Origin: Desulfurella acetivorans A63
GTDB taxonomy: Bacteria; Campylobacterota_A; Desulfurellia; Desulfurellales; Desulfurellaceae
Assembly (NCBI GenBank): GCA_000517565.1
Contig: CP007051.1
Span: forward strand, 434,001 to 498,000
Direction of reading: 5' to 3'
DNA length: 64,000 bases
The notes beneath the pieces were generated by a model. The model was not told where the DNA came from. It did not search any database and saw only the letters and a program-made list of their open reading frames with translations. The translations under genes were made by a program, and so were the position numbers. Positions 1 through 64,000 of this stretch are shown here, piece by piece (position 1 is the stretch's first letter; the number at the start of each line of letters is the position of its first letter).

Positions 1-1
1 T

Positions 2-2005
2 ATAGTAAAAGAAAAGAAATTTGGGAAATACATTTCTGAAGGCTTTTTGCTATCAGCAAGTGAGCTTGGTTTAGAAGAAACTTCAAACAATGTATTTGTC
101 CTTGATAGTTCATTTGAGGTTGGCACAAAACTTAAAGACTTGGAAGTATTTAACGATTTTATTTTTGACATAAGTATTACGCCAAATAGGGCTGATTGCT
201 TAAGTATTTTGGGTATAGCAAGAGAAGTATCCATTTATTACAATAAACCAATAAAATTAAAAGAATGCCAGATAATTAAAGAAGATAATAAATTTAGTGT
301 GATTTTGGATAAAGATTGTCCAAGTTACATTGCAAGTAATTTGAAAGTTAACATAACATCTTCATGTTTTGATATAAGACAAAAGCTTATAAAGTGTGGT
401 GTAAGGCCCATAAATAATGTAGTTGACATTACAAATTATTGCATGTTGGCTTTGGGTCAGCCGATGCATGCTTTTGATAAAGATAAAATTGGAAATAAGA
501 TTATTGTTAGAAATGCTTTTAAAAAAGAGCGCATTGTAGCTTTAAATGATGTGGAGTATGAACTTGAAGATGATCTTGTCATATCTGATGATAAAAAAGC
601 TATTGCAATAGCTGGTATAATGGGTGGCAGGGATAGTCAAATAGATGAAAATACAACTAACATAATTCTTGAATGTGCTTATTTTGTTCCAGAACGCATA
701 AGAAAAACATCAAAAAAACTAAAGTTATCTTCTGAGAGCTCTTATAGGTTTGAACGAGGCATTGATCCAAATTTAAATGAATATGCAACGTATTTTGCTA
801 TAGATTTATTAAAGCAATATGCTAATGCTGAAGTAGTCGGCATCACAAAAAATATTACCAAAAAAGCACCCATAGAAGTAACATTTACTGTTGATGAAAT
901 AAATAATTTTTTAGGTTCAAAATATGAAAAGAAAAAGTTTTATCAAATAGGTTTTGAAATTAAAGAAACACCTTCGAATTTGGTTGCTATTGTCCCCACT
1001 TATCGTATTGATATCGAAAATATGGAAGATATTGCAGAAGAGATAGCTAGAATTGATGGCTACGATAAACTGCCTTCTACAAAGCCTTGTATGAGTATAA
1101 ACTGTGAGCCTGTTAAAGATAAAAAAGACTCAATTAGGCTATTGTTAAAATCAAATGGTTTATTTGAAGCTATAAATTATTCATTTGTTGATGGTCATTT
1201 ACTATCAAAACTTACCAATTCAAGTAATCTATTGTATTTAAAAAACCCACTAACACAAGAACAAAACTGCATGAGAAATACGCTATTTTTAGGCTTAATG
1301 GAAAATTTAGTTTTTAATTTAAATCACAATATAAAATCCGTTGCTTTATTTGAAATTGGTAAAATTTTTGATTTGGAAAATGAAAGTAATGCACTTGGCA
1401 TAATATTGCATGGATTTAAACCAATAAATTGGTATACGCAAAAAAATTTATTTGACTTTTATGATATAAAAGGATTATTTGAGGCAATATTTGGTTTATT
1501 TGAGTGTAATATAGAATTTAAAAATCAAGAGCTTGCATTTATGCATCCCAAAAAAACTTTAGCTGTCTATAACAATGGAAATTATATTGGTTTTTTTGGA
1601 GAAATTCACCCAAATGTTTATGATATTTTTGAGATTAAGTTTTTAAAATCAGGTGTTTTATATGGAGAGATCTTAATTGATAGTTTTGATAGATTTAAGA
1701 GTTTTCATTATAAGTCTTTACCAAAATTCCCGATAGTTGTTAGAGATTTAAATATCGTGGTTGATAAAAGTGAACGTGTAGATGAAATAAAAAGTACTAT
1801 CAGTAATTTTGAATTTGTTTATAAAGTAAATCTTATTGATGTGTACGATATGGCAAACAAAAAGAGTCTAAATTTTAGAATAGAGTTATATTCCCAGGAG
1901 AAAACACTTTCAGATGAAGATATAGAAAAACTTATCAATGAGATATTTTTAAGTTTAAAAGATAAATTTAAAGCTGCTATTAGGGGGAAAGAAAATGGAC
2001 TATAA
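2..2005 (+). CDS. pheT: Phenylalanine-tRNA ligase beta subunit (5' end cut by window)
   Basis: Beta subunit of the alpha2beta2 cytoplasmic enzyme that charges tRNA-Phe. The open frame runs in from the window edge, so the true start lies upstream; the first visible residues (SEGFLLSASELGL) are the end of the N-terminal tRNA-binding-like domain. Next come the B3/B4 region (ISITPNRADCLSILGIARE, then VVDITNYCMLALGQPMHAFD), the SSESSYRFERGID motif, and a C-terminal ferredoxin-fold anticodon-binding domain beginning near FPIVVRDLNIVVD. Its stop overlaps the ileS start by 11 bases, so the two synthetase genes are probably co-transcribed. pheS is presumably just upstream, outside the window. Only the N-terminus is missing; no internal break is seen. 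Confidence 0.96.
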   Translation: MVKEKKFGKYISEGFLLSASELGLEETSNNVFVLDSSFEVGTKLKDLEVFNDFIFDISITPNRADCLSILGIAREVSIYYNKPIKLKECQIIKEDNKFSVILDKDCPSYIASNLKVNITSSCFDIRQKLIKCGVRPINNVVDITNYCMLALGQPMHAFDKDKIGNKIIVRNAFKKERIVALNDVEYELEDDLVISDDKKAIAIAGIMGGRDSQIDENTTNIILECAYFVPERIRKTSKKLKLSSESSYRFERGIDPNLNEYATYFAIDLLKQYANAEVVGITKNITKKAPIEVTFTVDEINNFLGSKYEKKKFYQIGFEIKETPSNLVAIVPTYRIDIENMEDIAEEIARIDGYDKLPSTKPCMSINCEPVKDKKDSIRLLLKSNGLFEAINYSFVDGHLLSKLTNSSNLLYLKNPLTQEQNCMRNTLFLGLMENLVFNLNHNIKSVALFEIGKIFDLENESNALGIILHGFKPINWYTQKNLFDFYDIKGLFEAIFGLFECNIEFKNQELAFMHPKKTLAVYNNGNYIGFFGEIHPNVYDIFEIKFLKSGVLYGEILIDSFDRFKSFHYKSLPKFPIVVRDLNIVVDKSERVDEIKSTISNFEFVYKVNLIDVYDMANKKSLNFRIELYSQEKTLSDEDIEKLINEIFLSLKDKFKAAIRGKENGL

Positions 2006-4763
2006 AAATACGCTGAATTTGCCAGAAACTGCTTTTCCAATGAAAGCAAATTTGCCTATTAAAGAATTAGAAATTTTAAAATTTTGGGAAGATAAAGATA
2101 TATATAATAAAATTTTGGAATCAAGAAAAAATAGTAATATGTTTGTTTTACATGATGGACCGCCTTATGCAAATGGGCATATACATATGGGTACTGCATT
2201 AAATAAAATACTTAAAGATATGGTTATAAAAAGCAAAACTATGATGGGTTACAGTTCACCATATGTACCTGGCTGGGATTGTCATGGTTTACCAATAGAA
2301 CATAATGTAGAAAAAGAATATGGCGTGATGGATAAAGCAAAAACAAGAAAAGCTTGCAGAGATTATGCGACAAAATTTATAGATATTCAAAAGCAGGAAT
2401 TTAAAAGACTCGGTGTATTGGGTCAGTGGGATAAACCTTATTTAACAATGAGTTATGATTATGAAGCTACAATTTATAAGGAATTTTTAGAGTTTCTAAA
2501 TAATGGTTACGTGTATGAAAGCAAAAAACCAGTTCATTGGTGTATGTCTTGCAAAACCTCACTTGCTTTAGCAGAAATTGAATATGAAGAAGATAAATCT
2601 ATTTCTATATATGTTAAATTTGATTTTATAAGCGATTTAGGATCAGAAGATAAAAAGTTTTTGGGCAAAGCAGTAAGTGCAGTTATTTGGACAACTACTC
2701 CCTGGACTTTGCCAGCAAACTTAGCCGTGGCTGTTGGTCCAGATATCGATTATGTATTTGTACAAGTAAAAGAAAGGGAAGTATTGCTTGTTGCCAAAGA
2801 ATTATGCGATAAATTAATGGAAAAATTTGAAATAAAAGATGCACAGATTATAAAAGAAACAAAAGGCAAAGATTTAGAAGGGTATGAGCTTGCACATCCA
2901 TTTTATGATAGAATATCAAAAATGATTCTATCTGAGTATGTAAATTTAGAGGTGGGTACAGGTTTAGTTCATACAGCTCCAGGTCATGGTGAAGAAGATT
3001 ATGAAGTAGGTCTTAAATATAATTTAAGTATTTACTCACCTGTTGATGAAGATGGTAGGTTTACACAAGATGTTCAATATTTTGCTGGCGAACACGTATT
3101 TAAAGCCAATGAAAAAATTATAGAATTACTAAAGAAAAACGGTATGCTGCTAAAAGAAGAAGAAATTGTTCACTCTTACCCGCATTGTTGGCGATGTAAA
3201 AAACCCGTAATATTTAAAGCCACAAAACAATGGTTTATATCACTGGAAAAAAATGATTTAAGATCAAAAGCTTTGGAAGAAATAAAAAAAGTTCAGTGGA
3301 TACCAAAATCTGGCCAAAATAGGATTTATGCGATGGTAGAAAACAGGCCAGATTGGTGCATTTCAAGGCAACGTGCCTGGGGTGTGCCTATTGCTTTATT
3401 TAGATGTAAAAAATGTGGCAGAATAGTTAAAGATAAAGAAATACTAGATTTTACAGCAAAAAGTATTGAACAATTTGGCGCAGATGTATGGTTTGAAAAA
3501 GATAATGTATATTTTTTGCCAAAAGATTATAAATGTGAGTGTGGCAGCCAAGATTTTGAGAAAGTTGAAGATATACTTGATGTATGGTTTGACTCTGGTG
3601 TTTCTCACAAAGCAGTGCTTTACAATAAAATAAAATGGCCTGCCGATATGTATCTGGAAGGTTCAGATCAGCACAGAGGCTGGTTTCATTCATCTCTTTT
3701 AGAATCTGTAGGCACACTTGGCAAAGCTCCATATAAAAGTGTTTTGACACATGGTTTTGTAGTAGATGCGAAAGGGCGAAAAATGAGTAAATCGCTGGGC
3801 AATGTAATTGCACCTCAAAGCATAATTGAAAAATATGGTGCTGATATTTTGAGACTCTGGGCTTGTGCTACTGATTATCGTGAAGATATAAAACTTTCAA
3901 ATGAAATAATGACTCGCTTAATTGAAGGTTATAGGAAAATCCGCAATACAATTAGATTTTTATTGGGAAACCTAAGTGATTTTTATAAAGAGCGCAGTTT
4001 AAAATACGAAGATTTAGAAGAAATTGATAAATGGATATTGGCTGAACTGGAAAATTTAAAAGAAAAATTATTTAAAGCATATGAAAACTACGAATTCCAT
4101 TTGATTTACCAAAATGTTACAAATTTTTGTATTAATACATTGAGCTCTTTTTATTTGGATATTTTAAAAGATACATTGTATTGCGATAGTTTAAATTCTA
4201 AAAAAAGATTATCTGCTCAAACAGCAATGAAAGAAGTGTTAGATGTACTGATAAAGTTTTTAGCACCTATATTGTCCTTTACAGCCGAAGAAGCCTATCA
4301 ACTAAATAAACCTGAAAAAGAAAGTGTTCATATGGAATATTTTGTGCCTACAATTGACAAATATAAAAATGAACCTTTAAGAGAAAAATGGAGTTTAATT
4401 AGCAAAATAAGACTTTCTGTACTAAAAGCTCTAGAATTAGCAAGAGAACAAAAATATATAGGAAATTCACTAGAAGCAGATGTATATTTAAATTCAAATA
4501 ATTCTTTAGTAAAAAGTATTTTGTTTGATGAAAGAATAAATTTAGCCGATATTTTTATAGTATCTCATGTTTTTTGTAAAAGCATTGATAATGCACTTGT
4601 AGATTATACAGATGAAACTTTGGGTTTAATCGTAAAGGTAACAAAAGCAATTGGTGAAAAGTGTGATAGGTGTTGGAAGTTTGATGAAAGTGTTTCAAAA
4701 AACGAGAATCATCTATGTAAACGTTGTCAAGAGGTAATAAATGAACAGCGTCTTAAATTTTAG
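1995..4763 (+). CDS. ileS: Isoleucine-tRNA ligase
   Basis: Class I aminoacyl-tRNA synthetase (922 aa, normal for the bacterial enzyme) that charges tRNA-Ile and edits valine. The HIGH signature is PPYANGHIHMG around residue 55, followed by the CP1 editing domain (TTTPWTLPANLA) and the KMSKS loop (KMSKSLGN) near residue 596. The C-terminal end carries a zinc knuckle (CDRCW near 890 and CKRC near 907), the bacterial long form. The start overlaps pheT by 11 bases, preceded by GGGGGAAAG, and the end overlaps the AMMECR1 gene by 23 bases, implying translational coupling. No T-box leader lies in front, as expected in a Gram-negative operon. Confidence 0.98.
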   Translation: MDYKNTLNLPETAFPMKANLPIKELEILKFWEDKDIYNKILESRKNSNMFVLHDGPPYANGHIHMGTALNKILKDMVIKSKTMMGYSSPYVPGWDCHGLPIEHNVEKEYGVMDKAKTRKACRDYATKFIDIQKQEFKRLGVLGQWDKPYLTMSYDYEATIYKEFLEFLNNGYVYESKKPVHWCMSCKTSLALAEIEYEEDKSISIYVKFDFISDLGSEDKKFLGKAVSAVIWTTTPWTLPANLAVAVGPDIDYVFVQVKEREVLLVAKELCDKLMEKFEIKDAQIIKETKGKDLEGYELAHPFYDRISKMILSEYVNLEVGTGLVHTAPGHGEEDYEVGLKYNLSIYSPVDEDGRFTQDVQYFAGEHVFKANEKIIELLKKNGMLLKEEEIVHSYPHCWRCKKPVIFKATKQWFISLEKNDLRSKALEEIKKVQWIPKSGQNRIYAMVENRPDWCISRQRAWGVPIALFRCKKCGRIVKDKEILDFTAKSIEQFGADVWFEKDNVYFLPKDYKCECGSQDFEKVEDILDVWFDSGVSHKAVLYNKIKWPADMYLEGSDQHRGWFHSSLLESVGTLGKAPYKSVLTHGFVVDAKGRKMSKSLGNVIAPQSIIEKYGADILRLWACATDYREDIKLSNEIMTRLIEGYRKIRNTIRFLLGNLSDFYKERSLKYEDLEEIDKWILAELENLKEKLFKAYENYEFHLIYQNVTNFCINTLSSFYLDILKDTLYCDSLNSKKRLSAQTAMKEVLDVLIKFLAPILSFTAEEAYQLNKPEKESVHMEYFVPTIDKYKNEPLREKWSLISKIRLSVLKALELAREQKYIGNSLEADVYLNSNNSLVKSILFDERINLADIFIVSHVFCKSIDNALVDYTDETLGLIVKVTKAIGEKCDRCWKFDESVSKNENHLCKRCQEVINEQRLKF

Positions 4764-5373
4764 CTTAGAGGAAGGCAAGTTTTTAGTTAAATTGGCAAGG
4801 CAATCGGTTGAGTACTTTTTAAGTTCCAATAAATACCCACCTCTCCCACAAAATTATCCTCCAAAACTTGATAAAAACATGGGTGTATTTGTTACTCTAT
4901 CAACATTTCCTAATGAAAACTTAAGAGGTTGTATTGGGTATCCTTATGCGTTTAACTCGTTGATTGAGTTGTGTATTTCAGCAAGTATAAAAGCTGCGTG
5001 CGAAGATCCCAGGTTTGAGTGTGTGAAAAAAGAGGAGTTGGATGATATAATTTTTGAGGTTACAATACTTTCGCCCATGATACCACTTGACCAAAATAAG
5101 CCCTATGAGGAGCAAATTGAGATTGGTAGGGATGGTTTGCTTGTGGTGTGCGATTTGTATGGTAAAAGCGGATTACTGCTGCCTCAGGTTGCTACTCAGT
5201 GGGGTTTTGATAAAAAAACATTTTTAAAGGAGGTGTGCAGAAAAGCTTCAATGTATGATGATTGTATGAATGACAGAAATTGTAAGTTTTACAGATTTGA
5301 AAGTCAAATTTTTAAAGAGGTTTCACCTAACTCAGAGATCAAGGAGGAAATTTTAAATGAAAGAAATATTTGA
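4741..5373 (+). CDS. AMMECR1 domain protein
   Basis: A 210-residue protein of the AMMECR1 family, found in bacteria, archaea and eukaryotes. The family hallmark is LRGCIGYP near residue 60, followed by a helix (SIKAACEDPRF) and the sheet leading to the GRDGLLV segment. In many anaerobes AMMECR1 lies near, or is fused to, MEMO-type or radical-SAM proteins, but its biochemical role is not settled. The start ATG lies inside the end of ileS (23-base overlap) and its own end overlaps the next gene by 17 bases, so it is translated from the pheT-ileS transcript. Conserved cysteines fall in the LRGCIG motif and near the C-terminus (MYDDCMNDRNC). Confidence 0.88.
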   Translation: MNSVLNFSLEEGKFLVKLARQSVEYFLSSNKYPPLPQNYPPKLDKNMGVFVTLSTFPNENLRGCIGYPYAFNSLIELCISASIKAACEDPRFECVKKEELDDIIFEVTILSPMIPLDQNKPYEEQIEIGRDGLLVVCDLYGKSGLLLPQVATQWGFDKKTFLKEVCRKASMYDDCMNDRNCKFYRFESQIFKEVSPNSEIKEEILNERNI

Positions 5374-5896
5374 CGTATATAAAAATAAACTTGATGATTT
5401 TATAGTATCTTTAAAAGCAAAAGTAAAACAACAACCATTAACAAGTCAATTACTAGAAGAAATTAGAAATGAAATTAATCAGTGGGGCAAAAATAATTTA
5501 AATCTAATGTTTTTGGAGTTAAAATCTTTAATTGATTCAAAGCAGATCGACGAATACAAGAAAAAAACAATATTAGAAAGAGCACAAAGCCTGACAGAGT
5601 ATGGTCTTTATGTAGCGCCAATTGATTTAATTCAACAAGAAGATACAAATTCAAAATCTATCTATATTGCAGGTGCTACTTTGCTTGGTGCATCTATTTT
5701 GCAAAAATTATTATTTAAAAAATTTAAGTTTGTTAATTCTGCTTTACTTGCAACAATTGCATATTTAGTATCAAAAAGCTATTTTAGTGATAATCAAAAT
5801 AATACTGATGTTGTTTTATCGTATATAGACGATGCTAAAGAATGGCTTTCTGCTGCATTTGATAATATCTACAAAACATTTGAAGAACTTGCTTAA
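5357..5896 (+). CDS. Conserved hypothetical protein with two membrane segments
   Basis: I do not recognise this 179-residue protein. The first ~95 residues are charged and probably alpha-helical. They are followed by two hydrophobic stretches (IYIAGATLLGASILQKLLF near 97 and FVNSALLATIAYLVSKSYF near 124), then a short acidic, aromatic tail. Topology is probably a cytoplasmic helical domain anchored by a membrane hairpin. Its start lies 17 bases inside the AMMECR1 gene behind a good Shine-Dalgarno (AAGGAGG), so it is the last gene of the pheT-ileS unit. A rho-independent terminator follows the stop by 8 bases. No function can be assigned. Confidence 0.75.
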   Translation: MKEIFDVYKNKLDDFIVSLKAKVKQQPLTSQLLEEIRNEINQWGKNNLNLMFLELKSLIDSKQIDEYKKKTILERAQSLTEYGLYVAPIDLIQQEDTNSKSIYIAGATLLGASILQKLLFKKFKFVNSALLATIAYLVSKSYFSDNQNNTDVVLSYIDDAKEWLSAAFDNIYKTFEELA

Positions 5897-5904
5897 TTTT
5901 TATT

Positions 5905-5941
5905 AGCAACCCAATATGTACATACATGGGTTGCTTTTTTC
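5905..5941 (+). terminator. Rho-independent terminator after the pheT-ileS operon
   Basis: A perfect 9-bp inverted repeat (AGCAACCCA / TGGGTTGCT) encloses a 13-base loop and is followed at once by a T-rich run. It lies 8 bases past the stop of the preceding gene and ends the plus-strand operon. Confidence 0.88.
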
Positions 5942-6060
5942 TTTTTAATCCTACACAATTTCTTTTTATCTTCAAAAATCTTCTTTTTGTGGCAAAAATA
6001 TTGTAAAAACGTAATAGATATTTTAATTTATAATTTAGTAAATTTAAAAAGGGGGTTTGT

Positions 6061-7863
6061 ATGAGTGCTATTGCTTTGGTTGTGGCAGCTGTGGCATTAT
6101 ACGCATTGGCTTATCGATTTTACGGTGCATTTATTGCTTCAAAGGTATTAATAACAGATCCACACCGTAAGACACCAGCGTATAGGCTAGAAAACGGCTA
6201 TGATTATGTCCCCACAAACAGATGGGTATTGTTTGGACATCAGTTTGCAGCTATAGCTGGAGCAGGTCCACTTGTAGGTCCTGTGCTTGCAGCTCAATTT
6301 GGGTATTTGCCTGGTGCTTTATGGATTTTGATAGGTGCAGTTTTGGCTGGCGCAGTACATGATATGGTTATTTTATTTGCGTCAGTTAGGCATAATGGTT
6401 TATCTCTAATTGAAATTGCAAAAAAAGAAATCGGTACATTTAGCGGTATTTTAACAGCAATTGCAGTTATATTTATCATTATTACAGCTTTGGCCGGACT
6501 TGCTTTAGTAGTTGTTAATGCTTTATTTAAGAGTCCGTGGGGTACTTTTACAGTAGGAGCGACAATTCCTATTGCAATATTAATGGGTGCTTATATGAAA
6601 TGGTTTAGACCTGGTAAGGTTATGGAAGCTACGATTATAGGTGTAGCATTGTTGATTATCAGCGTTGTGGTTGGCCCTTTCATTCAACACAGCAGTTTTG
6701 CAAGTGCGCTAACGTTTAGTAAAAAACAGATGACTGTTATTATTGCAACATATGGCTTTATTGCAGCTGTATTGCCTGTTTGGATATTGCTTGTCCCAAG
6801 GGATTATTTGAGTACTTATATGAAGCTTGGGGTTATGCTTTTATTGGCTATTGGTGTAATTATCGTAAACCCAACTTTAAAAATGCCAGCTTTGACACAG
6901 TTTATTCATGGTGGTGGACCAATTGTTCCTGGTAAGGTTTGGCCGTTTGTGTTTATAACAATTGCATGTGGGGCATTATCTGGGTTTCATGCCCTTGTGT
7001 CATCTGGTACAACGCCAAAAATGATAGAAAACGAAAAAGACATATTGCCAATTGGATATGGTGCAATGCTTGCAGAAGGTTTTGTTGCAATCATGGCTCT
7101 AATTGCAGCAACAAGCCTTATTCCTGCGGATTACTTTGCTATTAATGTACCACCTGCTGTTTTTGCAAAACTTGGCATGCATCCAGTTGATTTAGCAAAC
7201 TTGTCTGCAATGGTAGGTGAAAATGTAGCAGGCAGACCAGGAGGCGCGGTTTCGCTTGCTGTAGGTATGGCATTTATATTTTCAAAAATACCTTGGCTTG
7301 ATAGCCTAATGTCCTATATGTATCATTTTATAATTTTGTTTGAAGCGATGTTTATATTAACAACAGTTGATGCAGGAACACGTGTTGGAAGGTATTTATT
7401 ACAAGAAGCATTTGGCGGTATATATGCGCCATTTAAAGATAAGAACTGGTGGCCAGGAATAATTATAACGAGCGCATTAATATCATTTACCTGGGGATAT
7501 TTAGTTTATGGTGGTGATATATCTACTATATGGCCACTTTTTGGAACATCCAATCAATTACTTGCTTCTCTTGCATTGGCTATTGGCACGACTGTTATTA
7601 TAAAGTTAGGCAGAGCCCAATATGCATGGATTACATTTATACCATTTGCTTTTGTATCTGTGACTACATTATACGCTTCTTATTTGAATATCGTAGGCAA
7701 TTTTTTGCCAAAGGGGAAAATTTTACTTGTTGTATTGACAATTATGATTATGCTAACAGCAATCGGCATAATTGTAGATTCATTTATTAAATGGTATAAT
7801 TGGCTAATTAAAAAGGAATCTTATCAGCCATTTGCAGCTGATGTAGAAATAGAAAAAACTTAA
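6061..7863 (+). CDS. cstA: Carbon starvation protein A family transporter
   Basis: Polytopic inner-membrane carrier of the CstA family (600 aa). Characterised relatives import pyruvate or peptides under carbon limitation. The N-terminal signature is YRLENGYDYVPTNRWVLFGH near residue 40, followed by the glycine-rich stretch AIAGAGPLVGPVLAAQFG and AVHDMVILFASVRHNG. GALSGFHALVSSGTTPKMI and TTVDAGTRVGRY are further family blocks, and many hydrophobic helices span the rest. A strong GGGGG Shine-Dalgarno precedes the ATG. It stands alone after a terminator, 16 bases ahead of a small gene. No LytS/LytT-type regulator is visible nearby, and the 164 bases upstream hold only a poor promoter candidate (TATAAT at 6029-6034 without a good -35). 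Substrate not determinable from sequence. Confidence 0.93.
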   Translation: MSAIALVVAAVALYALAYRFYGAFIASKVLITDPHRKTPAYRLENGYDYVPTNRWVLFGHQFAAIAGAGPLVGPVLAAQFGYLPGALWILIGAVLAGAVHDMVILFASVRHNGLSLIEIAKKEIGTFSGILTAIAVIFIIITALAGLALVVVNALFKSPWGTFTVGATIPIAILMGAYMKWFRPGKVMEATIIGVALLIISVVVGPFIQHSSFASALTFSKKQMTVIIATYGFIAAVLPVWILLVPRDYLSTYMKLGVMLLLAIGVIIVNPTLKMPALTQFIHGGGPIVPGKVWPFVFITIACGALSGFHALVSSGTTPKMIENEKDILPIGYGAMLAEGFVAIMALIAATSLIPADYFAINVPPAVFAKLGMHPVDLANLSAMVGENVAGRPGGAVSLAVGMAFIFSKIPWLDSLMSYMYHFIILFEAMFILTTVDAGTRVGRYLLQEAFGGIYAPFKDKNWWPGIIITSALISFTWGYLVYGGDISTIWPLFGTSNQLLASLALAIGTTVIIKLGRAQYAWITFIPFAFVSVTTLYASYLNIVGNFLPKGKILLVVLTIMIMLTAIGIIVDSFIKWYNWLIKKESYQPFAADVEIEKT

Positions 7864-7878
7864 TTTTAATGGGTTTAA

Positions 7879-8157
7879 ATGAAGATTGACGCTTCAGCAA
7901 GAGACTACATTTTAAAAAAAGGTGGTAAAGTCAGCATTACCTACCATGATGTTGCAAATACTTGTATAGATGTAAAAACAATACCTGAAGTGTCAATCGG
8001 TTTACCCCTTAACCCTGATAAGTATATCTTGGTCAATATTGACGGCGTAGATGTTTATATAGATAAATTTGTAGGAGACAGTGAAAATTTCACAATAAAG
8101 CTTAATAAAATTCTTGGGTTTAAATACTTGGTTTTAGATGGATGGAAAACTATCTAA
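7879..8157 (+). CDS. Small HesB-like / CC-Se motif family protein lacking the CC pair
   Basis: A 92-residue protein whose outline resembles the small HesB-like family named for a Cys-Cys or Cys-Sec motif: an N-terminal ARDYILKKGGKVSI block, then PEVSIGLPLN and VDGVDVYIDKF. In that family a redox CC or C-Sec pair follows the first strand; here the region reads DVANTCIDVKT, with only one cysteine. It may have lost the redox site, or the family match may be superficial. It lies 16 bases after cstA, in the same direction, and its last 8 bases overlap the end of convergent rsmE. The family assignment rests on pattern similarity only. Confidence 0.6.
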   Translation: MKIDASARDYILKKGGKVSITYHDVANTCIDVKTIPEVSIGLPLNPDKYILVNIDGVDVYIDKFVGDSENFTIKLNKILGFKYLVLDGWKTI

Positions 8158-8857
8158 GCATTAACTCTATTTGAGATAGTGCTGTAATGGTTGCAACTTC
8201 GGTTTTTAATATATTTGTTGCTAAACTTAGAGTTTTAAAACCCTTTTTTTGTAGGTAAATTATCTCTTTTTCGCTTAATCCACCTTCTGGACCTATTAAA
8301 ATTGCTATGCTGTCAAATTTTTTAATTTCCAAATTCTTGAGTGTCATAGATTTTTCGTTTTCATAAAAGACTATTTTTATTTGTTCTTGTGGGTTAATAT
8401 TAAATAAGTATTGAGGTTTATCAATATTAACTGGGAAAAGTCGTTTACATTGTTTAATAGACTGGATTGCAATTTTTTCCCATTTGGCAATTTTAGATTC
8501 AATGTCTTTAGGTTTCAAAGCGCAATATTGGGATATAGTTGGTATAAATATTGTTGTATTAAGTTGAGATATTGGTTCTATTAACTCATCGATTTTTGAT
8601 AATTTATTTGGCAAACACTGGTAAAGCACTATGCTTGTTTTAGGAATATTTTTTTTAACTTTATTATTAATTACTGCTGTTAAGTATTTTTTTTCAATTT
8701 TGTTGATTGTTGCTACAAAATAATTGCCATTCAAGTCATTAACTTCAATTTTATCATTAATCTTTAATCTTTTGACATTTATTGCATGATGGTATTCTTG
8801 CCCATCTATAATTAAGTAGCCATCTGAAAATTTTCCAATAAAGCATGGCAAGCTCAT
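8150..8857 (-). CDS. rsmE: 16S rRNA (uracil-1498-N3)-methyltransferase
   Basis: SPOUT-class methyltransferase that modifies U1498 of 16S rRNA. The N-terminal PUA-like domain contains DGQEYHHAINVKRLKINDKI; the C-terminal knotted SAM-binding domain has IGPEGGLSEKEI and the closing ILKTEVATITALSQIELM, the standard RsmE endings. I chose the ATG giving MSLPCFIGKF (235 aa). A TTG 39 bases upstream (8896) would add a lysine-rich leader not typical of the family, and neither start has a clear Shine-Dalgarno. It converges with the preceding small gene (8-base overlap). Confidence 0.93.
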   Translation of the reverse strand: MSLPCFIGKFSDGYLIIDGQEYHHAINVKRLKINDKIEVNDLNGNYFVATINKIEKKYLTAVINNKVKKNIPKTSIVLYQCLPNKLSKIDELIEPISQLNTTIFIPTISQYCALKPKDIESKIAKWEKIAIQSIKQCKRLFPVNIDKPQYLFNINPQEQIKIVFYENEKSMTLKNLEIKKFDSIAILIGPEGGLSEKEIIYLQKKGFKTLSLATNILKTEVATITALSQIELMLR

Positions 8858-8914
8858 TATCAAAATCAATTTTACAAAAAAGCTTTTTTTTTGCAAGTAA
8901 AATTCTAAAATTTC

Positions 8915-8943
8915 TTGAGTTTTGAGTACTTTATGAATATAAT
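8915..8943 (+). promoter_or_regulatory. Sigma-70-type promoter for the methyltransferase gene
   Basis: TTGAGT (8915-8920), a 17-base spacer and a perfect TATAAT (8938-8943), 21 bases before the ATG at 8965. A GGGGG Shine-Dalgarno lies between them. Confidence 0.75.
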
Positions 8944-8964
8944 AAATTAAAAAGGGGGATAAAA

Positions 8965-9864
8965 ATGAAAAAAGCTGTCATAGCAATTAATGAAAAAGGT
9001 AACTTATTTGAAGGTAATTTTGAAGATTCTACATTTTATTTGATAGTTAGAGGTAAAAATGAAAGAAAAAAAATACAAGATTGCGCACTAAATTTGAGTG
9101 AGCTAAAAGATTACGTTTTGATAGGTAGAAATGCTTCGGACCAATTTAGAAACATTATCAAAGATAAAAAATTCGATTACATATTTTTAGATTTTTTAAA
9201 TATTGATGAAGCTTTAAATTATTTTGAGGATTATTCAAATAAAATAAAGGTTTTTGATGAAAATACACAAGAGTACGAAGATTGGTTTGAAAAAAATAAG
9301 TATGTTTACTTATCCGAAATAGAAGCACTAAAAAAAGCATTGCCTCTGCATGGCGAAGGTATTGAGATTGGTGTTGGAAGCGGAAAGTTTGCGGTTCCGC
9401 TTGGTATCAAAGTAGGTGTTGAACCCTCAAGAAAGATGGGTGAAATTGCAAAACGAAATGGTATTGATGTAATATTTGGTGTTGCTGAAAATTTACCGAT
9501 TGATAATAATAGTTTTGATTTTGCTTTAATGGCAGTTACAATTTGTTTTGTAAACGATCCACTAAAGAGTCTTAAGGAATGTTATAGGATTTTAAAACCA
9601 AAAGGGCAAATTATAGTAGGTATTGTGGATGCAGATACGCCACTTGGTAAGGTCTATCTGAAAAAAAAGGAAAATAGTGTTTTTTATAAGTATGCGAGGT
9701 TTTTTTCATCAAAGGAAATTTTAGATTTATTTGAAAAGGCGGGGTTTGTTTTTAAACAAGCCTATCAGGTACTTTTTGGTGATTATAGCAAAATAGATCT
9801 TATTCAAGAACCCAAAGAAGGTTGTGGTGAAGGTGGTTTTAGTGTGTTGGTGGGTGAAAAATGA
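8965..9864 (+). CDS. Class I SAM-dependent methyltransferase with an extra N-terminal domain
   Basis: A 299-residue protein with two parts. Residues ~125-260 form a Methyltransf_11-type domain: motif I EIGVGSGKFAVPLG, acidic loop GVEPSRKM, VAENLPIDNNSFDFALM, and SLKECYRILKPKGQIIVGI. Residues 1-110 form a separate alpha/beta domain (MKKAVIAINEKGNLFEGNFE), faintly like the NifX/NifB-type dinitrogenase-cofactor fold; this is a weak impression. The substrate is unknown. The gene has its own promoter, diverges from rsmE and overlaps the next gene by 4 bases (ATGA). The end is glycine-rich (EGCGEGGFSVLVGEK). Confidence 0.85.
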   Translation: MKKAVIAINEKGNLFEGNFEDSTFYLIVRGKNERKKIQDCALNLSELKDYVLIGRNASDQFRNIIKDKKFDYIFLDFLNIDEALNYFEDYSNKIKVFDENTQEYEDWFEKNKYVYLSEIEALKKALPLHGEGIEIGVGSGKFAVPLGIKVGVEPSRKMGEIAKRNGIDVIFGVAENLPIDNNSFDFALMAVTICFVNDPLKSLKECYRILKPKGQIIVGIVDADTPLGKVYLKKKENSVFYKYARFFSSKEILDLFEKAGFVFKQAYQVLFGDYSKIDLIQEPKEGCGEGGFSVLVGEK

Positions 9865-10055
9865 TTTCTATATTAAGTAAGTCTTTTACTTCAACTATCT
9901 ATGATGTTTTTTTTGTAATAATAATTGTATTTTTAAGCGTTAGTATTGTAATGTGGGTAGCACTACCTATAGTGCTTTTATCCATAAGAAATGAACTTAA
10001 AAGACTAAACCAGACAATAAAAGATTATATATACAAAAGGGATATTGGCACTTGA
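9861..10055 (+). CDS. Small single-pass membrane protein
   Basis: A 64-residue protein with one long hydrophobic stretch (residues ~16-42, VFFVIIIVFLSVSIVMWVAL and on) and a basic, amphipathic C-terminal tail (RNELKRLNQTIKDYIYKRD). The start overlaps the end of the methyltransferase gene in an ATGA junction, so the two are probably translated together. No family recognised. The overlap and the clear membrane helix support a real gene. Confidence 0.65.
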   Translation: MISILSKSFTSTIYDVFFVIIIVFLSVSIVMWVALPIVLLSIRNELKRLNQTIKDYIYKRDIGT

Positions 10056-10105
10056 TAAAAAGCTTGATTTATGATAATTTAACGTTAGCAAAAGGGAGGT
10101 AGTAA

Positions 10106-10306
10106 ATGAAAAAAGATATTCATCCAAAGTATGAGCTAACCACGATAGAATGTGCATGTGGAAATAAAGTAGAAGTGCGTTCAACAATTAAGAATCTTAA
10201 GGTTCAAATATGCAATAAGTGTCATCCATTTTTTACTGGTAAAGAAAAAATTGTTGATGAAGGTGGAAGAGTAGACAAGTTCCAGAAAAAATATGCTAAA
10301 AAATAG
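10106..10306 (+). CDS. rpmE: 50S ribosomal protein L31
   Basis: Large-subunit protein of 66 residues. It opens [20 protein letters not shown] and has the zinc-ligand pattern of the C+ form (CACG near residue 16, [10 protein letters not shown] near 35). A GGGAGG Shine-Dalgarno precedes the ATG. The upstream gap of 50 bases contains a plausible but weak promoter (TTGATA at 10052, GATAAT at 10073). It appears to head the long plus-strand run of envelope genes and lies 8 bases ahead of the next gene. With four cysteines this is the zinc-binding version, so a zinc-free paralogue might exist elsewhere. Confidence 0.96.
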
Positions 10307-10314
10307 GAGGTTTT

Positions 10315-10587
10315 ATGGACGGCAAAAGTGATAGCTTTGATATAGCAAAAGAGTTGGATTTAAGGGGTAAAAGTGAAAATGAGGCTTATAGTATATTAGA
10401 TGGAACAATAAAAAGTGCCCAAAAGGGTAAATATGTGCTTGCTTATGTTAATGAATACGATTATATATCTAAAATTGCCCAAAAATTATCACAGCTTGGT
10501 GCTTATATAGAAAATGTACTTAAGAAAAATGAACATGATTTTGTTATAATGATAAAAAATGATGTTAAGCAAACGCAAAACGCATAA
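10315..10587 (+). CDS. TusA/SirA-fold protein without the catalytic cysteine
   Basis: A 90-residue protein whose layout matches the TusA (SirA) sulfur-carrier fold: LDLRGKSENEAYSIL near residue 14, the GKYVLAYVNEYDYISKI strand-helix, and a final strand (NEHDFVIMIKN). In true TusA proteins a Cys-Pro pair follows the DLRG turn and carries the persulfide; here the same place reads RGKSENE, with no cysteine anywhere in the protein. It therefore cannot act as a persulfide carrier by the usual mechanism. An AGGAGG Shine-Dalgarno precedes the ATG, 8 bases after rpmE. Fold assignment by pattern, function unknown. Confidence 0.6.
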   Translation: MDGKSDSFDIAKELDLRGKSENEAYSILDGTIKSAQKGKYVLAYVNEYDYISKIAQKLSQLGAYIENVLKKNEHDFVIMIKNDVKQTQNA

Positions 10588-10592
10588 AAAAA

Positions 10593-10880
10593 ATGGCTTT
10601 GGTTGATATATCCACAGCTACTTTTGATCTATTAAAAGATCTAGGTTTAGAAAGAGCTGTGTATATAGTTAAAGCAAAAGATATTTTCAGACAACTTAAT
10701 TTTGATGAAAACAGTGTTTGTGTTCTTAATTATAAAGAAGGTACTTTAACTTTAGGTGTTTGTAATTCAATATGGCATCAGGAAATAGAAAACATAAAAG
10801 ACATTATCATAAAGAAATTAAATGAATTATCAAGTGATTTGAAATTCGATACGATAGTCGTAAAGGAGATAAATTTATGA
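10593..10880 (+). CDS. DciA-like (DUF721) protein
   Basis: A 95-residue member of the DUF721/DciA-like family: a helical N-terminus, then the strand GTLTLGVCNSIWHQEIENIK, in which the tryptophan-containing segment is the family's most recognisable part, and a closing hydrophobic strand (DTIVVKEI). DciA proteins help load the replicative helicase in bacteria lacking DnaC/DnaI. This short form is near the lower end of the family's size. It starts 5 bases after the previous gene without a visible Shine-Dalgarno. Its TGA overlaps the ATG of an 11-codon remnant reading frame. Confidence 0.65.
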   Translation: MALVDISTATFDLLKDLGLERAVYIVKAKDIFRQLNFDENSVCVLNYKEGTLTLGVCNSIWHQEIENIKDIIIKKLNELSSDLKFDTIVVKEINL

Positions 10881-10912
10881 TTTTAGCACTTGATACAAAA
10901 ATAGGTTATTAA
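10877..10912 (+). pseudogene. 11-codon reading frame resembling the start of tsaB
   Basis: ATG to TAA encodes MILALDTKIGY. The first seven residues are those expected at the N-terminus of TsaB, the t6A partner protein with an ASKHA ATPase fold (typically MILALDTS). It has a strong Shine-Dalgarno (AAGGAGAT), overlaps the previous stop (ATGA), and its TAA lies one base ahead of the bamD ATG. It is either the stump of a deleted tsaB, now perhaps a coupling peptide for bamD, or coincidence. Confidence 0.45.
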
Positions 10913-10913
10913 T

Positions 10914-11675
10914 ATGAAAAAAACCATTATTTACAGTGCGCTGGCTTTGGTAGTTTTTTTTATTTCAAGTTGTTCAACATCTAAAGAGTTAATAAAAACT
11001 GAGCCTGAAAAAAGTGCTTATGAATGGTACAACGAAGGCGTTCAATATTACATAAATCATAACTACAAAGAAGCTGAACACAGTTTATCCATGATAAATC
11101 AACAACACCCAGGTAGTATTTATGGAAAAAAAGCAAGTCTTATTTTAGGGGATGTGTATTATAGTGAAGGTGATTATCTTTTGGCAATCGATGAATATAA
11201 GAAATTTATAGAATTATATCCAAATACAAAAGATGCTATGTTTGCTCAATATAAAATTGCAATGAGTTATTATAAAATGATGAACGGATATAAGCTTGAT
11301 CAAACACCTACAAAAAATGCAATAGAAAATTTTCTCATATTGCTTGATAAATATCCAAACAACCCATATAAGGACCAAGTTTATGATCATTTAACTGAAT
11401 GTGTAAAACAGCTTTATATGCACCAATTGTATATTACAAAGTTTTATTATGATTTAGGAAAATATCGAGCATCTGAAATTGAACTTAACTATATGGCAAA
11501 GCATTTTTCTAATCTAAATTTTAATGATGAAATGTTATATTTACTGGCATCTGTTTATGATCACTTAGGCAAGAAACAGCAAGCTTTAAATTTTTTTGAT
11601 GAGTTAAAAAAGAAGTATCCAAATAGCAAGTATGTTATCCGATTTGAAAAGGAGTTAAATAAGGCAGGCAAATGA
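10914..11675 (+). CDS. bamD: Outer membrane assembly lipoprotein BamD
   Basis: BamD is the essential lipoprotein partner of BamA in outer-membrane protein insertion. The 253-residue product has a lipoprotein signal peptide (hydrophobic LALVVFFISSC, lipobox cysteine at residue 20) followed by tetratricopeptide-like helices. Typical blocks are SAYEWYNEGVQYY, YKEAEHSLSMINQQHPGSIYG, GDYLLAIDEYKKFIELYP and NPYKDQVYDHLTEC. The start lies one base after the tsaB-like remnant, and the end overlaps hsp20 by 4 bases. bamA lies further along the same run. YbgF/CpoB also has TPRs, but the lipobox and the helix pattern of five repeats favour BamD. Confidence 0.88.
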   Translation: MKKTIIYSALALVVFFISSCSTSKELIKTEPEKSAYEWYNEGVQYYINHNYKEAEHSLSMINQQHPGSIYGKKASLILGDVYYSEGDYLLAIDEYKKFIELYPNTKDAMFAQYKIAMSYYKMMNGYKLDQTPTKNAIENFLILLDKYPNNPYKDQVYDHLTECVKQLYMHQLYITKFYYDLGKYRASEIELNYMAKHFSNLNFNDEMLYLLASVYDHLGKKQQALNFFDELKKKYPNSKYVIRFEKELNKAGK

Positions 11676-12016
11676 ATCCCAACAAAGTTATTATTTTGGC
11701 CCAATTTTTTGTTTTACAAAAAAATGCCAGTTCGGATTCTATTTTAGCCGATGTTTATGAAGAAGGTGGTAAAATATTTATTGAACTTGAGATACCTGAT
11801 TTAGAAGTAGATAGCTTGGTTATAGAAAAAAATAGTATGTCTTTAATTGTTTCTGGTATAAAGAAAAAAAGAGAAAAAAATAATGCTACATACATGGTTG
11901 CAGAACGTATATTTGGTTATTTTAAAAAATACATAGACTTACCGTTTCATTTCAAAAGTATAAGTAAAGTTAATTACAATAATGGAGTATTAGAGATTAT
12001 TTTAGAGAGGTTTTAA
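11672..12016 (+). CDS. Hsp20 / alpha-crystallin family small heat-shock protein
   Basis: ATP-independent holdase chaperone of 114 residues. The alpha-crystallin domain is visible: DVYEEGGKIFIELEIPDLE, the strand SMSLIVSGIKKKR, RIFGYFKKYIDLP (the usual ERxxGxFxRxxxLP block), and the closing VNYNNGVLEIILER (the A-x-x-x-n-GVL motif). The N-terminal arm is short and the C-terminal I-x-I extension is missing, so it may form smaller oligomers than usual. The ATGA overlap with bamD and the 3-base gap to lon put it in a proteostasis pair with Lon. Confidence 0.88.
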   Translation: MNPNKVIILAQFFVLQKNASSDSILADVYEEGGKIFIELEIPDLEVDSLVIEKNSMSLIVSGIKKKREKNNATYMVAERIFGYFKKYIDLPFHFKSISKVNYNNGVLEIILERF

Positions 12017-12019
12017 TTT

Positions 12020-14401
12020 ATGAGCGACACTAAAGAAAATGTATTTAACCAAGATATAGAAATACCTAATATTTTGCCTGTTGTATCTCTTAGAGATATG
12101 GTTGTTTTCCCTTATATGGTAACGCCACTGCTTGTAGGTAGAGAATTTTCTATTAAGGCAATAGATGAGGCTTTGTCCAAAGATAGGATAATTTTTGTTG
12201 TAAGTCAGAAAAATTTTGAAGAAAATGAACCCACACCAGACCAAATAAATACCGTTGGTACAGTATGTTTGATTTTGAGAATGCTAAAAATGCCAGATGG
12301 TAGAGTTAAAATACTTGTTCAGGGCTTACGAAAAGCTTCTATTGTTAACTATACAAAAACAATAAGCGATAGTCCTTACTTTGAAGCTCACATTTCGATA
12401 TTGCAAGATCAGCTCCCATCAACACCCGAAGAAGAAATTGAAGTAGAAGTTTTAATTAGAACAATAAAGGATCAGCTTCAAAAACTCGTTGCATTAAATA
12501 AAAATATACCAAATGATATTGTAGTGATTGCAAATAATATAGAAAAAAGTGAACAATTTGCTGATATTATAATTGCAAATTTACAATTAAAGCTTAATCA
12601 GATGCAAGAGTTAATAGAAATACTTTCTGTCAAAGAACGTTTAAGAAAAATTGTAAGTATTTTAAATAGAGAATTACAGATACTTGATATGCAGGCTAAA
12701 ATTCAGCGTGAAGCGCGAGAAGAAATTTCAAAAGCGCAAAGGGAATATTTTTTAAAAGAACAATTAAAAGCTGTCAAAAAAGAGCTTGGCGAAAAAGAAG
12801 ATTCAGACGAAATAGAAGAGTTAAGGCAAAAAATTGAAGCTGCAAATATGAGTGAACAAGCTAAGAAAGAATGTTTAAAACAACTTTCTAGGCTAGAAAA
12901 AATGTACCCCGATTCCGCGGAAGCAAATGTTATACGTACTTATTTGGATTGGATGATCAGTTTACCATGGAGTGTATCATCTGAAGATAAACTTGATATA
13001 AAACTTGTCGAAAAAGCACTAAATGAAGATCACTATGATATAGAGGATGCAAAAAAAAGAATTTTGGAGTATTTAGCTGTTAAAAAAATAAAAAATGATA
13101 TGAAAGGTCCTATTTTGTGTTTTGTTGGACCGCCTGGTGTAGGCAAGACTTCTCTTGCAAAATCTATTGCAAGGGCAATGGGTAGAAAACTTTGGAGAAT
13201 TTCGTTAGGTGGTGTAAGAGATGAAGCCGAAATTAGAGGGCATAGAAGAACTTACGTGGGAGCGCTGCCTGGCAGGATTATACAGGGTTTAAAGCAAACA
13301 GGTACAAACAATCCAGTTTTTGTGCTAGATGAAATTGACAAGCTTGGTAGCGATTTTAGGGGTGACCCAGCAAGTGCTATGCTTGAAGTTTTAGATCCAG
13401 AGCAAAATTATGAATTTGAAGATCACTATATTGGCGTCCCATTTGATTTATCAAAAGTTTTTTTTATTACTACAGCTAATTCAACAGATACAATACCAGC
13501 ACCACTTTTAGATAGGATGGAGATTGTTAGACTTTCTGGCTATACTACTATAGAAAAATTAAAAATTGCAAAAAAATATATTATTCCAAAACAAATCGAA
13601 AATCATGGCCTTAAAGATTATAACATAAAATTTACAGATAAAGCTATTTTAAGTATAATTGAAAACTACTCCAAAGAAGCAGGAGTTAGAAATTTAGAAA
13701 AAAATATAACAGCTATTTTGAGAAAAATTGCAAGACAGATTGTGGAGTCTCCAAAAAAGGATAAAACAACTTTGTATGAAATTAATGTGAAAAATTTAGA
13801 AAAGTATTTGGGAATACCAAGATTTTATAGCAGCGAAAAACTTGATAGAGATTATGTTGGAATTGCTACCGGTCTTGCTTGGACACCCGTTGGGGGTGAT
13901 GTGCTATTTATTGAAGCACTAAAAGTTAAAGGTAGTGGAAAGCTTATACTTACCGGTTCACTTGGAGACGTGTTTAAAGAATCTGCTCAAGCTGCTGTCT
14001 CTTTTGCAAGGGCTCAGTATAAAGAGTTAAATCTTGAAGAGGAATTTTATGAAAAATATGATTTTCATATACATGTACCAGAAGGTGCAACACCTAAAGA
14101 TGGTCCAAGTGCAGGTATAACCATTGCATGTGCTATAATTTCTGCTTTAACAAATAAACCTGTAAGATCGGATGTTGCAATGACTGGTGAGATTACACTT
14201 ACTGGAAGAGTTTTACCTATAGGTGGTCTCAAAGAAAAAACTTTAGCTGCACTTAGAGCTGGTATTAAAGAAATAATAGTGCCATTTGATAATAAAAAAG
14301 ATGTAGCAGAAATCCAATCTCAACTTAAAATAAAAGATGTAAAGTTTTATTTTGTAAAGGATATGAAAGAAGTTTTAAAATATGCGCTAAAAGACGAATG
14401 A
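12020..14401 (+). CDS. lon: ATP-dependent protease La (Lon)
   Basis: Cytoplasmic hexameric AAA+ serine protease that degrades damaged and regulatory proteins; 793 aa is a normal LonA length. The N-terminal LAN substrate-binding domain begins ILPVVSLRDMVVFPYMVTPL. The AAA+ module has Walker A GPPGVGKTS near residue 370 and Walker B FVLDEIDK. The protease domain has the catalytic serine in KDGPSAGITIA near 697 and the lysine in GLKEKTLAALRAG near 740. The ATG has an AGAGAGG ribosome site and sits 3 bases after hsp20. The gene precedes the Lol transporter genes. No HAIR- or HrcA-type heat-shock operator is visible ahead. Confidence 0.98.
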   Translation: MSDTKENVFNQDIEIPNILPVVSLRDMVVFPYMVTPLLVGREFSIKAIDEALSKDRIIFVVSQKNFEENEPTPDQINTVGTVCLILRMLKMPDGRVKILVQGLRKASIVNYTKTISDSPYFEAHISILQDQLPSTPEEEIEVEVLIRTIKDQLQKLVALNKNIPNDIVVIANNIEKSEQFADIIIANLQLKLNQMQELIEILSVKERLRKIVSILNRELQILDMQAKIQREAREEISKAQREYFLKEQLKAVKKELGEKEDSDEIEELRQKIEAANMSEQAKKECLKQLSRLEKMYPDSAEANVIRTYLDWMISLPWSVSSEDKLDIKLVEKALNEDHYDIEDAKKRILEYLAVKKIKNDMKGPILCFVGPPGVGKTSLAKSIARAMGRKLWRISLGGVRDEAEIRGHRRTYVGALPGRIIQGLKQTGTNNPVFVLDEIDKLGSDFRGDPASAMLEVLDPEQNYEFEDHYIGVPFDLSKVFFITTANSTDTIPAPLLDRMEIVRLSGYTTIEKLKIAKKYIIPKQIENHGLKDYNIKFTDKAILSIIENYSKEAGVRNLEKNITAILRKIARQIVESPKKDKTTLYEINVKNLEKYLGIPRFYSSEKLDRDYVGIATGLAWTPVGGDVLFIEALKVKGSGKLILTGSLGDVFKESAQAAVSFARAQYKELNLEEEFYEKYDFHIHVPEGATPKDGPSAGITIACAIISALTNKPVRSDVAMTGEITLTGRVLPIGGLKEKTLAALRAGIKEIIVPFDNKKDVAEIQSQLKIKDVKFYFVKDMKEVLKYALKDE

Positions 14402-14408
14402 TTTTTCA

Positions 14409-15599
14409 ATGAAAAAATTCAATTTTGAAAATTTTTTAGCTATAAAGTACATAAGTTCGAAAAAAGAAGAGAAACTTATTTCTTTGTCTTCTTTGCTTTC
14501 TATTATCAGCATTGCAATTGGTGTGGGAGCTTTGATTTTAGTTTTAGGAATTATGAATGGTTTTGATAAAATGCTTGAATCAAAGATTATAGGGGCAAAT
14601 CCACATATTATTGTAAAAAATTTTAATGGAACATTTAATTTAGATAATAACCTTATAAAATCAATAAAAACAGATAAACTTGTCTCAAATGTTTATCCGT
14701 CGCTTGTAGAACAGTGTATAATAAGTGCAAATGGCCAATCAAGTGGATCAATACTAAATGGTGTTGATTTTAATGATAAACCATACATAGAAAAATACAT
14801 TAAAGGAAACACCAAAGGTATTGTACTCGGTAAAGAATTGATGAAAGCTATTGGCGTTAGAGTAGGTCAAAATGTTAGAGTTACGCTTGCTTATTCCAAC
14901 CCAACAGCCATTGGTTTTTCACCTGTTTCTTTTGAAATTCCAGTTACAGGTGTGTTTGATTCTGGTATGTACGAGTATGATCTTGCTTTTTCATATATAC
15001 CTTTGAATATACTCTGGCAAAAAATGCAAACATACGATTTAATAAATACAATAGCTATAAACTTATATAACCCTTATGATATAAATAAAGTCGGTAAATA
15101 TTTAGAGCATATTTTGCCAGCAAGTTATTATTTTGTTACGTGGGCTCAAATGAATAAAAACTTTTTTACCGCTTTGAAATTAGAAAAAATTGCAATGGCT
15201 ATAATTTTACTTTTGATAATAATTGTTGCTGCATTTGATATAATGAACTCTCTTACAATGCTTGTTATGGAAAAAGTTAAAGATATAGCAATACTTGTAT
15301 CGCTTGGTGCTACAGCAAGTAATATTAAAAGAATTTTTATAAAACAGGGTCTTATTCTTGGTATTATAGGTACTGCTTTTGGTGATTTTTTAGGTTTGAC
15401 GTTAGGTTATTTATTAAAACACTATAATATCGTAAGTCTTCCAAAGCAAGTTTACTATATAACAAAAATACCAGTTGATATAACGTTTACATATGTAGTT
15501 ATAATTTCTATAGTATCTATTGGTTTGTGTACGCTTGCAAGCCTATATCCTGCATCAAAAGCATCCAAAATGAATGTAATTGAGGTTTTAAGACAATGA
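14409..15599 (+). CDS. lolC: Lipoprotein-releasing ABC permease (LolC/LolE family)
   Basis: Inner-membrane permease of the LolCDE machine, which hands mature lipoproteins to LolA for the outer membrane; 396 aa. Topology is typical: a first helix (LLSIISIAIGVGALILVLGIMNGF) near residue 30, a large periplasmic domain, then three C-terminal helices of the FtsX type (IAMAIILLLIIIVAAFDIMN; ILGIIGTAFGDFLGLTLGYLL; a final one ending SLYPASKASKMNVIEVLRQ). Only one permease is present, followed at once by LolD (4-base overlap), so the transporter probably uses a LolC/E homodimer (sometimes called LolF) as in many non-enteric bacteria. Confidence 0.92.
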   Translation: MKKFNFENFLAIKYISSKKEEKLISLSSLLSIISIAIGVGALILVLGIMNGFDKMLESKIIGANPHIIVKNFNGTFNLDNNLIKSIKTDKLVSNVYPSLVEQCIISANGQSSGSILNGVDFNDKPYIEKYIKGNTKGIVLGKELMKAIGVRVGQNVRVTLAYSNPTAIGFSPVSFEIPVTGVFDSGMYEYDLAFSYIPLNILWQKMQTYDLINTIAINLYNPYDINKVGKYLEHILPASYYFVTWAQMNKNFFTALKLEKIAMAIILLLIIIVAAFDIMNSLTMLVMEKVKDIAILVSLGATASNIKRIFIKQGLILGIIGTAFGDFLGLTLGYLLKHYNIVSLPKQVYYITKIPVDITFTYVVIISIVSIGLCTLASLYPASKASKMNVIEVLRQ

Positions 15600-16270
15600 T
15601 AATTAGTGCTCATAACATAAAAAAATCTTTTAAAAGCGGAAAAACCAATACATTGGTTTTAAACAATGTAAATCTTGATGTTGAAGAAAGTAAGATGGTT
15701 GCTATTATGGGTGTTTCTGGATCAGGTAAATCAACATTGCTTCATATTCTTGGTTTACTTGATGAACCAGATGATGGAGAGGTATTGTTTTTTGGAGAAA
15801 AAGTAATTTTTTCTGATAAAAAAAAGCTGGCAATTTTCAGAAATAGTTATATTGGTTTTGTTTTTCAGTTTTATTCTCTTATAAACGAGCTTACAGTGTT
15901 AGAAAATGTTTTGCTTCCCACTATGATTAATGGTATAATAAAAAAAGATTATGCAAGAGAACTCTTATTGAGAGTTGGAATTAGTGAAGAACTTTTTGAC
16001 AAACGGAGTTATAATTTGTCTGGTGGAGAAAAACAAAGGGTAGCTGTAGCTCGTGCTTTGGTAAATAAACCAAAGCTAATAATTGCAGATGAGCCAACAT
16101 CTAATATAGATGAAAATAATGCTATGCTTTTGATGACGCTTTTGCGAAATTTACAACAGTCACTTAACACAACAGTAGTAATTTCCACACATAGCAAAAA
16201 AATTGCTAATTTTTGTGATATTACATATTTTTTATCAGAAGGGGTTTTAGCCAATGAAAATAATATTTAG
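15596..16270 (+). CDS. lolD: Lipoprotein-releasing ABC ATPase LolD
   Basis: ATPase that drives lipoprotein release, 224 aa. Walker A is GVSGSGKSTLL near residue 39, the Q-loop region is FVFQFYSLINELTVLENVLLP, the signature LSGGEKQRVAVARAL, Walker B LIIADEPTSNID and the switch histidine VISTHSK. The Q-loop form FxFQFxxL and PTSNID are the pattern seen in the LolD/MacB/FtsE group. Overlaps of 4 bases with the permease and 17 bases with bamA tie it into the envelope operon. Confidence 0.95.
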   Translation: MIISAHNIKKSFKSGKTNTLVLNNVNLDVEESKMVAIMGVSGSGKSTLLHILGLLDEPDDGEVLFFGEKVIFSDKKKLAIFRNSYIGFVFQFYSLINELTVLENVLLPTMINGIIKKDYARELLLRVGISEELFDKRSYNLSGGEKQRVAVARALVNKPKLIIADEPTSNIDENNAMLLMTLLRNLQQSLNTTVVISTHSKKIANFCDITYFLSEGVLANENNI

Positions 16271-18500
16271 CTCTTTGTTCATATTTTTTGTTTTGATAAA
16301 TTTTGCATACGCACAAAATATCGTTGAAATTAATGTAGAAGGCAATGTAAGAATAGATAAACCTACAATTCTAAGTGTCGTTAAAGAAAAAACCAATACA
16401 CCACTAAATTTAGAAGCTGTTAATGAAGACATTAAAAATATATACAATTTAGGTTTTTTTGAAACAGTTTCAGCTAAGATAAAAAATGTTGCCGGTGGAG
16501 TTATTTTAACATTTGATGTAAAAGAAAAATCAGCAATAAGATTTGTAAAATTTGAAGGCAATAAAATGTTTAAGGATGAAGAATTATACAAAGTTTGTAA
16601 AGTTAAAGAGTATCAAATTCTTAGCAAAAAAAATTTGCAAGAAAGTGTTGCGGCAATTATTGGTTTTTATGCATCTAAAGGCATATATTTGACAAATGTT
16701 TCATACAAGTTAGAACCTGTGGTAGGCAATCGCGTAGATGTCGTTTTCCAAATAAGAGAAGGAAAGAAAACATTTATACACAAAATTAATATTATTGGCA
16801 ATCACCATATTAAAACAAGTGAAATTTTTGATGTAATGAAAAATCATGAAAAATATGGTCCTTATATACTAACGTTTTTACCTTGGTTTTATACTGGTAA
16901 ATTGTATCCTCAAGATATTGATGCTGATATACAAGCAATTAGAGATCTTTACCTTTCAAAAGGTTACGCTGATGTTAAAGTAAATGGGCCAACTATAAAC
17001 ATAGAGCCTGATACAGGATATATTGATATAGATATTTCTATTGATGAAGGTTCAAAATATACACTAAAAAATCTTAAATTTGAACATATTGAGCCATTTA
17101 CTTTAAAAGAATTAGAAAACATAGTGAAATTGAAAGTAAATAAAACATTTAATGGTGTGCAATTGAGAAAAGATATTGAAAATTTAACAACTGCTTATGC
17201 AGACAAAGGGTATGCGTTTTGTGATATTAACCCAATAGTGACTCTAGATAGACAAAACCATACGGTTGATGTTACATTTGATATTAACAAAGGCAATAAG
17301 GTTTATATTCACAGGATTGAAATAACAGGCAATGATAAAACATGGGACAATGTAATAAGAAGAGAAATTAGGCTTGATCAGGGTAGCTTATATTCAGAAT
17401 CAAAAATAAAAGAATCAAGACAAAAGATTTACAATACAGATTATTTTGATGATGTTAAAATTAGTACAGAAAAAATTCCCGGCAAAGATGAAGTGAATAT
17501 GAAAGTTAATGTAAAAGAAAAAATGACAGGTATGCTATCTTTAGGTGTTGGCTATAGTTCGTACTACAAAGTAGGTGTTATGGGTTCTGTTACGCAAAGA
17601 AACTTATTTGGTTCTGGTATATATGGTAAGCTTTATGCAAATCTTTCTGCCAACAGCCATTTGTTTGATGTAAGTTTTGTAAATCCATGGGTTGATAATA
17701 GGCCAATATCTGTAGGCTTAGATTTGTATAATATGATGTATTATGGCTGGGATTATGATCAGAAAACATATGGTTTTAAATTTACTGTTGCCAAAAGATT
17801 TTATGATGATCAATTAAGTGTTGGCGCTTCTTATTCATTATCTCAAAATAAAATCAATATAACAGCAGGTACACCAAGTTATTACTTATTGCAAGAAGAA
17901 GGCACAACTACAGAAAGTACCATTACACCATTTATAAAGTGGGATTCTCTTGATAATAACATATTTCCTACTAGAGGCACACTGTTTTCCTCAAGTTTAG
18001 GATTGACTGGTTTTGGAGGAAACACTAGATATATAAAATGGGACAATACTGTAGAATACTTTCATCCAATTTTTTGGAGTATGATTGGACACCTAAAAGG
18101 TAGTGTAGGTTTTGCAAAAGGCATAGGTGGGAAAGGAGTTCCTTTGCAGGATAGATATTTCTTGGGTGGCATAGATAGTCTTAGGGGATTTGATTATGGC
18201 ACTGTAAGCCCAACTGATAAGTATGGAAACTATATAGGTGGCACAAGGGATGCTTATGCTCAAGCAGAAACTATTTTCCCGTTAGTTGAGGCTTTAAAGT
18301 TGTACGGTGAAGCTTTCTTTGATATAGGTAATTCATGGTTATATTCGTATGATTTTGGTAACCTAAAAAAAGATGTGGGCGTCGGTATTAAATGGATATC
18401 GCCACTTGGGCCAATTAGAGTTGAAGTAGGTAAGAATTTAGCGCCTAAAAATGGAGAAAAATCTTATGTGTTCCAATTTTCCATGGGAGCTTTATTTTGA
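16254..18500 (+). CDS. bamA: Outer membrane protein assembly factor BamA
   Basis: Essential Omp85 insertase of the outer membrane, 748 aa. It begins with a signal peptide (IIFSSLFIFFVLINFAYAQ), followed by five POTRA domains; visible starts include VEINVEGNVRIDKPTILSVV, IRFVKFEGNKMF, KINIIGNHHIKTSEI and IHRIEITGNDKTWDNVIRRE. The C-terminal 16-strand barrel starts around MLSLGVGYSSY and contains the conserved strand-16/loop-6 blocks RYFLGGIDSLRGFDYG (with the VRGF-like RGF) and GPIRVEVGKNLAP, ending in a terminal phenylalanine (FSMGALF). The gene starts inside lolD, 17 bases before its stop, and precedes skp, the classical bamA-skp-lpxD order. Confidence 0.97.
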   Translation: MKIIFSSLFIFFVLINFAYAQNIVEINVEGNVRIDKPTILSVVKEKTNTPLNLEAVNEDIKNIYNLGFFETVSAKIKNVAGGVILTFDVKEKSAIRFVKFEGNKMFKDEELYKVCKVKEYQILSKKNLQESVAAIIGFYASKGIYLTNVSYKLEPVVGNRVDVVFQIREGKKTFIHKINIIGNHHIKTSEIFDVMKNHEKYGPYILTFLPWFYTGKLYPQDIDADIQAIRDLYLSKGYADVKVNGPTINIEPDTGYIDIDISIDEGSKYTLKNLKFEHIEPFTLKELENIVKLKVNKTFNGVQLRKDIENLTTAYADKGYAFCDINPIVTLDRQNHTVDVTFDINKGNKVYIHRIEITGNDKTWDNVIRREIRLDQGSLYSESKIKESRQKIYNTDYFDDVKISTEKIPGKDEVNMKVNVKEKMTGMLSLGVGYSSYYKVGVMGSVTQRNLFGSGIYGKLYANLSANSHLFDVSFVNPWVDNRPISVGLDLYNMMYYGWDYDQKTYGFKFTVAKRFYDDQLSVGASYSLSQNKINITAGTPSYYLLQEEGTTTESTITPFIKWDSLDNNIFPTRGTLFSSSLGLTGFGGNTRYIKWDNTVEYFHPIFWSMIGHLKGSVGFAKGIGGKGVPLQDRYFLGGIDSLRGFDYGTVSPTDKYGNYIGGTRDAYAQAETIFPLVEALKLYGEAFFDIGNSWLYSYDFGNLKKDVGVGIKWISPLGPIRVEVGKNLAPKNGEKSYVFQFSMGALF

Positions 18501-18528
18501 AAATAATTTGAGGAGGGTTTGAAGATTT

Positions 18529-19047
18529 ATGAAAAAATACATTTTAGGGTTGGTAGTCTTTTTTTCGGTACTGACTTTTAGCGCAAATGCATTTGCACTA
18601 AAAGTAGCTGTCGTAGATTTAAATAAAGCATTGCAGGATTGCCAAGCAGGTATTGATGCAAAATCCATGCTTCAAAAGATTATTCAAGCAAAAAAGACTG
18701 TGATAGATAACAAACAACAAGAATTAAATGCTTTGGCACAAAAAATTCAAAATCCATCAACACCTAAAAAAGAAAAACAACAATTAGAAGTTGAATATCA
18801 AACAAAAGCAAGAGATTTGGAAAGATATAAAGCTGATGCTACAGATGATGTTGTATCAAAAGAAAGAGAATATACACAAAATATCATAAATGGGCTTGTT
18901 GAAACAGTCAAAAATATAAGTCAAAAAGAAGGTATAGATCTTGTGTTTGAAGTTCACCAAGGTTTAGTTTACTGGAATGATGCTTTGGATATTACGCCAC
19001 AAGTTATCAAAGAATACAACAAAATATACGAGCAAAGCAAAAAATGA
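18529..19047 (+). CDS. skp: Periplasmic chaperone Skp/OmpH family
   Basis: Trimeric periplasmic chaperone carrying unfolded outer-membrane proteins to BamA, 172 aa. It has a cleavable signal peptide ([19 protein letters not shown]), a first strand [15 protein letters not shown], then long charged coiled-coil helices (residues ~40-120) that form the tentacles, and the closing strand [20 protein letters not shown], typical of the family. Its AGGAGGG Shine-Dalgarno lies after a 28-base gap from bamA, and its stop overlaps the lpxD start by 4 bases. Confidence 0.93.
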
Positions 19048-20072
19048 TCAGTGCTTTAGAACTATCCCAGATTATAAATGGCACTTATATTGGGGAAAAG
19101 GATATTAAGATAGATGGTGTAGCTAGCTTAATGCGTGCAGATGAATATAAAGTTAGTTTTTTATCAAATAAAAAATATACAAAATACATATCTAGTACTA
19201 AAGCAGGTTGCATAATAGTTGATGAGTTATTTGATATCTCTTTATATAAAGATAAAAATTTTATTGTATGTAAAAATGCTTATTTAGGTTTTGCACTTGC
19301 CTTAACGTATTTTTACAAAACTAAGTTAGAGGGTAATTTTAAGAGTCCAAAGGCTACTATTGATGATTCTGCAATTGTAAGCGAAAACGCTTATATTGGA
19401 GATTTTTCATATATTGCAAAAAATGCAAAAATTGGCAATAGCTATATTATGCCTATGGTTTATGTAGGTGAAAATTCAATAATTGGCGATAATTGTATTA
19501 TTTATCCAAATGTTACAATTCGAGAAAATGTTGAAATTGGAAATAATGTGATAATTCATTCTGGAAGCGTTATAGGAAGTGATGGTTTTGGTTATGTTAA
19601 AGATAATGGAAGACATTATAAAATTCCACAAATAGGTAAAGTTATAATAGAAGATGATGTTGAGATAGGCTCAAATGTATCTATAGACAGAGCTACGCTT
19701 GATGAAACAATAATTAGAAAAGGTTCAAAGATAGATAATTTAGTCCAAATTGCACATAATGTTGAGATAGGTGAGAATTCTATTTTAGTGTCTCAATGTG
19801 GCATTTCAGGTTCTACAAAAATTGGCAATAATGTAATACTGGCAGGACAGGTTGGAATTGCAGGTCATTTAACTATAGCTGATAATACTATTGTTACAGC
19901 AAAATCTGGCGTTGGTACCAATATTAAAAAAAGTGGTATATACAGTGGTATACCTGTATATGAACATTCAAAATGGTTAAAATCAAGTGCAATAATACCA
20001 AGGTTGCCAGACATATACAGAAAAATACAGGAATTAGAAAATAGACTCAAGGAGCTTGAAAAAAATGATTGA
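19044..20072 (+). CDS. lpxD: UDP-3-O-(3-hydroxyacyl)glucosamine N-acyltransferase
   Basis: Third enzyme of lipid A synthesis: it transfers a 3-hydroxyacyl chain from ACP to the 2-amino group of UDP-3-O-acylglucosamine. The 342-residue protein has the N-terminal uridine-binding domain (first ~100 residues), then a left-handed beta helix built of hexapeptide repeats ([13 protein letters not shown] and many more). The catalytic histidine lies in [15 protein letters not shown] near residue 236. The C-terminal coiled helix ([17 protein letters not shown]) is usual for trimerisation. It overlaps skp by 4 bases and fabZ by 8. Confidence 0.97.
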
Positions 20073-20496
20073 TATTGAAAAGATTAAAGAAATATTACCA
20101 CATAGGTATCCCTTTCTATTTGTAGATAAAGTAATAAACTATGAAAAATTTAAATTTATAGAAGCTATTAAAAATGTAACGTATAACGAAGCATATTTTC
20201 AAGGACATTTTCCTAAAAAACATATTATGCCTGGTGTTGTAATTGTAGAAGCAATGGCTCAAGCTGGTGGGATACTGGCCTTTTTATCTTTAGAAGAAGA
20301 AGATAATGCAAATAGAGTTGTATATTTTATGAGTATAGAAAATGCTAGATTTAGAAAAGCTGTTGTGCCCGGGGATACGTTAAAAATTAGAGTTGAGATT
20401 ATAAAGCATAAAATGAAGGTTTGGAAAATGTCTGGTAAGTGTTTTGTTGATGATGTCCTTGTGGCTGAGGCAACAATGAGTGCAAAACTGGATTAA
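20065..20496 (+). CDS. fabZ: 3-hydroxyacyl-ACP dehydratase FabZ
   Basis: Hot-dog-fold dehydratase of fatty-acid elongation, 143 aa. Key blocks are [14 protein letters not shown] near the N-terminus, the catalytic histidine and proline in [20 protein letters not shown] (His ~49, Glu ~63), and a closing sheet ending [11 protein letters not shown] chose ATG 20065 rather than the TTG at 20056 because the AGGAG at 20050-20054 is 10 bases before it but only 1 base before the TTG. It shares the lpx operon, as is common, since FabZ and LpxA/LpxD compete for 3-hydroxyacyl-ACP. Confidence 0.97.
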
Positions 20497-20505
20497 GGAG
20501 TTAGC

Positions 20506-21282
20506 ATGGTAAATATCCATAAAACGGCAATTATTGGAGATAATGTTAAATTAGGTGAAAATGTGACGATAGGTCCTTATTCTATTATAAAATCTAATGT
20601 AAAAATTGGAGATAATTGTGATATACAAAGTCATGTGGTAATTGATGAATTTACAACTATTGGTAATAATTGCAAAGTGTTTCATTCAGCTGTACTTGGT
20701 ACAATTCCTCAAGATTTGAAATTTTCTGGTGAGTTTAGCGAACTTATTATAGGGGACAACAATACAATAAGAGAATTTGCTATGATAAATAGAGGTACAA
20801 AAGGTGGTATAGGTAAAACCCAAATAGGTAATAATAATTTAATAATGGCTTATGTGCATGTAGCCCACGATTGTATTATTGGAAATAATTGTATAATTGC
20901 AAATATGGTTCAATTTGCTGGCCATGTAGTAGTAGAAGATAGCGCTGTAATTGGTGGTATGAGTGCTGTTCATCAATTTGTGAGAATTGGTAGTTTGTCT
21001 ATGGTAGGCGGTATGAGTGGAGTATCACTGGATGTTCCGCCTTTTACATTGGCTGTAGGCAACAGAGCAAAGTTGAACGGACTTAATTTGGTAGGTTTAA
21101 AAAGGAATGGATTTAGCCTATCAGAAATCGAGAAACTAAAAGAAGCATATAGGGTTATATTTAGGTCAAACCTAAAATTTGATGAAGCTTATGAAAAACT
21201 CAAAGAAAGCTCATCTAAACATGTAATTGATATGATTGAATTTTTAAGGAAATCAGAGCGCGGTTTTTGCAGAGAACGATGA
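20506..21282 (+). CDS. lpxA: Acyl-ACP-UDP-N-acetylglucosamine O-acyltransferase
   Basis: First enzyme of lipid A synthesis, a cytoplasmic trimer; 258 aa. Hexapeptide repeats begin at once (IHKTAIIGDNVKLGENVTIG). The catalytic histidine sits in MAYVHVAHDCIIGNNCI near residue 123. GGMSAVHQFVRIGSLSMVGG and DVPPFTLAVGNRAKLNGLN are diagnostic LpxA blocks, with NGLNLVGLKRNGFS leading to the C-terminal helices. The stop overlaps lpxB in an ATGA junction. A 9-base gap follows fabZ, with AAGGAG ahead of the start. Confidence 0.97.
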   Translation: MVNIHKTAIIGDNVKLGENVTIGPYSIIKSNVKIGDNCDIQSHVVIDEFTTIGNNCKVFHSAVLGTIPQDLKFSGEFSELIIGDNNTIREFAMINRGTKGGIGKTQIGNNNLIMAYVHVAHDCIIGNNCIIANMVQFAGHVVVEDSAVIGGMSAVHQFVRIGSLSMVGGMSGVSLDVPPFTLAVGNRAKLNGLNLVGLKRNGFSLSEIEKLKEAYRVIFRSNLKFDEAYEKLKESSSKHVIDMIEFLRKSERGFCRER

Positions 21283-22394
21283 AATTTTTTTTATCCGTAG
21301 GAGAAAGATCTGCAGAAAAATACGCATTTTTGTTGGCTCAAGAGCTTAAAAAAGCCGATAGTTCAATTGAAGTTTTATCATTTGGTTCAGATTTGCTGGC
21401 GACTCAATCTCAAAAGATAGCTGATTACAAAGATATAAGTGTAATTGGTTTTAAAGAAGCTCTTTCTGTTGTGCCAAAAGCAGTTGAAATTTTAAATGTT
21501 GTAAAAAAAGCAATTATTAAAAACAATATAGATGCTTTAGTTTTAATGGATTTTCCAGATTTTAATATGCAACTTGCAAAATTTGCTAAGAAAAATAATA
21601 TTAAGGTTATCTACTACATTACACCCCAGCTGTGGGCATGGAGAAAAGCTCGTATAAAGCCATTATTTAAATATGTAGACCTGATTATACCAATACTACC
21701 GTTTGAACGTACATTTTTTAACACTCAATCTGTTAAGCATAATTTTGATTTTAAAAAGGTAGCTTATTTTGGGCATCCCCTTGTAGACATACTTCACGAT
21801 TATTTAGAAAAACGTCAGGATAAAGAAAAAATTATTCTTATTTTGCCAGGCTCAAGAATGTCAGAATTGCATTTTCATACTAAAAATTTTTTTGAAGCTG
21901 CTTATTTACTAAAAAAAGAATTTAGTGACTATAAATTTGTTGTGGCAACGCAAGAGCGTTTTTTAAAATATTTTGAACAATTCAAAAGTGAATTTCCATT
22001 TATTGAATTCAGTCTCGATACATACGATATGATGAAAAAAGCGTCGTTTGCAATTACAAAAAGCGGCACTGTTACTTTAGAGGCTGCTTTGTTTGGTTTG
22101 CCATGTGTTGTTGCGTATAAACTGTCAAATTTGAGCTATATTATAGGAAAAGCTTTAATTCGTGGAGTTGATTCAATTGCCTTGCCAAATATTATATATG
22201 GGAAAAAAATTATACCAGAGTTAATACAATTTGACGCAACACCTAAAAAAATTTATGAGTACTCAAAATTAATCCTTCAAAGCAACAATTACCAGCGACA
22301 AATGAAACATGATTTTAAGCAAATAAGCTATGCTTTGGGAAATTATCCTGTAACACCAAAAATAGCAAAAACCATATTAGATTATTTAGCATGA
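21279..22394 (+). CDS. lpxB: Lipid-A-disaccharide synthase
   Basis: GT19 glycosyltransferase condensing UDP-2,3-diacylglucosamine with lipid X, 371 aa. Family blocks: VIGFKEALSVVPK, LMDFPDFNMQLAKFAKK, VIYYITPQLWAWRKARIKPL, AYFGHPLVDIL, LPGSRMSELHFH and the nucleotide-binding TKSGTVTLEAALFGLPCVVAYK. Odd point: the usual N-terminal GEASGD loop reads SVGERSAEKYAF here, so that loop is altered. I start at the ATG overlapping the lpxA stop; a TTG 12 bases upstream is less likely. lpxI or lpxH, whose product makes lipid X, is not in this cluster although lpxI often sits between lpxA and lpxB. Confidence 0.95.
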   Translation: MKFFLSVGERSAEKYAFLLAQELKKADSSIEVLSFGSDLLATQSQKIADYKDISVIGFKEALSVVPKAVEILNVVKKAIIKNNIDALVLMDFPDFNMQLAKFAKKNNIKVIYYITPQLWAWRKARIKPLFKYVDLIIPILPFERTFFNTQSVKHNFDFKKVAYFGHPLVDILHDYLEKRQDKEKIILILPGSRMSELHFHTKNFFEAAYLLKKEFSDYKFVVATQERFLKYFEQFKSEFPFIEFSLDTYDMMKKASFAITKSGTVTLEAALFGLPCVVAYKLSNLSYIIGKALIRGVDSIALPNIIYGKKIIPELIQFDATPKKIYEYSKLILQSNNYQRQMKHDFKQISYALGNYPVTPKIAKTILDYLA

Positions 22395-22978
22395 AGGCAT
22401 TTGTTTTTTATATTTTTTTGAGATTTTACAGGTTATTTTTGCGAATAAATGTTGTTGAAGAATACCCAATAAAATCTATTAATTCACCTATAATTTATGC
22501 TTTTTGGCATGAGAGTATTTTATTTTTGCCTTTTGTTTATTTAGGCAATAATTTGAGTGTATTGATAAGTACTCACAAAGATGGCAGATTAGCAAGCGAT
22601 GTTATAAAGTATTTTAAAATGGGAACAATTGGCGGCTCAGTCAACAGAAATCCTAAAAAAGCATTTTTAGAGATGTTAAAACTAATTAAGAATCAAGCGT
22701 GCGATATAGGTATAACGCCAGATGGGCCAAGAGGTCCAAGAAGAAAGGCAAAACTTGGTGTATTAGAGCTTGCTTATTTTTCTGGACACCCTATTGTACC
22801 TATAGCTTTTGAGCCAAAAAGCGCCTGGAGGCTAAATAGCTGGGATAAGTTTGCCATACCAAAACCTTTTTCGAGTGTCACATTCATATACAAAAAACCC
22901 ATTTACGTTAAAACAAAAGAAGAGATAAAATCAAAGGTTGCAGAGCTTGAAAGCAAGCTAAACAATGAAGAATATTAA
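22391..22978 (+). CDS. DUF374 lysophospholipid-acyltransferase-like protein
   Basis: A 195-residue member of the LPLAT superfamily (DUF374 group). The acyltransferase motifs are visible: the histidine block YAFWHESILFLPF near residue 35, STHKDGRLASDVIKYF, the glycine-rich GTIGGSVNRNPKKAF, and ITPDGPRGPRRKAKLG near 115, followed by SGHPIVPIAFEP. A hydrophobic N-terminus probably associates with the inner membrane. Between lpxB and lpxK, it could add a secondary acyl chain to the Kdo-lipid A precursor in place of LpxL/LpxM, which are not seen nearby. That role is inferred. ATGA overlap with lpxB; 14-base overlap with lpxK. Confidence 0.85.
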   Translation: MKAFVFYIFLRFYRLFLRINVVEEYPIKSINSPIIYAFWHESILFLPFVYLGNNLSVLISTHKDGRLASDVIKYFKMGTIGGSVNRNPKKAFLEMLKLIKNQACDIGITPDGPRGPRRKAKLGVLELAYFSGHPIVPIAFEPKSAWRLNSWDKFAIPKPFSSVTFIYKKPIYVKTKEEIKSKVAELESKLNNEEY

Positions 22979-23897
22979 ATTTTTCCAAACGATTTTAGCG
23001 CCAATTTTATTTCCGGTTTCATTACTATATTTAGCTATAGTAAGCGTAAGGAATTTTTTATACGATATTGGTTTTTTTAAAACAGTAAAAGTTGATGATG
23101 TAAAAATTATAAGTATAGGCAATATTAAAGCAGGTGGCACAGGTAAAACGCCGCTTTGCATAGGAATTGCAAATTATTTGCTTTCTTTAGGATATGTAGT
23201 AGCTATTGTTACAAATGCTTACAAAGCAAAACACAAAAATGCTTTGATTGTTTCTGATGGCAAAAGCGTTTTTTACAAAACACCTTTTGTAAATGATGAA
23301 ACATACCTTATTGCTAAAAAAACTAAAGCAATTGTAGCAAGCGCAAAAGATAGATTGAGCGCTGTAGAATTATTAAAGAAATTTAAACCCAACTATGTAA
23401 TTTTAGACGATGGTCTACAGTATAGAAAAATTGCAAAAGATTTAGAGGTTTGTATAATAGATCAAGAAAAGTTTTATTTGCCTTTTGGGCTTTTGCGCGA
23501 TAGCAAAAAAAGCTTAAAAAGGTGTAGTAAACTTATATGTTTTGAAGGGGATTGCGAAATAAAAGCAAAAATAGTAAACAATGGTTTTTTTGATATTAAT
23601 GGGAGGGTCAACAAACCTGAAAGTGCTTTTGTATTTTGTTCTATTGGTAATCCTTTCAAATTTTTATCGAGCATTAAAGAGACTGGAATTTTTGTAAAAG
23701 GTTTTAAATGCTTTAGAGATCATTATAATTATACAAAAAAAGATATAGAAATACTTCGAACTTTAAAGTCAAAAACCAAATCCGAAGTTCTACTTACTAC
23801 ATACAAAGATTTTGTAAAAATTGAACAATCAGGGATAGTTTATGTTGATATTGAAATTTTGCTTGACTATAAAAAGCTATTAGAAGGTGTTGCGTGA
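22965..23897 (+). CDS. lpxK: Tetraacyldisaccharide 4'-kinase
   Basis: Membrane-associated kinase that phosphorylates the 4' position of the lipid A disaccharide, 310 aa. A hydrophobic N-terminal segment (LAPILFPVSLLYLAIVSV) is followed by the modified P-loop IGNIKAGGTGKTPLCIG near residue 45, and YVILDDGLQYRKIAKDLEVC, LPFGLLRDSKKSLKR and FRDHYNYTKKDIEIL, all standard LpxK blocks. It starts 14 bases before the end of the preceding acyltransferase gene and overlaps msbA by 4 bases. Confidence 0.96.
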   Translation: MKNIKFFQTILAPILFPVSLLYLAIVSVRNFLYDIGFFKTVKVDDVKIISIGNIKAGGTGKTPLCIGIANYLLSLGYVVAIVTNAYKAKHKNALIVSDGKSVFYKTPFVNDETYLIAKKTKAIVASAKDRLSAVELLKKFKPNYVILDDGLQYRKIAKDLEVCIIDQEKFYLPFGLLRDSKKSLKRCSKLICFEGDCEIKAKIVNNGFFDINGRVNKPESAFVFCSIGNPFKFLSSIKETGIFVKGFKCFRDHYNYTKKDIEILRTLKSKTKSEVLLTTYKDFVKIEQSGIVYVDIEILLDYKKLLEGVA

Positions 23898-25636
23898 AAC
23901 TTAATATAAACAAAGAATATTTAAAAAGACTATTATTGTATATAAAGCCATACTGGAAAAGGATTATTCTGTCTTTTATAGCTATGATTATTGTTGGTGC
24001 TTTAACTTCTCTTACTGCATACTTAATTAAACCTGTTTTAGACAAAATTTTTATAGCAAAAGATAAAAAGATGCTGATTTTGCTACCATTTGCCGTTATG
24101 GCAACTTATTTTTTTAAGGGTTTATTTACATACATTCAATCTTATCAGACAGCATATGTAGCTGAAAATATTTTGTTTAATATAAGAAACCAAATGTTTA
24201 AACACATTATAAGTTTACCTGTTGATTTTTTTGAAAAATACCATACATCAGAGCTACTATCTAGAGTATTAAATGATACCGAGCGTCTTCAAGATACAAT
24301 TGCAAGAGTGATGCCAGAGGCAATAAGAGAATTTTTTACAATAATATTTTTATTTATAGTTATCTATACAATAGACTTTAAACTTGCTTTAATTTCAACG
24401 ATTGTGTTTCCAATTGCACTTTACCCTATTATTAAATTTGGTAAGGATATGAAAAAACTTGGCAAAAAAAGACAGGTTTCAATAGCAGCTATTACTACAC
24501 TCATTCAAGAATCATTTTTTAATATACGCCTTATAAAAGGTTTTTTGACCGAAGAAAAAGAAACAGAAAAGTTTTTTAAAAAAAGTCAGGAATTTTTAAA
24601 TATTAATTTAAAAAGCTTTAGAATATCAGAAATTACAAGCCCATTAATGGAGTTTATAGGGTCTTTGGGTATTGCATTTTTGATTTGGTTTGGGGGTTTG
24701 CTTGTTTTTAGAGGTGCAATTAGTGTTGGTGGGTTTTTTTCATTTATGGCAGGCCTTTTTATGCTATATAGACCGTTTAAAACAATTGCCAAAGCAAGTA
24801 ACAGTATAAATTCTTCTATTGGTGCAATAGAGCGGGTGTTTTTCATTTTAGATACAAAATCTACGCAAGAAAACACTTCTAAAGGAATTATTTTTGAAGG
24901 TGTTAAAAACTCAATTGTATTTGATAATGTAAGTTTTTCATACGATGGTAAAAAATATGCTCTAAAAAATATTAATTTAGAAGTAAAAGCAAAAACGATC
25001 GTTGCATTTGTTGGTGAAAGTGGAGGGGGTAAAACAACCCTTATGGATTTGATACCGCGTTTTTATGATCCAACTGATGGGCGGATTTTAATAGATGGAA
25101 TAGATATAAAAGATTTTGATATTAAAAGTTTAAGAAAAAAAATTGCCAGTGTTTCACAAAATGTACTACTTTTTGCAGATACAGTTTTTAACAACATAGC
25201 TTATGGTTTAGAAAATCCAGATAAAGAAAAAGTAATTGAAGCTGCAAAACTAGCCTATGCACATGATTTTATAATGAAACTACCTAATGCTTACGATACA
25301 AATCTTGGTGAACAAGCTGTAATTTTGTCTGGAGGAGAAAGGCAAAGAATTGCAATTGCTCGAGCCATTATGAAAAACCCTGATATTTTAATTTTAGATG
25401 AAGCAACAAGTGCACTTGATGCAGAAGCTGAAAGTTATGTCCAAAAAGCTATTTCAAACTTGATTAAAAATAGAACGGTTTTTTTGGTAGCTCATAGATT
25501 GTCCACTGCACTTAGCGCATCAAAAATTGTAGTAATAAAGCAAGGCCAGATTGTAGGTATCGGTACACATAAAGAACTTTTAGAAAACAACAAATACTAT
25601 CAAAGACTTATAGAGCTTCAGTTTGAAAATGTTTAG
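23894..25636 (+). CDS. msbA: Lipid A export ABC transporter MsbA-like
   Basis: Half-size ABC exporter (580 aa) that flips core-lipid A across the inner membrane as a homodimer. Six transmembrane helices occupy roughly residues 15-310 (IILSFIAMIIVGALTSLTAYL is the first). The ATPase domain has Walker A VGESGGGKTTLMDLIPRFY near 375, signature LSGGERQRIAIARAI near 480, Walker B ILILDEATSALD, and H-loop VAHRLSTA. The P-loop has an extra glycine (SGGGKTT), common in MsbA-like exporters. Flanked by lpxK and waaA, so the assignment is well supported by context. Confidence 0.93.
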   Translation: MKLNINKEYLKRLLLYIKPYWKRIILSFIAMIIVGALTSLTAYLIKPVLDKIFIAKDKKMLILLPFAVMATYFFKGLFTYIQSYQTAYVAENILFNIRNQMFKHIISLPVDFFEKYHTSELLSRVLNDTERLQDTIARVMPEAIREFFTIIFLFIVIYTIDFKLALISTIVFPIALYPIIKFGKDMKKLGKKRQVSIAAITTLIQESFFNIRLIKGFLTEEKETEKFFKKSQEFLNINLKSFRISEITSPLMEFIGSLGIAFLIWFGGLLVFRGAISVGGFFSFMAGLFMLYRPFKTIAKASNSINSSIGAIERVFFILDTKSTQENTSKGIIFEGVKNSIVFDNVSFSYDGKKYALKNINLEVKAKTIVAFVGESGGGKTTLMDLIPRFYDPTDGRILIDGIDIKDFDIKSLRKKIASVSQNVLLFADTVFNNIAYGLENPDKEKVIEAAKLAYAHDFIMKLPNAYDTNLGEQAVILSGGERQRIAIARAIMKNPDILILDEATSALDAEAESYVQKAISNLIKNRTVFLVAHRLSTALSASKIVVIKQGQIVGIGTHKELLENNKYYQRLIELQFENV

Positions 25637-26816
25637 CTACAATATTATATTTTTTTTTGTTTTTTTGTTGAGTTTGCCTTATTTGTTAGTAAAAGCTGTA
25701 TCAAGCAAACGTTTTAGATATAAATTTTTTGATAGAATAAACCCAAAACCCATAAAACAAAACGACTATATTTTGATACATCTTGCAAGCTTAGGTGAAG
25801 CAAAAGCTTTTTTAAATATAAAAGAGACAGTTGAAAGTATATTTAAAAAAAAATTACTCTTTAGCGTAACAAGCAATATCGGCTATGATTACCTAAAATC
25901 TCAAGGATTAGAGGTTTTTTTAGCACCTCTTGATTTTAATTTTTTATACAAAAGGTTGTTTAAGCAAAATTTGCCACATTTAGCTATTTTTTTTGAGACA
26001 GAAATTTGGCCATCTTATATTAATTACCTTAAAAAGCATAATACAAGAGTTATTTTGATTAATGCTAGAATGTCTGATAAAAGCTATAAATTTTACCTAA
26101 GATTTAAAGTGTTTTATGAAACTATCTCAAAGTTTGATGTTATAATTGCAAAATCACAAAAAGATATGGAAAAATTTAATAAATTTAATAAGAATGTCAA
26201 ATTTTGTCATAACGTCAAGTACGCTTTAGGAAAAAAAACTTTTGATTATGATTTTTTGCTCACTTTAAAAATGGATAATAAGAAAATTTTTGTTTTTGCA
26301 AGCTTTCATAAACAAGAACTGGAGTTTTTGCAAAAAGCGATAAATGAGGTTTTAAGTTTAGGTTATAGAGTGATTATTGCACCAAGATACATGGAAGATT
26401 TACCACTGTTTGAAAAATTTTTAAAAGGAATTGCTGTAGAATATTCAATGTTGTCAAAATTAAGCGATATAAAAGATTGTGTTTTAGTTGACAGATTTGG
26501 TATTTTGGAAGCCCTTTACTCAATTAGCTCAATGGTGTTTGTTGGCGGTTCTTTGTCAGGCAAGCTAAAAGGTCATAACCCTATTGAGCCAGCAATTTAC
26601 AACAATTTTGTGTTTTGTGGTTTATATATGGATAGTTTTGCTCAAGAAGTTGAGTTTTTAAAAAATTTAGGGTGTTTGACTCAAATAGATAATATTAATA
26701 ATTTAAAAGAACATATACTAAAGATTCAAAACTTGCGTACTTTGAGTTTTGATAAAAAGAAAGAAGAAATTGAAAATTGCTATAAAAGTTTACTATTGAA
26801 ACTTACTCAAGCTTAA
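25629..26816 (+). CDS. waaA: 3-deoxy-D-manno-octulosonic acid transferase
   Basis: Membrane-anchored GT30 transferase that adds Kdo to lipid IVA, 395 aa from the ATG overlapping the msbA stop. An N-terminal hydrophobic helix is followed by IHLASLGEAKAF (the catalytic-base glutamate region), LAIFFETEIWPSYI, RVILINARMSDKSY and VFVGGSLSGKLKGHNPIEPA, all characteristic of KdtA. It is somewhat short for the family (~420) but no key block is missing. It ends the plus-strand envelope cluster and overlaps the end of convergent tonB by 14 bases. Whether it adds one Kdo or two cannot be read from sequence. Confidence 0.94.
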   Translation: MFSYNIIFFFVFLLSLPYLLVKAVSSKRFRYKFFDRINPKPIKQNDYILIHLASLGEAKAFLNIKETVESIFKKKLLFSVTSNIGYDYLKSQGLEVFLAPLDFNFLYKRLFKQNLPHLAIFFETEIWPSYINYLKKHNTRVILINARMSDKSYKFYLRFKVFYETISKFDVIIAKSQKDMEKFNKFNKNVKFCHNVKYALGKKTFDYDFLLTLKMDNKKIFVFASFHKQELEFLQKAINEVLSLGYRVIIAPRYMEDLPLFEKFLKGIAVEYSMLSKLSDIKDCVLVDRFGILEALYSISSMVFVGGSLSGKLKGHNPIEPAIYNNFVFCGLYMDSFAQEVEFLKNLGCLTQIDNINNLKEHILKIQNLRTLSFDKKKEEIENCYKSLLLKLTQA

Positions 26817-27555
26817 ATATTATATTTATCTTTGCATAAAATGGCAGATTAACATTTGTTAATAGTTTTTGAGGAACTGGTGAAGAATTATGTATTATTT
26901 TTATTGCTGCTTTGTTTAAACTATCGTATGGGGATTTGTCCAATATTGAAATATTTTTTAGATAGCCGTTTTTATCAATCAAAAAAACCAGTTTAATTTT
27001 ACCTTCTTCACCTTTAAAAATAGCTTCTTGCGGATAAAATTTATGTTTTTCAATCCAATTTGCAATCTGAGGAGTACTTTGAATGTCAATTGGGTCAGTA
27101 GATGTGTTTGATGGGTTTGCATCATAAGTGGCTGTTTGTGGGTTTTGTATGGGACTTGTTTGGGGTTGACTACCTGATTTGTTTGTTATTGTTTGCGGAA
27201 AGCTTGCATTGTCATTTTGAGCGTTAGCGAAAAATTTCCTATCGTTTTTAAGTGGTAGAGCTTTTTGTGTAATTAATGTGCGATTATGATTGATAGTTTG
27301 ATTTGATATATCGTTTTTTGGTATTTTTTGAAATAAAGATTTTTTTGTATTTTCTGGCTTAATTTGTGTTAAAGTTTGATTAGCTCTTATTGTTTTTTGG
27401 TATTGATTTACATTATAAATATCTACTGTGTATATTTTTGATGTTTTTATATGGTAAAATTTAAAAAGCTGGGCAAAGCCCATGACTATTGCCATATTTA
27501 GCAAAAAAGCTAAAGCCCAGCTTATGGGTTTAGAATGTGTAGTTAAGCGTTGCAT
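26803..27555 (-). CDS. tonB: TonB-like energy transducer
   Basis: Inner-membrane protein that transmits proton-motive force from ExbB/ExbD to TonB-dependent receptors. The ~250-residue product has an N-terminal membrane anchor (ISWALAFLLNMAIVMGFAQLF near residues 11-31), a long low-complexity Gln/Asn/Pro/Ser/Thr-rich periplasmic linker, and a C-terminal TonB domain (IANWIEKHKFYPQEAIFKGE; GKIKLVFLIDKNGYLKNISI; SPYDSLNKAAIKII). The linker lacks the usual Pro-Glu/Pro-Lys repeats. Its start lies within the last codons of btuB (26-base overlap), so it is coupled to that receptor. The GTG two codons upstream (27561) is an alternative start. No exbB/exbD is in the window. Confidence 0.85.
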   Translation of the reverse strand: MQRLTTHSKPISWALAFLLNMAIVMGFAQLFKFYHIKTSKIYTVDIYNVNQYQKTIRANQTLTQIKPENTKKSLFQKIPKNDISNQTINHNRTLITQKALPLKNDRKFFANAQNDNASFPQTITNKSGSQPQTSPIQNPQTATYDANPSNTSTDPIDIQSTPQIANWIEKHKFYPQEAIFKGEEGKIKLVFLIDKNGYLKNISILDKSPYDSLNKAAIKIIHNSSPVPQKLLTNVNLPFYAKINIIFKLE

Positions 27556-29482
27556 AGGCACTGCGCTTTAGTGTTGTGTAACCCCAAACATCTTGGTAGA
27601 ATCTATTAAAAATATTGTAGATAGCAACAGATGCCTTCAGGTCTTTTGTAATGTTATATGCAATATTTGCATCAAATACTGTGTATCTGCCTGTTTGATG
27701 TGTATGAGAATCATTGTCATACCTTGTGCCTATATATCTACCATCTAAGTGGAGTGTTAGGTTTTCTATTGGTGAATAGTTTATATAGCCCGATGTAATG
27801 CTGTATGGTATACGTGCCGACTGCATATTTGTGTTTGGGTTTGTACTGTCTGTATAGGTATAGTTTAGACCTAATTCAATTTGTTTTATTGGTTTTACTT
27901 TTATGTAGGATTCTATACCTGTTGCTACTGTGTTTCCTGGAACGTTTTTATATGTAGACTCCCATGTATTTGGGTTTGTATAGTATTCAATTCTATTTGT
28001 TATTGTTGTTCTAAAGTATGTTGCGCCTAGCAAGACTTTATTGTTAAATAGGTTTTGCATAAATCCTATATCCCAGCTTTTTGATTGCTCTGGTGATAAA
28101 TTTCTATTTCCTCCGCTAAAAAACCTTGCAGGAACGCCGGATGCATAAAGCTCAAATAAAGTAGGTGCTTCAAAACCTGTTGCCCAGTTGGCTTTTAAAA
28201 TTGTGTTTGTAGGTTCAATTAAGTAGCTTGCGCCAAGCTTGTATGTGCCATGGTCTCCAAATGTTTGAAAATGATCCTCTCTAAAAGCTGCTTGAAGGTT
28301 TAAATTACCTATGCTTGGCAAAAATTCAACAAAAGCACCTACATTGTCTCTGTTTTTACTAAAATAACTCGGGTAGTCATAGCTTATTCTATCAACTGTA
28401 TAGTTTAGGCCAGCTACGGTTTTAAAATTTTTACTGAAAACATACTCCAGTTGCAAATCACTTCCATAGCGATAGCCTTTGTAGTTATTGCTGTAAAAGT
28501 CGCTTTGTGGAGCTGGTATAGTAGCCGGATATGGGTAGCTGTAATTATCCTTATAGTATCTTAAGTTTTGAAAATAATAACCATCCAGCTTTAATGTCAG
28601 TTTATCAAAAGTTTTTTGAGCGTAAACTTTTGTAAGGTAGGTTTCGCTATCTTCTCTATAGGATTTGCCTGGATATGTTGTGTTTAACCATGAGCTATTG
28701 TCTGGTTTAAAATATGTTGGACTATACTGATCTAAATAGTTTTGTACTTTTTGTGCATTAATGAGTAAACCAATTTTAAAATCATTTAAATCGTATTCTA
28801 ACCTTGAATTGAAAGCACTTTGGTGATATCCATCCCTTTTGCCTCCATAGGAATATGAATCAGTTTGGGGATTGTAAGAATTGGTTTTTGATGTGCCTGT
28901 CGTGTCAAACCTGGTGCCGTCTAAATAAAAAGAAAAATTGCCAACCTTACCAGAGTAAGATAGGTTTTCTGCGTATGTGCCAAACGAACCATACATTTGA
29001 GTGTAGGTTGCATGAGGTTTACCTTCGCCTTTTTTTGTGATAAAATTTACCACGCCAGCAATTGCATCAGCTCCATATAGCCCGCTTTGAGAGCCCTGAA
29101 CAATCTCAATTCTGCTCAAATTGTAAGGCAAAAGTGAGGACATATCAAACTGCGATTGCATTAAAGATGGATCACCTATATTTACGCCATCCATTAGATA
29201 CTTTGTATAGTAACTTTTAAGTCCTCTCATATAAAAAGAGGTTTGACCACCAAATGGACCATTTGATGAAATTGATATGCCAGGCAAACCAATAAGCGCA
29301 TCTTGCGCAAATACAGAGCCAGAATCTTCAATTTGTTTTTGTGTAACAACTTCAACAAAAGAAGGTGTTTTAGCAATCTGCGTATCCACTTTAGAAGCAG
29401 TTACAACAACATTTTCATCAGCTAAAGCAAAATTACACAAAAATCCCACCAATACAAAACCAACCATTAACTTATACCACAT
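27530..29482 (-). CDS. btuB: TonB-dependent outer-membrane receptor, BtuB-like
   Basis: A 650-residue outer-membrane receptor. It has a signal peptide (LMVGFVLVGFLCNFALA), a TonB-box-like ENVVVTASK just after it, a plug domain (IEDSGSVFAQDALIGLPGIS; MRGLKSYYTKYLMDGVNIGD; SRIEIVQGSQSGLYGADAIAG) and a 22-strand barrel ending in an aromatic strand (SAYATLNYTF). The plug composition fits the BtuB/cobalamin group. The decisive evidence for substrate is the cobalamin riboswitch in its leader. Translation starts at the ATG at 29482, with an AGGAGG site (CCTCCT on the plus strand near 29489). It is co-transcribed with tonB. Confidence 0.9.
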   Translation of the reverse strand: MWYKLMVGFVLVGFLCNFALADENVVVTASKVDTQIAKTPSFVEVVTQKQIEDSGSVFAQDALIGLPGISISSNGPFGGQTSFYMRGLKSYYTKYLMDGVNIGDPSLMQSQFDMSSLLPYNLSRIEIVQGSQSGLYGADAIAGVVNFITKKGEGKPHATYTQMYGSFGTYAENLSYSGKVGNFSFYLDGTRFDTTGTSKTNSYNPQTDSYSYGGKRDGYHQSAFNSRLEYDLNDFKIGLLINAQKVQNYLDQYSPTYFKPDNSSWLNTTYPGKSYREDSETYLTKVYAQKTFDKLTLKLDGYYFQNLRYYKDNYSYPYPATIPAPQSDFYSNNYKGYRYGSDLQLEYVFSKNFKTVAGLNYTVDRISYDYPSYFSKNRDNVGAFVEFLPSIGNLNLQAAFREDHFQTFGDHGTYKLGASYLIEPTNTILKANWATGFEAPTLFELYASGVPARFFSGGNRNLSPEQSKSWDIGFMQNLFNNKVLLGATYFRTTITNRIEYYTNPNTWESTYKNVPGNTVATGIESYIKVKPIKQIELGLNYTYTDSTNPNTNMQSARIPYSITSGYINYSPIENLTLHLDGRYIGTRYDNDSHTHQTGRYTVFDANIAYNITKDLKASVAIYNIFNRFYQDVWGYTTLKRSAYATLNYTF

Positions 29483-29547
29483 ATAAAGCCTCCTATATGA
29501 AATTTTACAATCTTTTTAGCAGAACTCCCGCTGCATAAAAGATACTT

Positions 29548-29697
29548 TTGCTGCAAGTAGGTCTTCCGGCTTAAAGGCTTGTGGCTTAAGGCCTTCCCAC
29601 CAAAGAGGCAGTGGCTGTTTCTTAAGCTTTTTGCCTTAATACGGCTGCGGGTACAGCGAGGGAATCCCACCCTTTCTTCCCTTGAACTTGCAACATT
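29548..29697 (-). promoter_or_regulatory. Cobalamin (AdoCbl-type) riboswitch in the btuB leader
   Basis: Read on the minus strand, this leader carries the class hallmarks in order: GGTGGGATTCCCTCGCTG, then CCCGCAGCCG, then AGCCACTGCC, GGGAAGGC, and AAGCCGGAAGACCTAC. An outer stem can form between GTTGCAAGT at the 5' side and ACTTGCAGC at the 3' side. About 65 bases separate it from the btuB ATG; a GC-rich hairpin (GCAGCGGGAGTTCTGC) lies between and may form part of the expression platform. B12 binding is expected to switch btuB-tonB off. Confidence 0.92.
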
Positions 29698-29700
29698 TCA

Positions 29701-29729
29701 CTTTTAGCATATAGTTAAGTATTTGTCAA
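29701..29729 (-). promoter_or_regulatory. Promoter for the riboswitch-btuB-tonB transcript
   Basis: On the minus strand, TTGACA (29729-29724), a 17-base spacer and TAAAAG (29706-29701). The -35 is perfect, the -10 four of six. It lies just upstream of the riboswitch 5' end. Confidence 0.6.
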
Positions 29730-29768
29730 TTTGTTAATAAAAGTATGAGTTTAAGCGGTATAAAAAGC

Positions 29769-29796
29769 TTGATTAAATATTTAAATTTTATATACT
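29769..29796 (+). promoter_or_regulatory. Promoter for the nadA operon
   Basis: TTGATT, a 16-base spacer and TATACT, ending 16 bases ahead of the nadA ATG. It diverges from the btuB promoter, about 40 bases away. No clear NadR/NrtR-type operator is seen. Confidence 0.65.
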
Positions 29797-29812
29797 AAAT
29801 AGCGAGGTTTTT

Positions 29813-30727
29813 ATGGAAGAAAAAATACAATCTAAAATAACAAGGCTTAAAAAAGAAAAAAATGCTATTATTTTAGCACATTATTATCAAAGAGATGAAG
29901 TGCAGGAATTAGCTGATTTTATTGGTGATTCTTTGGCTTTATCAATAGAAGCTTCCAAAACTGATGCTGATATAATAGTGTTTTGTGGTGTTAAGTTTAT
30001 GGCAGAGACTGCTAAGATTTTATCGCCTCAAAAAAAGGTAATTTTACCAGTTATAGATGCTGGATGTCCTTTGGCTGATATGGCAACAGCCGAAAAAGTG
30101 CTTAATATGAAAAATGAAATTGGTGATGTGAGCATTGTTTCTTACGTTAATACAAATGTAGATGTTAAAATGGTTTCAGATATTTGTTGTACTTCAGCAA
30201 ATGCAATTAATGTTGTAAAAAGTCTGGAAGCCAAAAAGATACTTTTTGTACCAGATAAGCACTTAGGTGAATATGTAAAACAAAATGTAGCAGATAAAGA
30301 GATTTATTTATTTGATGGGTATTGTTTGGTTCATGATAGTTTTAACAAACAAGATATAGAGGATTTGCTTAGTAAACATCCTTATGCTAAAGTATGTGTA
30401 CATCCAGAATCTCCAATGGAGGTTATTGAACTTGCAGATTTTGTAGGATCTACTGCCGGGATTATAAACTATTGCATAAAAAACAATGCAAAAGAGTTTA
30501 TAATAGCAACCGAAAGTGGCATAGTTTTTGAACTTAAAAGACAAGCGCCAGATAAAACTTTTTATACATTAGGTTCGAAATCTATTTGTGCCAATATGAA
30601 AAAAACAACATTAAAAGATGTGTTAAATGCACTTGAAAGAGAAGTTTATGAGATAATTCTTACAGATGAGCAAATTCAAAAAGCAAAGAAGCCAATTGAA
30701 CGCATGATATCCATAAAAAGACAATGA
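29813..30727 (+). CDS. nadA: Quinolinate synthase
   Basis: Iron-sulfur enzyme condensing iminoaspartate with dihydroxyacetone phosphate, 304 aa. Visible family blocks: IILAHYYQRDEVQELADFIG near residue 19, and three cysteines expected to hold the [4Fe-4S] cluster in IVFCGVKFMAE, SDICCTSANA and LGSKSICANMKK. VCVHPESPMEVIELADFVGS is also diagnostic. It heads the NAD operon and overlaps nadC by 4 bases. L-aspartate oxidase (nadB) is absent from the cluster, so iminoaspartate must come from an enzyme elsewhere, for example an aspartate dehydrogenase or a distant nadB. Confidence 0.97.
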   Translation: MEEKIQSKITRLKKEKNAIILAHYYQRDEVQELADFIGDSLALSIEASKTDADIIVFCGVKFMAETAKILSPQKKVILPVIDAGCPLADMATAEKVLNMKNEIGDVSIVSYVNTNVDVKMVSDICCTSANAINVVKSLEAKKILFVPDKHLGEYVKQNVADKEIYLFDGYCLVHDSFNKQDIEDLLSKHPYAKVCVHPESPMEVIELADFVGSTAGIINYCIKNNAKEFIIATESGIVFELKRQAPDKTFYTLGSKSICANMKKTTLKDVLNALEREVYEIILTDEQIQKAKKPIERMISIKRQ

Positions 30728-31551
30728 ACAGATTATTTTTGGAAAATTTACTCAAGTCATATCTATTAGAAGACATTTACTATAGCGATGTAACTACAGA
30801 AAGTATATGTAATGGATCTAAAACAAAAGCATTAATTAAAGCAAAAGAAGATTTTATAGTTGCGGGTTTAATTTTTATAAAACCGATCTTTGATGTTTTA
30901 AAAGAAGAAGCCAAAATTGAGTTTTATGTTCAAGAAGGTCAATTTGTTAAGGCTGGTAGTCATATTGCTGTAATTGAAGCAAAAGATAGTGCATTGCTAC
31001 AGGCAGAAAGGCTTATTTTAAATATCATTGGAAGATTATCAGGTATTGCAACTAAAACTAAATTTTATAGCCACTTGATAAAAGACTATAAAGCTAAAAT
31101 TGTTGAAACAAGAAAGACTACACCAGGCTTTAGATATTTTGAAAAATATGCAGTTCTTGTTGGAGGTGGCTTAAATCACCGCATTGGTTTGTTTGACGCA
31201 ATTCTGATTAAGGATAATCATATAAAAATTGCTGGTAGTATAACAAAAGCAGTAGAACTTGCTAGAAAAACAAACTTTATGAAAAAAATAGAAGTCGAGA
31301 CTTCAAACATTGAAGAAGTAAAAGAAGCTGTATCGTTAAAAGTTGATGTGGTTATGCTTGACAATATGGATGTAGAAACTATACAAAACTGTGTATCAAT
31401 GTTTGCAGGTGAAGTTTTGTTTGAAGCATCTGGCAATGTTAATGAGGATAATATTGTTGAGATTGCAAAAACAGGTGTGGATTTTATATCAAGTGGTTCT
31501 ATAATACATCATGCCGTTTGGGTAGATGTAAATATGAAAATTGGTGTTTAA
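30724..31551 (+). CDS. nadC: Nicotinate-nucleotide pyrophosphorylase (carboxylating)
   Basis: Converts quinolinate and PRPP to nicotinate mononucleotide and CO2; 275 aa. Family signatures include LLKSYLLEDIYYSDVTTES at the N-terminus, NIIGRLSGIATKTK, KIVETRKTTPGFRYFEKYAV with the arginine/lysine substrate ligands near residue 135, GGGLNHRIGLFDAILIKDNH, and DVVMLDNMDVE. It overlaps nadA by 4 bases, and its stop directly abuts the next start. Confidence 0.97.
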   Translation: MNRLFLENLLKSYLLEDIYYSDVTTESICNGSKTKALIKAKEDFIVAGLIFIKPIFDVLKEEAKIEFYVQEGQFVKAGSHIAVIEAKDSALLQAERLILNIIGRLSGIATKTKFYSHLIKDYKAKIVETRKTTPGFRYFEKYAVLVGGGLNHRIGLFDAILIKDNHIKIAGSITKAVELARKTNFMKKIEVETSNIEEVKEAVSLKVDVVMLDNMDVETIQNCVSMFAGEVLFEASGNVNEDNIVEIAKTGVDFISSGSIIHHAVWVDVNMKIGV

Positions 31552-32349
31552 ATGAAAATTGCTATTGCTCAATTCAAGCCAAAACTTGGCAAGGTAAAGG
31601 AAAATTTAGAGCGGATTGAAATTTTTATAGATGAAGCTATAAACAAAAAAAGCGATTTAATTATTTTCCCAGAACTAGCCACAAGCGGGTATGCGCTGCG
31701 TGATTTGGTTAGTTATGCTAGCATAAACTTACAAAACAAAGATTTAAGCAATATTATACAAAAAAGTAATTTTATAGATATTGTGCTGGGCTATGCTCAA
31801 AAAGAAGATAATTTGTACTACAATAGTGCCCTGTATTTATCAGAAGGCCTTATTTTAACAAATAGGAAAAAAGTATACTTGCCAGACTACGGAATGTTTG
31901 AAGAAGCAAGATACTTTGCAAAGGGTGATACACTTGAAACAACTCAAACAAAATTTGGCAAAGTAAATATACTTATATGTGAAGAAGCATTTCATTTAAG
32001 TGTTCACCATTTTGTTGAACAAAGTAAAAGTGATTTGACAATTATCATTTCTGCTTCCCCTTACTGGATTTATGAAAATAAGGCAGATAAAACAAAAATA
32101 TGGGACAATATTTGCAACAATATCTCATCATTAAGCGGCAACTTTGTAATATATGTAAACAGGGTAGGTTTTGAAGATGGCGTGGGTTTTTTTGGTAGTT
32201 CTTTGGTTTATAATCCATTTGGTGCGTGCATATTTAAAGGAGATTTTTTAAAAGAAAATCTGTATATACTTGATTTAGAATTAAGCGATATTGCACACGC
32301 TAAGGAATTTATGCCACTATTAAAGGATAAAAGCTATGGATCCATATAA
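31552..32349 (+). CDS. Carbon-nitrogen hydrolase, probable glutaminase partner of NadE
   Basis: A 265-residue nitrilase-superfamily protein. The Glu-Lys-Cys triad is in place: glutamate in LIIFPELATSGY near residue 44, lysine in NRKKVYLPDYGMFEEARYF near 109, and cysteine in VNILICEEAFH near 146. In glutamine-dependent NAD synthetases this domain is fused N-terminal to NadE and supplies ammonia. Here it is a separate gene starting directly after nadC and overlapping nadE by 14 bases. The LPDYGMFEEARYF block is the one seen in the NadE-fused glutaminase domain. A free omega-amidase role is less likely given context. Confidence 0.82.
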   Translation: MKIAIAQFKPKLGKVKENLERIEIFIDEAINKKSDLIIFPELATSGYALRDLVSYASINLQNKDLSNIIQKSNFIDIVLGYAQKEDNLYYNSALYLSEGLILTNRKKVYLPDYGMFEEARYFAKGDTLETTQTKFGKVNILICEEAFHLSVHHFVEQSKSDLTIIISASPYWIYENKADKTKIWDNICNNISSLSGNFVIYVNRVGFEDGVGFFGSSLVYNPFGACIFKGDFLKENLYILDLELSDIAHAKEFMPLLKDKSYGSI

Positions 32350-33163
32350 AGTATTGGGTTTTGATGAACCTAAAATTGCAGATTATTTAATTGAGTTTTT
32401 AAGGGATGAAATATACAAGGTTGGTTTTGAAAAGGCAGTAATTGGTTTGTCAGGCGGTATTGATTCTGGTTTGGTGGCTTATTTATTGAAAGAAGCTTTA
32501 GGAAAAGAAAATGTATATGCAATTATTCTACCATATAAAACTAGCTCTGCCGAAAGTGTTGATGATGCATTTAAAATAATAAATGAACTTGGCATAAATT
32601 ATAAAAAAATAGATATAACAAAGATGGCTGATAGCTATATTGAAAATAATTTTGATAAAGTAAGGATAGGCAATATTTTAGCTAGACTTAGAATGATAGT
32701 TTTGTTTGATCAAAGTTATGAAACAAATGCACTTGTTGTGGGAACAAGCAATAAAACAGAATTATTGCTTGGTTATGGTACATGGTATGGTGATATGGCA
32801 TCAAGCCTAAACCCAATTGGTGATTTGTACAAAACGCAAGTTAGAATTTTATCAAAATACATGGGAGTGCCTAAATCCATTATTGATAAAAAACCTACTG
32901 CAGATTTATGGGTAGGTCAAAGCGATGAAGAAGAATTGGGTTTTTCTTACGATGAGGCAGATTTGATTTTGTATCACTTATTTGACAAGAGATTGAGCAT
33001 TGATGAAGTGATTAATCTAGGCTTTCGTGAAAACATTGTAAATGGTATATTTGAAAGAGTAAGGAAAAACCAGTTTAAAAGGTTGCCGCCAATCATAGCT
33101 AAAGTTAGTAGAAGAAGCATAAACTGGGATTTCAGATTTTTAAGGGATTGGGGGCAAATATGA
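32336..33163 (+). CDS. nadE: NAD+ synthetase
   Basis: Final step of NAD synthesis: amidates deamido-NAD with ATP; 275 aa, the length of a single-domain synthetase. The PP-loop is VIGLSGGIDSGLVAYLL near residue 36; further blocks are VVGTSNKTELLLGYGTWYGD near 138, NPIGDLYKTQVRILSKYMGVP, and KKPTADLWVGQSDEEELGFSY. Single-domain NadE can use free ammonia, but the adjacent amidase gene suggests a glutamine-fed two-subunit enzyme. It overlaps the amidase gene by 14 bases and the sirtuin gene by 4. Confidence 0.96.
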   Translation: MDPYKVLGFDEPKIADYLIEFLRDEIYKVGFEKAVIGLSGGIDSGLVAYLLKEALGKENVYAIILPYKTSSAESVDDAFKIINELGINYKKIDITKMADSYIENNFDKVRIGNILARLRMIVLFDQSYETNALVVGTSNKTELLLGYGTWYGDMASSLNPIGDLYKTQVRILSKYMGVPKSIIDKKPTADLWVGQSDEEELGFSYDEADLILYHLFDKRLSIDEVINLGFRENIVNGIFERVRKNQFKRLPPIIAKVSRRSINWDFRFLRDWGQI

Positions 33164-33897
33164 GTCAGGTTAAAAGAGCAGCATATTTAATAAAACAATC
33201 AAAATTTACAGTTTGCTTTACTGGTGCTGGAATAAGTGTAGAAAGCGGTGTTCCTTCGTTTAGAGGGGAAGATGGCTTATGGGAAAAGTATGACCCAAGC
33301 CTGTTTGAAATAGATTATTTTTATAAACACCCAGATAAATCCTGGGCATTAATTAACAAAATTTTTTTTGAAGTGCTCAAAGATAAAAAGCCAAACAAAG
33401 CCCATTTTGCGCTTGCAAAGCTTGAAGAATTAGGTTATATAAAAGCCCTAATAACCCAAAATATAGATAATTTACACTATTTAGCAGGCAGCAAAAACAT
33501 CGTTGAATACCACGGTAACTCAAGAATGCTTGTTTGTAGAAACTGCGGTAGAAAATTTAATATAAGCGATTTTGATTTATCAAGCGTTCCATATTGTCCA
33601 TACTGCAAAGTGCCATTGAAGCCTGATTTTATTTTTTTTGGTGAAATGATACAAAAAGAAGTTCAAGAAAAAAGCGAACAATTAATGAATAATTGTGATT
33701 TGTTAATAATTATTGGAACAAGTGGATTAGTTTATCCAGCGGCCTTTTTGCCGCCTATGGCAAAGAAAAAAGGTGCAAAAATTATCGAAATTAACAAAAC
33801 ATTTAGTGAATATACTGATAAGATTGTAGATGTATTTTTAGAAGGTAGTGCTTCGGAAATTTTGGAAGAGATTTTAAGCGAACTTAATGCTCATTGA
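33160..33897 (+). CDS. cobB: NAD-dependent protein deacylase (sirtuin)
   Basis: Sir2-family lysine deacylase, 245 aa from the ATGA start overlapping nadE. Motifs: GAGISVESGVPSFRG near residue 25, TQNIDNLHYLAG near 102, catalytic histidine in VEYHGNSRMLVC, zinc ligands CRNCGRKF and CPYCKVPL, then PDFIFFGEMI and IIGTSGLVYPAAFLP. The sequence lacks the Tyr/Arg pair of class III desuccinylases (it reads DPSLFEIDYFYKHP), so deacetylase-type activity is more likely. Its presence in an NAD operon is sensible because it consumes NAD. It overlaps the next gene by 11 bases. Confidence 0.95.
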   Translation: MSQVKRAAYLIKQSKFTVCFTGAGISVESGVPSFRGEDGLWEKYDPSLFEIDYFYKHPDKSWALINKIFFEVLKDKKPNKAHFALAKLEELGYIKALITQNIDNLHYLAGSKNIVEYHGNSRMLVCRNCGRKFNISDFDLSSVPYCPYCKVPLKPDFIFFGEMIQKEVQEKSEQLMNNCDLLIIIGTSGLVYPAAFLPPMAKKKGAKIIEINKTFSEYTDKIVDVFLEGSASEILEEILSELNAH

Positions 33898-34489
33898 AAT
33901 TTACAAATCGCTTTTACAATTTTTTGGCAAGCAATACTGGTGGCCAGCTGAAACAAAAGATGAAATAATAATTGGAGCAATTCTAACGCAAAATACAAGC
34001 TGGCAAAATGTAGAAAAAGCTATTTTTAATTTAAAAAAAGAAGGTTTTTGTAGTATCTGTAAAATTAGAGAAATTCCTTTAGAAGATATACAACAGCTAA
34101 TAAAACCTGCGGGTTTTTATAAACAAAAAAGTGTTTATTTAAAAGAAATTGCAAGATTTTTTGAAAACTTTGATGAAAATACAGATACTTTGCAGTTTAG
34201 AAAAATGCTTTTAAATGTTAAAGGTATAGGTTTTGAAACAGCCGATTCAATTTTGCTTTATGCATTTTCAAGGCCAGTTTTTGTTATAGATGCATATACA
34301 ATAAGACTTTTAAAGCGAAAAAAGCTTTTTGAGTCAAGCAAATATGAAGAGGTTCAGTCTTTTTTTATGCAAAATTTACCAAAAGATGTTGAATTGTTTA
34401 AAGAATACCACGCTTTGATTGTAAAATTAGCCAAAACATATTGCAGAAAAAACCCATACTGTACGGAGTGCCCCATTAAATGCGCGTAG
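33887..34489 (+). CDS. HhH-GPD DNA glycosylase (endonuclease III-like)
   Basis: A 200-residue base-excision-repair enzyme of the endonuclease III superfamily. The helix-hairpin-helix is LLNVKGIGFETADSILLYAF near residue 108; the catalytic aspartate lies in PVFVIDAYTIRLLKRKK near 135. Where endonuclease III has its catalytic lysine (GxGRKTA), this protein has Glu (GIGFETA), as in the 3-methyladenine glycosylase MagIII group, so a monofunctional glycosylase without lyase activity is probable. The C-terminal cysteines (YCRKNPYCTECPIKC) suggest a [4Fe-4S] cluster, but with shorter spacing (5, 2, 3) than the classical 6, 2, 5. Overlaps: 11 bases with the sirtuin gene, 10 with coaE. Confidence 0.86.
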   Translation: MLIEIYKSLLQFFGKQYWWPAETKDEIIIGAILTQNTSWQNVEKAIFNLKKEGFCSICKIREIPLEDIQQLIKPAGFYKQKSVYLKEIARFFENFDENTDTLQFRKMLLNVKGIGFETADSILLYAFSRPVFVIDAYTIRLLKRKKLFESSKYEEVQSFFMQNLPKDVELFKEYHALIVKLAKTYCRKNPYCTECPIKCA

Positions 34490-35085
34490 GTTTAACTGGC
34501 TCAATAGCCACCGGTAAATCTACAGTTGCAAACATGTTTAAAGAGCTTGGTGCATATGTGATTGATGCAGACGAGATTGCGCATGATGCTCTTAAAAAAA
34601 ATCAAAATACACACAAGCAAATAATTGAAGTGTTTGGAGAGTCAATACTTGATGAAAACGGTAATATAGATAGAAAAAAATTAGGTGCAATTGTATTTAG
34701 TGATAAACAAAAATTGACTCTTCTAGAGTCGATTATTCACCCATTTGTTCAGCAAAAAAGAAGAGAAATTGAAGAATCTATATTAAAAAAAGAAAAAAAT
34801 GCTATAATTATTTATGACGTTCCATTGTTGTTTGAAAAGCACTTAGAAGATAGTTTTGATAAAATTATTGTAGTTTATGCAAAAAAAGAAATACAAATAG
34901 AAAGATTAATGAAAAGGCAAAATTTAACATACGATGAAGCGTTAAAACTAATCAATTTACAAATGGATATAGAAGAAAAAAAACAAAGAGCTGATTTTGT
35001 AATTGATAATTCTTATTCGTTAGAATACACAAAAAAACAGGTTGCCAAGCTATTTGAAAAAATTAAGTTAATGAGTTACATTTGA
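34480..35085 (+). CDS. coaE: Dephospho-CoA kinase
   Basis: Last step of coenzyme A synthesis, 201 aa. Walker A is GLTGSIATGKSTVANMF at residues 4-20, then VIDADEIAHDAL, RKKLGAIVFSDKQKL and YDVPLLFEKHLEDSFD, with RLMKRQNLTYDEAL in the lid. The start lies inside the glycosylase gene (10-base overlap). It appears to end the nadA-to-coaE cofactor operon, since trxA has its own promoter right behind it. Confidence 0.96.
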   Translation: MRVGLTGSIATGKSTVANMFKELGAYVIDADEIAHDALKKNQNTHKQIIEVFGESILDENGNIDRKKLGAIVFSDKQKLTLLESIIHPFVQQKRREIEESILKKEKNAIIIYDVPLLFEKHLEDSFDKIIVVYAKKEIQIERLMKRQNLTYDEALKLINLQMDIEEKKQRADFVIDNSYSLEYTKKQVAKLFEKIKLMSYI

Positions 35086-35110
35086 CAAAAAGTATTTTTC
35101 GTTATAGAAT
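35082..35110 (+). promoter_or_regulatory. Strong promoter for trxA
   Basis: TTGACA (35082-35087), a 17-base spacer and TAGAAT (35105-35110); an AAGGAGG site follows before the ATG at 35139. The -35 overlaps the last codons of coaE. Confidence 0.82.
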
Positions 35111-35138
35111 CTAGGCGAGATTTATTCAAGGAGGAATT

Positions 35139-35462
35139 ATGGCAGTCGAGGTAAAGTTGACTACTGATAACTGGGAACAAGAGGTATTAAAATCGGACAT
35201 TCCGGTTTTAGTAGATTTTTGGGCTCCATGGTGCGGTCCTTGCAGAATGGTTGCACCTGTAGTATCAGAAATTGCGCATGAGTATGAAGGTAAGCTTAAA
35301 GTTGGAAAATTAAACACGGATGAAGAGCCTGATATTGCTGTTAGATATGGAATTATGAGTATACCAACACTTATGATTTTTAAAAACGGAGAAGTGATAG
35401 ATCAGATTATCGGTGCTGCACCAAAAGAATATTTCACTCAAAGGTTGGATAAAATTTTATAA
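35139..35462 (+). CDS. trxA: Thioredoxin
   Basis: Cytoplasmic dithiol reductant of 107 aa. The active site is [12 protein letters not shown] near residue 31, the cis-proline is in [17 protein letters not shown] near 75, and the buried aspartate is in VLVDFWAP. It is a textbook single-domain thioredoxin. It has its own strong promoter and is followed by a terminator hairpin that overlaps its stop codon, then trxB. Confidence 0.98.
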
Positions 35463-35492
35463 TTGGATCGAGGTTTTCTCGGTCCAATTTTT
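35461..35492 (+). terminator. Terminator/attenuator between trxA and trxB
   Basis: A 12-bp stem (AATTGGATCGAG with CTCGGTCCAATT, one G-T pair) with a 5-base loop and TTTTT tail begins on the trxA stop codon. trxB begins 16 bases later with no evident promoter of its own, so this probably lowers trxB relative to trxA. Confidence 0.85.
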
Positions 35493-35507
35493 AAAAGGGG
35501 TTATGGG

Positions 35508-36428
35508 ATGTATGATGTTGTTATTGTAGGAGGCGGTCCAGCTGGTTTAACAGCAGGTATTTATGCAGCAAGAAGTGGTTTAAAGACAATTATTTTAGAA
35601 GAAAAAGTATTCGGTGGACAGATAGTTTTTAGCGCCGATTTAGAAAATTATCCTGGATTTCCAGAAGGTATAAGCGGCATGGATATAATAGACAAGTTTT
35701 TAGAACAGGCAAAAAAATTTGAAGTTGAAATTAGCTATGATGGTGTTGAGAAGATAGAAAACGATATCTCTTGCAAAAGAGTAATTCTTACAAATAAAAG
35801 CTGTATAACAACAAAAACAATTATTTTAGCAACAGGAGCAAGTGCGGATAGGCTGGGCTGTCCAGGAGAGGCAAAGTTTATTGGCAAAGGTGTTTCATAT
35901 TGCGCGACATGCGATGGTGCATTTTTTAAAGGCAAAACAGTTGCCGTAGTAGGTGGTGGTGATTCTGCTTTAGAAGAAGCTTTGTATTTAGCAAACCTTG
36001 TAAAGAAGATATATTTAATTCATAGAAGAGATCAATTTAGGGCTGTAAAAATTTTACAGGATAGAGTAAAGAAAAATAATAAGATAGAAATTGTATTTGA
36101 TAGTGTAGTAAAAGAAATTTTAGGCGATAAATTTGTTAAAGGTGTCCTCATTGAGAATGTAAAAACAAAACAACAATCAAGATTAGATATAGATGGTATA
36201 TTTATATACATTGGTCTTACTCCAAACTCAAAATTTGTTTCTGATTTAATACAAACAGATGAGTATGGCTACATAATAACAAATGAAGAAATGGAAACAA
36301 ACATTCCTGGTATTTTTGCAGCAGGTGATGTTAGAAAAAAATCTCTAAGACAGGTTGTAACAGCCTGCGCTGATGGTGCTATTGCAGCATCTAATGCTCA
36401 AAAATACATAGAAAAAATGAAAGCTTAA
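35508..36428 (+). CDS. trxB: Thioredoxin-disulfide reductase
   Basis: FAD/NAD(P)H flavoenzyme that reduces thioredoxin, 306 aa. The N-terminal FAD motif is VIVGGGPAGLTAGIYAARSG, the redox CxxC is in YCATCDGAFF near residue 135, the nucleotide-binding Rossmann motif is VAVVGGGDSALEEALYL, and the C-terminal FAD contact is GIFAAGDVRKKSLRQVVTA. I start at the ATG after AAAAGGGG; an upstream TTG (35463) would run through the terminator hairpin. Tail-to-tail overlap of 4 bases with cmk. Confidence 0.97.
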   Translation: MYDVVIVGGGPAGLTAGIYAARSGLKTIILEEKVFGGQIVFSADLENYPGFPEGISGMDIIDKFLEQAKKFEVEISYDGVEKIENDISCKRVILTNKSCITTKTIILATGASADRLGCPGEAKFIGKGVSYCATCDGAFFKGKTVAVVGGGDSALEEALYLANLVKKIYLIHRRDQFRAVKILQDRVKKNNKIEIVFDSVVKEILGDKFVKGVLIENVKTKQQSRLDIDGIFIYIGLTPNSKFVSDLIQTDEYGYIITNEEMETNIPGIFAAGDVRKKSLRQVVTACADGAIAASNAQKYIEKMKA

Positions 36429-37039
36429 AAGTAGCTTTTTATTTTATTGTAAACTTCTTCTACAGATAAAAACGTTGTATCTATTATTATTGCCCCTTTC
36501 GGTACAACAAGAGGGGCAATTTTTCTTTGCGTATCCTGCTCGTCTCTACAGGATAGGGATTTTATGGATTGACTATAGTCAACGCTTAATTCTTTTGATC
36601 GTCTTTTGGCTCTTTCTTCTAACTTTGCATCTAAATAGAATTTTATGTTTGCATTTGGAAAAATTACACTTCCAGCATCTCGACCATCGATAACAAATTT
36701 TCCTTCTTGAGCAATTGTCCTTGCTAGTTTATTGACAAAATCCCTTACAAATTCATTTTTAGCTATTGTTGAAGCTTTTTTTGCAATATCTTCGCTAAGT
36801 ATTATATCATTTAAAATTTTGCCTTTATATATAAATAATACTTGCAAATTCTCAATTTTAAAATCAAGTTCCAATTTATTTAATTCTTCTTCGGTAACTT
36901 CTTTTAGAATATAAGCGATGCTTCTGTAAATTTTACCTGTATCTATATGCACAAATCCATCATTAATAGAGAGCATTTTGCAAATTGTACTTTTGCCAGC
37001 TCCACTTGGACCATCTATCGTAATAATAAAACTAGACAT
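36425..37039 (-). CDS. cmk: Cytidylate kinase
   Basis: Phosphorylates CMP and dCMP, 204 aa (slightly short for the family). P-loop ITIDGPSGAGKSTICKML at residues 6-23, VHIDTGKIYRSIAY near 32, FVIDGRDAGSVIFPNANIKF near 118, and the lid ERAKRRSKEL. It overlaps the end of tyrA by 8 bases. The hisC-tyrA-cmk order matches clusters that usually also contain aroA (EPSP synthase) between tyrA and cmk; here aroA is missing. Confidence 0.95.
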   Translation of the reverse strand: MSSFIITIDGPSGAGKSTICKMLSINDGFVHIDTGKIYRSIAYILKEVTEEELNKLELDFKIENLQVLFIYKGKILNDIILSEDIAKKASTIAKNEFVRDFVNKLARTIAQEGKFVIDGRDAGSVIFPNANIKFYLDAKLEERAKRRSKELSVDYSQSIKSLSCRDEQDTQRKIAPLVVPKGAIIIDTTFLSVEEVYNKIKSYF

Positions 37040-37880
37040 CCAAATTCTCTTTAAACAATCTTATATTTTTAAGTATTTGAATTAACTCTTGTTCTTCGTT
37101 GTTTTTTATTGCGTCTTTTAGTATCAGTAAATTTTGAATATATTCGTCTATAGCGTTAATCATATTGCTTTGATTTAAAAGAAAAATATCGCACCACATT
37201 TTTTCATTTGATTTTGCTATACGCGTAAAATCTTTAAACCCACCACCAATAAAACCGTACGCTTCATCATCTTCTTTTTTTTGCCTGATAAGATTTACGA
37301 GACTATAGGCAATAGCATGGGGTAGATGACTAACATATGCAAATACCTTATCGTGTTTGTCTGCATCCATATATTTTACTTTCATATTAATTGTTTTTGC
37401 AAATTCTTCAACTTTTTTTTCTGCAAAACTAATATTATTAATTGGTGTTATTATAAAGTATTTATCATCAAAAAGCTGTCTGAAAGCAGATTTGGGTCCA
37501 AAGTTTTCTGTGCCGGCAATTGGGTGCGTGGGTACGTATGCTATTGTTTTTGGTATGTAATTTTTAATAGAATCAATAATAGGTTTTTTGATACTTGCAA
37601 CATCTATAACAATAGTGTTTTCTTTTAATACTTCAAATAACTGTATTACAACATGTGCAGTTTGTGATGGTGGTACACTTACAATTACAAAGTCGCAGAT
37701 TGAAAAAGATTTATATGAGTTTGCACCAATATCTATAAGCTCTAAATTTAATGCATCATCTAGGTTTTCCTGGTTGTTATCATAACCTATGATTATCTTT
37801 GAAAGCTTTTTATGTTTAATTGCAAGACCCAAAGAGCCACCTATTAATCCGAGTCCAACAATGCCAATGGTATTAAACAT
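37032..37880 (-). CDS. tyrA: Prephenate dehydrogenase
   Basis: NAD(P)-dependent enzyme of tyrosine synthesis, 282 aa from ATG 37880. The Rossmann motif is TIGIVGLGLIGGSLGLAIK at the N-terminus. Diagnostic blocks are YVPTHPIAGTENFGPKSAF near residue 110, VFAYVSHLPHAIAYSL near 170 (the conserved catalytic histidine HPIAGT and SHLPH), and AYGFIGGGFKDFTRIAKS. It starts inside hisC (8-base overlap); a longer frame extends further upstream but begins without a ribosome site. No ACT domain. The substrate could be prephenate or arogenate. Confidence 0.93.
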   Translation of the reverse strand: MFNTIGIVGLGLIGGSLGLAIKHKKLSKIIIGYDNNQENLDDALNLELIDIGANSYKSFSICDFVIVSVPPSQTAHVVIQLFEVLKENTIVIDVASIKKPIIDSIKNYIPKTIAYVPTHPIAGTENFGPKSAFRQLFDDKYFIITPINNISFAEKKVEEFAKTINMKVKYMDADKHDKVFAYVSHLPHAIAYSLVNLIRQKKEDDEAYGFIGGGFKDFTRIAKSNEKMWCDIFLLNQSNMINAIDEYIQNLLILKDAIKNNEEQELIQILKNIRLFKENLDV

Positions 37881-38961
37881 GCAAAACCTTTTTAAGTTTT
37901 TGTATAAAAATTTCATTTTCTTTTTGGGTTCCAACTGTGACTCTTAAGAAATTATTGTAACCGTAAGGTTTCATACTTCTTACAATAACACCTTCTTTTA
38001 ATAAATTTTCATAAACTATTGAAGCATCAATTGGTGTTGAAAATAAAATAAAATTAGCAAAGGTGGGTACATAGAATAGGTTTAATTTATTGAATTGCTC
38101 GTATAGAAATTGTTTTCCTTCTTCGTTAGTTTTTATACTTTTTTTTAAGTGTTCTTTGTCATCAAGGGCGGCAATCGCCGCTGCTTGTGCTACAATATTT
38201 ACATTAAAAGGTGGTCTTACCCGATTAAGTGTTTGAATAATAAACTCGTTTGCAATACCATAGCCAATTCTTAAGCCAGCTAGCGCATATGCTTTGGAAA
38301 AGGTTCTTAAAATTATAACATTTTCTTTTTTATAAAGATCAAGTAATTCTTTGTAATGCGTTGAAGGCTTTGCGTATTCATAGTAAGCTTCATCTATTAC
38401 AATAAGCGTGTCTTTTGATGCTTTGTTTATAATTTTTAATATGTCATCTAGTCCTGTAAGTGTTCCTGTTGGGTTATTTGGAGTATTAATGAAAATAATT
38501 CTTGTATTTTCGTTAATATGTTTAATCAAGTTATCAATATCGTATGCAAAATTTTTTAACGGAAGCTCTATAATTTTTTTGTTAAAAGCCATACCAATTA
38601 TACGGTATTCTATAAAAGTAGGGTAGCAGTATAATATTTCATCGTTTTGATTGGTAGCAAATGCTTTGTATAATAGTTCTATTATTTCGTCTGAACCGTT
38701 TCCAAATATCAGATTTTTTTCACTAACGCCTAAGTGTTTAGCTAATTTTTGTGTTAAATAATAGGCATTGCCATCTGGGTACAAATTTACATTAACTGCT
38801 ATTTTACAAATTGTTTCGATAACTTTTTTTGATGGTCCAAGAGGATTCTCGTTTGAAGCGAGTTTTATTACATCGCTTAATCCTAAGTCTCTTTGTAATT
38901 CTTCTATAGGTTTACCACCTTCGTAAGGTGTAATTTTTAAAAGATAGTCAGCTACTTTCAT
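37873..38961 (-). CDS. hisC: Histidinol-phosphate / aromatic aminotransferase
   Basis: PLP-dependent class I/II aminotransferase of the HisC family, 362 aa. It begins with PYEGGKPIEELQRDLG, then IKLASNENPLGPSKK, and has ILRTFSKAYALAGLRIGYGIA with the PLP lysine near residue 223, plus FINTPNNPTGT and VIDEAYYEY. C-terminal RSMKPYGYNNFLRVTVGT carries the substrate arginine. HisC proteins next to tyrA often act on phenylpyruvate and hydroxyphenylpyruvate as well as histidinol phosphate, so dual use is likely. It leads the hisC-tyrA-cmk operon behind its own promoter, with an AGGAGG site. Confidence 0.92.
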   Translation of the reverse strand: MKVADYLLKITPYEGGKPIEELQRDLGLSDVIKLASNENPLGPSKKVIETICKIAVNVNLYPDGNAYYLTQKLAKHLGVSEKNLIFGNGSDEIIELLYKAFATNQNDEILYCYPTFIEYRIIGMAFNKKIIELPLKNFAYDIDNLIKHINENTRIIFINTPNNPTGTLTGLDDILKIINKASKDTLIVIDEAYYEYAKPSTHYKELLDLYKKENVIILRTFSKAYALAGLRIGYGIANEFIIQTLNRVRPPFNVNIVAQAAAIAALDDKEHLKKSIKTNEEGKQFLYEQFNKLNLFYVPTFANFILFSTPIDASIVYENLLKEGVIVRSMKPYGYNNFLRVTVGTQKENEIFIQKLKKVLHV

Positions 38962-38979
38962 TATTTGCCTCCTTTTTTA

Positions 38980-39008
38980 TTTATACAATGTAGCGTATTT
39001 TTTTGCAA
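38980..39008 (-). promoter_or_regulatory. Promoter for hisC-tyrA-cmk
   Basis: On the minus strand, TTGCAA (39008-39003), a 17-base spacer and TATAAA (38985-38980), 19 bases ahead of the hisC ATG. Confidence 0.7.
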
Positions 39009-39020
39009 CAAAAATTGCAA
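39003..39020. repeat. Palindrome between divergent promoters
   Basis: TTGCAACAAAAATTGCAA: two self-complementary TTGCAA hexamers 6 bases apart. One forms the hisC -35 and the other lies 4 bases before the -35 of the DUF5752 gene, so a bound protein could affect both units. No regulator identified. Confidence 0.45.
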
Positions 39021-39023
39021 TAG

Positions 39024-39051
39024 TTGATTATTTATTTATTTGGTATATAAT
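39024..39051 (+). promoter_or_regulatory. Promoter for DUF5752-treT
   Basis: TTGATT, a 16-base spacer and a perfect TATAAT (39046-39051), ending 24 bases before the ATG. Confidence 0.75.
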
Positions 39052-39074
39052 GTGAAACTGTATTGGAGATGGTT

Positions 39075-39728
39075 ATGGAAAGTAATATTTTACCTTTTGA
39101 GATAAAAGATTGTTCTATTTTATCGATTGCAACAGGCAAACATGCACTTAACACAAAAGAATTATTTACGCAGTTATTGAATATTGATACAGATTCTATT
39201 TACTATCATTTTTGGGGTAAGTTGCTTCGCACATCTTTTAGTACACCCGAATTTAACAATGACTTTGCTCAATGGATAGCAGAACAAATTCATGATAAAG
39301 CTTTAGCAGAAAAGTTATCTGTTTTGCAGCCACAAGATTTTGGTTCTATTGATGATTTGCGTCAGGAGCTACTTGACATTATACAAAATTCTCTAGAACA
39401 AAATACAGTTTTAATGTATACCAACGCCCAGGAGCCTTTTTATTTTTTAAAGCTTGGTATGGTTGTATTTAGTACAACTAAGATAGTAAATGAGCCCAGG
39501 GGTTTTTTAGATGCAATCGATGAATTGTCTTATGGTTCTTTGTACTTTCATTTCATTGATGCAAGAAGAAGAACGCCAAATCATCGTGACGATTTTTCAA
39601 ACTGGATAGCATTGTTTGATGGGTATGAAGAGCTTGTTGATATGATAATTAATATCGATCCGTTTTTTTTGCCATTATCTAAATTAAAAGAAAAGATATC
39701 AAAAATTTTTAATATGTATTTTAAATGA
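39075..39728 (+). CDS. DUF5752 family protein with an internal duplication
   Basis: A 217-residue protein matching, by pattern and context, the DUF5752 family that accompanies trehalose and glucosylglycerol synthases. Two halves look like copies: DSIYYHFWGKLLRTS...NDFAQWIAE near residues 38-75 corresponds to GSLYFHFIDARRRTP...DDFSNWIALF near 152-183, each followed by a helix ending in a PxxF/L turn. I chose ATG 39075, which is 6 bases after GGAG; ATG 39069 and TTG 39063 sit too close. It is 8 bases ahead of treT, suggesting a chaperone or regulatory role for that enzyme. Biochemical function unknown. Confidence 0.8.
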   Translation: MESNILPFEIKDCSILSIATGKHALNTKELFTQLLNIDTDSIYYHFWGKLLRTSFSTPEFNNDFAQWIAEQIHDKALAEKLSVLQPQDFGSIDDLRQELLDIIQNSLEQNTVLMYTNAQEPFYFLKLGMVVFSTTKIVNEPRGFLDAIDELSYGSLYFHFIDARRRTPNHRDDFSNWIALFDGYEELVDMIINIDPFFLPLSKLKEKISKIFNMYFK

Positions 39729-39736
39729 GGATTTAA

Positions 39737-40966
39737 ATGCTTTCCGAATTAGAATCAATAGTAGGTATAAGTGAAATAGATCATCTGGTTAAATTATCAA
39801 GGTTTTTACAAGGAAAAAAAATTGTTCATATAAATTCAACAAAAATTGGTGGTGGTGTGGCAGAATTATTGACAAATATATTGCCGCTAAAACATGAGTT
39901 AGGTCTGGACGCTACATGGGAAATTGTTGTTGGTCAATCCGATTTTTACAAATGTACAAAAATGTTTCATAATTTATTACAAGGAGTTAAAAATCAGATA
40001 GTGCCAGATACACTACTTAAAGTGTATGAACAAACAAATGAAGAAAACGCTCAAAGGTTATATGATTTACTAAATGAAGCAGATTTTGTTTTTATTCATG
40101 ATCCGCAACCAGCAGCATTGATAAAGTTTTTTCCAAACAGAAAAGGAAAGTGGATATGGAGATGCCATATTGATATTTCAAGGCCAAATAGACAGGTATG
40201 GAAGTTTCTTAAGCAATTTGTTATCCATTACGATGCAAGTATTTTTTCATTAGTTGATTTTGCAAGAAGTTTGCCTAATCCTCAATATATAATTGCTCCA
40301 AGCATAAATCCATTAAGTGACAAAAATAAAGATTTAAATAAAGAAGATATAGAAAAGGTCTATACAGAATTTAATATAGACCCTTCAAGACCTGTATTAT
40401 TACAAGTTTCACGCTTTGATAGATTTAAAGATCCAATAGGCGTAATTAGCGCTTACAAGTTGGTAAAAAAATCTATTCCATCTATACAGCTTATTTTGGC
40501 AGGTGGAAGTGCAGATGATGATCCAGAAGGTAGTATTGTATTAGAAGAAACGCTTACTGCTGCAAACTCTGATAAAGATATACATGTTTTGTCATTACCG
40601 CCTGATGCCAATATTACAATTAATGCGCTTCAAAGAGCAGCTGATATTGTTATACAAAAATCAACAAAAGAAGGTTTTGGTTTAACAGTTACAGAATCAT
40701 TGTGGAAAAGTAAACCTGTTATTGGTGGTAACACAGGTGGCATAAGACTTCAGGTTATAGATAACTATAATGGTTTTTTAGTTAATACACCAGAAGGAGC
40801 AGCACTTAGAATCAAACAGCTTTTAAGTGATGATGATTTATTTAAAAGACTTAAAAGAAAAGGCAGAGAGTTTGTAAAAGATAATTTTCTAATTACCAGA
40901 CATGTCAGAGAGTATCTAACTTTACTTGTTATTTTGGAACAGTCTCGTGCAACAGTTGTTTTATGA
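39737..40966 (+). CDS. treT: Trehalose synthase (TreT-type glycosyltransferase)
   Basis: A 409-residue GT4-type glycosyltransferase closest by pattern to TreT, which joins NDP-glucose and glucose to make trehalose. Landmarks: GKKIVHINSTKIGGGVAELL near residue 30, DFVFIHDPQPAALI, WRCHIDISRPNRQVWKF (sugar-acceptor region), LLQVSRFDRFKDPIGVI near 220, and the EX7E-like KSTKEGFGLTVTESLWKSKP near 315. Glucosylglycerate or other trehalose-like synthases share the fold, so the product is inferred. It is co-transcribed with the DUF5752 gene and overlaps the end of convergent otsAB by 6 bases. Confidence 0.88.
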   Translation: MLSELESIVGISEIDHLVKLSRFLQGKKIVHINSTKIGGGVAELLTNILPLKHELGLDATWEIVVGQSDFYKCTKMFHNLLQGVKNQIVPDTLLKVYEQTNEENAQRLYDLLNEADFVFIHDPQPAALIKFFPNRKGKWIWRCHIDISRPNRQVWKFLKQFVIHYDASIFSLVDFARSLPNPQYIIAPSINPLSDKNKDLNKEDIEKVYTEFNIDPSRPVLLQVSRFDRFKDPIGVISAYKLVKKSIPSIQLILAGGSADDDPEGSIVLEETLTAANSDKDIHVLSLPPDANITINALQRAADIVIQKSTKEGFGLTVTESLWKSKPVIGGNTGGIRLQVIDNYNGFLVNTPEGAALRIKQLLSDDDLFKRLKRKGREFVKDNFLITRHVREYLTLLVILEQSRATVVL

Positions 40967-43162
40967 GACAGTAGTATTAATAAGTTTTTCTAATAATTTT
41001 ATTACATGCTGAGGGCTTTTTATATTGTATTTTGCCAGAGTTGAAATTTCACCAACCTTTATTGTAATTGCATTTTCTGGCAAAACTTTAAACATGTCTT
41101 CGTCTGTATAATCATCACCTATTGCAAGCATAAAATCATAGCTTTTTAAGTTAAAAATTTCTGCAACGCAATGTTTGCCTATATTTGCGGGTTTTATCTC
41201 AAGAATTTTATTTCCTTTATGAACCTTAAGGTTTGTATTTGCCACAAAGTTTTGGAGATGACCATTTAATTCGGGTATAAATGTTGACTGAGTTTGAGGA
41301 TCAGTGTTTCTATAGTGAAAAACAATAGAAAATGTTTTATTTTCTATAAAAGAACCTGGCAATCTATCACTGTATAATTTTAAGATATTTATAATTGCAT
41401 TTTTCCAACTTTTGTCAATATTATTTTGATATAACTTCCAATTTGAATTAGGATATTTATAAAAAGCTCCATGTTCTGCTACAATAGCAATGTTTAAGTT
41501 TTCAAACCATTGTTGAAGTGTATCTTTATCTCTGCCACTTACTATTACAATAGTATTATTTTCTTGAGTTAACCGATGTATCAAGTGAATTAATTCTTTT
41601 GTTGGCACAGCCTCTTTAGGTGAATTTACAAAATCTATAAGTGTTCCATCGTAGTCGAGCATTATTAATCTTTTTTTTGCTTTAGCATATTCAGAGATAA
41701 TTTGATTTTCTATTGATTGATTAATGAATTGAGATTCCATTTGTTTTTGCAAAAGAGTGGTTTTATTTAATTCATTTAAATAATCACTAACCCATCTAAA
41801 TACATTGTATCTACTAATGCGCTCCTGCATTTTTTCTATCCTTTGGCTTTGTTCTTCTTTGGACATATCAAGAGCTTTTTTTATAGCTTCACCAATTTCT
41901 TCTATACTGTTTGGGTTAATAATTAAAGCTTCCAATAATTCTTTTGCTGACCCAGCCATTTCACTAAGTATTAAAACACCGTTTTTTTCTTGTTTGCTTG
42001 CAATAAACTCTTTTGCGACAAGATTCATACCATCCCTTAGAGGTGTTACAAGCATTATGTCGCTTGCACTATAAAATGAAACAAGATTTTCAAAATCAAG
42101 TGAGCCAAATTTATATACAATTGGAGTCCATTCAACAGTACTAAATTTTCCATTTATTCGCCCTATTGTTTCATCTATTTGTTTTTTCATTTGTTGATAG
42201 TGGAAAACACCTATTCGTGAAGGTACAACTACAATTATAAGTGTTATACTTTCTCTCCAGGCGGGGTATTTATCTAAAAAATATTCAAAACCAAGCAATC
42301 TATTTAATATTCCTTTTGTATAATCCAAACGATCGACACTAAAGAGTATCTTTTTATTTTTAAATTGGTTTTTTATCTCTTGCGTTTTTGATATAACGCT
42401 GGGACTTTTTGCAGTTTTGCTAAACTTTAAATAGTCAATGCTTATGGGGTGTGTTCCAACTTTTACAAGCCTGCCTTTATTGTTTATAACACCCAGATGA
42501 TTTTCTAAACCTGCAAAGCGTAATGTGGCTCTTAAAAAGTTATCGGTATATTCATGTGTATGAAAACCAATTAAATCAGCACCAAGCAGGCCTTCTATAA
42601 TTTCTATTCTCCACTGAGATGGTAGCAACTGAAAAACTTCATAAGCAGGAAAAGGTATATGCAAGAAAAAACCTATAGCTAAAGTAGGGTAACTTTGTCT
42701 AAGTAAACTAGGCAAGAGCATAAGATGGTAATCGTGTACCCATATTATATCTTCATTTTCATTTATAATATTACTAAGCGCTTTTGCAAATTTTAAATTA
42801 ACAGATTTGTACATATTGTAATATTCTTTTTCAAAACTTGCAATAGTTGGAAAATAGTGAAATAAAGGCCAAATCGTTCTATTGCAAAAACCAAGATAGA
42901 ATTTATCCATTTCTTTTTCCGTAAGAAAAACAGGATAGCAGTGTATATTTTGAAGTGAGTTTGTTATTTCATCTTGCTCTGATTTTATTGTTGTACCTAT
43001 ACCAGGCCAACCTACCCATGTGTAAGAAAGTTCAGTAATTTTTTCAGTGTAGGCTCCAATACTTGTTGCAAGACCACCTGCACTTTTTTGAAATTTATTA
43101 TTATTTTTCTTATCTTTTGTAATGCTTACCGGTAATCTATTTGATACTATAACTATCCTCAT
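40961..43162 (-). CDS. otsA-otsB: Fused trehalose-6-phosphate synthase / phosphatase
   Basis: A 733-residue bifunctional enzyme. Residues ~1-465 are GT20 OtsA: IVIVSNRLPVSI, SAGGLATSIGAY, WVGWPG, IWVHDYHLMLLPSLLRQ, IGFFLHIPFPAYEVFQLLP, VDRLDYTKGILNRLLGFE and LVTPLRDGMNLVAKEF. Residues ~490-733 are a HAD phosphatase OtsB: MLDYDGTLIDF near 503, IVIVSGRDKDTL, and AIGDDYTDEDMF near 685. Together they convert NDP-glucose and glucose-6-phosphate to trehalose. OtsA and OtsB are usually separate in bacteria; this fusion recalls the eukaryotic arrangement but also occurs in scattered bacteria and archaea. It lies directly behind mscS (4-base overlap). Confidence 0.95.
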   Translation of the reverse strand: MRIVIVSNRLPVSITKDKKNNNKFQKSAGGLATSIGAYTEKITELSYTWVGWPGIGTTIKSEQDEITNSLQNIHCYPVFLTEKEMDKFYLGFCNRTIWPLFHYFPTIASFEKEYYNMYKSVNLKFAKALSNIINENEDIIWVHDYHLMLLPSLLRQSYPTLAIGFFLHIPFPAYEVFQLLPSQWRIEIIEGLLGADLIGFHTHEYTDNFLRATLRFAGLENHLGVINNKGRLVKVGTHPISIDYLKFSKTAKSPSVISKTQEIKNQFKNKKILFSVDRLDYTKGILNRLLGFEYFLDKYPAWRESITLIIVVVPSRIGVFHYQQMKKQIDETIGRINGKFSTVEWTPIVYKFGSLDFENLVSFYSASDIMLVTPLRDGMNLVAKEFIASKQEKNGVLILSEMAGSAKELLEALIINPNSIEEIGEAIKKALDMSKEEQSQRIEKMQERISRYNVFRWVSDYLNELNKTTLLQKQMESQFINQSIENQIISEYAKAKKRLIMLDYDGTLIDFVNSPKEAVPTKELIHLIHRLTQENNTIVIVSGRDKDTLQQWFENLNIAIVAEHGAFYKYPNSNWKLYQNNIDKSWKNAIINILKLYSDRLPGSFIENKTFSIVFHYRNTDPQTQSTFIPELNGHLQNFVANTNLKVHKGNKILEIKPANIGKHCVAEIFNLKSYDFMLAIGDDYTDEDMFKVLPENAITIKVGEISTLAKYNIKSPQHVIKLLEKLINTTVS

Positions 43163-44208
43163 TTTTCCTCCAAATAAACAATATTTCTTATTTTTGGTAA
43201 GCTTTGCGGTGCTTCATTTTTTATGTATTCAATAAGTTTTTCTCTAACAAGACATCGTAAATTCCATAAATCAGAAGAGTTTTTTGCACTAACAAGTGCG
43301 CGGACCTGCATAGTTTTGTCATTAGCATCAGTAACTTGAATACCACTTGCAAATTTATCCCAAAGTGGAGTACTGTTTAAAATATCATTTAAAGCTTTTC
43401 TTAACTTTTCAATGTCTATTGAATAATCTAGATATATATACACTGTTCCTAAAAGCTGTGTACTTGTTTTTGTCCAGTTTTGGAATGATTTTTCAACAAA
43501 ATAATTGATAGGTATAACCAATCTTCTTAAATCCCAGATTTTCAGTACTACATAAGTTAATGTAATTTCTTCGACTGTTCCCCATTCTCCTTCTACTATC
43601 AAAACATCTCCTATTTTAATTGGTTGACTGATTGCAATTTGAATGCCTGCAAATAGCAAATTAAGTGTTTTCTGTGCTGCAAATCCAGCAATTATGCCAA
43701 TAATGCCTGCAGATGTTAAAATTGTTGAGCCTAAGCTTTTTAAAGAACTGAAACTTAAAAAAATTAATGCCATACAAATTACTGAAATAATAGCTGTGGT
43801 AATACTTTTTATAATTTTTAGTTGTGTATTTAATTGTCTTTTGTGGAAATCAGCAATATCTTTTGGTTGTTTTTCGTTTAAAATATATTCTAAAAAAGAT
43901 ATTGTTCTAATTGACAATATACCAAAAAATAGAACATATAAAATTTGAATAGTTTTTGTAATAATATAATCGCTGTTTTCCAATTTAAAATTTATTGCAG
44001 AACTAGCTATACTAAATATCAGAATGCTTATTAAAAACCATGAAGGAAAATAAAAATACTTTTTGATTTCATTATGAAGTGGAATTTTTTTTGCAATAAA
44101 TGTATATATTTTACTTATACCTTTAATTAAGATAAAGCCTATAAGGAATGAAAAAATTAATAAACCTAAAATTAATAATTTATCGTTAGCTAAAAAATCA
44201 GTCATCAT
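43159..44208 (-). CDS. MscS-family mechanosensitive channel
   Basis: A 349-residue small-conductance mechanosensitive channel. Four or more N-terminal hydrophobic helices (LLILGLLIFSFLIGFILI; WFLISILIFSIASSAINF; and others) precede the pore helix TM3, SLGSTILTSAGIIGIIAGFAA, and QKTLNLLFAGIQIAIS, followed by the beta domain (PIKIGDVLIVEGEWGTVEEI; IWDLRRLVIPINYFVEKSFQNW), typical of MscS. It releases solutes on hypo-osmotic shock. In one unit with otsAB it couples solute release to trehalose build-up. Two ATGs (44208, 44205) lie almost at the predicted transcription start, with no Shine-Dalgarno, so translation may be leaderless. Confidence 0.93.
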   Translation of the reverse strand: MMTDFLANDKLLILGLLIFSFLIGFILIKGISKIYTFIAKKIPLHNEIKKYFYFPSWFLISILIFSIASSAINFKLENSDYIITKTIQILYVLFFGILSIRTISFLEYILNEKQPKDIADFHKRQLNTQLKIIKSITTAIISVICMALIFLSFSSLKSLGSTILTSAGIIGIIAGFAAQKTLNLLFAGIQIAISQPIKIGDVLIVEGEWGTVEEITLTYVVLKIWDLRRLVIPINYFVEKSFQNWTKTSTQLLGTVYIYLDYSIDIEKLRKALNDILNSTPLWDKFASGIQVTDANDKTMQVRALVSAKNSSDLWNLRCLVREKLIEYIKNEAPQSLPKIRNIVYLEEK

Positions 44209-44212
44209 TTTT

Positions 44213-44240
44213 AGTATATTATATTTATTGATTATGTCAA
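44213..44240 (-). promoter_or_regulatory. Promoter for mscS-otsAB
   Basis: On the minus strand TTGACA (44240-44235), a 16-base spacer and TATACT (44218-44213). Transcription would start within a few bases of the mscS ATG. Confidence 0.7.
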
Positions 44241-44264
44241 CTTTGAAAAAATTAAATTTTTCTG

Positions 44265-44293
44265 TTGCATTTTAGAAAACTATCGGATATAAA
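44265..44293 (+). promoter_or_regulatory. Promoter for the TPR protein
   Basis: TTGCAT, a 17-base spacer and TATAAA (44288-44293). A TTGGAGG Shine-Dalgarno follows before the ATG at 44329. Confidence 0.7.
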
Positions 44294-44328
44294 TTTACTT
44301 ATAGAAAAATACTTTTTGGAGGTTTTAA

Positions 44329-45177
44329 ATGAAAAAAATTATTTTGATAATCACTGTAATGTTTGTAGTACAAATAAACAATGTTTATGCACAAGAAATA
44401 TCAAATCTAGCAAAATCTATGGCATACTTTCAACAGGCTCAAAGCAGTTATGAACGAAACCAATTTCAACAGGCTATTGAAGAATATACGGCAGCTATTG
44501 AAGAAAATCCAAATAATTATATGGCATATATAAACAGAGGTATTGTGTTTTTTGAACTTAATAGATACAATGAAGCTTTAAAAAACTTCAAAAAAGCGCA
44601 AAGCATTGACCCAAACGATCCATATGCTTACTATAATAGTGCAATAGTATACAACGAAATGGCTTCAACTGCATTAGAAAATGATGATACTTATCTTTAC
44701 TATAAAAAAGCAAAAGATGAATTAACAAAAGCCATCCAAAATGATCCAAATTTTTATAAGGCATATATAAACATAGGTATGGTAAATTATGAATTGGCTT
44801 TTTATCAAGACGCCATTAATGACTTTACAAAAGCACTACAGATACAACCACTAAGCTATAAAGCATACTATAATCGAGGTATTGTATATTATATTTTAGG
44901 CAATTTAATAGCTGCAGAATCTGATTTTACAAATGCGATTGAAATTAATCCAGATTATGCAGATGCTTATTTTAATAGAGGTTTGGTTTATAAGCAAAAA
45001 AACAATGTAAAAAAAGCTTTGGATGATTTTTACCAAGCAGGTATGCTATACGCAAAAAATTATAAAATAAAAGAAGCATATGAATGTGCAGATTTAATAA
45101 AATCAACAGATGAATTTTCTACACTTCTATATGATTTGAAATCAACAATCACCAAACAAGAAATCTACGGTAGTTAA
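44329..45177 (+). CDS. Secreted tetratricopeptide-repeat protein
   Basis: A 282-residue protein with a signal peptide (IILIITVMFVVQINNVYA, cleavage near AQE) and about five TPR units: YERNQFQQAIEEYTAAIEEN; MAYINRGIVFFELNRYNEAL; KAYINIGMVNYELAFYQDAI; KAYYNRGIVYYILGNLIAAE; and DAYFNRGLVYKQKNNVKKAL. Repeats end in P-N/D-x-Y, the canonical form. It is probably periplasmic and mediates protein contacts; no catalytic domain is seen. It stands alone between the mscS promoter and tmRNA, with its own promoter and Shine-Dalgarno. Partner and pathway unknown. Confidence 0.85.
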   Translation: MKKIILIITVMFVVQINNVYAQEISNLAKSMAYFQQAQSSYERNQFQQAIEEYTAAIEENPNNYMAYINRGIVFFELNRYNEALKNFKKAQSIDPNDPYAYYNSAIVYNEMASTALENDDTYLYYKKAKDELTKAIQNDPNFYKAYINIGMVNYELAFYQDAINDFTKALQIQPLSYKAYYNRGIVYYILGNLIAAESDFTNAIEINPDYADAYFNRGLVYKQKNNVKKALDDFYQAGMLYAKNYKIKEAYECADLIKSTDEFSTLLYDLKSTITKQEIYGS

Positions 45178-45180
45178 TTT

Positions 45181-45548
<368 letters not shown>

Positions 45549-45564
45549 TTTTTAAGAGGCACAT

Positions 45565-45594
45565 ATAATATAATAATTTTTTAAAATTTGTCAA
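45565..45594 (-). promoter_or_regulatory. Promoter for ssrA
   Basis: On the minus strand TTGACA (45594-45589), an 18-base spacer and TATTAT (45570-45565), about 17 bases before the mature tmRNA 5' end, leaving a short leader for RNase P to remove. Confidence 0.78.
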
Positions 45595-45610
45595 TATCTT
45601 AAAATTTTTA

Positions 45611-45639
45611 TTGACTTTTTATTATTTATGGTTTATTCT
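45611..45639 (+). promoter_or_regulatory. Promoter for the RRM protein
   Basis: TTGACT, a 17-base spacer and TATTCT (45634-45639). It diverges from the ssrA promoter, only 16 bases away. The ~55-base 5' leader before the GTG start is long for this compact genome. Confidence 0.68.
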
Positions 45640-45698
45640 ATTCATAATTGGTGCATACTATAGGCGCATCAATAGTAAATTTTTTTGGAGTGTGTTTT

Positions 45699-45983
45699 GT
45701 GAATACGAACAAGTTGTACGTAGGTAATTTAAATTACCGAACGACGGAAGAGAAACTTAAAGAAGTTTTCTCAGGTTATGGTAATGTAGTATCGGTAAAG
45801 GTTATTGAAGGTAAAGGTTTTGGCTTTGTAGAAATGGAATCAAAAGACGATGCCCAAAAAGCTAAAGACGCTTTAGACAACACAGATTTAGACGGCAGAA
45901 ACATCAGGGTAGATGAAGCAAAACCAAGGGAGTCAAATCCAAGACAAAGGTCAAATTACTCTAACTCAAGAAACAGATTTTAA
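45699..45983 (+). CDS. RRM-type RNA-binding protein
   Basis: A 94-residue RNA-binding protein with a single RNA recognition motif: RNP2 KLYVGNLNY near residue 5 and RNP1 GKGFGFVEM near 40, followed by an Arg/Ser/Asn-rich tail (RESNPRQRSNYSNSRNRF) that probably adds RNA affinity. Such small RRM proteins in cyanobacteria and proteobacteria are often cold-induced. I start at the GTG at 45699, 8 bases after GGAG; a longer frame to 45648 adds a hydrophobic stretch unlike the family and has no ribosome site. The leader may hold a thermosensor, unproven. A perfect terminator follows. Confidence 0.92.
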   Translation: MNTNKLYVGNLNYRTTEEKLKEVFSGYGNVVSVKVIEGKGFGFVEMESKDDAQKAKDALDNTDLDGRNIRVDEAKPRESNPRQRSNYSNSRNRF

Positions 45984-45991
45984 TCCACTTT

Positions 45992-46020
45992 TATAAGCAG
46001 GGCAGTAAGCCCTGCTTATA
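45992..46020. terminator. Bidirectional terminator between the RRM gene and hemW
   Basis: A perfect 12-bp stem (TATAAGCAGGGC / GCCCTGCTTATA) with a 5-base loop. T-rich tracts lie on both strands, so it can serve both convergent genes. Confidence 0.85.
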
Positions 46021-46024
46021 TATT

Positions 46025-47131
46025 TTATATAAAATCAGATAATATATAATTTGAAATTAAGAGTTTTTTGGGATTTGCAATTTTAATTGAACCTCTAACT
46101 TTTTTTAGAGTTTTTAGTTCGTAGTGCTTTGAAAGTTCTTTTTTAAAAATTTCCTCTATATTGCAATTATACCTTTGATTAAAGTTATTTATGTTTATGC
46201 CTTTTATTGTACGCAAACCTATAACAAATGCTTCTTTAATTTGTTTGTCGATATTTAATCTCTCTTTGTAAACAACTGGACTTTTATCTAACAAAACTTT
46301 GTTTATGTAATCATCTAAGTTATCTGTGTTTTTGTACCTTACAGAATTTATATGGGAGCTTGCACTTAAACCAAAGCCTATATAATCATAATTTTGCCAG
46401 TAAGCTTGATTATGTTTACTTTCAAAGCCTTTTTTTGCAAAATTTGAAATTTCGTATTGATTTATATTGTGTTTTTTTAAGAATTTTATTAAATATAAAA
46501 ATTGTTTTTCTACATTTTCCTCTTGCAGATAAACTTTTTGTTTGTAAAATAAAGTGCCTTTTTCTATAGATAAAATATAAGCAGATATATGCTTTAGTGG
46601 GAAAAGCACAGCATTATTTAAGTCTTCTTGCAAAATATTAAAATTTTCAAATCCATATATTAAATCAATACTTACATTGTCAAACAACTCTATAGTATTT
46701 TCTATAGCCCTAAAACTTTCTTGAGCATTATGCAGTCTCTGTAAGAATTGAAGTTTTTGATTATTAAAAGATTGTATACCTAAACTTATTCTTGTAAAAC
46801 CAATTTCTTTTAATTTTTGTAGATAATTTTTAGTTGCATTGTTTGGGTTCACTTCAATTGTTATCTCACATGCTTTTGATATATGGTATTTTTTGATTGT
46901 ATTTAAAATCAACACAAGTTCTTCTGGTTTTAATAATGACGGTGTACCGCCCCCAAAATAGATCGTCTCAATTTTATATGAATTATTTTTCAAAAAAAAG
47001 CTTTCAATTTCTTTAACCAAAGCTTTTAAGTAGAGGTGCTTTGTGCTAATTGATTTTTCATATGAGATAAATGAACAATAAGGACATTTTTTATAACAAA
47101 AAGGTATATGAATATAAACATAAAGATTCAT
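46025..47131 (-). CDS. hemW: Radical SAM protein HemW-like
   Basis: A 368-residue HemN/HemW-family radical SAM protein. The cluster motif is HIPFCYKKCPYCSF with cysteines at 12, 16 and 19, then TIYFGGGTPSLL near 58, ITIEVNPNNATKNYL and RISLGIQSFNNQKLQFLQR. The C-terminal HemW domain includes YEISNFAKKGFESKHNQAYW and YIGFGLSASSH. HemW is a heme-handling chaperone; true coproporphyrinogen dehydrogenase HemN has an extra N-terminal region and is longer (~450 aa), so HemW is favoured. It is last in the mnmA unit, overlapping the preceding gene by 4 bases. Confidence 0.88.
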   Translation of the reverse strand: MNLYVYIHIPFCYKKCPYCSFISYEKSISTKHLYLKALVKEIESFFLKNNSYKIETIYFGGGTPSLLKPEELVLILNTIKKYHISKACEITIEVNPNNATKNYLQKLKEIGFTRISLGIQSFNNQKLQFLQRLHNAQESFRAIENTIELFDNVSIDLIYGFENFNILQEDLNNAVLFPLKHISAYILSIEKGTLFYKQKVYLQEENVEKQFLYLIKFLKKHNINQYEISNFAKKGFESKHNQAYWQNYDYIGFGLSASSHINSVRYKNTDNLDDYINKVLLDKSPVVYKERLNIDKQIKEAFVIGLRTIKGININNFNQRYNCNIEEIFKKELSKHYELKTLKKVRGSIKIANPKKLLISNYILSDFI

Positions 47132-47634
47132 GTTGAGAATTTTTTAATAGTAATATTGTTTTTTTTGCTAATAAGCTCGTCAATAAGCAAGAATTTTTCT
47201 TCAAATATGGATGGTATTTTTTGTTTTATATCATTATAAGAAGTTTTATCTGATAATCTTAAGGCTAAATTGAAAAGCTTGTTTCCCATTAAATAATCTA
47301 CAATAAATAAATCAGCGTTTTTCGTATTTTGTATTGTTTTATATATTGAATATTGATTCGAACTGTTTTTGCATAAAAATATTACAATACAATCAAATTT
47401 GATGTCTAATATACAATTTTCTAAATTTTCTACATTGCATTCATATATATTTTCTTTAGGAAGATGTTCAAGTAATATAGATTTTAAATAATTTATTTGT
47501 TTGTAGAAAACTAAGATATTAGAATAGTATTCAGGTTTTATAAAGGATATAGTTTCAACAATATGAGGTTCGTATCTTAAGTTTCTTATAAATTTGGTTT
47601 TTACAAAATTTTTAAATATATCTTCAAACTTCAT
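47128..47634 (-). CDS. Hypothetical protein, possibly a degenerate methyltransferase fold
   Basis: I do not recognise this 168-residue protein. It starts with a helical region (FEDIFKNFVKTKFIRNLRYEP) followed by alternating strands and helices: SNILVFYKQINYLKSILLE, then FDCIVIFLCKN, then ADLFIVDYLM, the order seen in Rossmann-type methyltransferases, but without the glycine-rich SAM motif or acidic loop. If it is such a fold, it has lost SAM binding. It starts 11 bases inside mnmA and overlaps hemW by 4 bases, so it is co-translated with a tRNA-modification and a heme-handling gene. Confidence 0.6.
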   Translation of the reverse strand: MKFEDIFKNFVKTKFIRNLRYEPHIVETISFIKPEYYSNILVFYKQINYLKSILLEHLPKENIYECNVENLENCILDIKFDCIVIFLCKNSSNQYSIYKTIQNTKNADLFIVDYLMGNKLFNLALRLSDKTSYNDIKQKIPSIFEEKFLLIDELISKKNNITIKKFST

Positions 47635-48586
47635 CTATCCTTCCGCATCCGACAATTAAGTCATTATGGTAAAATACAGCAATCTGACCTTTAGTTATAG
47701 CAAACAATGCTTCGTCTAAAAAGACTTTTCTGGTATCTGGTTCAAATTTTGCTAGTGTACTTTTTGCTTTGAACCTTATGAGACATTCTACTTTATTGTG
47801 ATTAAACCATTCTTTACTTTTAAGTAAATGTATTTGATTTATGGTAAATTTATCAGAATATAACTCATGCCTTTTAGCAATTTCAATATTACCATTAACT
47901 GCATCAATGCTCTTTACGTAGTATGGTTCGTTTGAAAATTTAATACCTTTTCTTTGACCAACAGTATAATTGTGAAAACCGTTATGCAAACCTACTATTT
48001 GACTATTGTGTAGAATATAACCGCTTTTTGTATGATTTATGAGATTTCTGTAATCATTAACAAAGCATAGATCGCTGCTTTCCTGTAAATTAAGAGGTAT
48101 TTTAGTTTTAATATCTTTTTTTTCAAATTCTTTTAAAGGAAAAATTGTTCGTTCTACAGTTTTTTTTGGTAGATAAGCTAAAAAATAAGATTGGTCTTTA
48201 TTTGAAAAGTGTTTTTTTATAAAACCATCTTGAGTATTAGCATAATGACCTGTTGCAATGTAATCTGTATTATACTTGTCTGCTTGTTCAACCAATATTT
48301 TAAATTTAACAAGTGGATTACAAATACTACACGGATTGGGTGTAAAGCCTTTTTTATAGTCGTTTATAAAACTATCAATTACTGTTTTTTTAAAATAATC
48401 TCTTATATCAAGTGTATAAAAGTCAATGTCATATTTTTTAAATAACTCAATGACTTCTTTTGAAACTGTATTTTTACTTGTTAGCACTAAATTAATTGCT
48501 ATAACATTGTAACCTTTTTCTGATAGATAAATGGCAGAAAAAGTACTATCAATTCCACCGCTTACACCAATAAGCACACTTTTCAT
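47624..48586 (-). CDS. mnmA: tRNA-specific 2-thiouridylase
   Basis: Adds the 2-thio group to U34 of tRNA-Lys, -Glu and -Gln; 320 aa (slightly short for the family). The PP-loop is LIGVSGGIDSTFSAIYL at residues 5-21, the first catalytic cysteine is in TPNPCSICNPLVKF near 96, DYIATGHYANT follows near 118, the KDQSYFLAYLP motif is near 146, and the second catalytic cysteine lies in ESSDLCFV near 190. The C-terminal beta-barrel has FHNYTVGQRKGIKF. ATG 48586 is preferred over a GTG two codons upstream. It leads the mnmA-unknown-hemW operon. Confidence 0.95.
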   Translation of the reverse strand: MKSVLIGVSGGIDSTFSAIYLSEKGYNVIAINLVLTSKNTVSKEVIELFKKYDIDFYTLDIRDYFKKTVIDSFINDYKKGFTPNPCSICNPLVKFKILVEQADKYNTDYIATGHYANTQDGFIKKHFSNKDQSYFLAYLPKKTVERTIFPLKEFEKKDIKTKIPLNLQESSDLCFVNDYRNLINHTKSGYILHNSQIVGLHNGFHNYTVGQRKGIKFSNEPYYVKSIDAVNGNIEIAKRHELYSDKFTINQIHLLKSKEWFNHNKVECLIRFKAKSTLAKFEPDTRKVFLDEALFAITKGQIAVFYHNDLIVGCGRIDEV

Positions 48587-48617
48587 TGTCACCTAAAAAA
48601 TTAAAATTTTCTATTAA

Positions 48618-48646
48618 ATAATATCATATAAGTTTTTGCATTGCAA
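48618..48646 (-). promoter_or_regulatory. Promoter for the mnmA operon
   Basis: On the minus strand TTGCAA (48646-48641), a 17-base spacer and TATTAT (48623-48618), about 32 bases ahead of the mnmA ATG. Confidence 0.72.
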
Positions 48647-48802
48647 AAGTTAACTTTTTAAAATAAGAAATTAATAAATATTTTTTTATAAATACAATTT
48701 GTAAAACTATATAAAACAATATGTTAAAAGTGTAAATTTTAATTTTTTTGTTTACTTCCAATGCATTTTATGGTAAATATGAAAAAATAAGGAGGAAAGA
48801 AA

Positions 48803-48814
48803 ATGGTAATTTAA
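48803..48814 (+). other. Three-codon reading frame behind a strong ribosome site
   Basis: ATG GTA ATT TAA with a strong Shine-Dalgarno (AAGGAGGAAAG at 48789-48799), 38 bases before the V4R gene, which has its own strong site. It could be a leader peptide, a ribosome standby element or the trace of a deleted gene. The rest of the 48.6-48.85 kb gap is A/T-rich with no clear promoter; TTTACT (48751) with TAAATA (48774) is the best candidate. Confidence 0.3.
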
Positions 48815-48852
48815 TTAAAAAGTAATCTAAAACAAAGATAGGAGGGGGAAAA

Positions 48853-49335
48853 ATGAAAGAGGGGGAAATTTATGAAAAAGCAAAAGGTTATTTTGAATCT
48901 GAAAGTTTTCCGTTACCAAAATCTGTATTTAGGGAATTTTATTCTCAATTAATTAAGCTTTCCGGTTTTGGACTAGGCGGCATATTTGTTTTATCAGGTA
49001 AAAAAGCAGGGGCACGGGCCGCAGTTTACCTCAAAAAATTGGTAGGAGAAAGTTTAACACAAGATGATACTAAAACATGTATAATTGCTGCACTTCAAGC
49101 TTATAACCAAAAAGTAATAGAATTTAATTTAGAAGATAATTTTGCCCTAATTAAAATTGATAATTCTATCTTTGCTGATGGCATAACAAGCAAAAAGCCT
49201 GTTTGTTTACCACTTGGGGGAAGTCTTGCTGGTATGATGGAAACTTTTATGGGTGGCAGCTTTGAACCTAAAGAAATAGAATGTAAAGCATGTGGAGGCC
49301 AATATTGCGTATTTGAAATAAAAAGGAAAAGTTAA
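48853..49335 (+). CDS. V4R (4-vinyl reductase) domain protein
   Basis: A 160-residue stand-alone V4R domain. The family's C-terminal metal-binding-like motif is clear: ECKACGGQYCVFEI at residues ~141-154, preceded by CLPLGGSLAGMMETFMG. V4R domains sense small hydrophobic ligands; they occur in the BchJ vinyl-reduction protein, in Sulfolobus-type regulators and in NtrC-type phenol sensors. Here there is no attached output domain. Located first in the acl locus, before an HTH-cupin regulator, it may be a ligand-sensing partner. A GGAGGGGG Shine-Dalgarno precedes the ATG; a 26-base gap follows it. Confidence 0.82.
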   Translation: MKEGEIYEKAKGYFESESFPLPKSVFREFYSQLIKLSGFGLGGIFVLSGKKAGARAAVYLKKLVGESLTQDDTKTCIIAALQAYNQKVIEFNLEDNFALIKIDNSIFADGITSKKPVCLPLGGSLAGMMETFMGGSFEPKEIECKACGGQYCVFEIKRKS

Positions 49336-49361
49336 TTAGTCGCTTAAAAGAGGGGGAAGCG

Positions 49362-49907
49362 ATGAATTTACAAGCTGAAAAGATTAAAATTCAAAGAAAA
49401 AAAGTTGGTTTGACGATTAAAGAGCTTGCAAAAAAAATTGGCTATACGGATGCTTACATTTCTCAAATTGAGAATTGCAAGGTAGTACCATCTATTAAGG
49501 TATTAAAAAAGATTGTAGATACGCTTGATCTAAGTTTTAGAGATATTCTGATTTCTAATAGCCAACAAGAAAAGTTTTTTTTCAAAAAAAGTGAGTATTT
49601 AGAAATAAGACGTCAAAATAATTCAATTGAAGAGAAGTTGTTATGTTCAAATCTTTCGTTTAAGAAAATGCAACCAACATACAAAATTATTAAACCTAAT
49701 ACTGAGTGTATAATTAATCTAAAGCCTAAAGACGAAAAATTTGGATATATTTTAAAAGGTATGATTGAGTTAGACTTAGATAATAAAATTATTATTTTAA
49801 ATGAACATGATAGTTTTTATATAACATATCATAATTACATTACAATAAAAAATACAAACACAATTAATGCTGAATTAATTTGCATGGATTTACCACCAAA
49901 TATTTGA
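49362..49907 (+). CDS. XRE-family HTH regulator with C-terminal cupin
   Basis: A 181-residue transcription regulator. Residues ~5-60 form a Cro/XRE helix-turn-helix (KIQRKKVGLTIKELAKKIGY, then AYISQIENCKVVPSIKVLKK). Residues ~110-178 form a small cupin-like barrel (FGYILKGMIELDLDNKIIIL; NEHDSFYITYHNYITIKN). The metal-binding histidines of classical cupins are mostly absent, so the barrel probably binds a ligand without metal. Such regulators often control nearby catabolic or amine-metabolism genes. In this place it is a good candidate for controlling the crotonase-acl genes behind it (6-base gap). Confidence 0.88.
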   Translation: MNLQAEKIKIQRKKVGLTIKELAKKIGYTDAYISQIENCKVVPSIKVLKKIVDTLDLSFRDILISNSQQEKFFFKKSEYLEIRRQNNSIEEKLLCSNLSFKKMQPTYKIIKPNTECIINLKPKDEKFGYILKGMIELDLDNKIIILNEHDSFYITYHNYITIKNTNTINAELICMDLPPNI

Positions 49908-49913
49908 GGTTAT

Positions 49914-50681
49914 ATGGAGAGCATTATTATTAAAAAAAATGAACTTATAAGTACAATAATACTTAACAAACCAAAGCAGTTTAATGCTTTTGATATTGAT
50001 CTTGCAACGGATTTAAATAATGCACTTAAAGAACTTGATAAAGATGATTCAACTAGAGTAATTATAATTCAAGGTAGTAAAAAGTATTTTAGTGTAGGTA
50101 TTTCTTTAGAAGAATTACAAAACAAGAGCGTTCAACAAGCAAAAGAATTTGTATATGCCATGAATGAGTTTTATCATACAATTCATCACTTAAGAAAACC
50201 TACGATTGCAAGTGTTAGTGGATATGCTGTAGCAAATGGTGCTGGACTTTTGTTTGCATGCGATTTGGCTGTATGCTCAAAATCTACTAAAATTGGTATA
50301 ACAGCAATTAATGTGGGACTTTGTGGTATTGGAGCAAGTTTGCCTTTGAGGTATTCTTTGAGCAAAAAAATAATAATGGAAATGTTGCTAACTGGAAAAG
50401 TACTAAATGCCTATCAAGCAAAAAGAATGTTAATGGTTAACAAAGTAGTTGATGGAAAATTTCTCGAAGAGGAAACCTATAAGCTGGCTTTTAATATTGC
50501 TCAAAAAAATAGTAGTGCAATTGAAATAACTAAAATTGGTATTGAAAATCTAACTGATATGGAATTTGATAAGGCAGTTGATTATTCAAGTGATTTATTT
50601 AGCTATATTGTGAACCTAGAAGAGACAAAATCAACTTTAATAAAAAAAATAAATAAAAAAAGAGGGGGTAAAAATGATTAG
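49914..50681 (+). CDS. Enoyl-CoA hydratase/isomerase (crotonase-fold) family protein
   Basis: A 255-residue crotonase-superfamily protein. It has TIILNKPKQFNAFDIDLATD at the start, VIIIQGSKKYFSVGISLEEL (first oxyanion-hole region) near residue 45, and TIASVSGYAVANGAGLLFAC (second) near 98. In true hydratases two glutamates supply acid/base catalysis; the second usually lies in an EIxxGxxPxxG block, but here that block reads GITAINVGLCGIGASLPL, with no glutamate. So another CoA-thioester reaction or a binding role is likely. It is between the HTH-cupin gene and aclB; a link with citryl-CoA or acetyl-CoA chemistry is speculative. Confidence 0.85.
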   Translation: MESIIIKKNELISTIILNKPKQFNAFDIDLATDLNNALKELDKDDSTRVIIIQGSKKYFSVGISLEELQNKSVQQAKEFVYAMNEFYHTIHHLRKPTIASVSGYAVANGAGLLFACDLAVCSKSTKIGITAINVGLCGIGASLPLRYSLSKKIIMEMLLTGKVLNAYQAKRMLMVNKVVDGKFLEEETYKLAFNIAQKNSSAIEITKIGIENLTDMEFDKAVDYSSDLFSYIVNLEETKSTLIKKINKKRGGKND

Positions 50682-50703
50682 AGTTAGAGATAACCCTGTC
50701 TAA
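50674..50703 (+). other. Nine-codon reading frame at the end of the crotonase-family gene
   Basis: ATG to TAA encodes MIRVRDNPV. It overlaps the last 8 bases of the preceding gene and has its own AGAGGGGG ribosome site (50661-50668). It lies 56 bases before aclB. It could be the stump of a deleted gene or a coupling peptide; it resembles nothing I can name. Confidence 0.3.
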
Positions 50704-50759
50704 TTAATAACCATTTATAAATAAATTAAAAATTGATTAATAGCCAAAAGGAGGGGGTA

Positions 50760-52101
50760 ATGGCTGAAAGAGGGATTAGAGAATTTGATGCAAAAAGGAT
50801 TTTGCACAAAAATTGGGAAAGTTATTTTGGGAACAAATTAATCTACGATTTTAAATCTTTACTCGTAACACAACATACTAATTTCGAAAGCATGGTTTCA
50901 GAATATACATGGTTGGATAAAGTACCTTTAGTTGTTAAACCAGATATGTTGTTTGGAAATCGTGGTAAACTAGGACTTGTTTATTTTAAAAAGGAAACAC
51001 CTGGTGATATATTCTTAAAAGATGCTATTGAGTGGATAAAACAAAAAAGTAAACAAAGCATTAGCATTAAAGGCACAAAAGGTTATTTAACGCATTTTCT
51101 AATTGAGCCTTTTTTGAAACATTCAACTAAAGATGAATCGTTTGTAGCATTTTCTATGGATGAAGATGCAGACAATATCTACATGTCTGCTTACGGAGGA
51201 ATTGACATAGAAGAACATTGGGATAAAACTACATGTTGTAAAATACCCATATTTGCAAGTAAAGAAGAAATTATTTCTATTATAAATTCCAATATTCCAA
51301 GTGAGATCCAAAATAAATTAGTGTATGCTGAGTTTGTTGCAAACGCCTACCAATTTTTTAAAGATTTGCATTTTACATATTTTGAGATCAACCCATTAGT
51401 TATTTTTGATAATAGGGTTTTTGTTCTTGATTTAGTGGCAAAGGTTGATGATACCGCAATTTATTTAGTGGGAAAAAAATGGGGTGATATAGAATTTACA
51501 CAAGGTTTTTCTAGGCCATTAAGTAAAGAAGAAAAGTACATTAAAGAGCTTGATAAAAACTCTGGTGCGTCTTTGAAATTAACAATTTTAAACCCAAAGG
51601 GTAAAATCTGGTTATTAATAGCTGGAGGTGGAGCTTCTGTTGTTTATGCTGATGCTGTTGCAAACCTTGGGTACGCAGATGAACTTGCAAACTATGGGGA
51701 GTATTCTGGTAATCCATCTAGGTCGGAAGTAAGGGAATATACTGAAACTATTCTTAATTTGATGACAAAAGAAAGCATAAATAATCAGAAAAAAATATTA
51801 CTGATTGGTGGTGCAATAGCAAATTTCACGGATGTTTCCAAAACGTTCGATGAAATTATTGATGCATTTGTTAAATATTCTGAAAAACTTAAACAAACAG
51901 GTGTTAAAATATATGTTAGAAGGGGAGGGCCAAAATTATTTACAAGGTTTAAATAAAATTAAAAATGCTGCTCTTGAATTAGGTTTAGATATAGAGGTTT
52001 ATTGTCCAGAAGTGTTTATTACAGATATAGTAGATAGAGCTATTTTAAATAAAGAAATAGAAAGTGGGGTAAAAAATGAATCAAGAATACACATTGTTTG
52101 A
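50760..52101 (+). pseudogene. aclB: ATP-citrate lyase, ATP-grasp subunit (AclB), broken by a +1 frameshift
   Basis: Small subunit of ATP-citrate lyase, which supplies ATP- and citrate-binding parts for citrate + CoA + ATP to acetyl-CoA + oxaloacetate. It starts MAERGIREFDAKRIL behind AAAGGAGGGGG. The first frame (to 51956) has the ATP-grasp domain (PLVVKPDMLFGNRGKLGLV; HFTYFEINPLVIFDN; the CoA-ligase-like IWLLIAGGGASVVYADAVA) and ends prematurely at KIYVRRGGPKLFTRFK. The expected continuation, NYLQGLNKIKNAALELGLDI, is in the next frame and runs to a stop at 52101. Dropping one A from the AAAA at 51932-51935 restores RRGGPNYLQGL and gives ~446 residues. Without correction the last ~50 residues are lost. 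Confidence 0.86.
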
Positions 52102-53933
52102 TAGAGGAACACAGGCAATATTTTGGAATTTAAATTTTGATGCTATCCAAAGAATGCTGGATTATGATTATATGATAGGTAGAAATCCAAGCGTAGTAGC
52201 TATAGTTGGACTAAATTCTCAAAGGAATTTTGAAAAGTTTTTTTATGGAAACAAAGAAATACTTATACCAATATATGATTCTTTAAAAAAAGCATCGGTT
52301 TTTCATCCTCAAGCATCTGTTTTACTTAATTTTGCATCATTTCGAAGTGCATACGAGATTACAAAGGAAGCATTAGCATTAACAAATATTAAAGTTATAG
52401 TAATAACAGCTGAAGGTGTACCTGAAAGATTTGCAAGAGAATTATCAATTCAAGCTAAAAAATTAAATAAGTGGATTATAGGTCCAGCATCAGTAGGTGG
52501 TATAAAACCCTATGCTTTTAAGATTGCAAATACGGGTGGTGCAGTTGAAAACATAAAACTTGCAAAATTATTTAAAGAAGGAAGCGTAGGTATAGTAACT
52601 CGCTCTGGTGGCCTATTAAATGAACTTTTTAATATTGTTTCTCAATATGCTGATGGTGTAGCAGAAGGTATAGCAATTGGGGGCGATAAATTTCCAGGGA
52701 CAGAGTTTGTTGATCATCTAATTAGGTTTGAGAGAAATCCGAAGATTAAATTTTCTATAATGATAGGCGAGGTTGGTGGTAAAAGTGAGTATAAAGTTAT
52801 TGAAGCAATAAAGAACAAATTAATAACAAAACCAATTATTGGCTGGTGTATTGGAACTGTCAGTGATTATTTTGGAGGTTCAATTCAGTTTGGACATGCA
52901 GGCGCAAAAGCTGATAAAGCATCTGAAAGTGCTGTTCAAAAAAATAAAGCAATGAAACAAGCTGGCATATTTGTTCCAAACGGTTTTAATCAATTCCCAT
53001 ATCTTGTAAAAGAGCTTTACGAATCATTAACAGATAATACAGTAGGTAACTCAAGCCAAGATATTAATATTATAGATTTACCTTTAGATTGCGAAACATT
53101 AGTGAAGACAAACAAAGCAAGAAAAAAAACACACTTTGTATGCACTATATCCAATGATACAAAAGAAGAAATTACTTATTGTAATATGCCTATTACTGAG
53201 ATTGTAGAAAAAAAATACAGTAACTGATATTATTGGCTTGTTGTGGTTTAAACAAAAGTTTCCTGTATGGGCAAGTAATTTTATAGATTTGATTATAAAA
53301 CTAACAGCTGATCATGGGCCAGCTGTTAGTGGTGCCCATAATACCAGAGTTACTGCGAGAGCTGGGAAAGATTTAACTGCTAGCATTGCAAGCGGTATAC
53401 TAACTATAGGACCTAGGTTTGGTGGCGCAATAGATGCAGCTGCTAAATATTTTAAAATGGCATATGAAAACAAAATGGAACCAGAAGATTTTGTAGAATA
53501 TATGAAAAATGTAGAAAAGATACCTATACCAGGCATAGGGCATAGAATAAAGTCAACTAAAAATCCAGATAAACGAGTTGGTTTACTTAAAAATTATGTT
53601 TTTAATAAATTTCCCACTTGCAAATTGATAAATTATGCGTTAGATGTTGAAAAAGTTACTACATCTAAAAAAGAAAATTTGATTTTAAATGTTGATGGTG
53701 CAATTGGCGTTTCGCTCGTAGATATGTTTTGGGCTTTAAATTACAAAAATAAAGATATTGACAATCTTATCCAAAGGGGTGCTTTCAATGCTTTTTTTGT
53801 TATTGGAAGAACTATAGGTTTAATAGGTCATTATTTAGACGAAAAACGGTTAAATATGCCATTGTATCGTCATCCGGTAGATGATATTTTATATGATGAA
53901 GAAAGTCCAATTGAGTATAGCCAGGAAGTTTAA
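52076..53933 (+). pseudogene. aclA: ATP-citrate lyase, CoA-ligase/citryl-CoA-lyase subunit (AclA), broken by a frameshift
   Basis: Large subunit of ATP-citrate lyase. The first frame (52076-53227, 383 aa) begins NQEYTLFDRGTQAIFWNL, has VGIVTRSGGLLNE and the phospho-histidine motif SIQFGHAGAKADKAS near residue 273, and ends after TEIVEKKYSN. The second frame (open from 53208, to 53933) continues VTDIIGLLWFKQKFP and carries the citrate-synthase-like lyase domain: ADHGPAVSGAHNT, IGPRFGGAIDAAAKY, catalytic IGHRIKS, EKVTTSKKENLILNVDGAIG and YRHPVDDI. Restoring the frame needs one base fewer in the A8 run at 53208-53215, or two extra bases near 53219. The second part has no ribosome site or ATG. 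The start overlaps the aclB end by 26 bases. Confidence 0.86.
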
Positions 53934-53948
53934 CTTTCTGGCTATACT
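53914..53948 (+). terminator. Hairpin at the end of aclA
   Basis: A 15-bp stem (AGTATAGCCAGGAAG / CTTTCTGGCTATACT, one G-T) with a 5-base loop that contains the aclA stop codon. No T run follows directly, so it is either a weak terminator or an mRNA 3'-end stabiliser. Confidence 0.6.
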
Positions 53949-54027
53949 TGAGTATTAGCTATAGTTTTATTAAAATTTAATTAATTATACAAAAAATATA
54001 TATTTATTTTAAGTACTAATTGAAAAT

Positions 54028-54056
54028 TTGCAAAAATTTACATTTTGTGGTATTTT
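54028..54056 (+). promoter_or_regulatory. Promoter for accB-accC
   Basis: TTGCAA (54028-54033), a 17-base spacer and TATTTT (54051-54056), 28 bases before the GTG start; AAGGAGG lies between. Confidence 0.6.
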
Positions 54057-54084
54057 GGTTTTAGTTAGTTTTAAGGAGGAAAAA

Positions 54085-54549
54085 GTGGATATCAAAACAC
54101 TCAAAGACATCATTAAAATTGTAGAAAATAGTCAGTTTGTAGAGTTTAGCTACAAAGATGATGAGCTTGAAATTACGTTAAAAAAGAAAGAAGCTTTTCC
54201 CGAAAGTGTTGTAGGCCAGGACAATCTTAGAGTTACTGAAGTAGTTTCACAATACCCTACGCAGTCTATAGTTGCAAAAGGCGCTCAAGAATCAGAGAAA
54301 GACCCTAATTTAATTGAAATAAGGTCTCCAATGGTAGCAACGTTTTATAGAGCACCAGCACCAGATGCAAAGCCATACGTTGAGGAAGGACAAAAAGTAA
54401 AAAAAGGCGAAGTGCTTTGTATTTTAGAGGCAATGAAAATAATGAACGAACTTGAAGCTGAATTTGATTGCACCATAGAAAAGATTCTTGTTGAAAACGC
54501 TCAAAAAGTAGAATTTGACCAACCTTTATTTTTAGTAAGAAAGGGTTAA
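54085..54549 (+). CDS. accB: Biotin carboxyl carrier protein of acetyl-CoA carboxylase
   Basis: Carries CO2 on biotin between AccC and the carboxyltransferase; 154 aa from the GTG at 54085. The N-terminus [20 protein letters not shown] and [15 protein letters not shown] are typical of AccB. The biotinyl domain ends with [18 protein letters not shown], the biotinylated lysine near residue 118. I prefer the GTG because AAGGAGG precedes it at the right spacing; an upstream TTG would add a hydrophobic, non-family stretch and lie over the promoter. It is paired with accC by a 9-base gap. Confidence 0.95.
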
Positions 54550-54558
54550 TTGTAAGGT

Positions 54559-55908
54559 ATGTTTAAGAAAATATTTATTGCAAATAGAGGAGAAATTGCT
54601 TTAAGGATAATTAGAGCTTGCAAAGAGCTTGGTATTAAAACTTGCATTGGCTACTCAGTTGAAGATAAAAACTCAATACCTGTTATGCTTGCAGATGAGG
54701 CTATCTGCATAGGTCCAGCTCAATCTATGCAAAGTTATTTGAATTTATTTTCTTTAGCTCAAGCTATTCACAATTCAGGGGCAGACGCAGTACATCCTGG
54801 ATATGGTTTTCTAAGCGAAAATCCTACATTTGTTAAAATTTGCAATGATTTAGATGTTACTTTTATAGGTCCAGATGAAGAAACAATCGCGCGTCTTGCG
54901 GATAAGTCTAAAGTAAAACAAATATTAAAACAAAATAATATGCCTACGATACCAGGCAGTGATGGTGCGGTAAAAAATCTTGATGAATTAAAATCTGTAG
55001 CAAACACAATAGGCTATCCAATACTTCTTAAGGCATCCTGGGGCGGCGGTGGTAGAGGTATGAGGGTTGTTCGAAGTGAAAATGAGTTGGTTAATGAATT
55101 CAATGCTGCTCAAAGTGAAGCCAAAAGTTCATTTGGCAGAGAAGATATATATGTAGAAAAATTTATAGAACATCCAAGACACATTGAGGCTCAGGTCATT
55201 GGAGATAAATTTGGCAATATTGTGCATGTTGGAGAAAGAGATTGTACACTTCAAAGAAGGCACCAAAAGCTACTTGAAGAATCTCCAAGTCCCTATTTAG
55301 ATGAACAAAAAAGGGCAGAATTTTTAGAAACGGCTGTTAGGGCAGCTTCAATATTAAAATATTGGAATGCAGGCACGCTTGAATTTTTATTTGATGAAGA
55401 AAAAAATTTTTATTTTATTGAAATTAATACACGTATTCAGGTAGAACATCCCGTAAGTGAAACAGTTTACGATGTAGATTTAATAAAAGAACAAATTATG
55501 GTTGCTTATGGTTATGAATTATCATTTAAACAAGAGGATCTAAAACCAAAATGTTGTGCAATGGAATGCCGAATAAATGCAGAAGATCCAGAAAAATTTA
55601 TACCTTCGCCTGGTAAAATCGAATTTTTATTTGTACCCAGTGGTGCTCATACTAGAGTAGATTCACATATTTATTGTGGTTATAATGTAAGTCCATACTA
55701 CGATTCTATGATAGCAAAATTAATAATAAGTGGTAAAACTCGTGAAGAAGTTCGCACAAGAATGTTAAATAGCTTAAGTGAGTTTAAAATAGAAGGGATA
55801 AAAACAAACATAAATTTTTTCCAAAAACTGCTATCTTCTGAAGATTTTATAAACAATACTTATGACACAAACTTTATAGATAGAATTTTTTTAAATAATC
55901 ACAAGTAA
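54559..55908 (+). CDS. accC: Biotin carboxylase
   Basis: ATP-grasp enzyme carboxylating the biotin of AccB, 449 aa, normal length. Blocks: KIFIANRGEIALRIIRACKE at the N-terminus, ADAVHPGYGFLSENPTF near 75, the glycine-rich loop KASWGGGGRGMRVV near 160, HIEAQVIGD, RDCTLQRRHQKLLEESP, FYFIEINTRIQVEHPVSE with catalytic residues near 290, and MECRINAEDPEKFIPSPG. Though a pyruvate-carboxylase-type role would also use such a subunit, pairing with a canonical AccB supports acetyl-CoA carboxylase. Its end overlaps that of trpS by 10 bases. Confidence 0.96.
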   Translation: MFKKIFIANRGEIALRIIRACKELGIKTCIGYSVEDKNSIPVMLADEAICIGPAQSMQSYLNLFSLAQAIHNSGADAVHPGYGFLSENPTFVKICNDLDVTFIGPDEETIARLADKSKVKQILKQNNMPTIPGSDGAVKNLDELKSVANTIGYPILLKASWGGGGRGMRVVRSENELVNEFNAAQSEAKSSFGREDIYVEKFIEHPRHIEAQVIGDKFGNIVHVGERDCTLQRRHQKLLEESPSPYLDEQKRAEFLETAVRAASILKYWNAGTLEFLFDEEKNFYFIEINTRIQVEHPVSETVYDVDLIKEQIMVAYGYELSFKQEDLKPKCCAMECRINAEDPEKFIPSPGKIEFLFVPSGAHTRVDSHIYCGYNVSPYYDSMIAKLIISGKTREEVRTRMLNSLSEFKIEGIKTNINFFQKLLSSEDFINNTYDTNFIDRIFLNNHK

Positions 55909-56891
55909 TTGTTAAAAATCGCTTCTTTAGTAATATTGAGTGTTTCTTTAGCTGCTTGAGAGGCGGTTTTGCTTGATTCTCTAATATTTTCGATAATTTC
56001 GTTTTTTTTGTTTTCTTGTAGTTGTTTTCTTTTTTCTCTTATAGGTCTTAATTTTTCATTAAGGTTTTTAATTAGTATTTTTTTACAATCTGTACAACCA
56101 ATAGATGCATTTGCGCAAGAATATTCAATTTCATTGCAAGTTTGCTTATCAGTAAAGATATTGTGAAGCATAAATACACCACATTCTTTTGCTACACCTG
56201 GATCTGTTCTTCTAAGTCTGCGCGGATCTGTGAACATTGTTTTAATTTTTTGGGCTGTTTCATCTTCAGTATCTGCAAGATAAATTGCATTACCGTATGA
56301 TTTGCTCATTTTTCGCCCGTCTGTGCCTAGTATCTTTGGGAATTCGCTTAAAAGTGGTTCTGGTTCAATAAAGACTTCTTTTTGAACTATATTATTAAAA
56401 CTTCTAACGATTTCTCTTGTAAATTCTAAATGTGCTATTTGATCTATGCCAACTGGTACGTAGTTTGCTTTATAAATAATAATATCTGCACTCATGAGAA
56501 CGGGATATCCCAAAAAGCCATAATTTGCGGTTCTACTTTCACCAAGCTGGGCAATTTGATCTTTGTAAGATGGCACACGCTCCAATTTTCCTACAGGCGT
56601 TATCATGGATAGTAGCAAAAAAAGCTCTGCATGTTCTTTTATAAGTGATTGTACAAACAGAGTTGATTTTTTTGGATCGAGTCCAAATGCAAGCCAATCT
56701 ATAATCATTTCAAGTGTGTTATTATAAATTTCTTTTGACTCACTAAAACCTGTAGTAAGTGCATGCCAATCTGCCACAAAATAATAACATTTATATTTAT
56801 CCTGTAAGTTTATCCAATTTTGTAAAGCGCCATATAAATTTCCCAAATGTAACTTTCCAGTTGGTCTCATTCCACTTAAAACTATTGCCAT
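55899..56891 (-). CDS. trpS: Tryptophan-tRNA ligase
   Basis: Class I synthetase for tRNA-Trp, 330 aa. The HIGH-type motif is GMRPTGKLHLGNLYGAL near residue 7, the specificity region YFVADWHALTTG near 39, YPVLMSADIIIYKANYVPVG near 128, and the KMSKS loop DGRKMSKSYGNAIYL near 193. It begins one base beyond the stop of the site-2 protease gene, so the two share a transcript, an uncommon but recurrent pairing. No trp attenuator or T-box is visible. Confidence 0.97.
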   Translation of the reverse strand: MAIVLSGMRPTGKLHLGNLYGALQNWINLQDKYKCYYFVADWHALTTGFSESKEIYNNTLEMIIDWLAFGLDPKKSTLFVQSLIKEHAELFLLLSMITPVGKLERVPSYKDQIAQLGESRTANYGFLGYPVLMSADIIIYKANYVPVGIDQIAHLEFTREIVRSFNNIVQKEVFIEPEPLLSEFPKILGTDGRKMSKSYGNAIYLADTEDETAQKIKTMFTDPRRLRRTDPGVAKECGVFMLHNIFTDKQTCNEIEYSCANASIGCTDCKKILIKNLNEKLRPIREKRKQLQENKKNEIIENIRESSKTASQAAKETLNITKEAIFNNYL

Positions 56892-57524
56892 TTAGCCTCC
56901 TAGCAAAAAACTGACAATTGGGTTTGATATAGCTATTATAAAGTTTAAAACACCAAGGAAAAGAAGCAATATTACAATGTACATACCGTAAGGCTCTAAT
57001 TTTGAATATTGATATGCAAGTCTATTTGGAAGTAACCCAGCAAGTACTCTACCTCCGTCAAGGGGTAAAATAGGAAGTAAATTAAATAATGCAAAAATAA
57101 TATTAATTTGAACACCATACATACACATAATACGCACATCTTCTAAAAAAACAGATGTGTTATTTCCAAAAGCAAAGAATAATAACCATGAAACTATTGC
57201 AAAAAAAATTGCCATTAAAATATTTGACGCAGGACCTGCAATGGCAACAAATATTGAATCCCTTTTAGGATTTTTTAGTGCATAAAAGTTTACAGGTACT
57301 GGTTTTGCCCAGCCAAATAGTACCGGTGATCTAACAAATATCAATAATGCAGGCAATAGTATTGTGCCAAATAAATCAATATGGGCTATTGGGTTTAGTG
57401 TTAATCTACCAGCTCTTTTTGCTGTGGAATCGCCAAAAAGGTATGCTACATAGCCATGAGAAACTTCATGTATTACTATAGCTAACAGCAAAACAGGCAA
57501 CGCCAAGATTATGCTTGCATCCAA
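56892..57524 (-). CDS. Site-2 protease family (M50) metalloprotease
   Basis: A compact 210-residue intramembrane zinc protease of the M50B group. The zinc motif is AIVIHEVSHGYVAYLFGD near residue 18 (HExxH), the third ligand motif NLLPILPLDGGRVLAGLLP is near 145, and RAGRLTLNPIAHIDLFGTIL and FVAIAGPASNILMAI are family blocks. Around five hydrophobic helices, and no PDZ domain, so it is not RseP itself. Substrate unknown. It has a TTGACA/CATTAT promoter that mirrors the one for feoA, and precedes trpS directly. Confidence 0.92.
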   Translation of the reverse strand: MDASIILALPVLLLAIVIHEVSHGYVAYLFGDSTAKRAGRLTLNPIAHIDLFGTILLPALLIFVRSPVLFGWAKPVPVNFYALKNPKRDSIFVAIAGPASNILMAIFFAIVSWLLFFAFGNNTSVFLEDVRIMCMYGVQINIIFALFNLLPILPLDGGRVLAGLLPNRLAYQYSKLEPYGMYIVILLLFLGVLNFIIAISNPIVSFLLGG

Positions 57525-57546
57525 AATCCACCCCTAAATCTCAGAA

Positions 57547-57575
57547 ATAATGCACTAATTTTTTAAAATTGTCAA
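57547..57575 (-). promoter_or_regulatory. Promoter for the site-2 protease-trpS unit
   Basis: On the minus strand TTGACA (57575-57570), a 17-base spacer and CATTAT (57552-57547), followed by an AGGGGTGG site before the ATG at 57524. Confidence 0.72.
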
Positions 57576-57599
57576 CTATTCAATTAACACAGTTGACAA
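57569..57599. repeat. Inverted repeat spanning both divergent -35 boxes
   Basis: TTGTCAAC (57569-57576) and GTTGACAA (57592-57599), 15 bases apart, are perfect inverted copies, each holding a TTGACA -35 facing outward. It may simply be two strong promoters back to back, or an operator for a dimeric regulator. It does not look like a Fur box. Confidence 0.55.
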
Positions 57600-57621
57600 C
57601 TAGATTTGCTTACTATATAAA
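57593..57621 (+). promoter_or_regulatory. Promoter for feoA-feoB
   Basis: TTGACA (57593-57598), a 17-base spacer and TATAAA (57616-57621), only 8 bases before the feoA ATG at 57629, so the transcript would have almost no leader. Confidence 0.75.
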
Positions 57622-57628
57622 TTCTCAT

Positions 57629-57853
57629 ATGAGACTCATAGATTCAAAGGTTTTACAAGAAGTAAGGGTAGTTGGATTTGAATCCGGTTGTAGATCAAAA
57701 GAAAGATTGTTACAGCTTGGCATTGTGCCAGGAGTTATTTTGAAGATAAAACGACTTGCACCATTTGCCGGGCCATTGATTGTTTCAATTGAAGGTAGTG
57801 ATGTAGTGTTGGGCCGTGGTATTGCAAAAAAAATAATCGTGGAAGAGATATGA
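57629..57853 (+). CDS. feoA: Ferrous iron transport protein A
   Basis: Small SH3-like cytoplasmic partner of FeoB, 74 aa from the ATG at 57629. Family blocks: VRVVGFESGCRSKERLLQLG, IVPGVILKIKRLAPFAGPLI and the closing VVLGRGIAKKIIVEE. A longer in-frame start at 57569 would be inside the promoter and is rejected. The gene has a near-leaderless start: no Shine-Dalgarno is seen and the predicted transcription start is within a base or two of the ATG. It overlaps feoB by 4 bases. Confidence 0.93.
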   Translation: MRLIDSKVLQEVRVVGFESGCRSKERLLQLGIVPGVILKIKRLAPFAGPLIVSIEGSDVVLGRGIAKKIIVEEI

Positions 57854-59742
57854 AAATTGCACTAATAGGCCAACCAAATTGCGGTAAAAGTACAATATTT
57901 AATCAGCTTGCAGGGTATAAAAGTATTAGCGCAAATTTTCCAGGTGCTACAGTTTCGTATACTATAGGAAAATTTTACTTTCAAAATAAGTCTATTGAGT
58001 TAGTTGATTTGCCTGGTACATACTCATTAAGCTGGTATGATGATGCAGAAAAGGAAAGTGTAAAAGCTTTAGCTAGCATGGATTTTGACTGTATTATCAA
58101 TGTTTTAGATGCATCAACTATTACAAGAGGCCTAGAATTGACATTGGAGCTCATCTCACTTGATAAGCCCATGGTTGTTGCATTAAATATGATGGATGAA
58201 GCCAAAAAGAAAGGTATAGAAATTGACATATCAAAACTTGAAGATTCAATTGGTGTAAAAGTAATTCCAGTAATTGCAAAACAGGCAAAAGGTATCAAAG
58301 ACTTGATTAGCGCAGCCTTAACAGCTCAAAAACCCATTAAAAGATGCATATATTCAAAAAGACTTGAAAGCTTTATAGAAAGTTTGGAGCAATGCCTTAA
58401 ATCTCAGGCAACTACATTGATTTTGCCTCCAAAGCTTATTGCAATAAAAGCCATTGAAGGTTTTTCTGCATGTGAAGAAATCGTCAGTTGGTATCCAAAG
58501 TGTCAAGATTTGCTTGAAACTACAAGGGTTTTATTAAACAATGGCGCTGAAATTACAAAAGAAAGACATGCTTTGTGTCTTGATATTTTTGAATATAGTG
58601 CAAAAGTAAAAGACTCAAAAGGTTTGCCAATAAGCGAAAAAATTGATGAAATTTTATTGCACCCGATATGGGGTTATGTAAGTTTATTTTTAATATTTAT
58701 AGCTATTTTTTTTATAGTATTTGAAGGTGGTTCTCCATTTGAGAGTTTAATTGATAAGTTTTTTTCATTTACAGATGAATATTTGCAATCAAACATTCAT
58801 AATGCGTTTTTGCTGTCTCTTATAAAAGGCGCAATTGATGGCATAGGCGCTGCCATTGGAATTGCTTTGCCTTATTTAGTGCCTTTTTTTGTAATACTCA
58901 GCATACTTGAAGATAGTGGATACTTATCTCGTATAGCCTTTTTAATGGATTCATTAATGCATAAAATTGGTGTCCATGGAACAAGCGTAATACCTTTTAT
59001 TATGGGTTATGGATGTAGTGTACCTGCTGTTATGGCTACAAGGATAATAAGGGACAAAAGGGAAAAATTTATCAGTGCTTTTTTGGCTACACTTATACCG
59101 TGCGCTGCAAGAACCACAGTAATTATGGGGCTTGTAGCATTTTTTATTGGTCCTGTGTATGCAATTTTGCTTTACCTATTAAATCTTGTTGTGATAGGTA
59201 TTGCTGGAACAATTCTAAAAAAGATATTACCGGGGATTAGTCCTGAGATTTTATTCGATATTCCTCCATATAGAACACCAACATTAAAAACAACAATTAT
59301 AAAAACATGGTATAGAATAAAAGATTTTGTTTATGTAGCCATACCGCTTTTGGTTGGTGGAAGTATTGTGCTTTCGTTAATTGATTATTTTAATTTTGCA
59401 AAATATATAAATTATGTTTTTGCTCCATTTATGGAACTTTTGGGTTTACCTGTTGCTATTGGCATAGTTCTAATTTTTGGTATATTTAAAAAAGAATTAA
59501 CACTACTTATGCTTGCACAGGCTTTGGGTTTAAGTTCAATTTCTGCTGTTTCAAAAATGCTTAGCGTTGAACAAATCTTTGTATTTACTATATTTGTCAT
59601 GTTTTACATACCTTGTTTGGCAACTATTTCTACGCTGTATAGAGAAATTAGGCTTAAAGGCACAATTTTAATTACAGTATCAAGTGTACTAATTGCTACG
59701 GTATTAGCTTTTATTGCTCATTTGATATTTTTAGTTATTTAG
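57850..59742 (+). CDS. feoB: Ferrous iron transporter B
   Basis: Inner-membrane Fe(II) transporter with an N-terminal GTPase; 630 aa, at the short end for FeoB. G1 is ALIGQPNCGKSTIFNQL at residue 3, G3 VDLPGTYSLSWYDD near 55, G4 ALNMMDEA near 115. The membrane domain has about eight helices; gate motifs are VIPFIMGYGCSVPAVMATR near 380 and FGIFKKELTLLML near 540, with IPCAARTTVIMG between. With FeoA it gives high-affinity ferrous iron uptake under reducing conditions. FeoC is absent. The end overlaps convergent folP by 12 bases. Confidence 0.96.
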   Translation: MKIALIGQPNCGKSTIFNQLAGYKSISANFPGATVSYTIGKFYFQNKSIELVDLPGTYSLSWYDDAEKESVKALASMDFDCIINVLDASTITRGLELTLELISLDKPMVVALNMMDEAKKKGIEIDISKLEDSIGVKVIPVIAKQAKGIKDLISAALTAQKPIKRCIYSKRLESFIESLEQCLKSQATTLILPPKLIAIKAIEGFSACEEIVSWYPKCQDLLETTRVLLNNGAEITKERHALCLDIFEYSAKVKDSKGLPISEKIDEILLHPIWGYVSLFLIFIAIFFIVFEGGSPFESLIDKFFSFTDEYLQSNIHNAFLLSLIKGAIDGIGAAIGIALPYLVPFFVILSILEDSGYLSRIAFLMDSLMHKIGVHGTSVIPFIMGYGCSVPAVMATRIIRDKREKFISAFLATLIPCAARTTVIMGLVAFFIGPVYAILLYLLNLVVIGIAGTILKKILPGISPEILFDIPPYRTPTLKTTIIKTWYRIKDFVYVAIPLLVGGSIVLSLIDYFNFAKYINYVFAPFMELLGLPVAIGIVLIFGIFKKELTLLMLAQALGLSSISAVSKMLSVEQIFVFTIFVMFYIPCLATISTLYREIRLKGTILITVSSVLIATVLAFIAHLIFLVI

Positions 59743-60927
59743 CTGATAAGCTAGCTCAAGTGCTTCTTTGTTTGCAGCAACATCATGTACTCTAAAGATG
59801 CGCGCACCATTGAAATAGCTTGCAACATTTGCCCCAATTGTACCGAATAGTCTTTCGTTTACATCTTTGTTTAAAATGTTGCCAATAAAGCTTTTTCTTG
59901 ATAAGCCAACTAATATAGGTCTGCCAAATACTTTAAAACTTTCTATATTTTTAATTATATCGATATTATGGTTTAGTGTTTTGCCAAAACCAATGCCTGG
60001 ATCTAAAACAATCTTTTTTTTATCAAAATTATTTTTTAACAATTTGCTCATTGCATTTTCGAAAAAATCGTTGATTTCTGTGATTAAATTTTGGTATATT
60101 GGATTTTCTTGCATGGTTTTTGGTTTACCTTTGGTATGCATTATAACGCAAGAATAATTACAGTCCAATATACACTCGCTCATTTTTTCATCAAAAGTAA
60201 AACCACTTATATCATTGATTATTGAAACATCATACTCAAAAGCTTCTTTTGCAACACTTGAATTGAATGTATCAACAGATAAAATTATCTGAGGAAATCT
60301 TTTTTTAATGGCTTCTAAAACAGGAAATAAACGCTTTTTTTCTTCTTCAACTGGTACTGTTTCACTAAAGGGTCGTGTTGATACAGCACCAATATCAACA
60401 ATGTCTGCTTTTTCATTTAATATTTGTTCGCACCTAAATAGAGCCTTGCTTACAGTATCATATTTCCCTCCATCGTAAAATGAATCTGGTGTAACATTAA
60501 GTATACCCATAATGATATAATTTTTCTTTAGATCAAAGATTTTTTCGCCTACTTTCCATAAAAATTCACCAAAATAGGCGTCTAATTGATTATTTAATTT
60601 TTCACCCAGCTCTCTTAAGTCTTTAAAGTTTTGAATTTTTAACTTATTGGAAAATTTATACAGTCTTTTTATGTCACCAAAAACTAAACAGTCAGTTTTT
60701 GCAGTTTTTGCTGTAATAGTATCTTTTGACACACATGCGTCAATACCACATGATAAAGCTTCCTGTTTTATAATATTTGCTATATAAAAATCACAATCAT
60801 AAATTAAAAAAGAAAGGTTAATTGTTTTGTTTATCATTAGTTCAATGCCAATATCGTCAGCCTTAATATTTTGCATTAATTGTTTTGCCTGATCTTTTGA
60901 GTGTATTTTTATTAGATCAAACTTCAC
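59731..60927 (-). CDS. folP: Dihydropteroate synthase with N-terminal extension
   Basis: Makes dihydropteroate from pABA and the pterin pyrophosphate. The catalytic TIM barrel takes residues ~135-398: YIMGILNVTPDSFYDGGKY near 138, ADIVDIGAVSTRPFSE near 178, SVDTFNSSVAKEAF, IINDISGFTFDEKM, CVIMHTKGKPKTMQ and GRPILVGLSRKSFIG. The first ~130 residues form an extra alpha/beta domain of unknown role, found in DHPS of Aquificales and several other lineages, which makes the protein longer than the ~280-residue enterobacterial enzyme. It overlaps the end of ftsH by 11 bases, the common ftsH-folP order. Confidence 0.95.
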   Translation of the reverse strand: MKFDLIKIHSKDQAKQLMQNIKADDIGIELMINKTINLSFLIYDCDFYIANIIKQEALSCGIDACVSKDTITAKTAKTDCLVFGDIKRLYKFSNKLKIQNFKDLRELGEKLNNQLDAYFGEFLWKVGEKIFDLKKNYIIMGILNVTPDSFYDGGKYDTVSKALFRCEQILNEKADIVDIGAVSTRPFSETVPVEEEKKRLFPVLEAIKKRFPQIILSVDTFNSSVAKEAFEYDVSIINDISGFTFDEKMSECILDCNYSCVIMHTKGKPKTMQENPIYQNLITEINDFFENAMSKLLKNNFDKKKIVLDPGIGFGKTLNHNIDIIKNIESFKVFGRPILVGLSRKSFIGNILNKDVNERLFGTIGANVASYFNGARIFRVHDVAANKEALELAYQLNN

Positions 60928-62713
60928 TTTGTGGTTCCTTTAAGATTTCATCTATATCAGCTGAAGTTATAACTTCTTTTTCAAGAAGTGTCTGAGCCAT
61001 TTTTGTAATATGACCTTTATGTTGCAATATGATATTTTTTGTGGTTTGATACGCATCATCTATAATTCTTTTAATTTCTCTATCAATAAGACGAGCCGTA
61101 TCTTCGCTAAAGTTTTTATGTGTTGCAATCTCTCTACCTAAAAAAACTTCATCTTTGCTTGTAGCGTAATTTAGTGGGCCAAGTTCACTCATACCCCATT
61201 CGCAAACCATTTTTCTTGCTATATCAGTAGCCCTTTCGATATCATTTCCAGCGCCCGTAGTTATGGTATTTAACATAACTTCTTCTGATACTCTACCACC
61301 TAAAAGTACACATATTCTATTTATTAAATACTCTTTGTCATAAGTATATTTATCGCCTTCAGGAAGCTGTTGCGTTACACCAAGAGCCATGCCTCGCGGT
61401 ATTATAGTTACTTTATGGATTGGATCTGTTTTTGGCAAAAGTTTAGCTACAATTGCATGTCCTGACTCATGATATGCTGTAATTTCTTTTTCTTCATCGC
61501 TAATAATAACGCTTTTTCTCTCTGGTCCCATAAGCACTTTATCTTTTGCTAGTTCAAAATCTTCCATCTCAACTTCTTTTTTGTTTTTTCTAGCGGCAAA
61601 AAGCACTGCTTCATTTACAAGGTTGGATAAATCTGCTCCCGAAAACCCTGGTGTTGATTTGGCTATTATTTCTAAGTTTACATTTTTAGCAAGTGGTATG
61701 TTTCTCGTATGAACTTTAAGTATCTCAAGACGCCCTCTTACGTCAGATTTTGATACAATTACCCTTCTATCAAACCTGCCTGGTCTTAAAAGCGCAGGGT
61801 CTAATACATCTGGTCTATTTGTTGCCGCCATTATAATGACGCTTTCGTGCGTTTGAAAGCCATCCATTTCTACGAGTAATTGATTTAGCGTTTGTTCTCT
61901 TTCATCGTGCCCACCACCTATGCCAGCTCCTCGCTGTCTACCCACAGCGTCTATTTCATCAATAAATACAATGCAGGGAGCAGAGCGTTTCGCCTGTGCA
62001 AATAAATCCCTAACCCTGCTTGCACCAACACCTACAAACATTTCTACAAAGTCAGATCCGCTTATGCTATAAAAAGGTACTTTTGCTTCACCAGCAACAG
62101 CTTTTGCAAGTAATGTTTTGCCAGTACCAGGTGGTCCTACAAGCAAGACGCCTTTTGGTATTTTTGCACCAAGTTGAATAAATTTTTTTGGATATTTTAA
62201 AAATTCTATAATTTCCTGTAATTCTTCTTTTGCTTCTTCGACGCCTGCAACATCTTTAAAAGTTATAGGGTTTTTGTCAGATGTTATAAGCTGGGCGTTG
62301 CTTTTGTTAAACGACAAAACTTTACCGCCTTTTTGCATTTGGTTTGAAAAGTAAAAAAATAATATTAAAAAAACAATCATTGGAGCCCAATACATTAAAA
62401 ATATATCTAGCATTGTGTTTTTTTCTTTTGGTACAATATCTATTTTTACATTGTGCTTTGTTAGTAAATCAATAATACTTGGAGCGCTAGCTGGTAAAAT
62501 ATAGGTTTTGTATTGTTCGTTATTTATACTAAAATATATTTCTTTTTCGTCTTTAATTGTAACTTTTTTAATCAGATTTGAATTAACAGAACTAACAAAT
62601 TCGCTATAGCTCATTTGGTTTTGACTATATTGAGACTTATTGAATATATTAAATAAAATAATAGTCGCTATGATAATACCAAGCCAAAGGACAATATTTC
62701 TATAATTTACCAT
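60917..62713 (-). CDS. ftsH: ATP-dependent zinc metalloprotease FtsH
   Basis: Membrane-anchored hexameric AAA+ protease, 598 aa. Two transmembrane helices ([18 protein letters not shown] near residue 8; [20 protein letters not shown] near 105) flank a periplasmic loop. Walker A is [18 protein letters not shown] near 193, Walker [13 protein letters not shown], the SRH region [21 protein letters not shown], the zinc site [14 protein letters not shown] near 415, and the third ligand region ends [19 protein letters not shown]. FtsH degrades LpxC in some bacteria, which would link it to lipid A control. It leads the ftsH-folP unit. Confidence 0.98.
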
Positions 62714-62734
62714 CTTTCATTCCTCCCGCTAAAT

Positions 62735-62763
62735 CTTATATCAAAAATTATTGTATTCTTCAA
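62735..62763 (-). promoter_or_regulatory. Promoter for ftsH-folP
   Basis: On the minus strand TTGAAG (62763-62758), a 17-base spacer and TATAAG (62740-62735), followed by GGGAGGA before the ftsH ATG. It physically overlaps the divergent tlpA-like promoter. Confidence 0.68.
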
Positions 62764-62779
62764 GATAATGTGATATTAT
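62751..62779 (+). promoter_or_regulatory. Promoter for the TlpA-like gene
   Basis: TTGTAT (62751-62756), a 17-base spacer and TATTAT (62774-62779). The expected transcription start falls at or next to the GTG codon at 62788. Confidence 0.6.
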
Positions 62780-62787
62780 TCCAAACT

Positions 62788-63252
62788 GTGAGAAAGTTTA
62801 AATGGACTTTTTTTATACTTTTTTTTGCCATAGTTTCATGTAGCCCAAAAAACACCAGCATGGATATAAATCTACATGGTGTTAACACTGGTAATATAAA
62901 CCTGCTATCACTAAAAGGTAAAGTTATTTTAATAAATATATTTCAAACGGATTGCCCTGTTTGCCAAGAAGAAGTTCCTTCTTTAAATAAGCTCTATAAT
63001 TACTACAAAAATAATAAAAACGTTAAAATCATTGGTATAAGTCTAAATTCAGACGGCTTAAATTCATTTATTGATTATTATGGAATCAGATATCCTGTAT
63101 ATACAATAAACCAATCAAATTTGTCAAAACTTGGAGGCGTTGCTTACACTCCCACTACAATTTTAATTGATAAAAACGGCAATATAATAGAAAGATTTGT
63201 TGGATTCAGGGATTTTTATTTTTTAAGCACAAATATAAATATACTTCTCTAA
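62788..63252 (+). CDS. TlpA/ResA-like thioredoxin-fold lipoprotein
   Basis: A periplasmic membrane-tethered thiol-disulfide protein of ~154 aa. A short lipoprotein signal (FKWTFFILFFAIVSC) is followed by an AhpC/TSA-type thioredoxin fold: LSLKGKVILINIFQTDCPVCQEEVPSL, with the redox pair in DCPVCQE near residue 59, and the cis-proline in GVAYTPTTILIDKNG. The CPVC centre matches ResA/TlpA-type reductants used in cytochrome c maturation or other thiol repair. I start at the GTG at 62788: the frame's upstream GTG (62770) lies under the predicted -10. Its end overlaps the panE-like gene by 4 bases. Confidence 0.82.
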   Translation: MRKFKWTFFILFFAIVSCSPKNTSMDINLHGVNTGNINLLSLKGKVILINIFQTDCPVCQEEVPSLNKLYNYYKNNKNVKIIGISLNSDGLNSFIDYYGIRYPVYTINQSNLSKLGGVAYTPTTILIDKNGNIIERFVGFRDFYFLSTNINILL

Positions 63253-64000
63253 ACAAGTTTGCTAAATAGTTTTGTCTTTTCAAGTATTTTTACAATGTTA
63301 TATAAACTTTCGTTATATGGAGCATTTTTGCCAATTTGTTTTGCCACTTTAACCACATAGCCATTTAGGTATTCAATTTCTGTTTTTTTGCCTTTTCTTA
63401 AGTCTTCGCCAACGCTTGCTTTCCATACATCTGGTTTAAATTTGCTTGCAAAATCTATTACTTGATCGGCGATTTGGTCTAAATCTATGCCGTGAGGTTT
63501 GTCAAATACATCAACAATTTCTCTAGATAGCTTTGAAGAAAATTCAAGTTCGCTTTTTTCGAAGCTTTTAAGGCCAGTTAGAGCATTTATAGTAGCACAG
63601 CTACAGTAAAATATAAACTTCCACCATTTTTCACTCATTATGTTATCAACAACCATTGTATTTAATCCACATTTATTAAAATTTTGGGCAAAATACATAG
63701 CTTTTTGTTTATTTAAAAAATAACCTATTTTTTGACCGTTGTTCATAAAATTATCTAACACATTGTCGTTTATTGTAGCACCAATTAGGCTTGCAATAGG
63801 AAAAATAAGCGTTTTATCAAGTTTTGATAGCAATACTTCTTCTGTGTAAATACCATTTTGAACTGTTAATATAGGTGTATTTTGTGTGGCTTTTAGAATA
63901 TTTTCTATGGCATAATCAACATCAAAAGATTTTGTAGCCAGAATAATGCAATCGTATTTTTTATCAATTTTGTCCTTAATATTAAATGTATGTGTATTAA
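63249..64000 (-). CDS. panE: 2-dehydropantoate 2-reductase family protein (5' end cut by window)
   Basis: C-terminal ~250 residues of a PanE/ApbA-family oxidoreductase, which reduces ketopantoate with NADPH in pantothenate synthesis. The frame is open to the window end, where the conserved DCIILATKSFDVDYAIENIL and ILTVQNGIYTEEVLL are seen; the Rossmann GxGxxG start lies outside. The catalytic lysine and C-terminal helices lie in MSEKWWKFIFYCSCATINAL (NxxxN-type region) and IEYLNGYVVKVAKQIGKNAPYN, the last with the typical E-x-x-x-L-N-G block. Paralogues of this family exist with other substrates, so panE is the best but not the only option. Confidence 0.86.
   Translation of the reverse strand, partial: NTHTFNIKDKIDKKYDCIILATKSFDVDYAIENILKATQNTPILTVQNGIYTEEVLLSKLDKTLIFPIASLIGATINDNVLDNFMNNGQKIGYFLNKQKAMYFAQNFNKCGLNTMVVDNIMSEKWWKFIFYCSCATINALTGLKSFEKSELEFSSKLSREIVDVFDKPHGIDLDQIADQVIDFASKFKPDVWKASVGEDLRKGKKTEIEYLNGYVVKVAKQIGKNAPYNESLYNIVKILEKTKLFSKLV

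Follow-up and report, generated by a model that had tools for sequence, protein, structure and literature searches.

A convergent trehalose locus of Desulfurella acetivorans A63 and a candidate role for OrfY as companion of TreT

The window analyzed here, a stretch of 64,000 nucleotides of Desulfurella acetivorans A63 (contig CP007051.1, positions 434,001 to 498,000), contains a DUF5752-treT pair on the forward strand converging with an mscS-otsAB pair on the reverse strand, the two tails overlapping by 6 bases (Table 1). Based on the gene identities, intact motifs, linkage and correlated sequence distances described below, we propose, with about as much confidence as doubt, that these genes form one trehalose osmolyte module in which the DUF5752 protein (OrfY) and TreT are a unit added to whichever route of new synthesis the cell has. 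The individual parts are already known; what is gained is a precise hypothesis for DUF5752/OrfY, a family lacking an assigned function, namely that it belongs to TreT.

Table 1. Features of the convergent trehalose locus (positions in the window).
Feature	Position	Strand	Evidence
Promoter-like site upstream of DUF5752-treT	39024..39051	+	TTGATT, 16, TATAAT; 10/12 matches
DUF5752 / OrfY-family gene, 217 aa	39075..39728	+	PF19027 240 bits
treT, trehalose glycosyltransferring synthase (GT4), 409 aa	39737..40966	+	PF21269 189 bits; 6ZJ4, 2X6Q
treT/otsAB tail overlap, 6 bases	40961..40966		TTATGA, contains both stop codons
otsAB, fused GT20 + trehalose phosphatase	40961..43162	-	NF011071 968 vs 634 bits; TPS + TPP motifs
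mscS-type mechanosensitive channel gene, 349 aa	43159..44208	-	PF00924 51 bits; hydrophobic stretches
Promoter-like site upstream of mscS-otsAB	44213..44240	-	TTGACA, 16, TATACT; 11/12 matches

The tail-to-tail arrangement with its 6-base overlap had been described in the initial annotation, and the coordinates, the shared TTATGA and the Pfam scores confirm it: the stop of treT ends at 40966 on the forward strand and that of otsAB at 40961 on the reverse strand. The mscS and otsAB genes themselves overlap by 4 bases (43159-43162). The earlier range, 39063-44208, holds for the genes but not for its start, because 39063 is a TTG inside the likely ribosome-binding site of the DUF5752 gene; ATG 39075 is the better start, since the sister species L042 has GGAGG there, ahead of the matching ATG. 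The two further genomes of the genus that were searched (L042 and L043) have the identical convergent gene order, which, being common to all three, is not due to chance, while the exact junction varies within the genus (L043 also overlaps by 6 bases, L042 has a 1-base gap). The term 'island' nevertheless overstated the case: in the window the four genes, whose order is constant in three genomes of the genus, are flanked by ordinary-looking ORFs. Both hexamers of the promoter-like site upstream of DUF5752-treT are common to the three species, and at the site upstream of mscS-otsAB the TTGACA hexamer is kept in all three and the second hexamer is variable. Such sites are not enriched in the region, with 29 promoter-like sites against 30.0 in shuffled sequences and 3 terminator-like sites against 2.0. 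No terminator-like site was found between the two convergent arms; one lies within treT, on the reverse strand (40386-40353). The idea that a one-strand operon was broken up within the order is unsupported, as identities are no higher within the order than to other phyla: the values for TreT, OtsA and DUF5752 are 63, 51 and at most 45% in the same order, and 63, 52 and 48% in other phyla. Separate acquisition of the window genes fits equally well.

The gene names and the TreT and OtsAB chemistries assigned earlier are borne out as far as sequence can tell. TreT carries the N-terminal domain PF21269 (cut-off 27 bits) and matches solved TreTs over its full length (residues 2-401), best that of Thermoproteus uzoniensis (6ZJ4, E 6e-127) and also 2X6Q (E 5e-109). 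E312, equivalent to Glu326 of the P. horikoshii enzyme, is present in all 94 sequences longer than 330 aa; H78, equivalent to His92, which a passage of PMC4490520 places in the acceptor pocket of P. horikoshii TreT, is kept in at least 97% of sequences. The NCBIfam equivalog NF041139 is missed (405 versus a cut-off of 775 bits), and since this model is named for Thermococcales, the miss bars only the narrow Thermococcales label. In OtsAB, PF00982 (509 bits) and PF02358 (167 bits) lie in one chain, both above the Pfam cut-offs, together with the TPS motifs; the protein passes the cut-off of the bifunctional model NF011071 and falls narrowly under that of the OtsA model TIGR02400 (562.8 versus 564.85). 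It also carries the TPP motifs DXDX(T/V), SG and (G/S)(D/S)XXX(D/N), as defined in PMC3634074. The MscS protein has the beta-domain PF00924 (51 versus 20 bits), preceded by about five hydrophobic stretches; PF21082 and PF21088 are unlisted for it at E 0.001 and are listed for the five survey proteins in its length class.

The DUF5752 gene had been left uninterpreted in the initial annotation. Its product scores above the Pfam cut-off for PF19027 and matches PDB 4CSO, the OrfY protein of Thermoproteus tenax (E 5e-21), onto which its predicted model superimposes with Z 21.9; by both sequence and fold, DUF5752 is the family of OrfY. Beyond 4CSO, a fold search with this model returned nothing prominent (next best Z 4.5), and since the search was weak we make no claim of a unique fold. 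Proteins of the family are acidic, with a median pI of 5.17 (range 4.48-9.22; 92 sequences). Plasmids gave no DUF5752 match, and in viral contigs 29 pattern matches yielded none confirmed. In the literature searched, DUF5752 is not mentioned by name and no paper mentions both OrfY and Thermoproteus tenax.

Within the phylum of the window, otsA(B) exceeds the Pfam cut-off in 12 of 25 genomes and treT occurs in the same 12, always sharing one locus with ots (12/12), on a single strand in nine of them and in the order otsA-DUF5752-treT-otsB in three. This speaks against the earlier view of two independent routes serving different conditions. DUF5752 copies lie beside treT in 12 of 12 cases in the phylum; in three of these 12 genomes, otsAB-treT lacks a DUF5752 gene, so TreT can function without OrfY. 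A midpoint-rooted tree built on 97 sequences places these three DUF5752-free TreTs together with P. horikoshii TreT (support 0.855).

The linkage was followed into public genomes through the best 80 of at least 490 DUF5752 loci, picked for likeness to the query, four of which (L101, L114, L126 and L129) are probably the same records as phylum contigs G003, G011, G018 and G022. TreT lies on the strand of DUF5752 and within 350 bp at all 80 of these loci, an assignment based on three TreT queries, and the gap between the two genes is -4 in 32 and -1 in 12. Within 6 kb, otsA and/or otsB is found at 59 of the 80, and treY/treZ at 14 further loci; seven have neither, six of them short and one, L113 (14.6 kb), not. 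The labels TreY, TreZ, GlgP and trehalase derive here from exemplar domains and home-made profiles. By raw count, mscS stands immediately ahead of otsA at 14 of the 80 loci, 13 of which hold the full five-gene set. No DUF5752-TreT fusion, which would be a sign of contact, occurs among the ORFs of the 80. A trehalase-like gene lies near the pair at two cyanobacterial loci (profile matches 2/80, Pfam on L077), and TreT is therefore not always the sole way back from trehalose.

The sequence distances of DUF5752 follow those of TreT far more closely than those of OtsA. After removal of near-duplicate loci (nine names), distances at 59 loci correlate most strongly between TreT and DUF5752 (r 0.857), then between TreT and OtsA (0.452) and between DUF5752 and OtsA (0.386), values that joint inheritance of neighbours can partly produce. 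The last correlation drops to -0.002 after allowing for TreT. The ranking survives subsetting and is recovered in every one of 500 resamplings, and r for TreT-OtsA ranges from 0.24 to 0.77 by subset.

In the mechanism that we propose, OtsAB would combine UDP-glucose (GalU is present) with glucose-6-phosphate and then remove the phosphate to give trehalose, and the MscS-type channel, encoded just ahead of otsAB, would release solute on down-shock, as may fairly be inferred from its domain. TreT with OrfY would be a second unit, interconverting trehalose and NDP on one side and NDP-glucose and glucose on the other, and the pair could join either OtsAB or TreYZ, depending on the cell. OrfY would be a companion specific to TreT and act as its regulatory subunit, not as an enzyme in its own right. 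We infer the direction of reaction, the OrfY-TreT contact, the gating of the channel and the osmotic role. By sequence, the window TreT would form trehalose from NDP-glucose and glucose, and it may do so whenever free glucose is available. The reversibility asserted for it earlier is stated for the Thermococcus litoralis enzyme in a passage of PMC1769515, whereas the TreT pathway of T. tenax is called unidirectional (PMC3634074), and it therefore cannot be assumed here. A search of the organism's own genome for trehalase and trehalose-phosphorylase families, covering GH13, GH15, GH37 and GH65, gave no match; TreT may therefore be the way back, and it would be the best candidate in this genome for recovering stored trehalose. 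GalU scores above its cut-off there and none of six matches does so for GlgC; NTP-transferase and ROK proteins of this genome were scanned as matched stretches. In a bolder version, which we regard as doubtful, OrfY would be no transcription factor but a regulatory subunit that a distinct branch of TreTs strictly requires. The pair would then be a portable trehalose valve that closes the osmolyte cycle in trehalase-free cells, returning trehalose made by OtsAB or TreYZ to NDP-glucose and glucose under the control of ligand sites formed by invariant residues in the two repeats of OrfY.

Genes of autoregulators often come ahead of their targets. The orfY gene precedes treT, and the depositors named 4CSO 'OrfY protein, transcription factor', so that OrfY could be an autoregulator that binds DNA to control the treT message and never touches TreT. 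We consider this somewhat unlikely: the family is acidic, its distances follow the TreT protein sequence, which is not required of a regulator, the (weak) fold search gave no DNA-binding family besides 4CSO itself, and a passage of PMC5906684 shows that another group called OrfY-like domains enzymatic. The two arms could instead be independent synthesis routes with their own promoters, TreT operating with free glucose and OtsAB from glucose-6-phosphate under different conditions. The separate strands and promoter-like sites of the genus fit this, as does S. acidocaldarius, where, according to a passage of PMC7688234, three routes each contribute and TreT is active in vivo. Such independence is nonetheless unlikely in view of the identical presence and absence of both enzymes in the 25 genomes, the single strand in 9 of 12, the ots genes beside treT at 59 of the best 80 of at least 490 loci, and a genome without an evident internal source of free glucose.

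An activating role of TreT towards OtsAB has a precedent in the fused TPSP of T. tenax, which shows synthase activity only with its co-encoded GT4 protein (PMC3634074), and in the phylum a TreT-type GT4 gene is always linked to fused or split OtsAB. We give this little credence, since PMC3634074 describes that protein as PimA-like and TreT as a separate pathway of T. tenax, OrfY-TreT occurs with TreYZ and without ots genes at 14 of the best 80 of at least 490 loci, and TreT distances follow those of OtsA weakly across the subsets. That this TreT branch makes another glucoside is very improbable. Characterized TreTs also take galactose, mannose and fructose, as a passage of PMC4490520 states, and the window TreT falls under the Thermococcales model; against this stand its best solved match, the T. 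uzoniensis TreT, the kept equivalents of Glu326 and His92, and neighbours that, across the best 80 of at least 490 loci, belong to two different trehalose pathways. The module with an added OrfY-TreT unit remains our preferred reading.

The closest known system, and the sole close match among the matches listed for trehalose clusters with TreT, OtsA and channels, is the published msc-gt-tpsp operon of T. tenax (PMC3634074). Both loci pair a fused TPSP with an MscS-type channel gene on one strand, and both species also have the TreT pathway and an OrfY protein (4CSO in T. tenax). The co-encoded glycosyltransferase of T. tenax is PimA-like and lies on the same message, whereas the window has no GT4 gene between channel and otsAB, which overlap directly; its GT4 gene is treT, which together with orfY lies on the opposite strand, convergent to otsAB. 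In 2013 an ots-channel run (with a GT gene) was stated to have no counterpart beyond Thermoproteus and Pyrobaculum; ots genes with an MscS-type channel in one gene run are found in several phyla of bacteria, frequently as a five-gene set with OrfY-TreT, which makes the question of why both trehalose chemistries are retained together accessible to a simple biochemical test. Compared with the characterized TreTs of P. horikoshii (2X6Q) and T. uzoniensis (6ZJ4), that of the window is alike in full length, Glu326 and His92, and its gene has OrfY and OtsAB-MscS as neighbours. Sulfolobus acidocaldarius likewise has several trehalose routes in one cell, and a passage of PMC7688234 reports that its TreT makes trehalose in vivo, supported by deletion; it differs in that its TPS belongs to family GT4 and TreY/TreZ are present. 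As a control, the S. acidocaldarius genome contains a DUF5752 match.

Four genes occupy window positions 39063-44208. The 6-base tail-to-tail overlap between treT and otsAB described in the initial annotation is real, with TTATGA containing the stop codons of both, and otsAB overlaps mscS by 4 bases. The start originally assigned to the DUF5752 gene, 39063, is a TTG inside the likely ribosome-binding site, and the downstream ATG is preferred. The ORFs on either side look ordinary; beyond a TPR-like ORF, the locus adjoins a tmRNA gene (45181-45548, - strand; tag peptide ANSELALAA). Because the best promoter-like match before mscS, in the stretch 44200-44240, stops 5 bases short of its ATG, the mscS message may be leaderless, or its true start or promoter may lie elsewhere. 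A weak terminator-like hairpin lies within treT on the otsAB strand (40353-40386, -), such sites occurring at chance level, and the otsAB message may therefore extend into treT in antisense for several hundred bases.

Genes of the locus in window coordinates
Gene	Position	Strand	Start
DUF5752 gene	39075-39728	+	ATG 39075
treT	39737-40966	+	
otsAB	40961-43162	-	
mscS	43159-44208	-	

The enzymes of the locus are ordinary and well known. OtsAB clears the bifunctional-enzyme model (968 vs 634 bits), falls 2 bits short of the plain OtsA model (562.8 vs 564.85) and retains both the TPS and the TPP motifs, the latter as defined in PMC3634074. Both solved TreTs align with the window TreT across nearly its full length, and this protein scores under the Thermococcales-only model (405 vs 775 bits). 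The position equivalent to P. horikoshii Glu326 is Glu in all 94 TreT sequences over 330 aa, and conservation reaches at least 97% at that of His92, an acceptor-pocket residue (PMC4490520). A beta-domain, preceded by about five hydrophobic stretches, marks the channel as MscS-type.

DUF5752 is the family of Thermoproteus tenax OrfY, PDB 4CSO (E 5e-21 with a single sequence, 3.7e-34 with a profile). An AlphaFold2 model of the window protein (68 sequences, mean pLDDT 90.9) superimposes on 4CSO with Z 21.9 and 2.6 Å over 209 residues, and shows two repeats, in each of which helices come after a 17-residue strand. All 68 sequences share H45, N62, F64, W67 and E79, and S155, H159, A163, R166, D173 and W177. 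The depositors named 4CSO a transcription factor; another group (PMC5906684) calls the OrfY-like domain an uncharacterised enzymatic domain. The family has a median pI of 5.17 (range 4.48-9.22, 92 sequences).

Across the 25 genomes of the window's phylum, GT20 exceeds its cut-off in 12 (relaxing to E 0.001 brings the number to 13 by adding G004, which is under the cut-off, as is a second match in genome G011). TreT is found in the identical set, and the two genes share one locus in 12/12. The locus had been read as two independent trehalose routes with a channel; models and motifs support the identities of OtsAB and TreT, whereas this shared distribution speaks against independence. The arrangement varies: in the window's genus (three genomes) mscS-otsAB converges with treT-DUF5752, otsAB-DUF5752-treT lies on a single strand in three genomes of its order, and a fourth family (three genomes) has otsA-DUF5752-treT-otsB, each also holding a second DUF5752-treT pair without ots genes (loci L050, L052, L054; L051, L053, L055). 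In L051, aldehyde:ferredoxin oxidoreductase and NAD(P)H-oxidoreductase-like genes adjoin the pair. DUF5752 adjoins treT in all 12 of its phylum copies, and 3 of the 15 treT copies are without it. These three, otsAB-treT loci in genomes of another family (L047, L048, L049), encode TreTs only ~41% identical to that of the window and constitute a natural test of TreT action without OrfY.

A scan of public genomes gave at least 490 confirmed DUF5752 relatives, of which the best 80 were surveyed. In all 80 loci treT lies on the DUF5752 strand, within 200 bp in 78 (204 and 342 bp in the others), most often with a gap of -4 (32/80), then -1 (12/80). Within 6 kb, otsA and/or otsB occur in 59/80 and treY/treZ in 17/80, 14 of the latter without ots genes; seven loci have neither, six of them being pieces no longer than 8.3 kb and the seventh, L113, spanning 14.6 kb. 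Two cyanobacterial loci (L077, L120) carry TreZ/TreY-like genes and a trehalase-like gene, then the OrfY-TreT pair. An MscS-type gene lies within 6 kb in 18/80, on the same strand in 17, and directly upstream of otsA in 14. Thirteen of these 14 have all five genes (DUF5752, treT, otsB, mscS, otsA), mostly overlapping or almost touching except in L060, where other ORFs separate treT from otsB, and they include Bacteroidetes, Chlorobiota, Ignavibacteria, Zixibacteria, Deltaproteobacteria and Gammaproteobacteria. PMC3634074 describes the msc-gt-tpsp order as unique to Thermoproteus and Pyrobaculum, a comparable operon being absent for all other TPSP or TPS/TPP genes; as to the channel, this claim no longer holds.

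Sequence distances link DUF5752 to TreT and, after correction for TreT, show no link to OtsA. Over 59 loci, pairwise TreT and DUF5752 distances correlate with r 0.857 (0/999 permutations as high), and the DUF5752-OtsA partial r is -0.002 with TreT allowed for. Part of the correlation could come from joint inheritance of neighbours. TreT-DUF5752 exceeds TreT-OtsA with the window's genus and the deepest lineage left out (0.762 vs 0.427), in fused-OtsAB loci (0.950 vs 0.773) and in separate-OtsA loci (0.716 vs 0.238). What is worth keeping is the fixed OrfY-TreT pair, together with its attachment to OtsAB-MscS or TreYZ; this offers a role for OrfY that can be tested.

In the window's genome (1.82 Mb, estimated completeness 100), GalU scores above its cut-off; none of the genome's six NTP-transferase matches, scanned as matched stretches, places GlgC over cut-off. 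Searches of this genome for GH37 trehalase, GH13 (which would contain TreS, TreY and TreZ), GH15 and GH65 gave no match, so within the families covered trehalose is the only evident internal source of free glucose, TreT's acceptor. The T. litoralis TreT is described as reversible (PMC1769515) and that of T. tenax as unidirectional (PMC3634074); the window TreT may therefore run either way. PF02685 glucokinase has no match in this genome; its one ROK kinase (scanned as a matched stretch), given a firm name by no model, could rephosphorylate glucose set free by TreT.

Follow-up and report, generated by a model that had tools for sequence, protein, structure and literature searches.

The window analysed here is a stretch of 64 kb (G000:C1:434001-498000) from the 1.82 Mb genome of Desulfurella acetivorans. 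A published primer for the D. acetivorans gene AHF97589 (PMC11861179) has one exact match in this genome and none in D. amilsii or in a further Desulfurella genome, G002, which identifies the species. Between mnmA and accB-accC it carries a five-gene cassette on the forward strand, made up of genes for a V4R-domain protein, an HTH regulator and an enoyl-CoA hydratase family member, followed by aclB and aclA, the genes for the small and large subunits of ATP-citrate lyase (Table 1). We recognise the last two by their domains and by their motifs: PF24948, PF16114, PF00549 and PF00285 all score above cut-off, the lyase part in another frame, and FGHAGA, RRGGPN, IGHRIKS and YRHPVDD are all kept, each in its relevant frame. 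The best matches in the PDB are the ATP-citrate lyases of Methanothrix (Methanosaeta) concilii and human. Compared with the heteromeric AclB/AclA enzyme of M. concilii, which provides the closest solved structures (6hxi, 6znw), the D. acetivorans genes have the same domain order, the same FGHAGA, IGHR, YRHP and RRGGPN motifs and roughly 47-49% identity; what sets them apart from the M. concilii enzyme is that both subunits are frame-broken. The GC and GC3 of the cassette are those of its surroundings and thus do not point to a foreign source in the very recent past.

Table 1. Features of the ATP-citrate lyase cassette in the D. acetivorans window.
Feature	Position	Strand	Evidence or state
V4R-domain protein	48853-49335	+	intact in D. 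acetivorans
HTH regulator	49362-49907	+	intact in D. acetivorans
enoyl-CoA hydratase family gene	49914-50681	+	intact in D. acetivorans; frameshifted in sister genome G002
aclB (small subunit), in-frame part to RRGGP: ATP-grasp and citrate-binding	50760..51932	+	PF24948 E 5e-67; PF16114 E 2e-63; 6hxi_A E 7e-106
aclB lesion, AAAA; relatives imply one base fewer (+1)	51932..51935	+	alignment with G002, G020 and L039
aclB remainder, NYLQGLNKIK..., out of frame	51934..52084	+	separate match to PF16114 positions 119-175
aclA (large subunit), in-frame CoA-ligase part to EKKYSN and TGA; phospho-His FGHAGA	52076..53227	+	PF00549; 6hxi_B / 6znw_B E 2e-113
A8 run in aclA, E-K-K in frame, not the lesion	53208..53215	+	GAAAAGAAA in G002 aligned
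aclA lesion, net -2 bases between AGT (Ser) and GAT (Asp)	53219..53225	+	spacing in G002, G020, L039, M. concilii and human
aclA remainder: citryl-CoA lyase domain, IGHRIKS and YRHPVDD, out of frame	53226..53933	+	PF00285 E 9e-22; 6hxi_B E 6e-81
accB-accC, right border of cassette	54085..55908	+	in all three Desulfurella genomes

The breaks can be placed by alignment with relatives. The same cassette stands at the same site in a sister Desulfurella genome, G002; among the 25 phylum genomes compared, the only other one with an ATP-citrate lyase above cut-off is G020, and a contig scan for relatives of the operon gave one, L039, a Sulfurospirillum MAG. At the end of its in-frame part the aclB of D. 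acetivorans reads GGGCCAAAATTAT where G002 reads GGGCCTAATTAT, so that D. acetivorans has one base extra. The G002 frame continues as RRGGPNYLQGL; RRGGPNY is also present in G020 and L039, and RRGGPN is invariant among the relatives. The cut falls at the end of this motif, which aligns with residues 378-383 of human ATP-citrate lyase and contains Arg379, which we take to be a citrate ligand of the human enzyme. The gain of one base strips about 40 C-terminal residues from the protein, just past RRGGPN.

In aclA, the frame is lost after EKKYS, and AACT, four bases, stands where G002, G020 and L039 have six. The spacing from Ser/Thr to Asp is two residues in all three (YT-IC-D in G002, YS-IA-D in G020, YS-LG-D in L039), and M. 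concilii and human are alike, which makes the lesion a net loss of two bases outside any homopolymer; reading it as +1 would also require the loss of a codon. The original prediction had both subunit genes broken, with aclB leaving its frame at RRGGP and resuming as NYLQGL around the AAAA run, aclA leaving its frame after EKKYS, and the signature residues FGHAGA, IGHRIKS and YRHPVDD conserved. We find all of this, with one frame-breaking indel per gene in the assembly, so that neither aclB nor aclA is open throughout. The one correction concerns the placement of the aclA break in the A8 run. We considered a change in homopolymer length there as the cause and rejected it: the run encodes conserved residues and matches GAAAAGAAA of G002, and the two missing bases lie 3' of it. 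Removing a base from each run would therefore not bring back the aclA spacing of the relatives.

The position of the aclA cut also bears on whether the pieces could be working proteins in their own right, with aclA yielding separate synthetase-like and lyase subunits as in the two-enzyme system of Hydrogenobacter. A TTG at 53238 does start a frame of 231 residues spanning most of the lyase domain, but no ribosome-binding site is visible ahead of it, and aclB is broken as well. Furthermore, by comparison with the lyase-module chain of the human enzyme (6hxk) and with citryl-CoA lyase (6hxp), the cut lies some 35 residues into the citryl-CoA lyase module: the alignment of 6hxk with the aclA remainder does not start until residue 40 of 6hxk, and in 6hxp about 50 residues precede the match. 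The broken pieces are thus not natural domains, and we regard functional fission as the least credible of the alternatives, with hardly any weight.

Could the breaks instead be errors of sequencing or assembly, the acl genes of the living strain being intact? The change in aclB amounts to a single base within a short run of A and, taken alone, could be an error, and a few ambiguous bases (N) do occur in the D. acetivorans assembly about 20 kb beyond the window. Against this stands the local rate of frameshifts. In the surrounding 244 kb, none of the 110 D. acetivorans genes with D. amilsii orthologues is frameshifted, in a tblastn comparison whose positive control picked up the split of aclA against each of the two intact relatives, and that of aclB against one of them; this is despite the 40 A/T runs of at least 8 and the 1072 runs of exactly 4 that the intact open reading frames of the window contain. 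Between D. acetivorans and G002 (about 117 genes), mid-gene, gap-free frame breaks are confined to aclB, aclA and the hydratase gene, and all other frame changes sit either at N runs marking assembly gaps or close to the called ends of genes. The acl frames are thus disrupted relative to intact relatives beyond the local error rate. The aclA change, moreover, is a loss of two bases outside a homopolymer, and the error reading requires a coincidence, namely that two neighbouring genes of an operon also damaged in the sister species each picked up an error independently. We consider such an artefact improbable, if the strongest of the competing accounts.

The damage in G002 is of a different kind. 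There the hydratase gene has lost one base (a -1 frameshift), aclB is open except for one N gap, and aclA contains an in-frame TAG at codon 335, although all these lesions are read from a single assembly of G002, which is fragmented and has N gaps. Substitutions S88F, G276R and G413R fall at positions that are invariant in G020, L039, M. concilii and human; G276R turns FGHAGA into FGHARA, beside the phospho-His, and G413R turns ADHGP into ADHRP. D. acetivorans has private changes of its own at conserved sites, P46L in AclA and G365E in AclB. We find no disabling lesion common to the two, from which it follows that the inactivations in D. acetivorans and G002 are independent. A comparison with close relatives had been proposed along with the original prediction, and its outcome strengthens the case for recent loss. 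The last part of G002 aclA is also joined to a methylase-like fragment (L028:13487-14066, on G002:C53) that replaces about 270 bases beside an N gap; this segment occurs once in G002 and in neither D. acetivorans nor D. amilsii, and it is either a real insertion or an assembly chimera.

How recent the loss is can be gauged from the pattern of substitution. Between D. acetivorans and G002, dN/dS is 0.08 for both acl genes, the median over all genes compared being 0.081, which implies that purifying selection held until recently; any relaxation of selection since inactivation would be too recent to show. As a rough bound, neutral evolution accounts for at most about 5% of the total acl divergence if the functional dN/dS is at least 0.03, as it is for accC. 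The cassette is at the same time unusually diverged between the two genomes, with dS of 0.70-0.96 (0.73 for aclA, 0.94 for aclB) against a median of 0.185, which puts the split of its two alleles before that of most of the genome; recombination with another Desulfurella may be the reason. A few other islands, for example 8150-11675, are similarly diverged from G002, and the divergence islands suggest mosaic recombination among Desulfurella.

Undiminished purifying selection up to recent times is also what one would expect if the breaks were bypassed, polymerase slippage on the A8 run restoring aclA and frameshifting or tolerance rescuing aclB, so that active enzyme is made; a transcript one A shorter at A8 would indeed be open to the end of aclA. 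However, the slipped aclA product would read EKNTVTD, without the conserved Tyr-Ser and with the spacing one residue short. A run of eight A is at the lower limit for slippage, and a run of four, as in aclB, is far below it; the aclB run is not slippery, which makes bypass unlikely. Nor does the aclB site resemble any known programmed +1 site, and the sister species breaks the operon elsewhere. We rate bypass as very unlikely, below an artefact. The original prediction had left recent decay and bypass side by side; the different lesions of G002 speak for the former, and the short run in aclB against the latter.

Drawing these lines together, we read aclB and aclA of D. acetivorans as a recently inactivated pseudogene pair, with a probability of roughly 0.85 judged from the assemblies. 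Because both subunits are broken, functional ATP-citrate lyase should not be made, and the question becomes what would cleave citrate in its place. The D. acetivorans genome contains three full citrate synthase genes, and a search of it found no second ATP-citrate lyase and no citryl-CoA lyase. Two loci (G000:C1:737075 and 1275410) are alike in their weak PF16114 score and in their 401-residue frame; both are probably genes for succinyl-CoA synthetase beta, and the two may be nearly identical to each other. The inventory, citrate synthase without an intact ATP-citrate lyase or citryl-CoA lyase, is that of an organism running the reversed oxidative TCA cycle, and it bears out the suggestion made from the window that the lineage is of the D. 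acetivorans type, running citrate synthase backwards, with citrate synthase to be sought elsewhere in the genome. It also agrees with the literature on the same species: citrate synthase is the citrate-cleaving enzyme of D. acetivorans (PMC9768450, PMC11861179), the three genes match the published count, and D. acetivorans and Hippea maritima run the reversed oxidative TCA cycle (PMC9768450, PMC12137691).

Published statements about the marker enzyme itself fit the sequences less well. A review of the discovery of the reversed cycle describes D. acetivorans as being without ATP-citrate lyase genes (PMC10173188), whereas we find them nearly complete but broken, and the D. amilsii genome paper credits that species with the full set of reductive TCA genes, ATP citrate lyase being listed in the scheme (PMC5317093; the paper also puts D. 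multipotens RH-8 at 98.6% ANI to D. acetivorans). Both statements on the enzyme are at odds with the sequences, in which D. amilsii is without ATP-citrate lyase and D. acetivorans has relics. A full-text search, outside which the primary papers (Science 2018, Nature 2021) lie, gave no published mention of a frameshift or pseudogene for Desulfurella citrate lyase. Losses of the same enzyme within the same NCBI phylum have been described for Campylobacter, Helicobacteraceae and Arcobacter, where they are tied to heterotrophy (PMC5401914); D. acetivorans differs from these in that it is still capable of autotrophic growth and its relic is nearly whole.

A simple sequence of events would account for these observations. 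The one-base gain would truncate AclB just after RRGGPN, and the two-base loss would part the CoA-ligase portion of aclA from its citryl-CoA lyase portion, leaving citrate to be cleaved by citrate synthase in reverse. The operon would have been under purifying selection until recently and then inactivated independently in D. acetivorans and G002, presumably because cleavage by citrate synthase spares ATP, so that at high CO2 the cell can do without ATP-citrate lyase. Given the different lesions in the G002 operon, the loss looks both recent and repeated.

Whether "loss" is the right word for the lineage as a whole is a separate matter. Genome searches found no ATP-citrate lyase above cut-off in D. 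amilsii, nor in any of 16 genomes from the neighbouring family. Given these absences, Desulfurella may have acquired the enzyme for a time only, on top of a reversed cycle that is older, instead of now losing an enzyme inherited from its ancestors. The proposal that the window records loss of the marker enzyme therefore stands as regards recent loss, with the qualification that what is seen is possibly the end of a transient acquisition. At the same site in D. amilsii, from mnmA to accB (L040:7437-9207), we observe methylcitrate-cycle gene fragments, namely a PrpD N-terminal domain (PF03972) and methylisocitrate lyase-like pieces, that are apparently decayed.

It was also anticipated that such a relic may mislead marker surveys, and in our hands profile searches do score the relics above their cut-offs in a species whose genes are described as absent (PMC10173188); marker-gene surveys can be misled by relics of this kind. 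At a broader level, the finding bears on the origin of the reversed oxidative TCA cycle, which may be ancient or may have replaced the ATP-citrate lyase cycle secondarily. With a recently dead, near-complete operon in the model species and different lesions in its sister, the switch can be dated and tested. We tentatively suggest, at somewhat short of even odds, that two still-autotrophic Desulfurella (G002 presumably so, judging by its genus) have independently and recently inactivated their acl operon, that in present-day populations the ATP-dependent enzyme is being displaced, or outlived, by the citrate synthase route, and that the ATP cost of citrate cleavage may thus be visible to selection.
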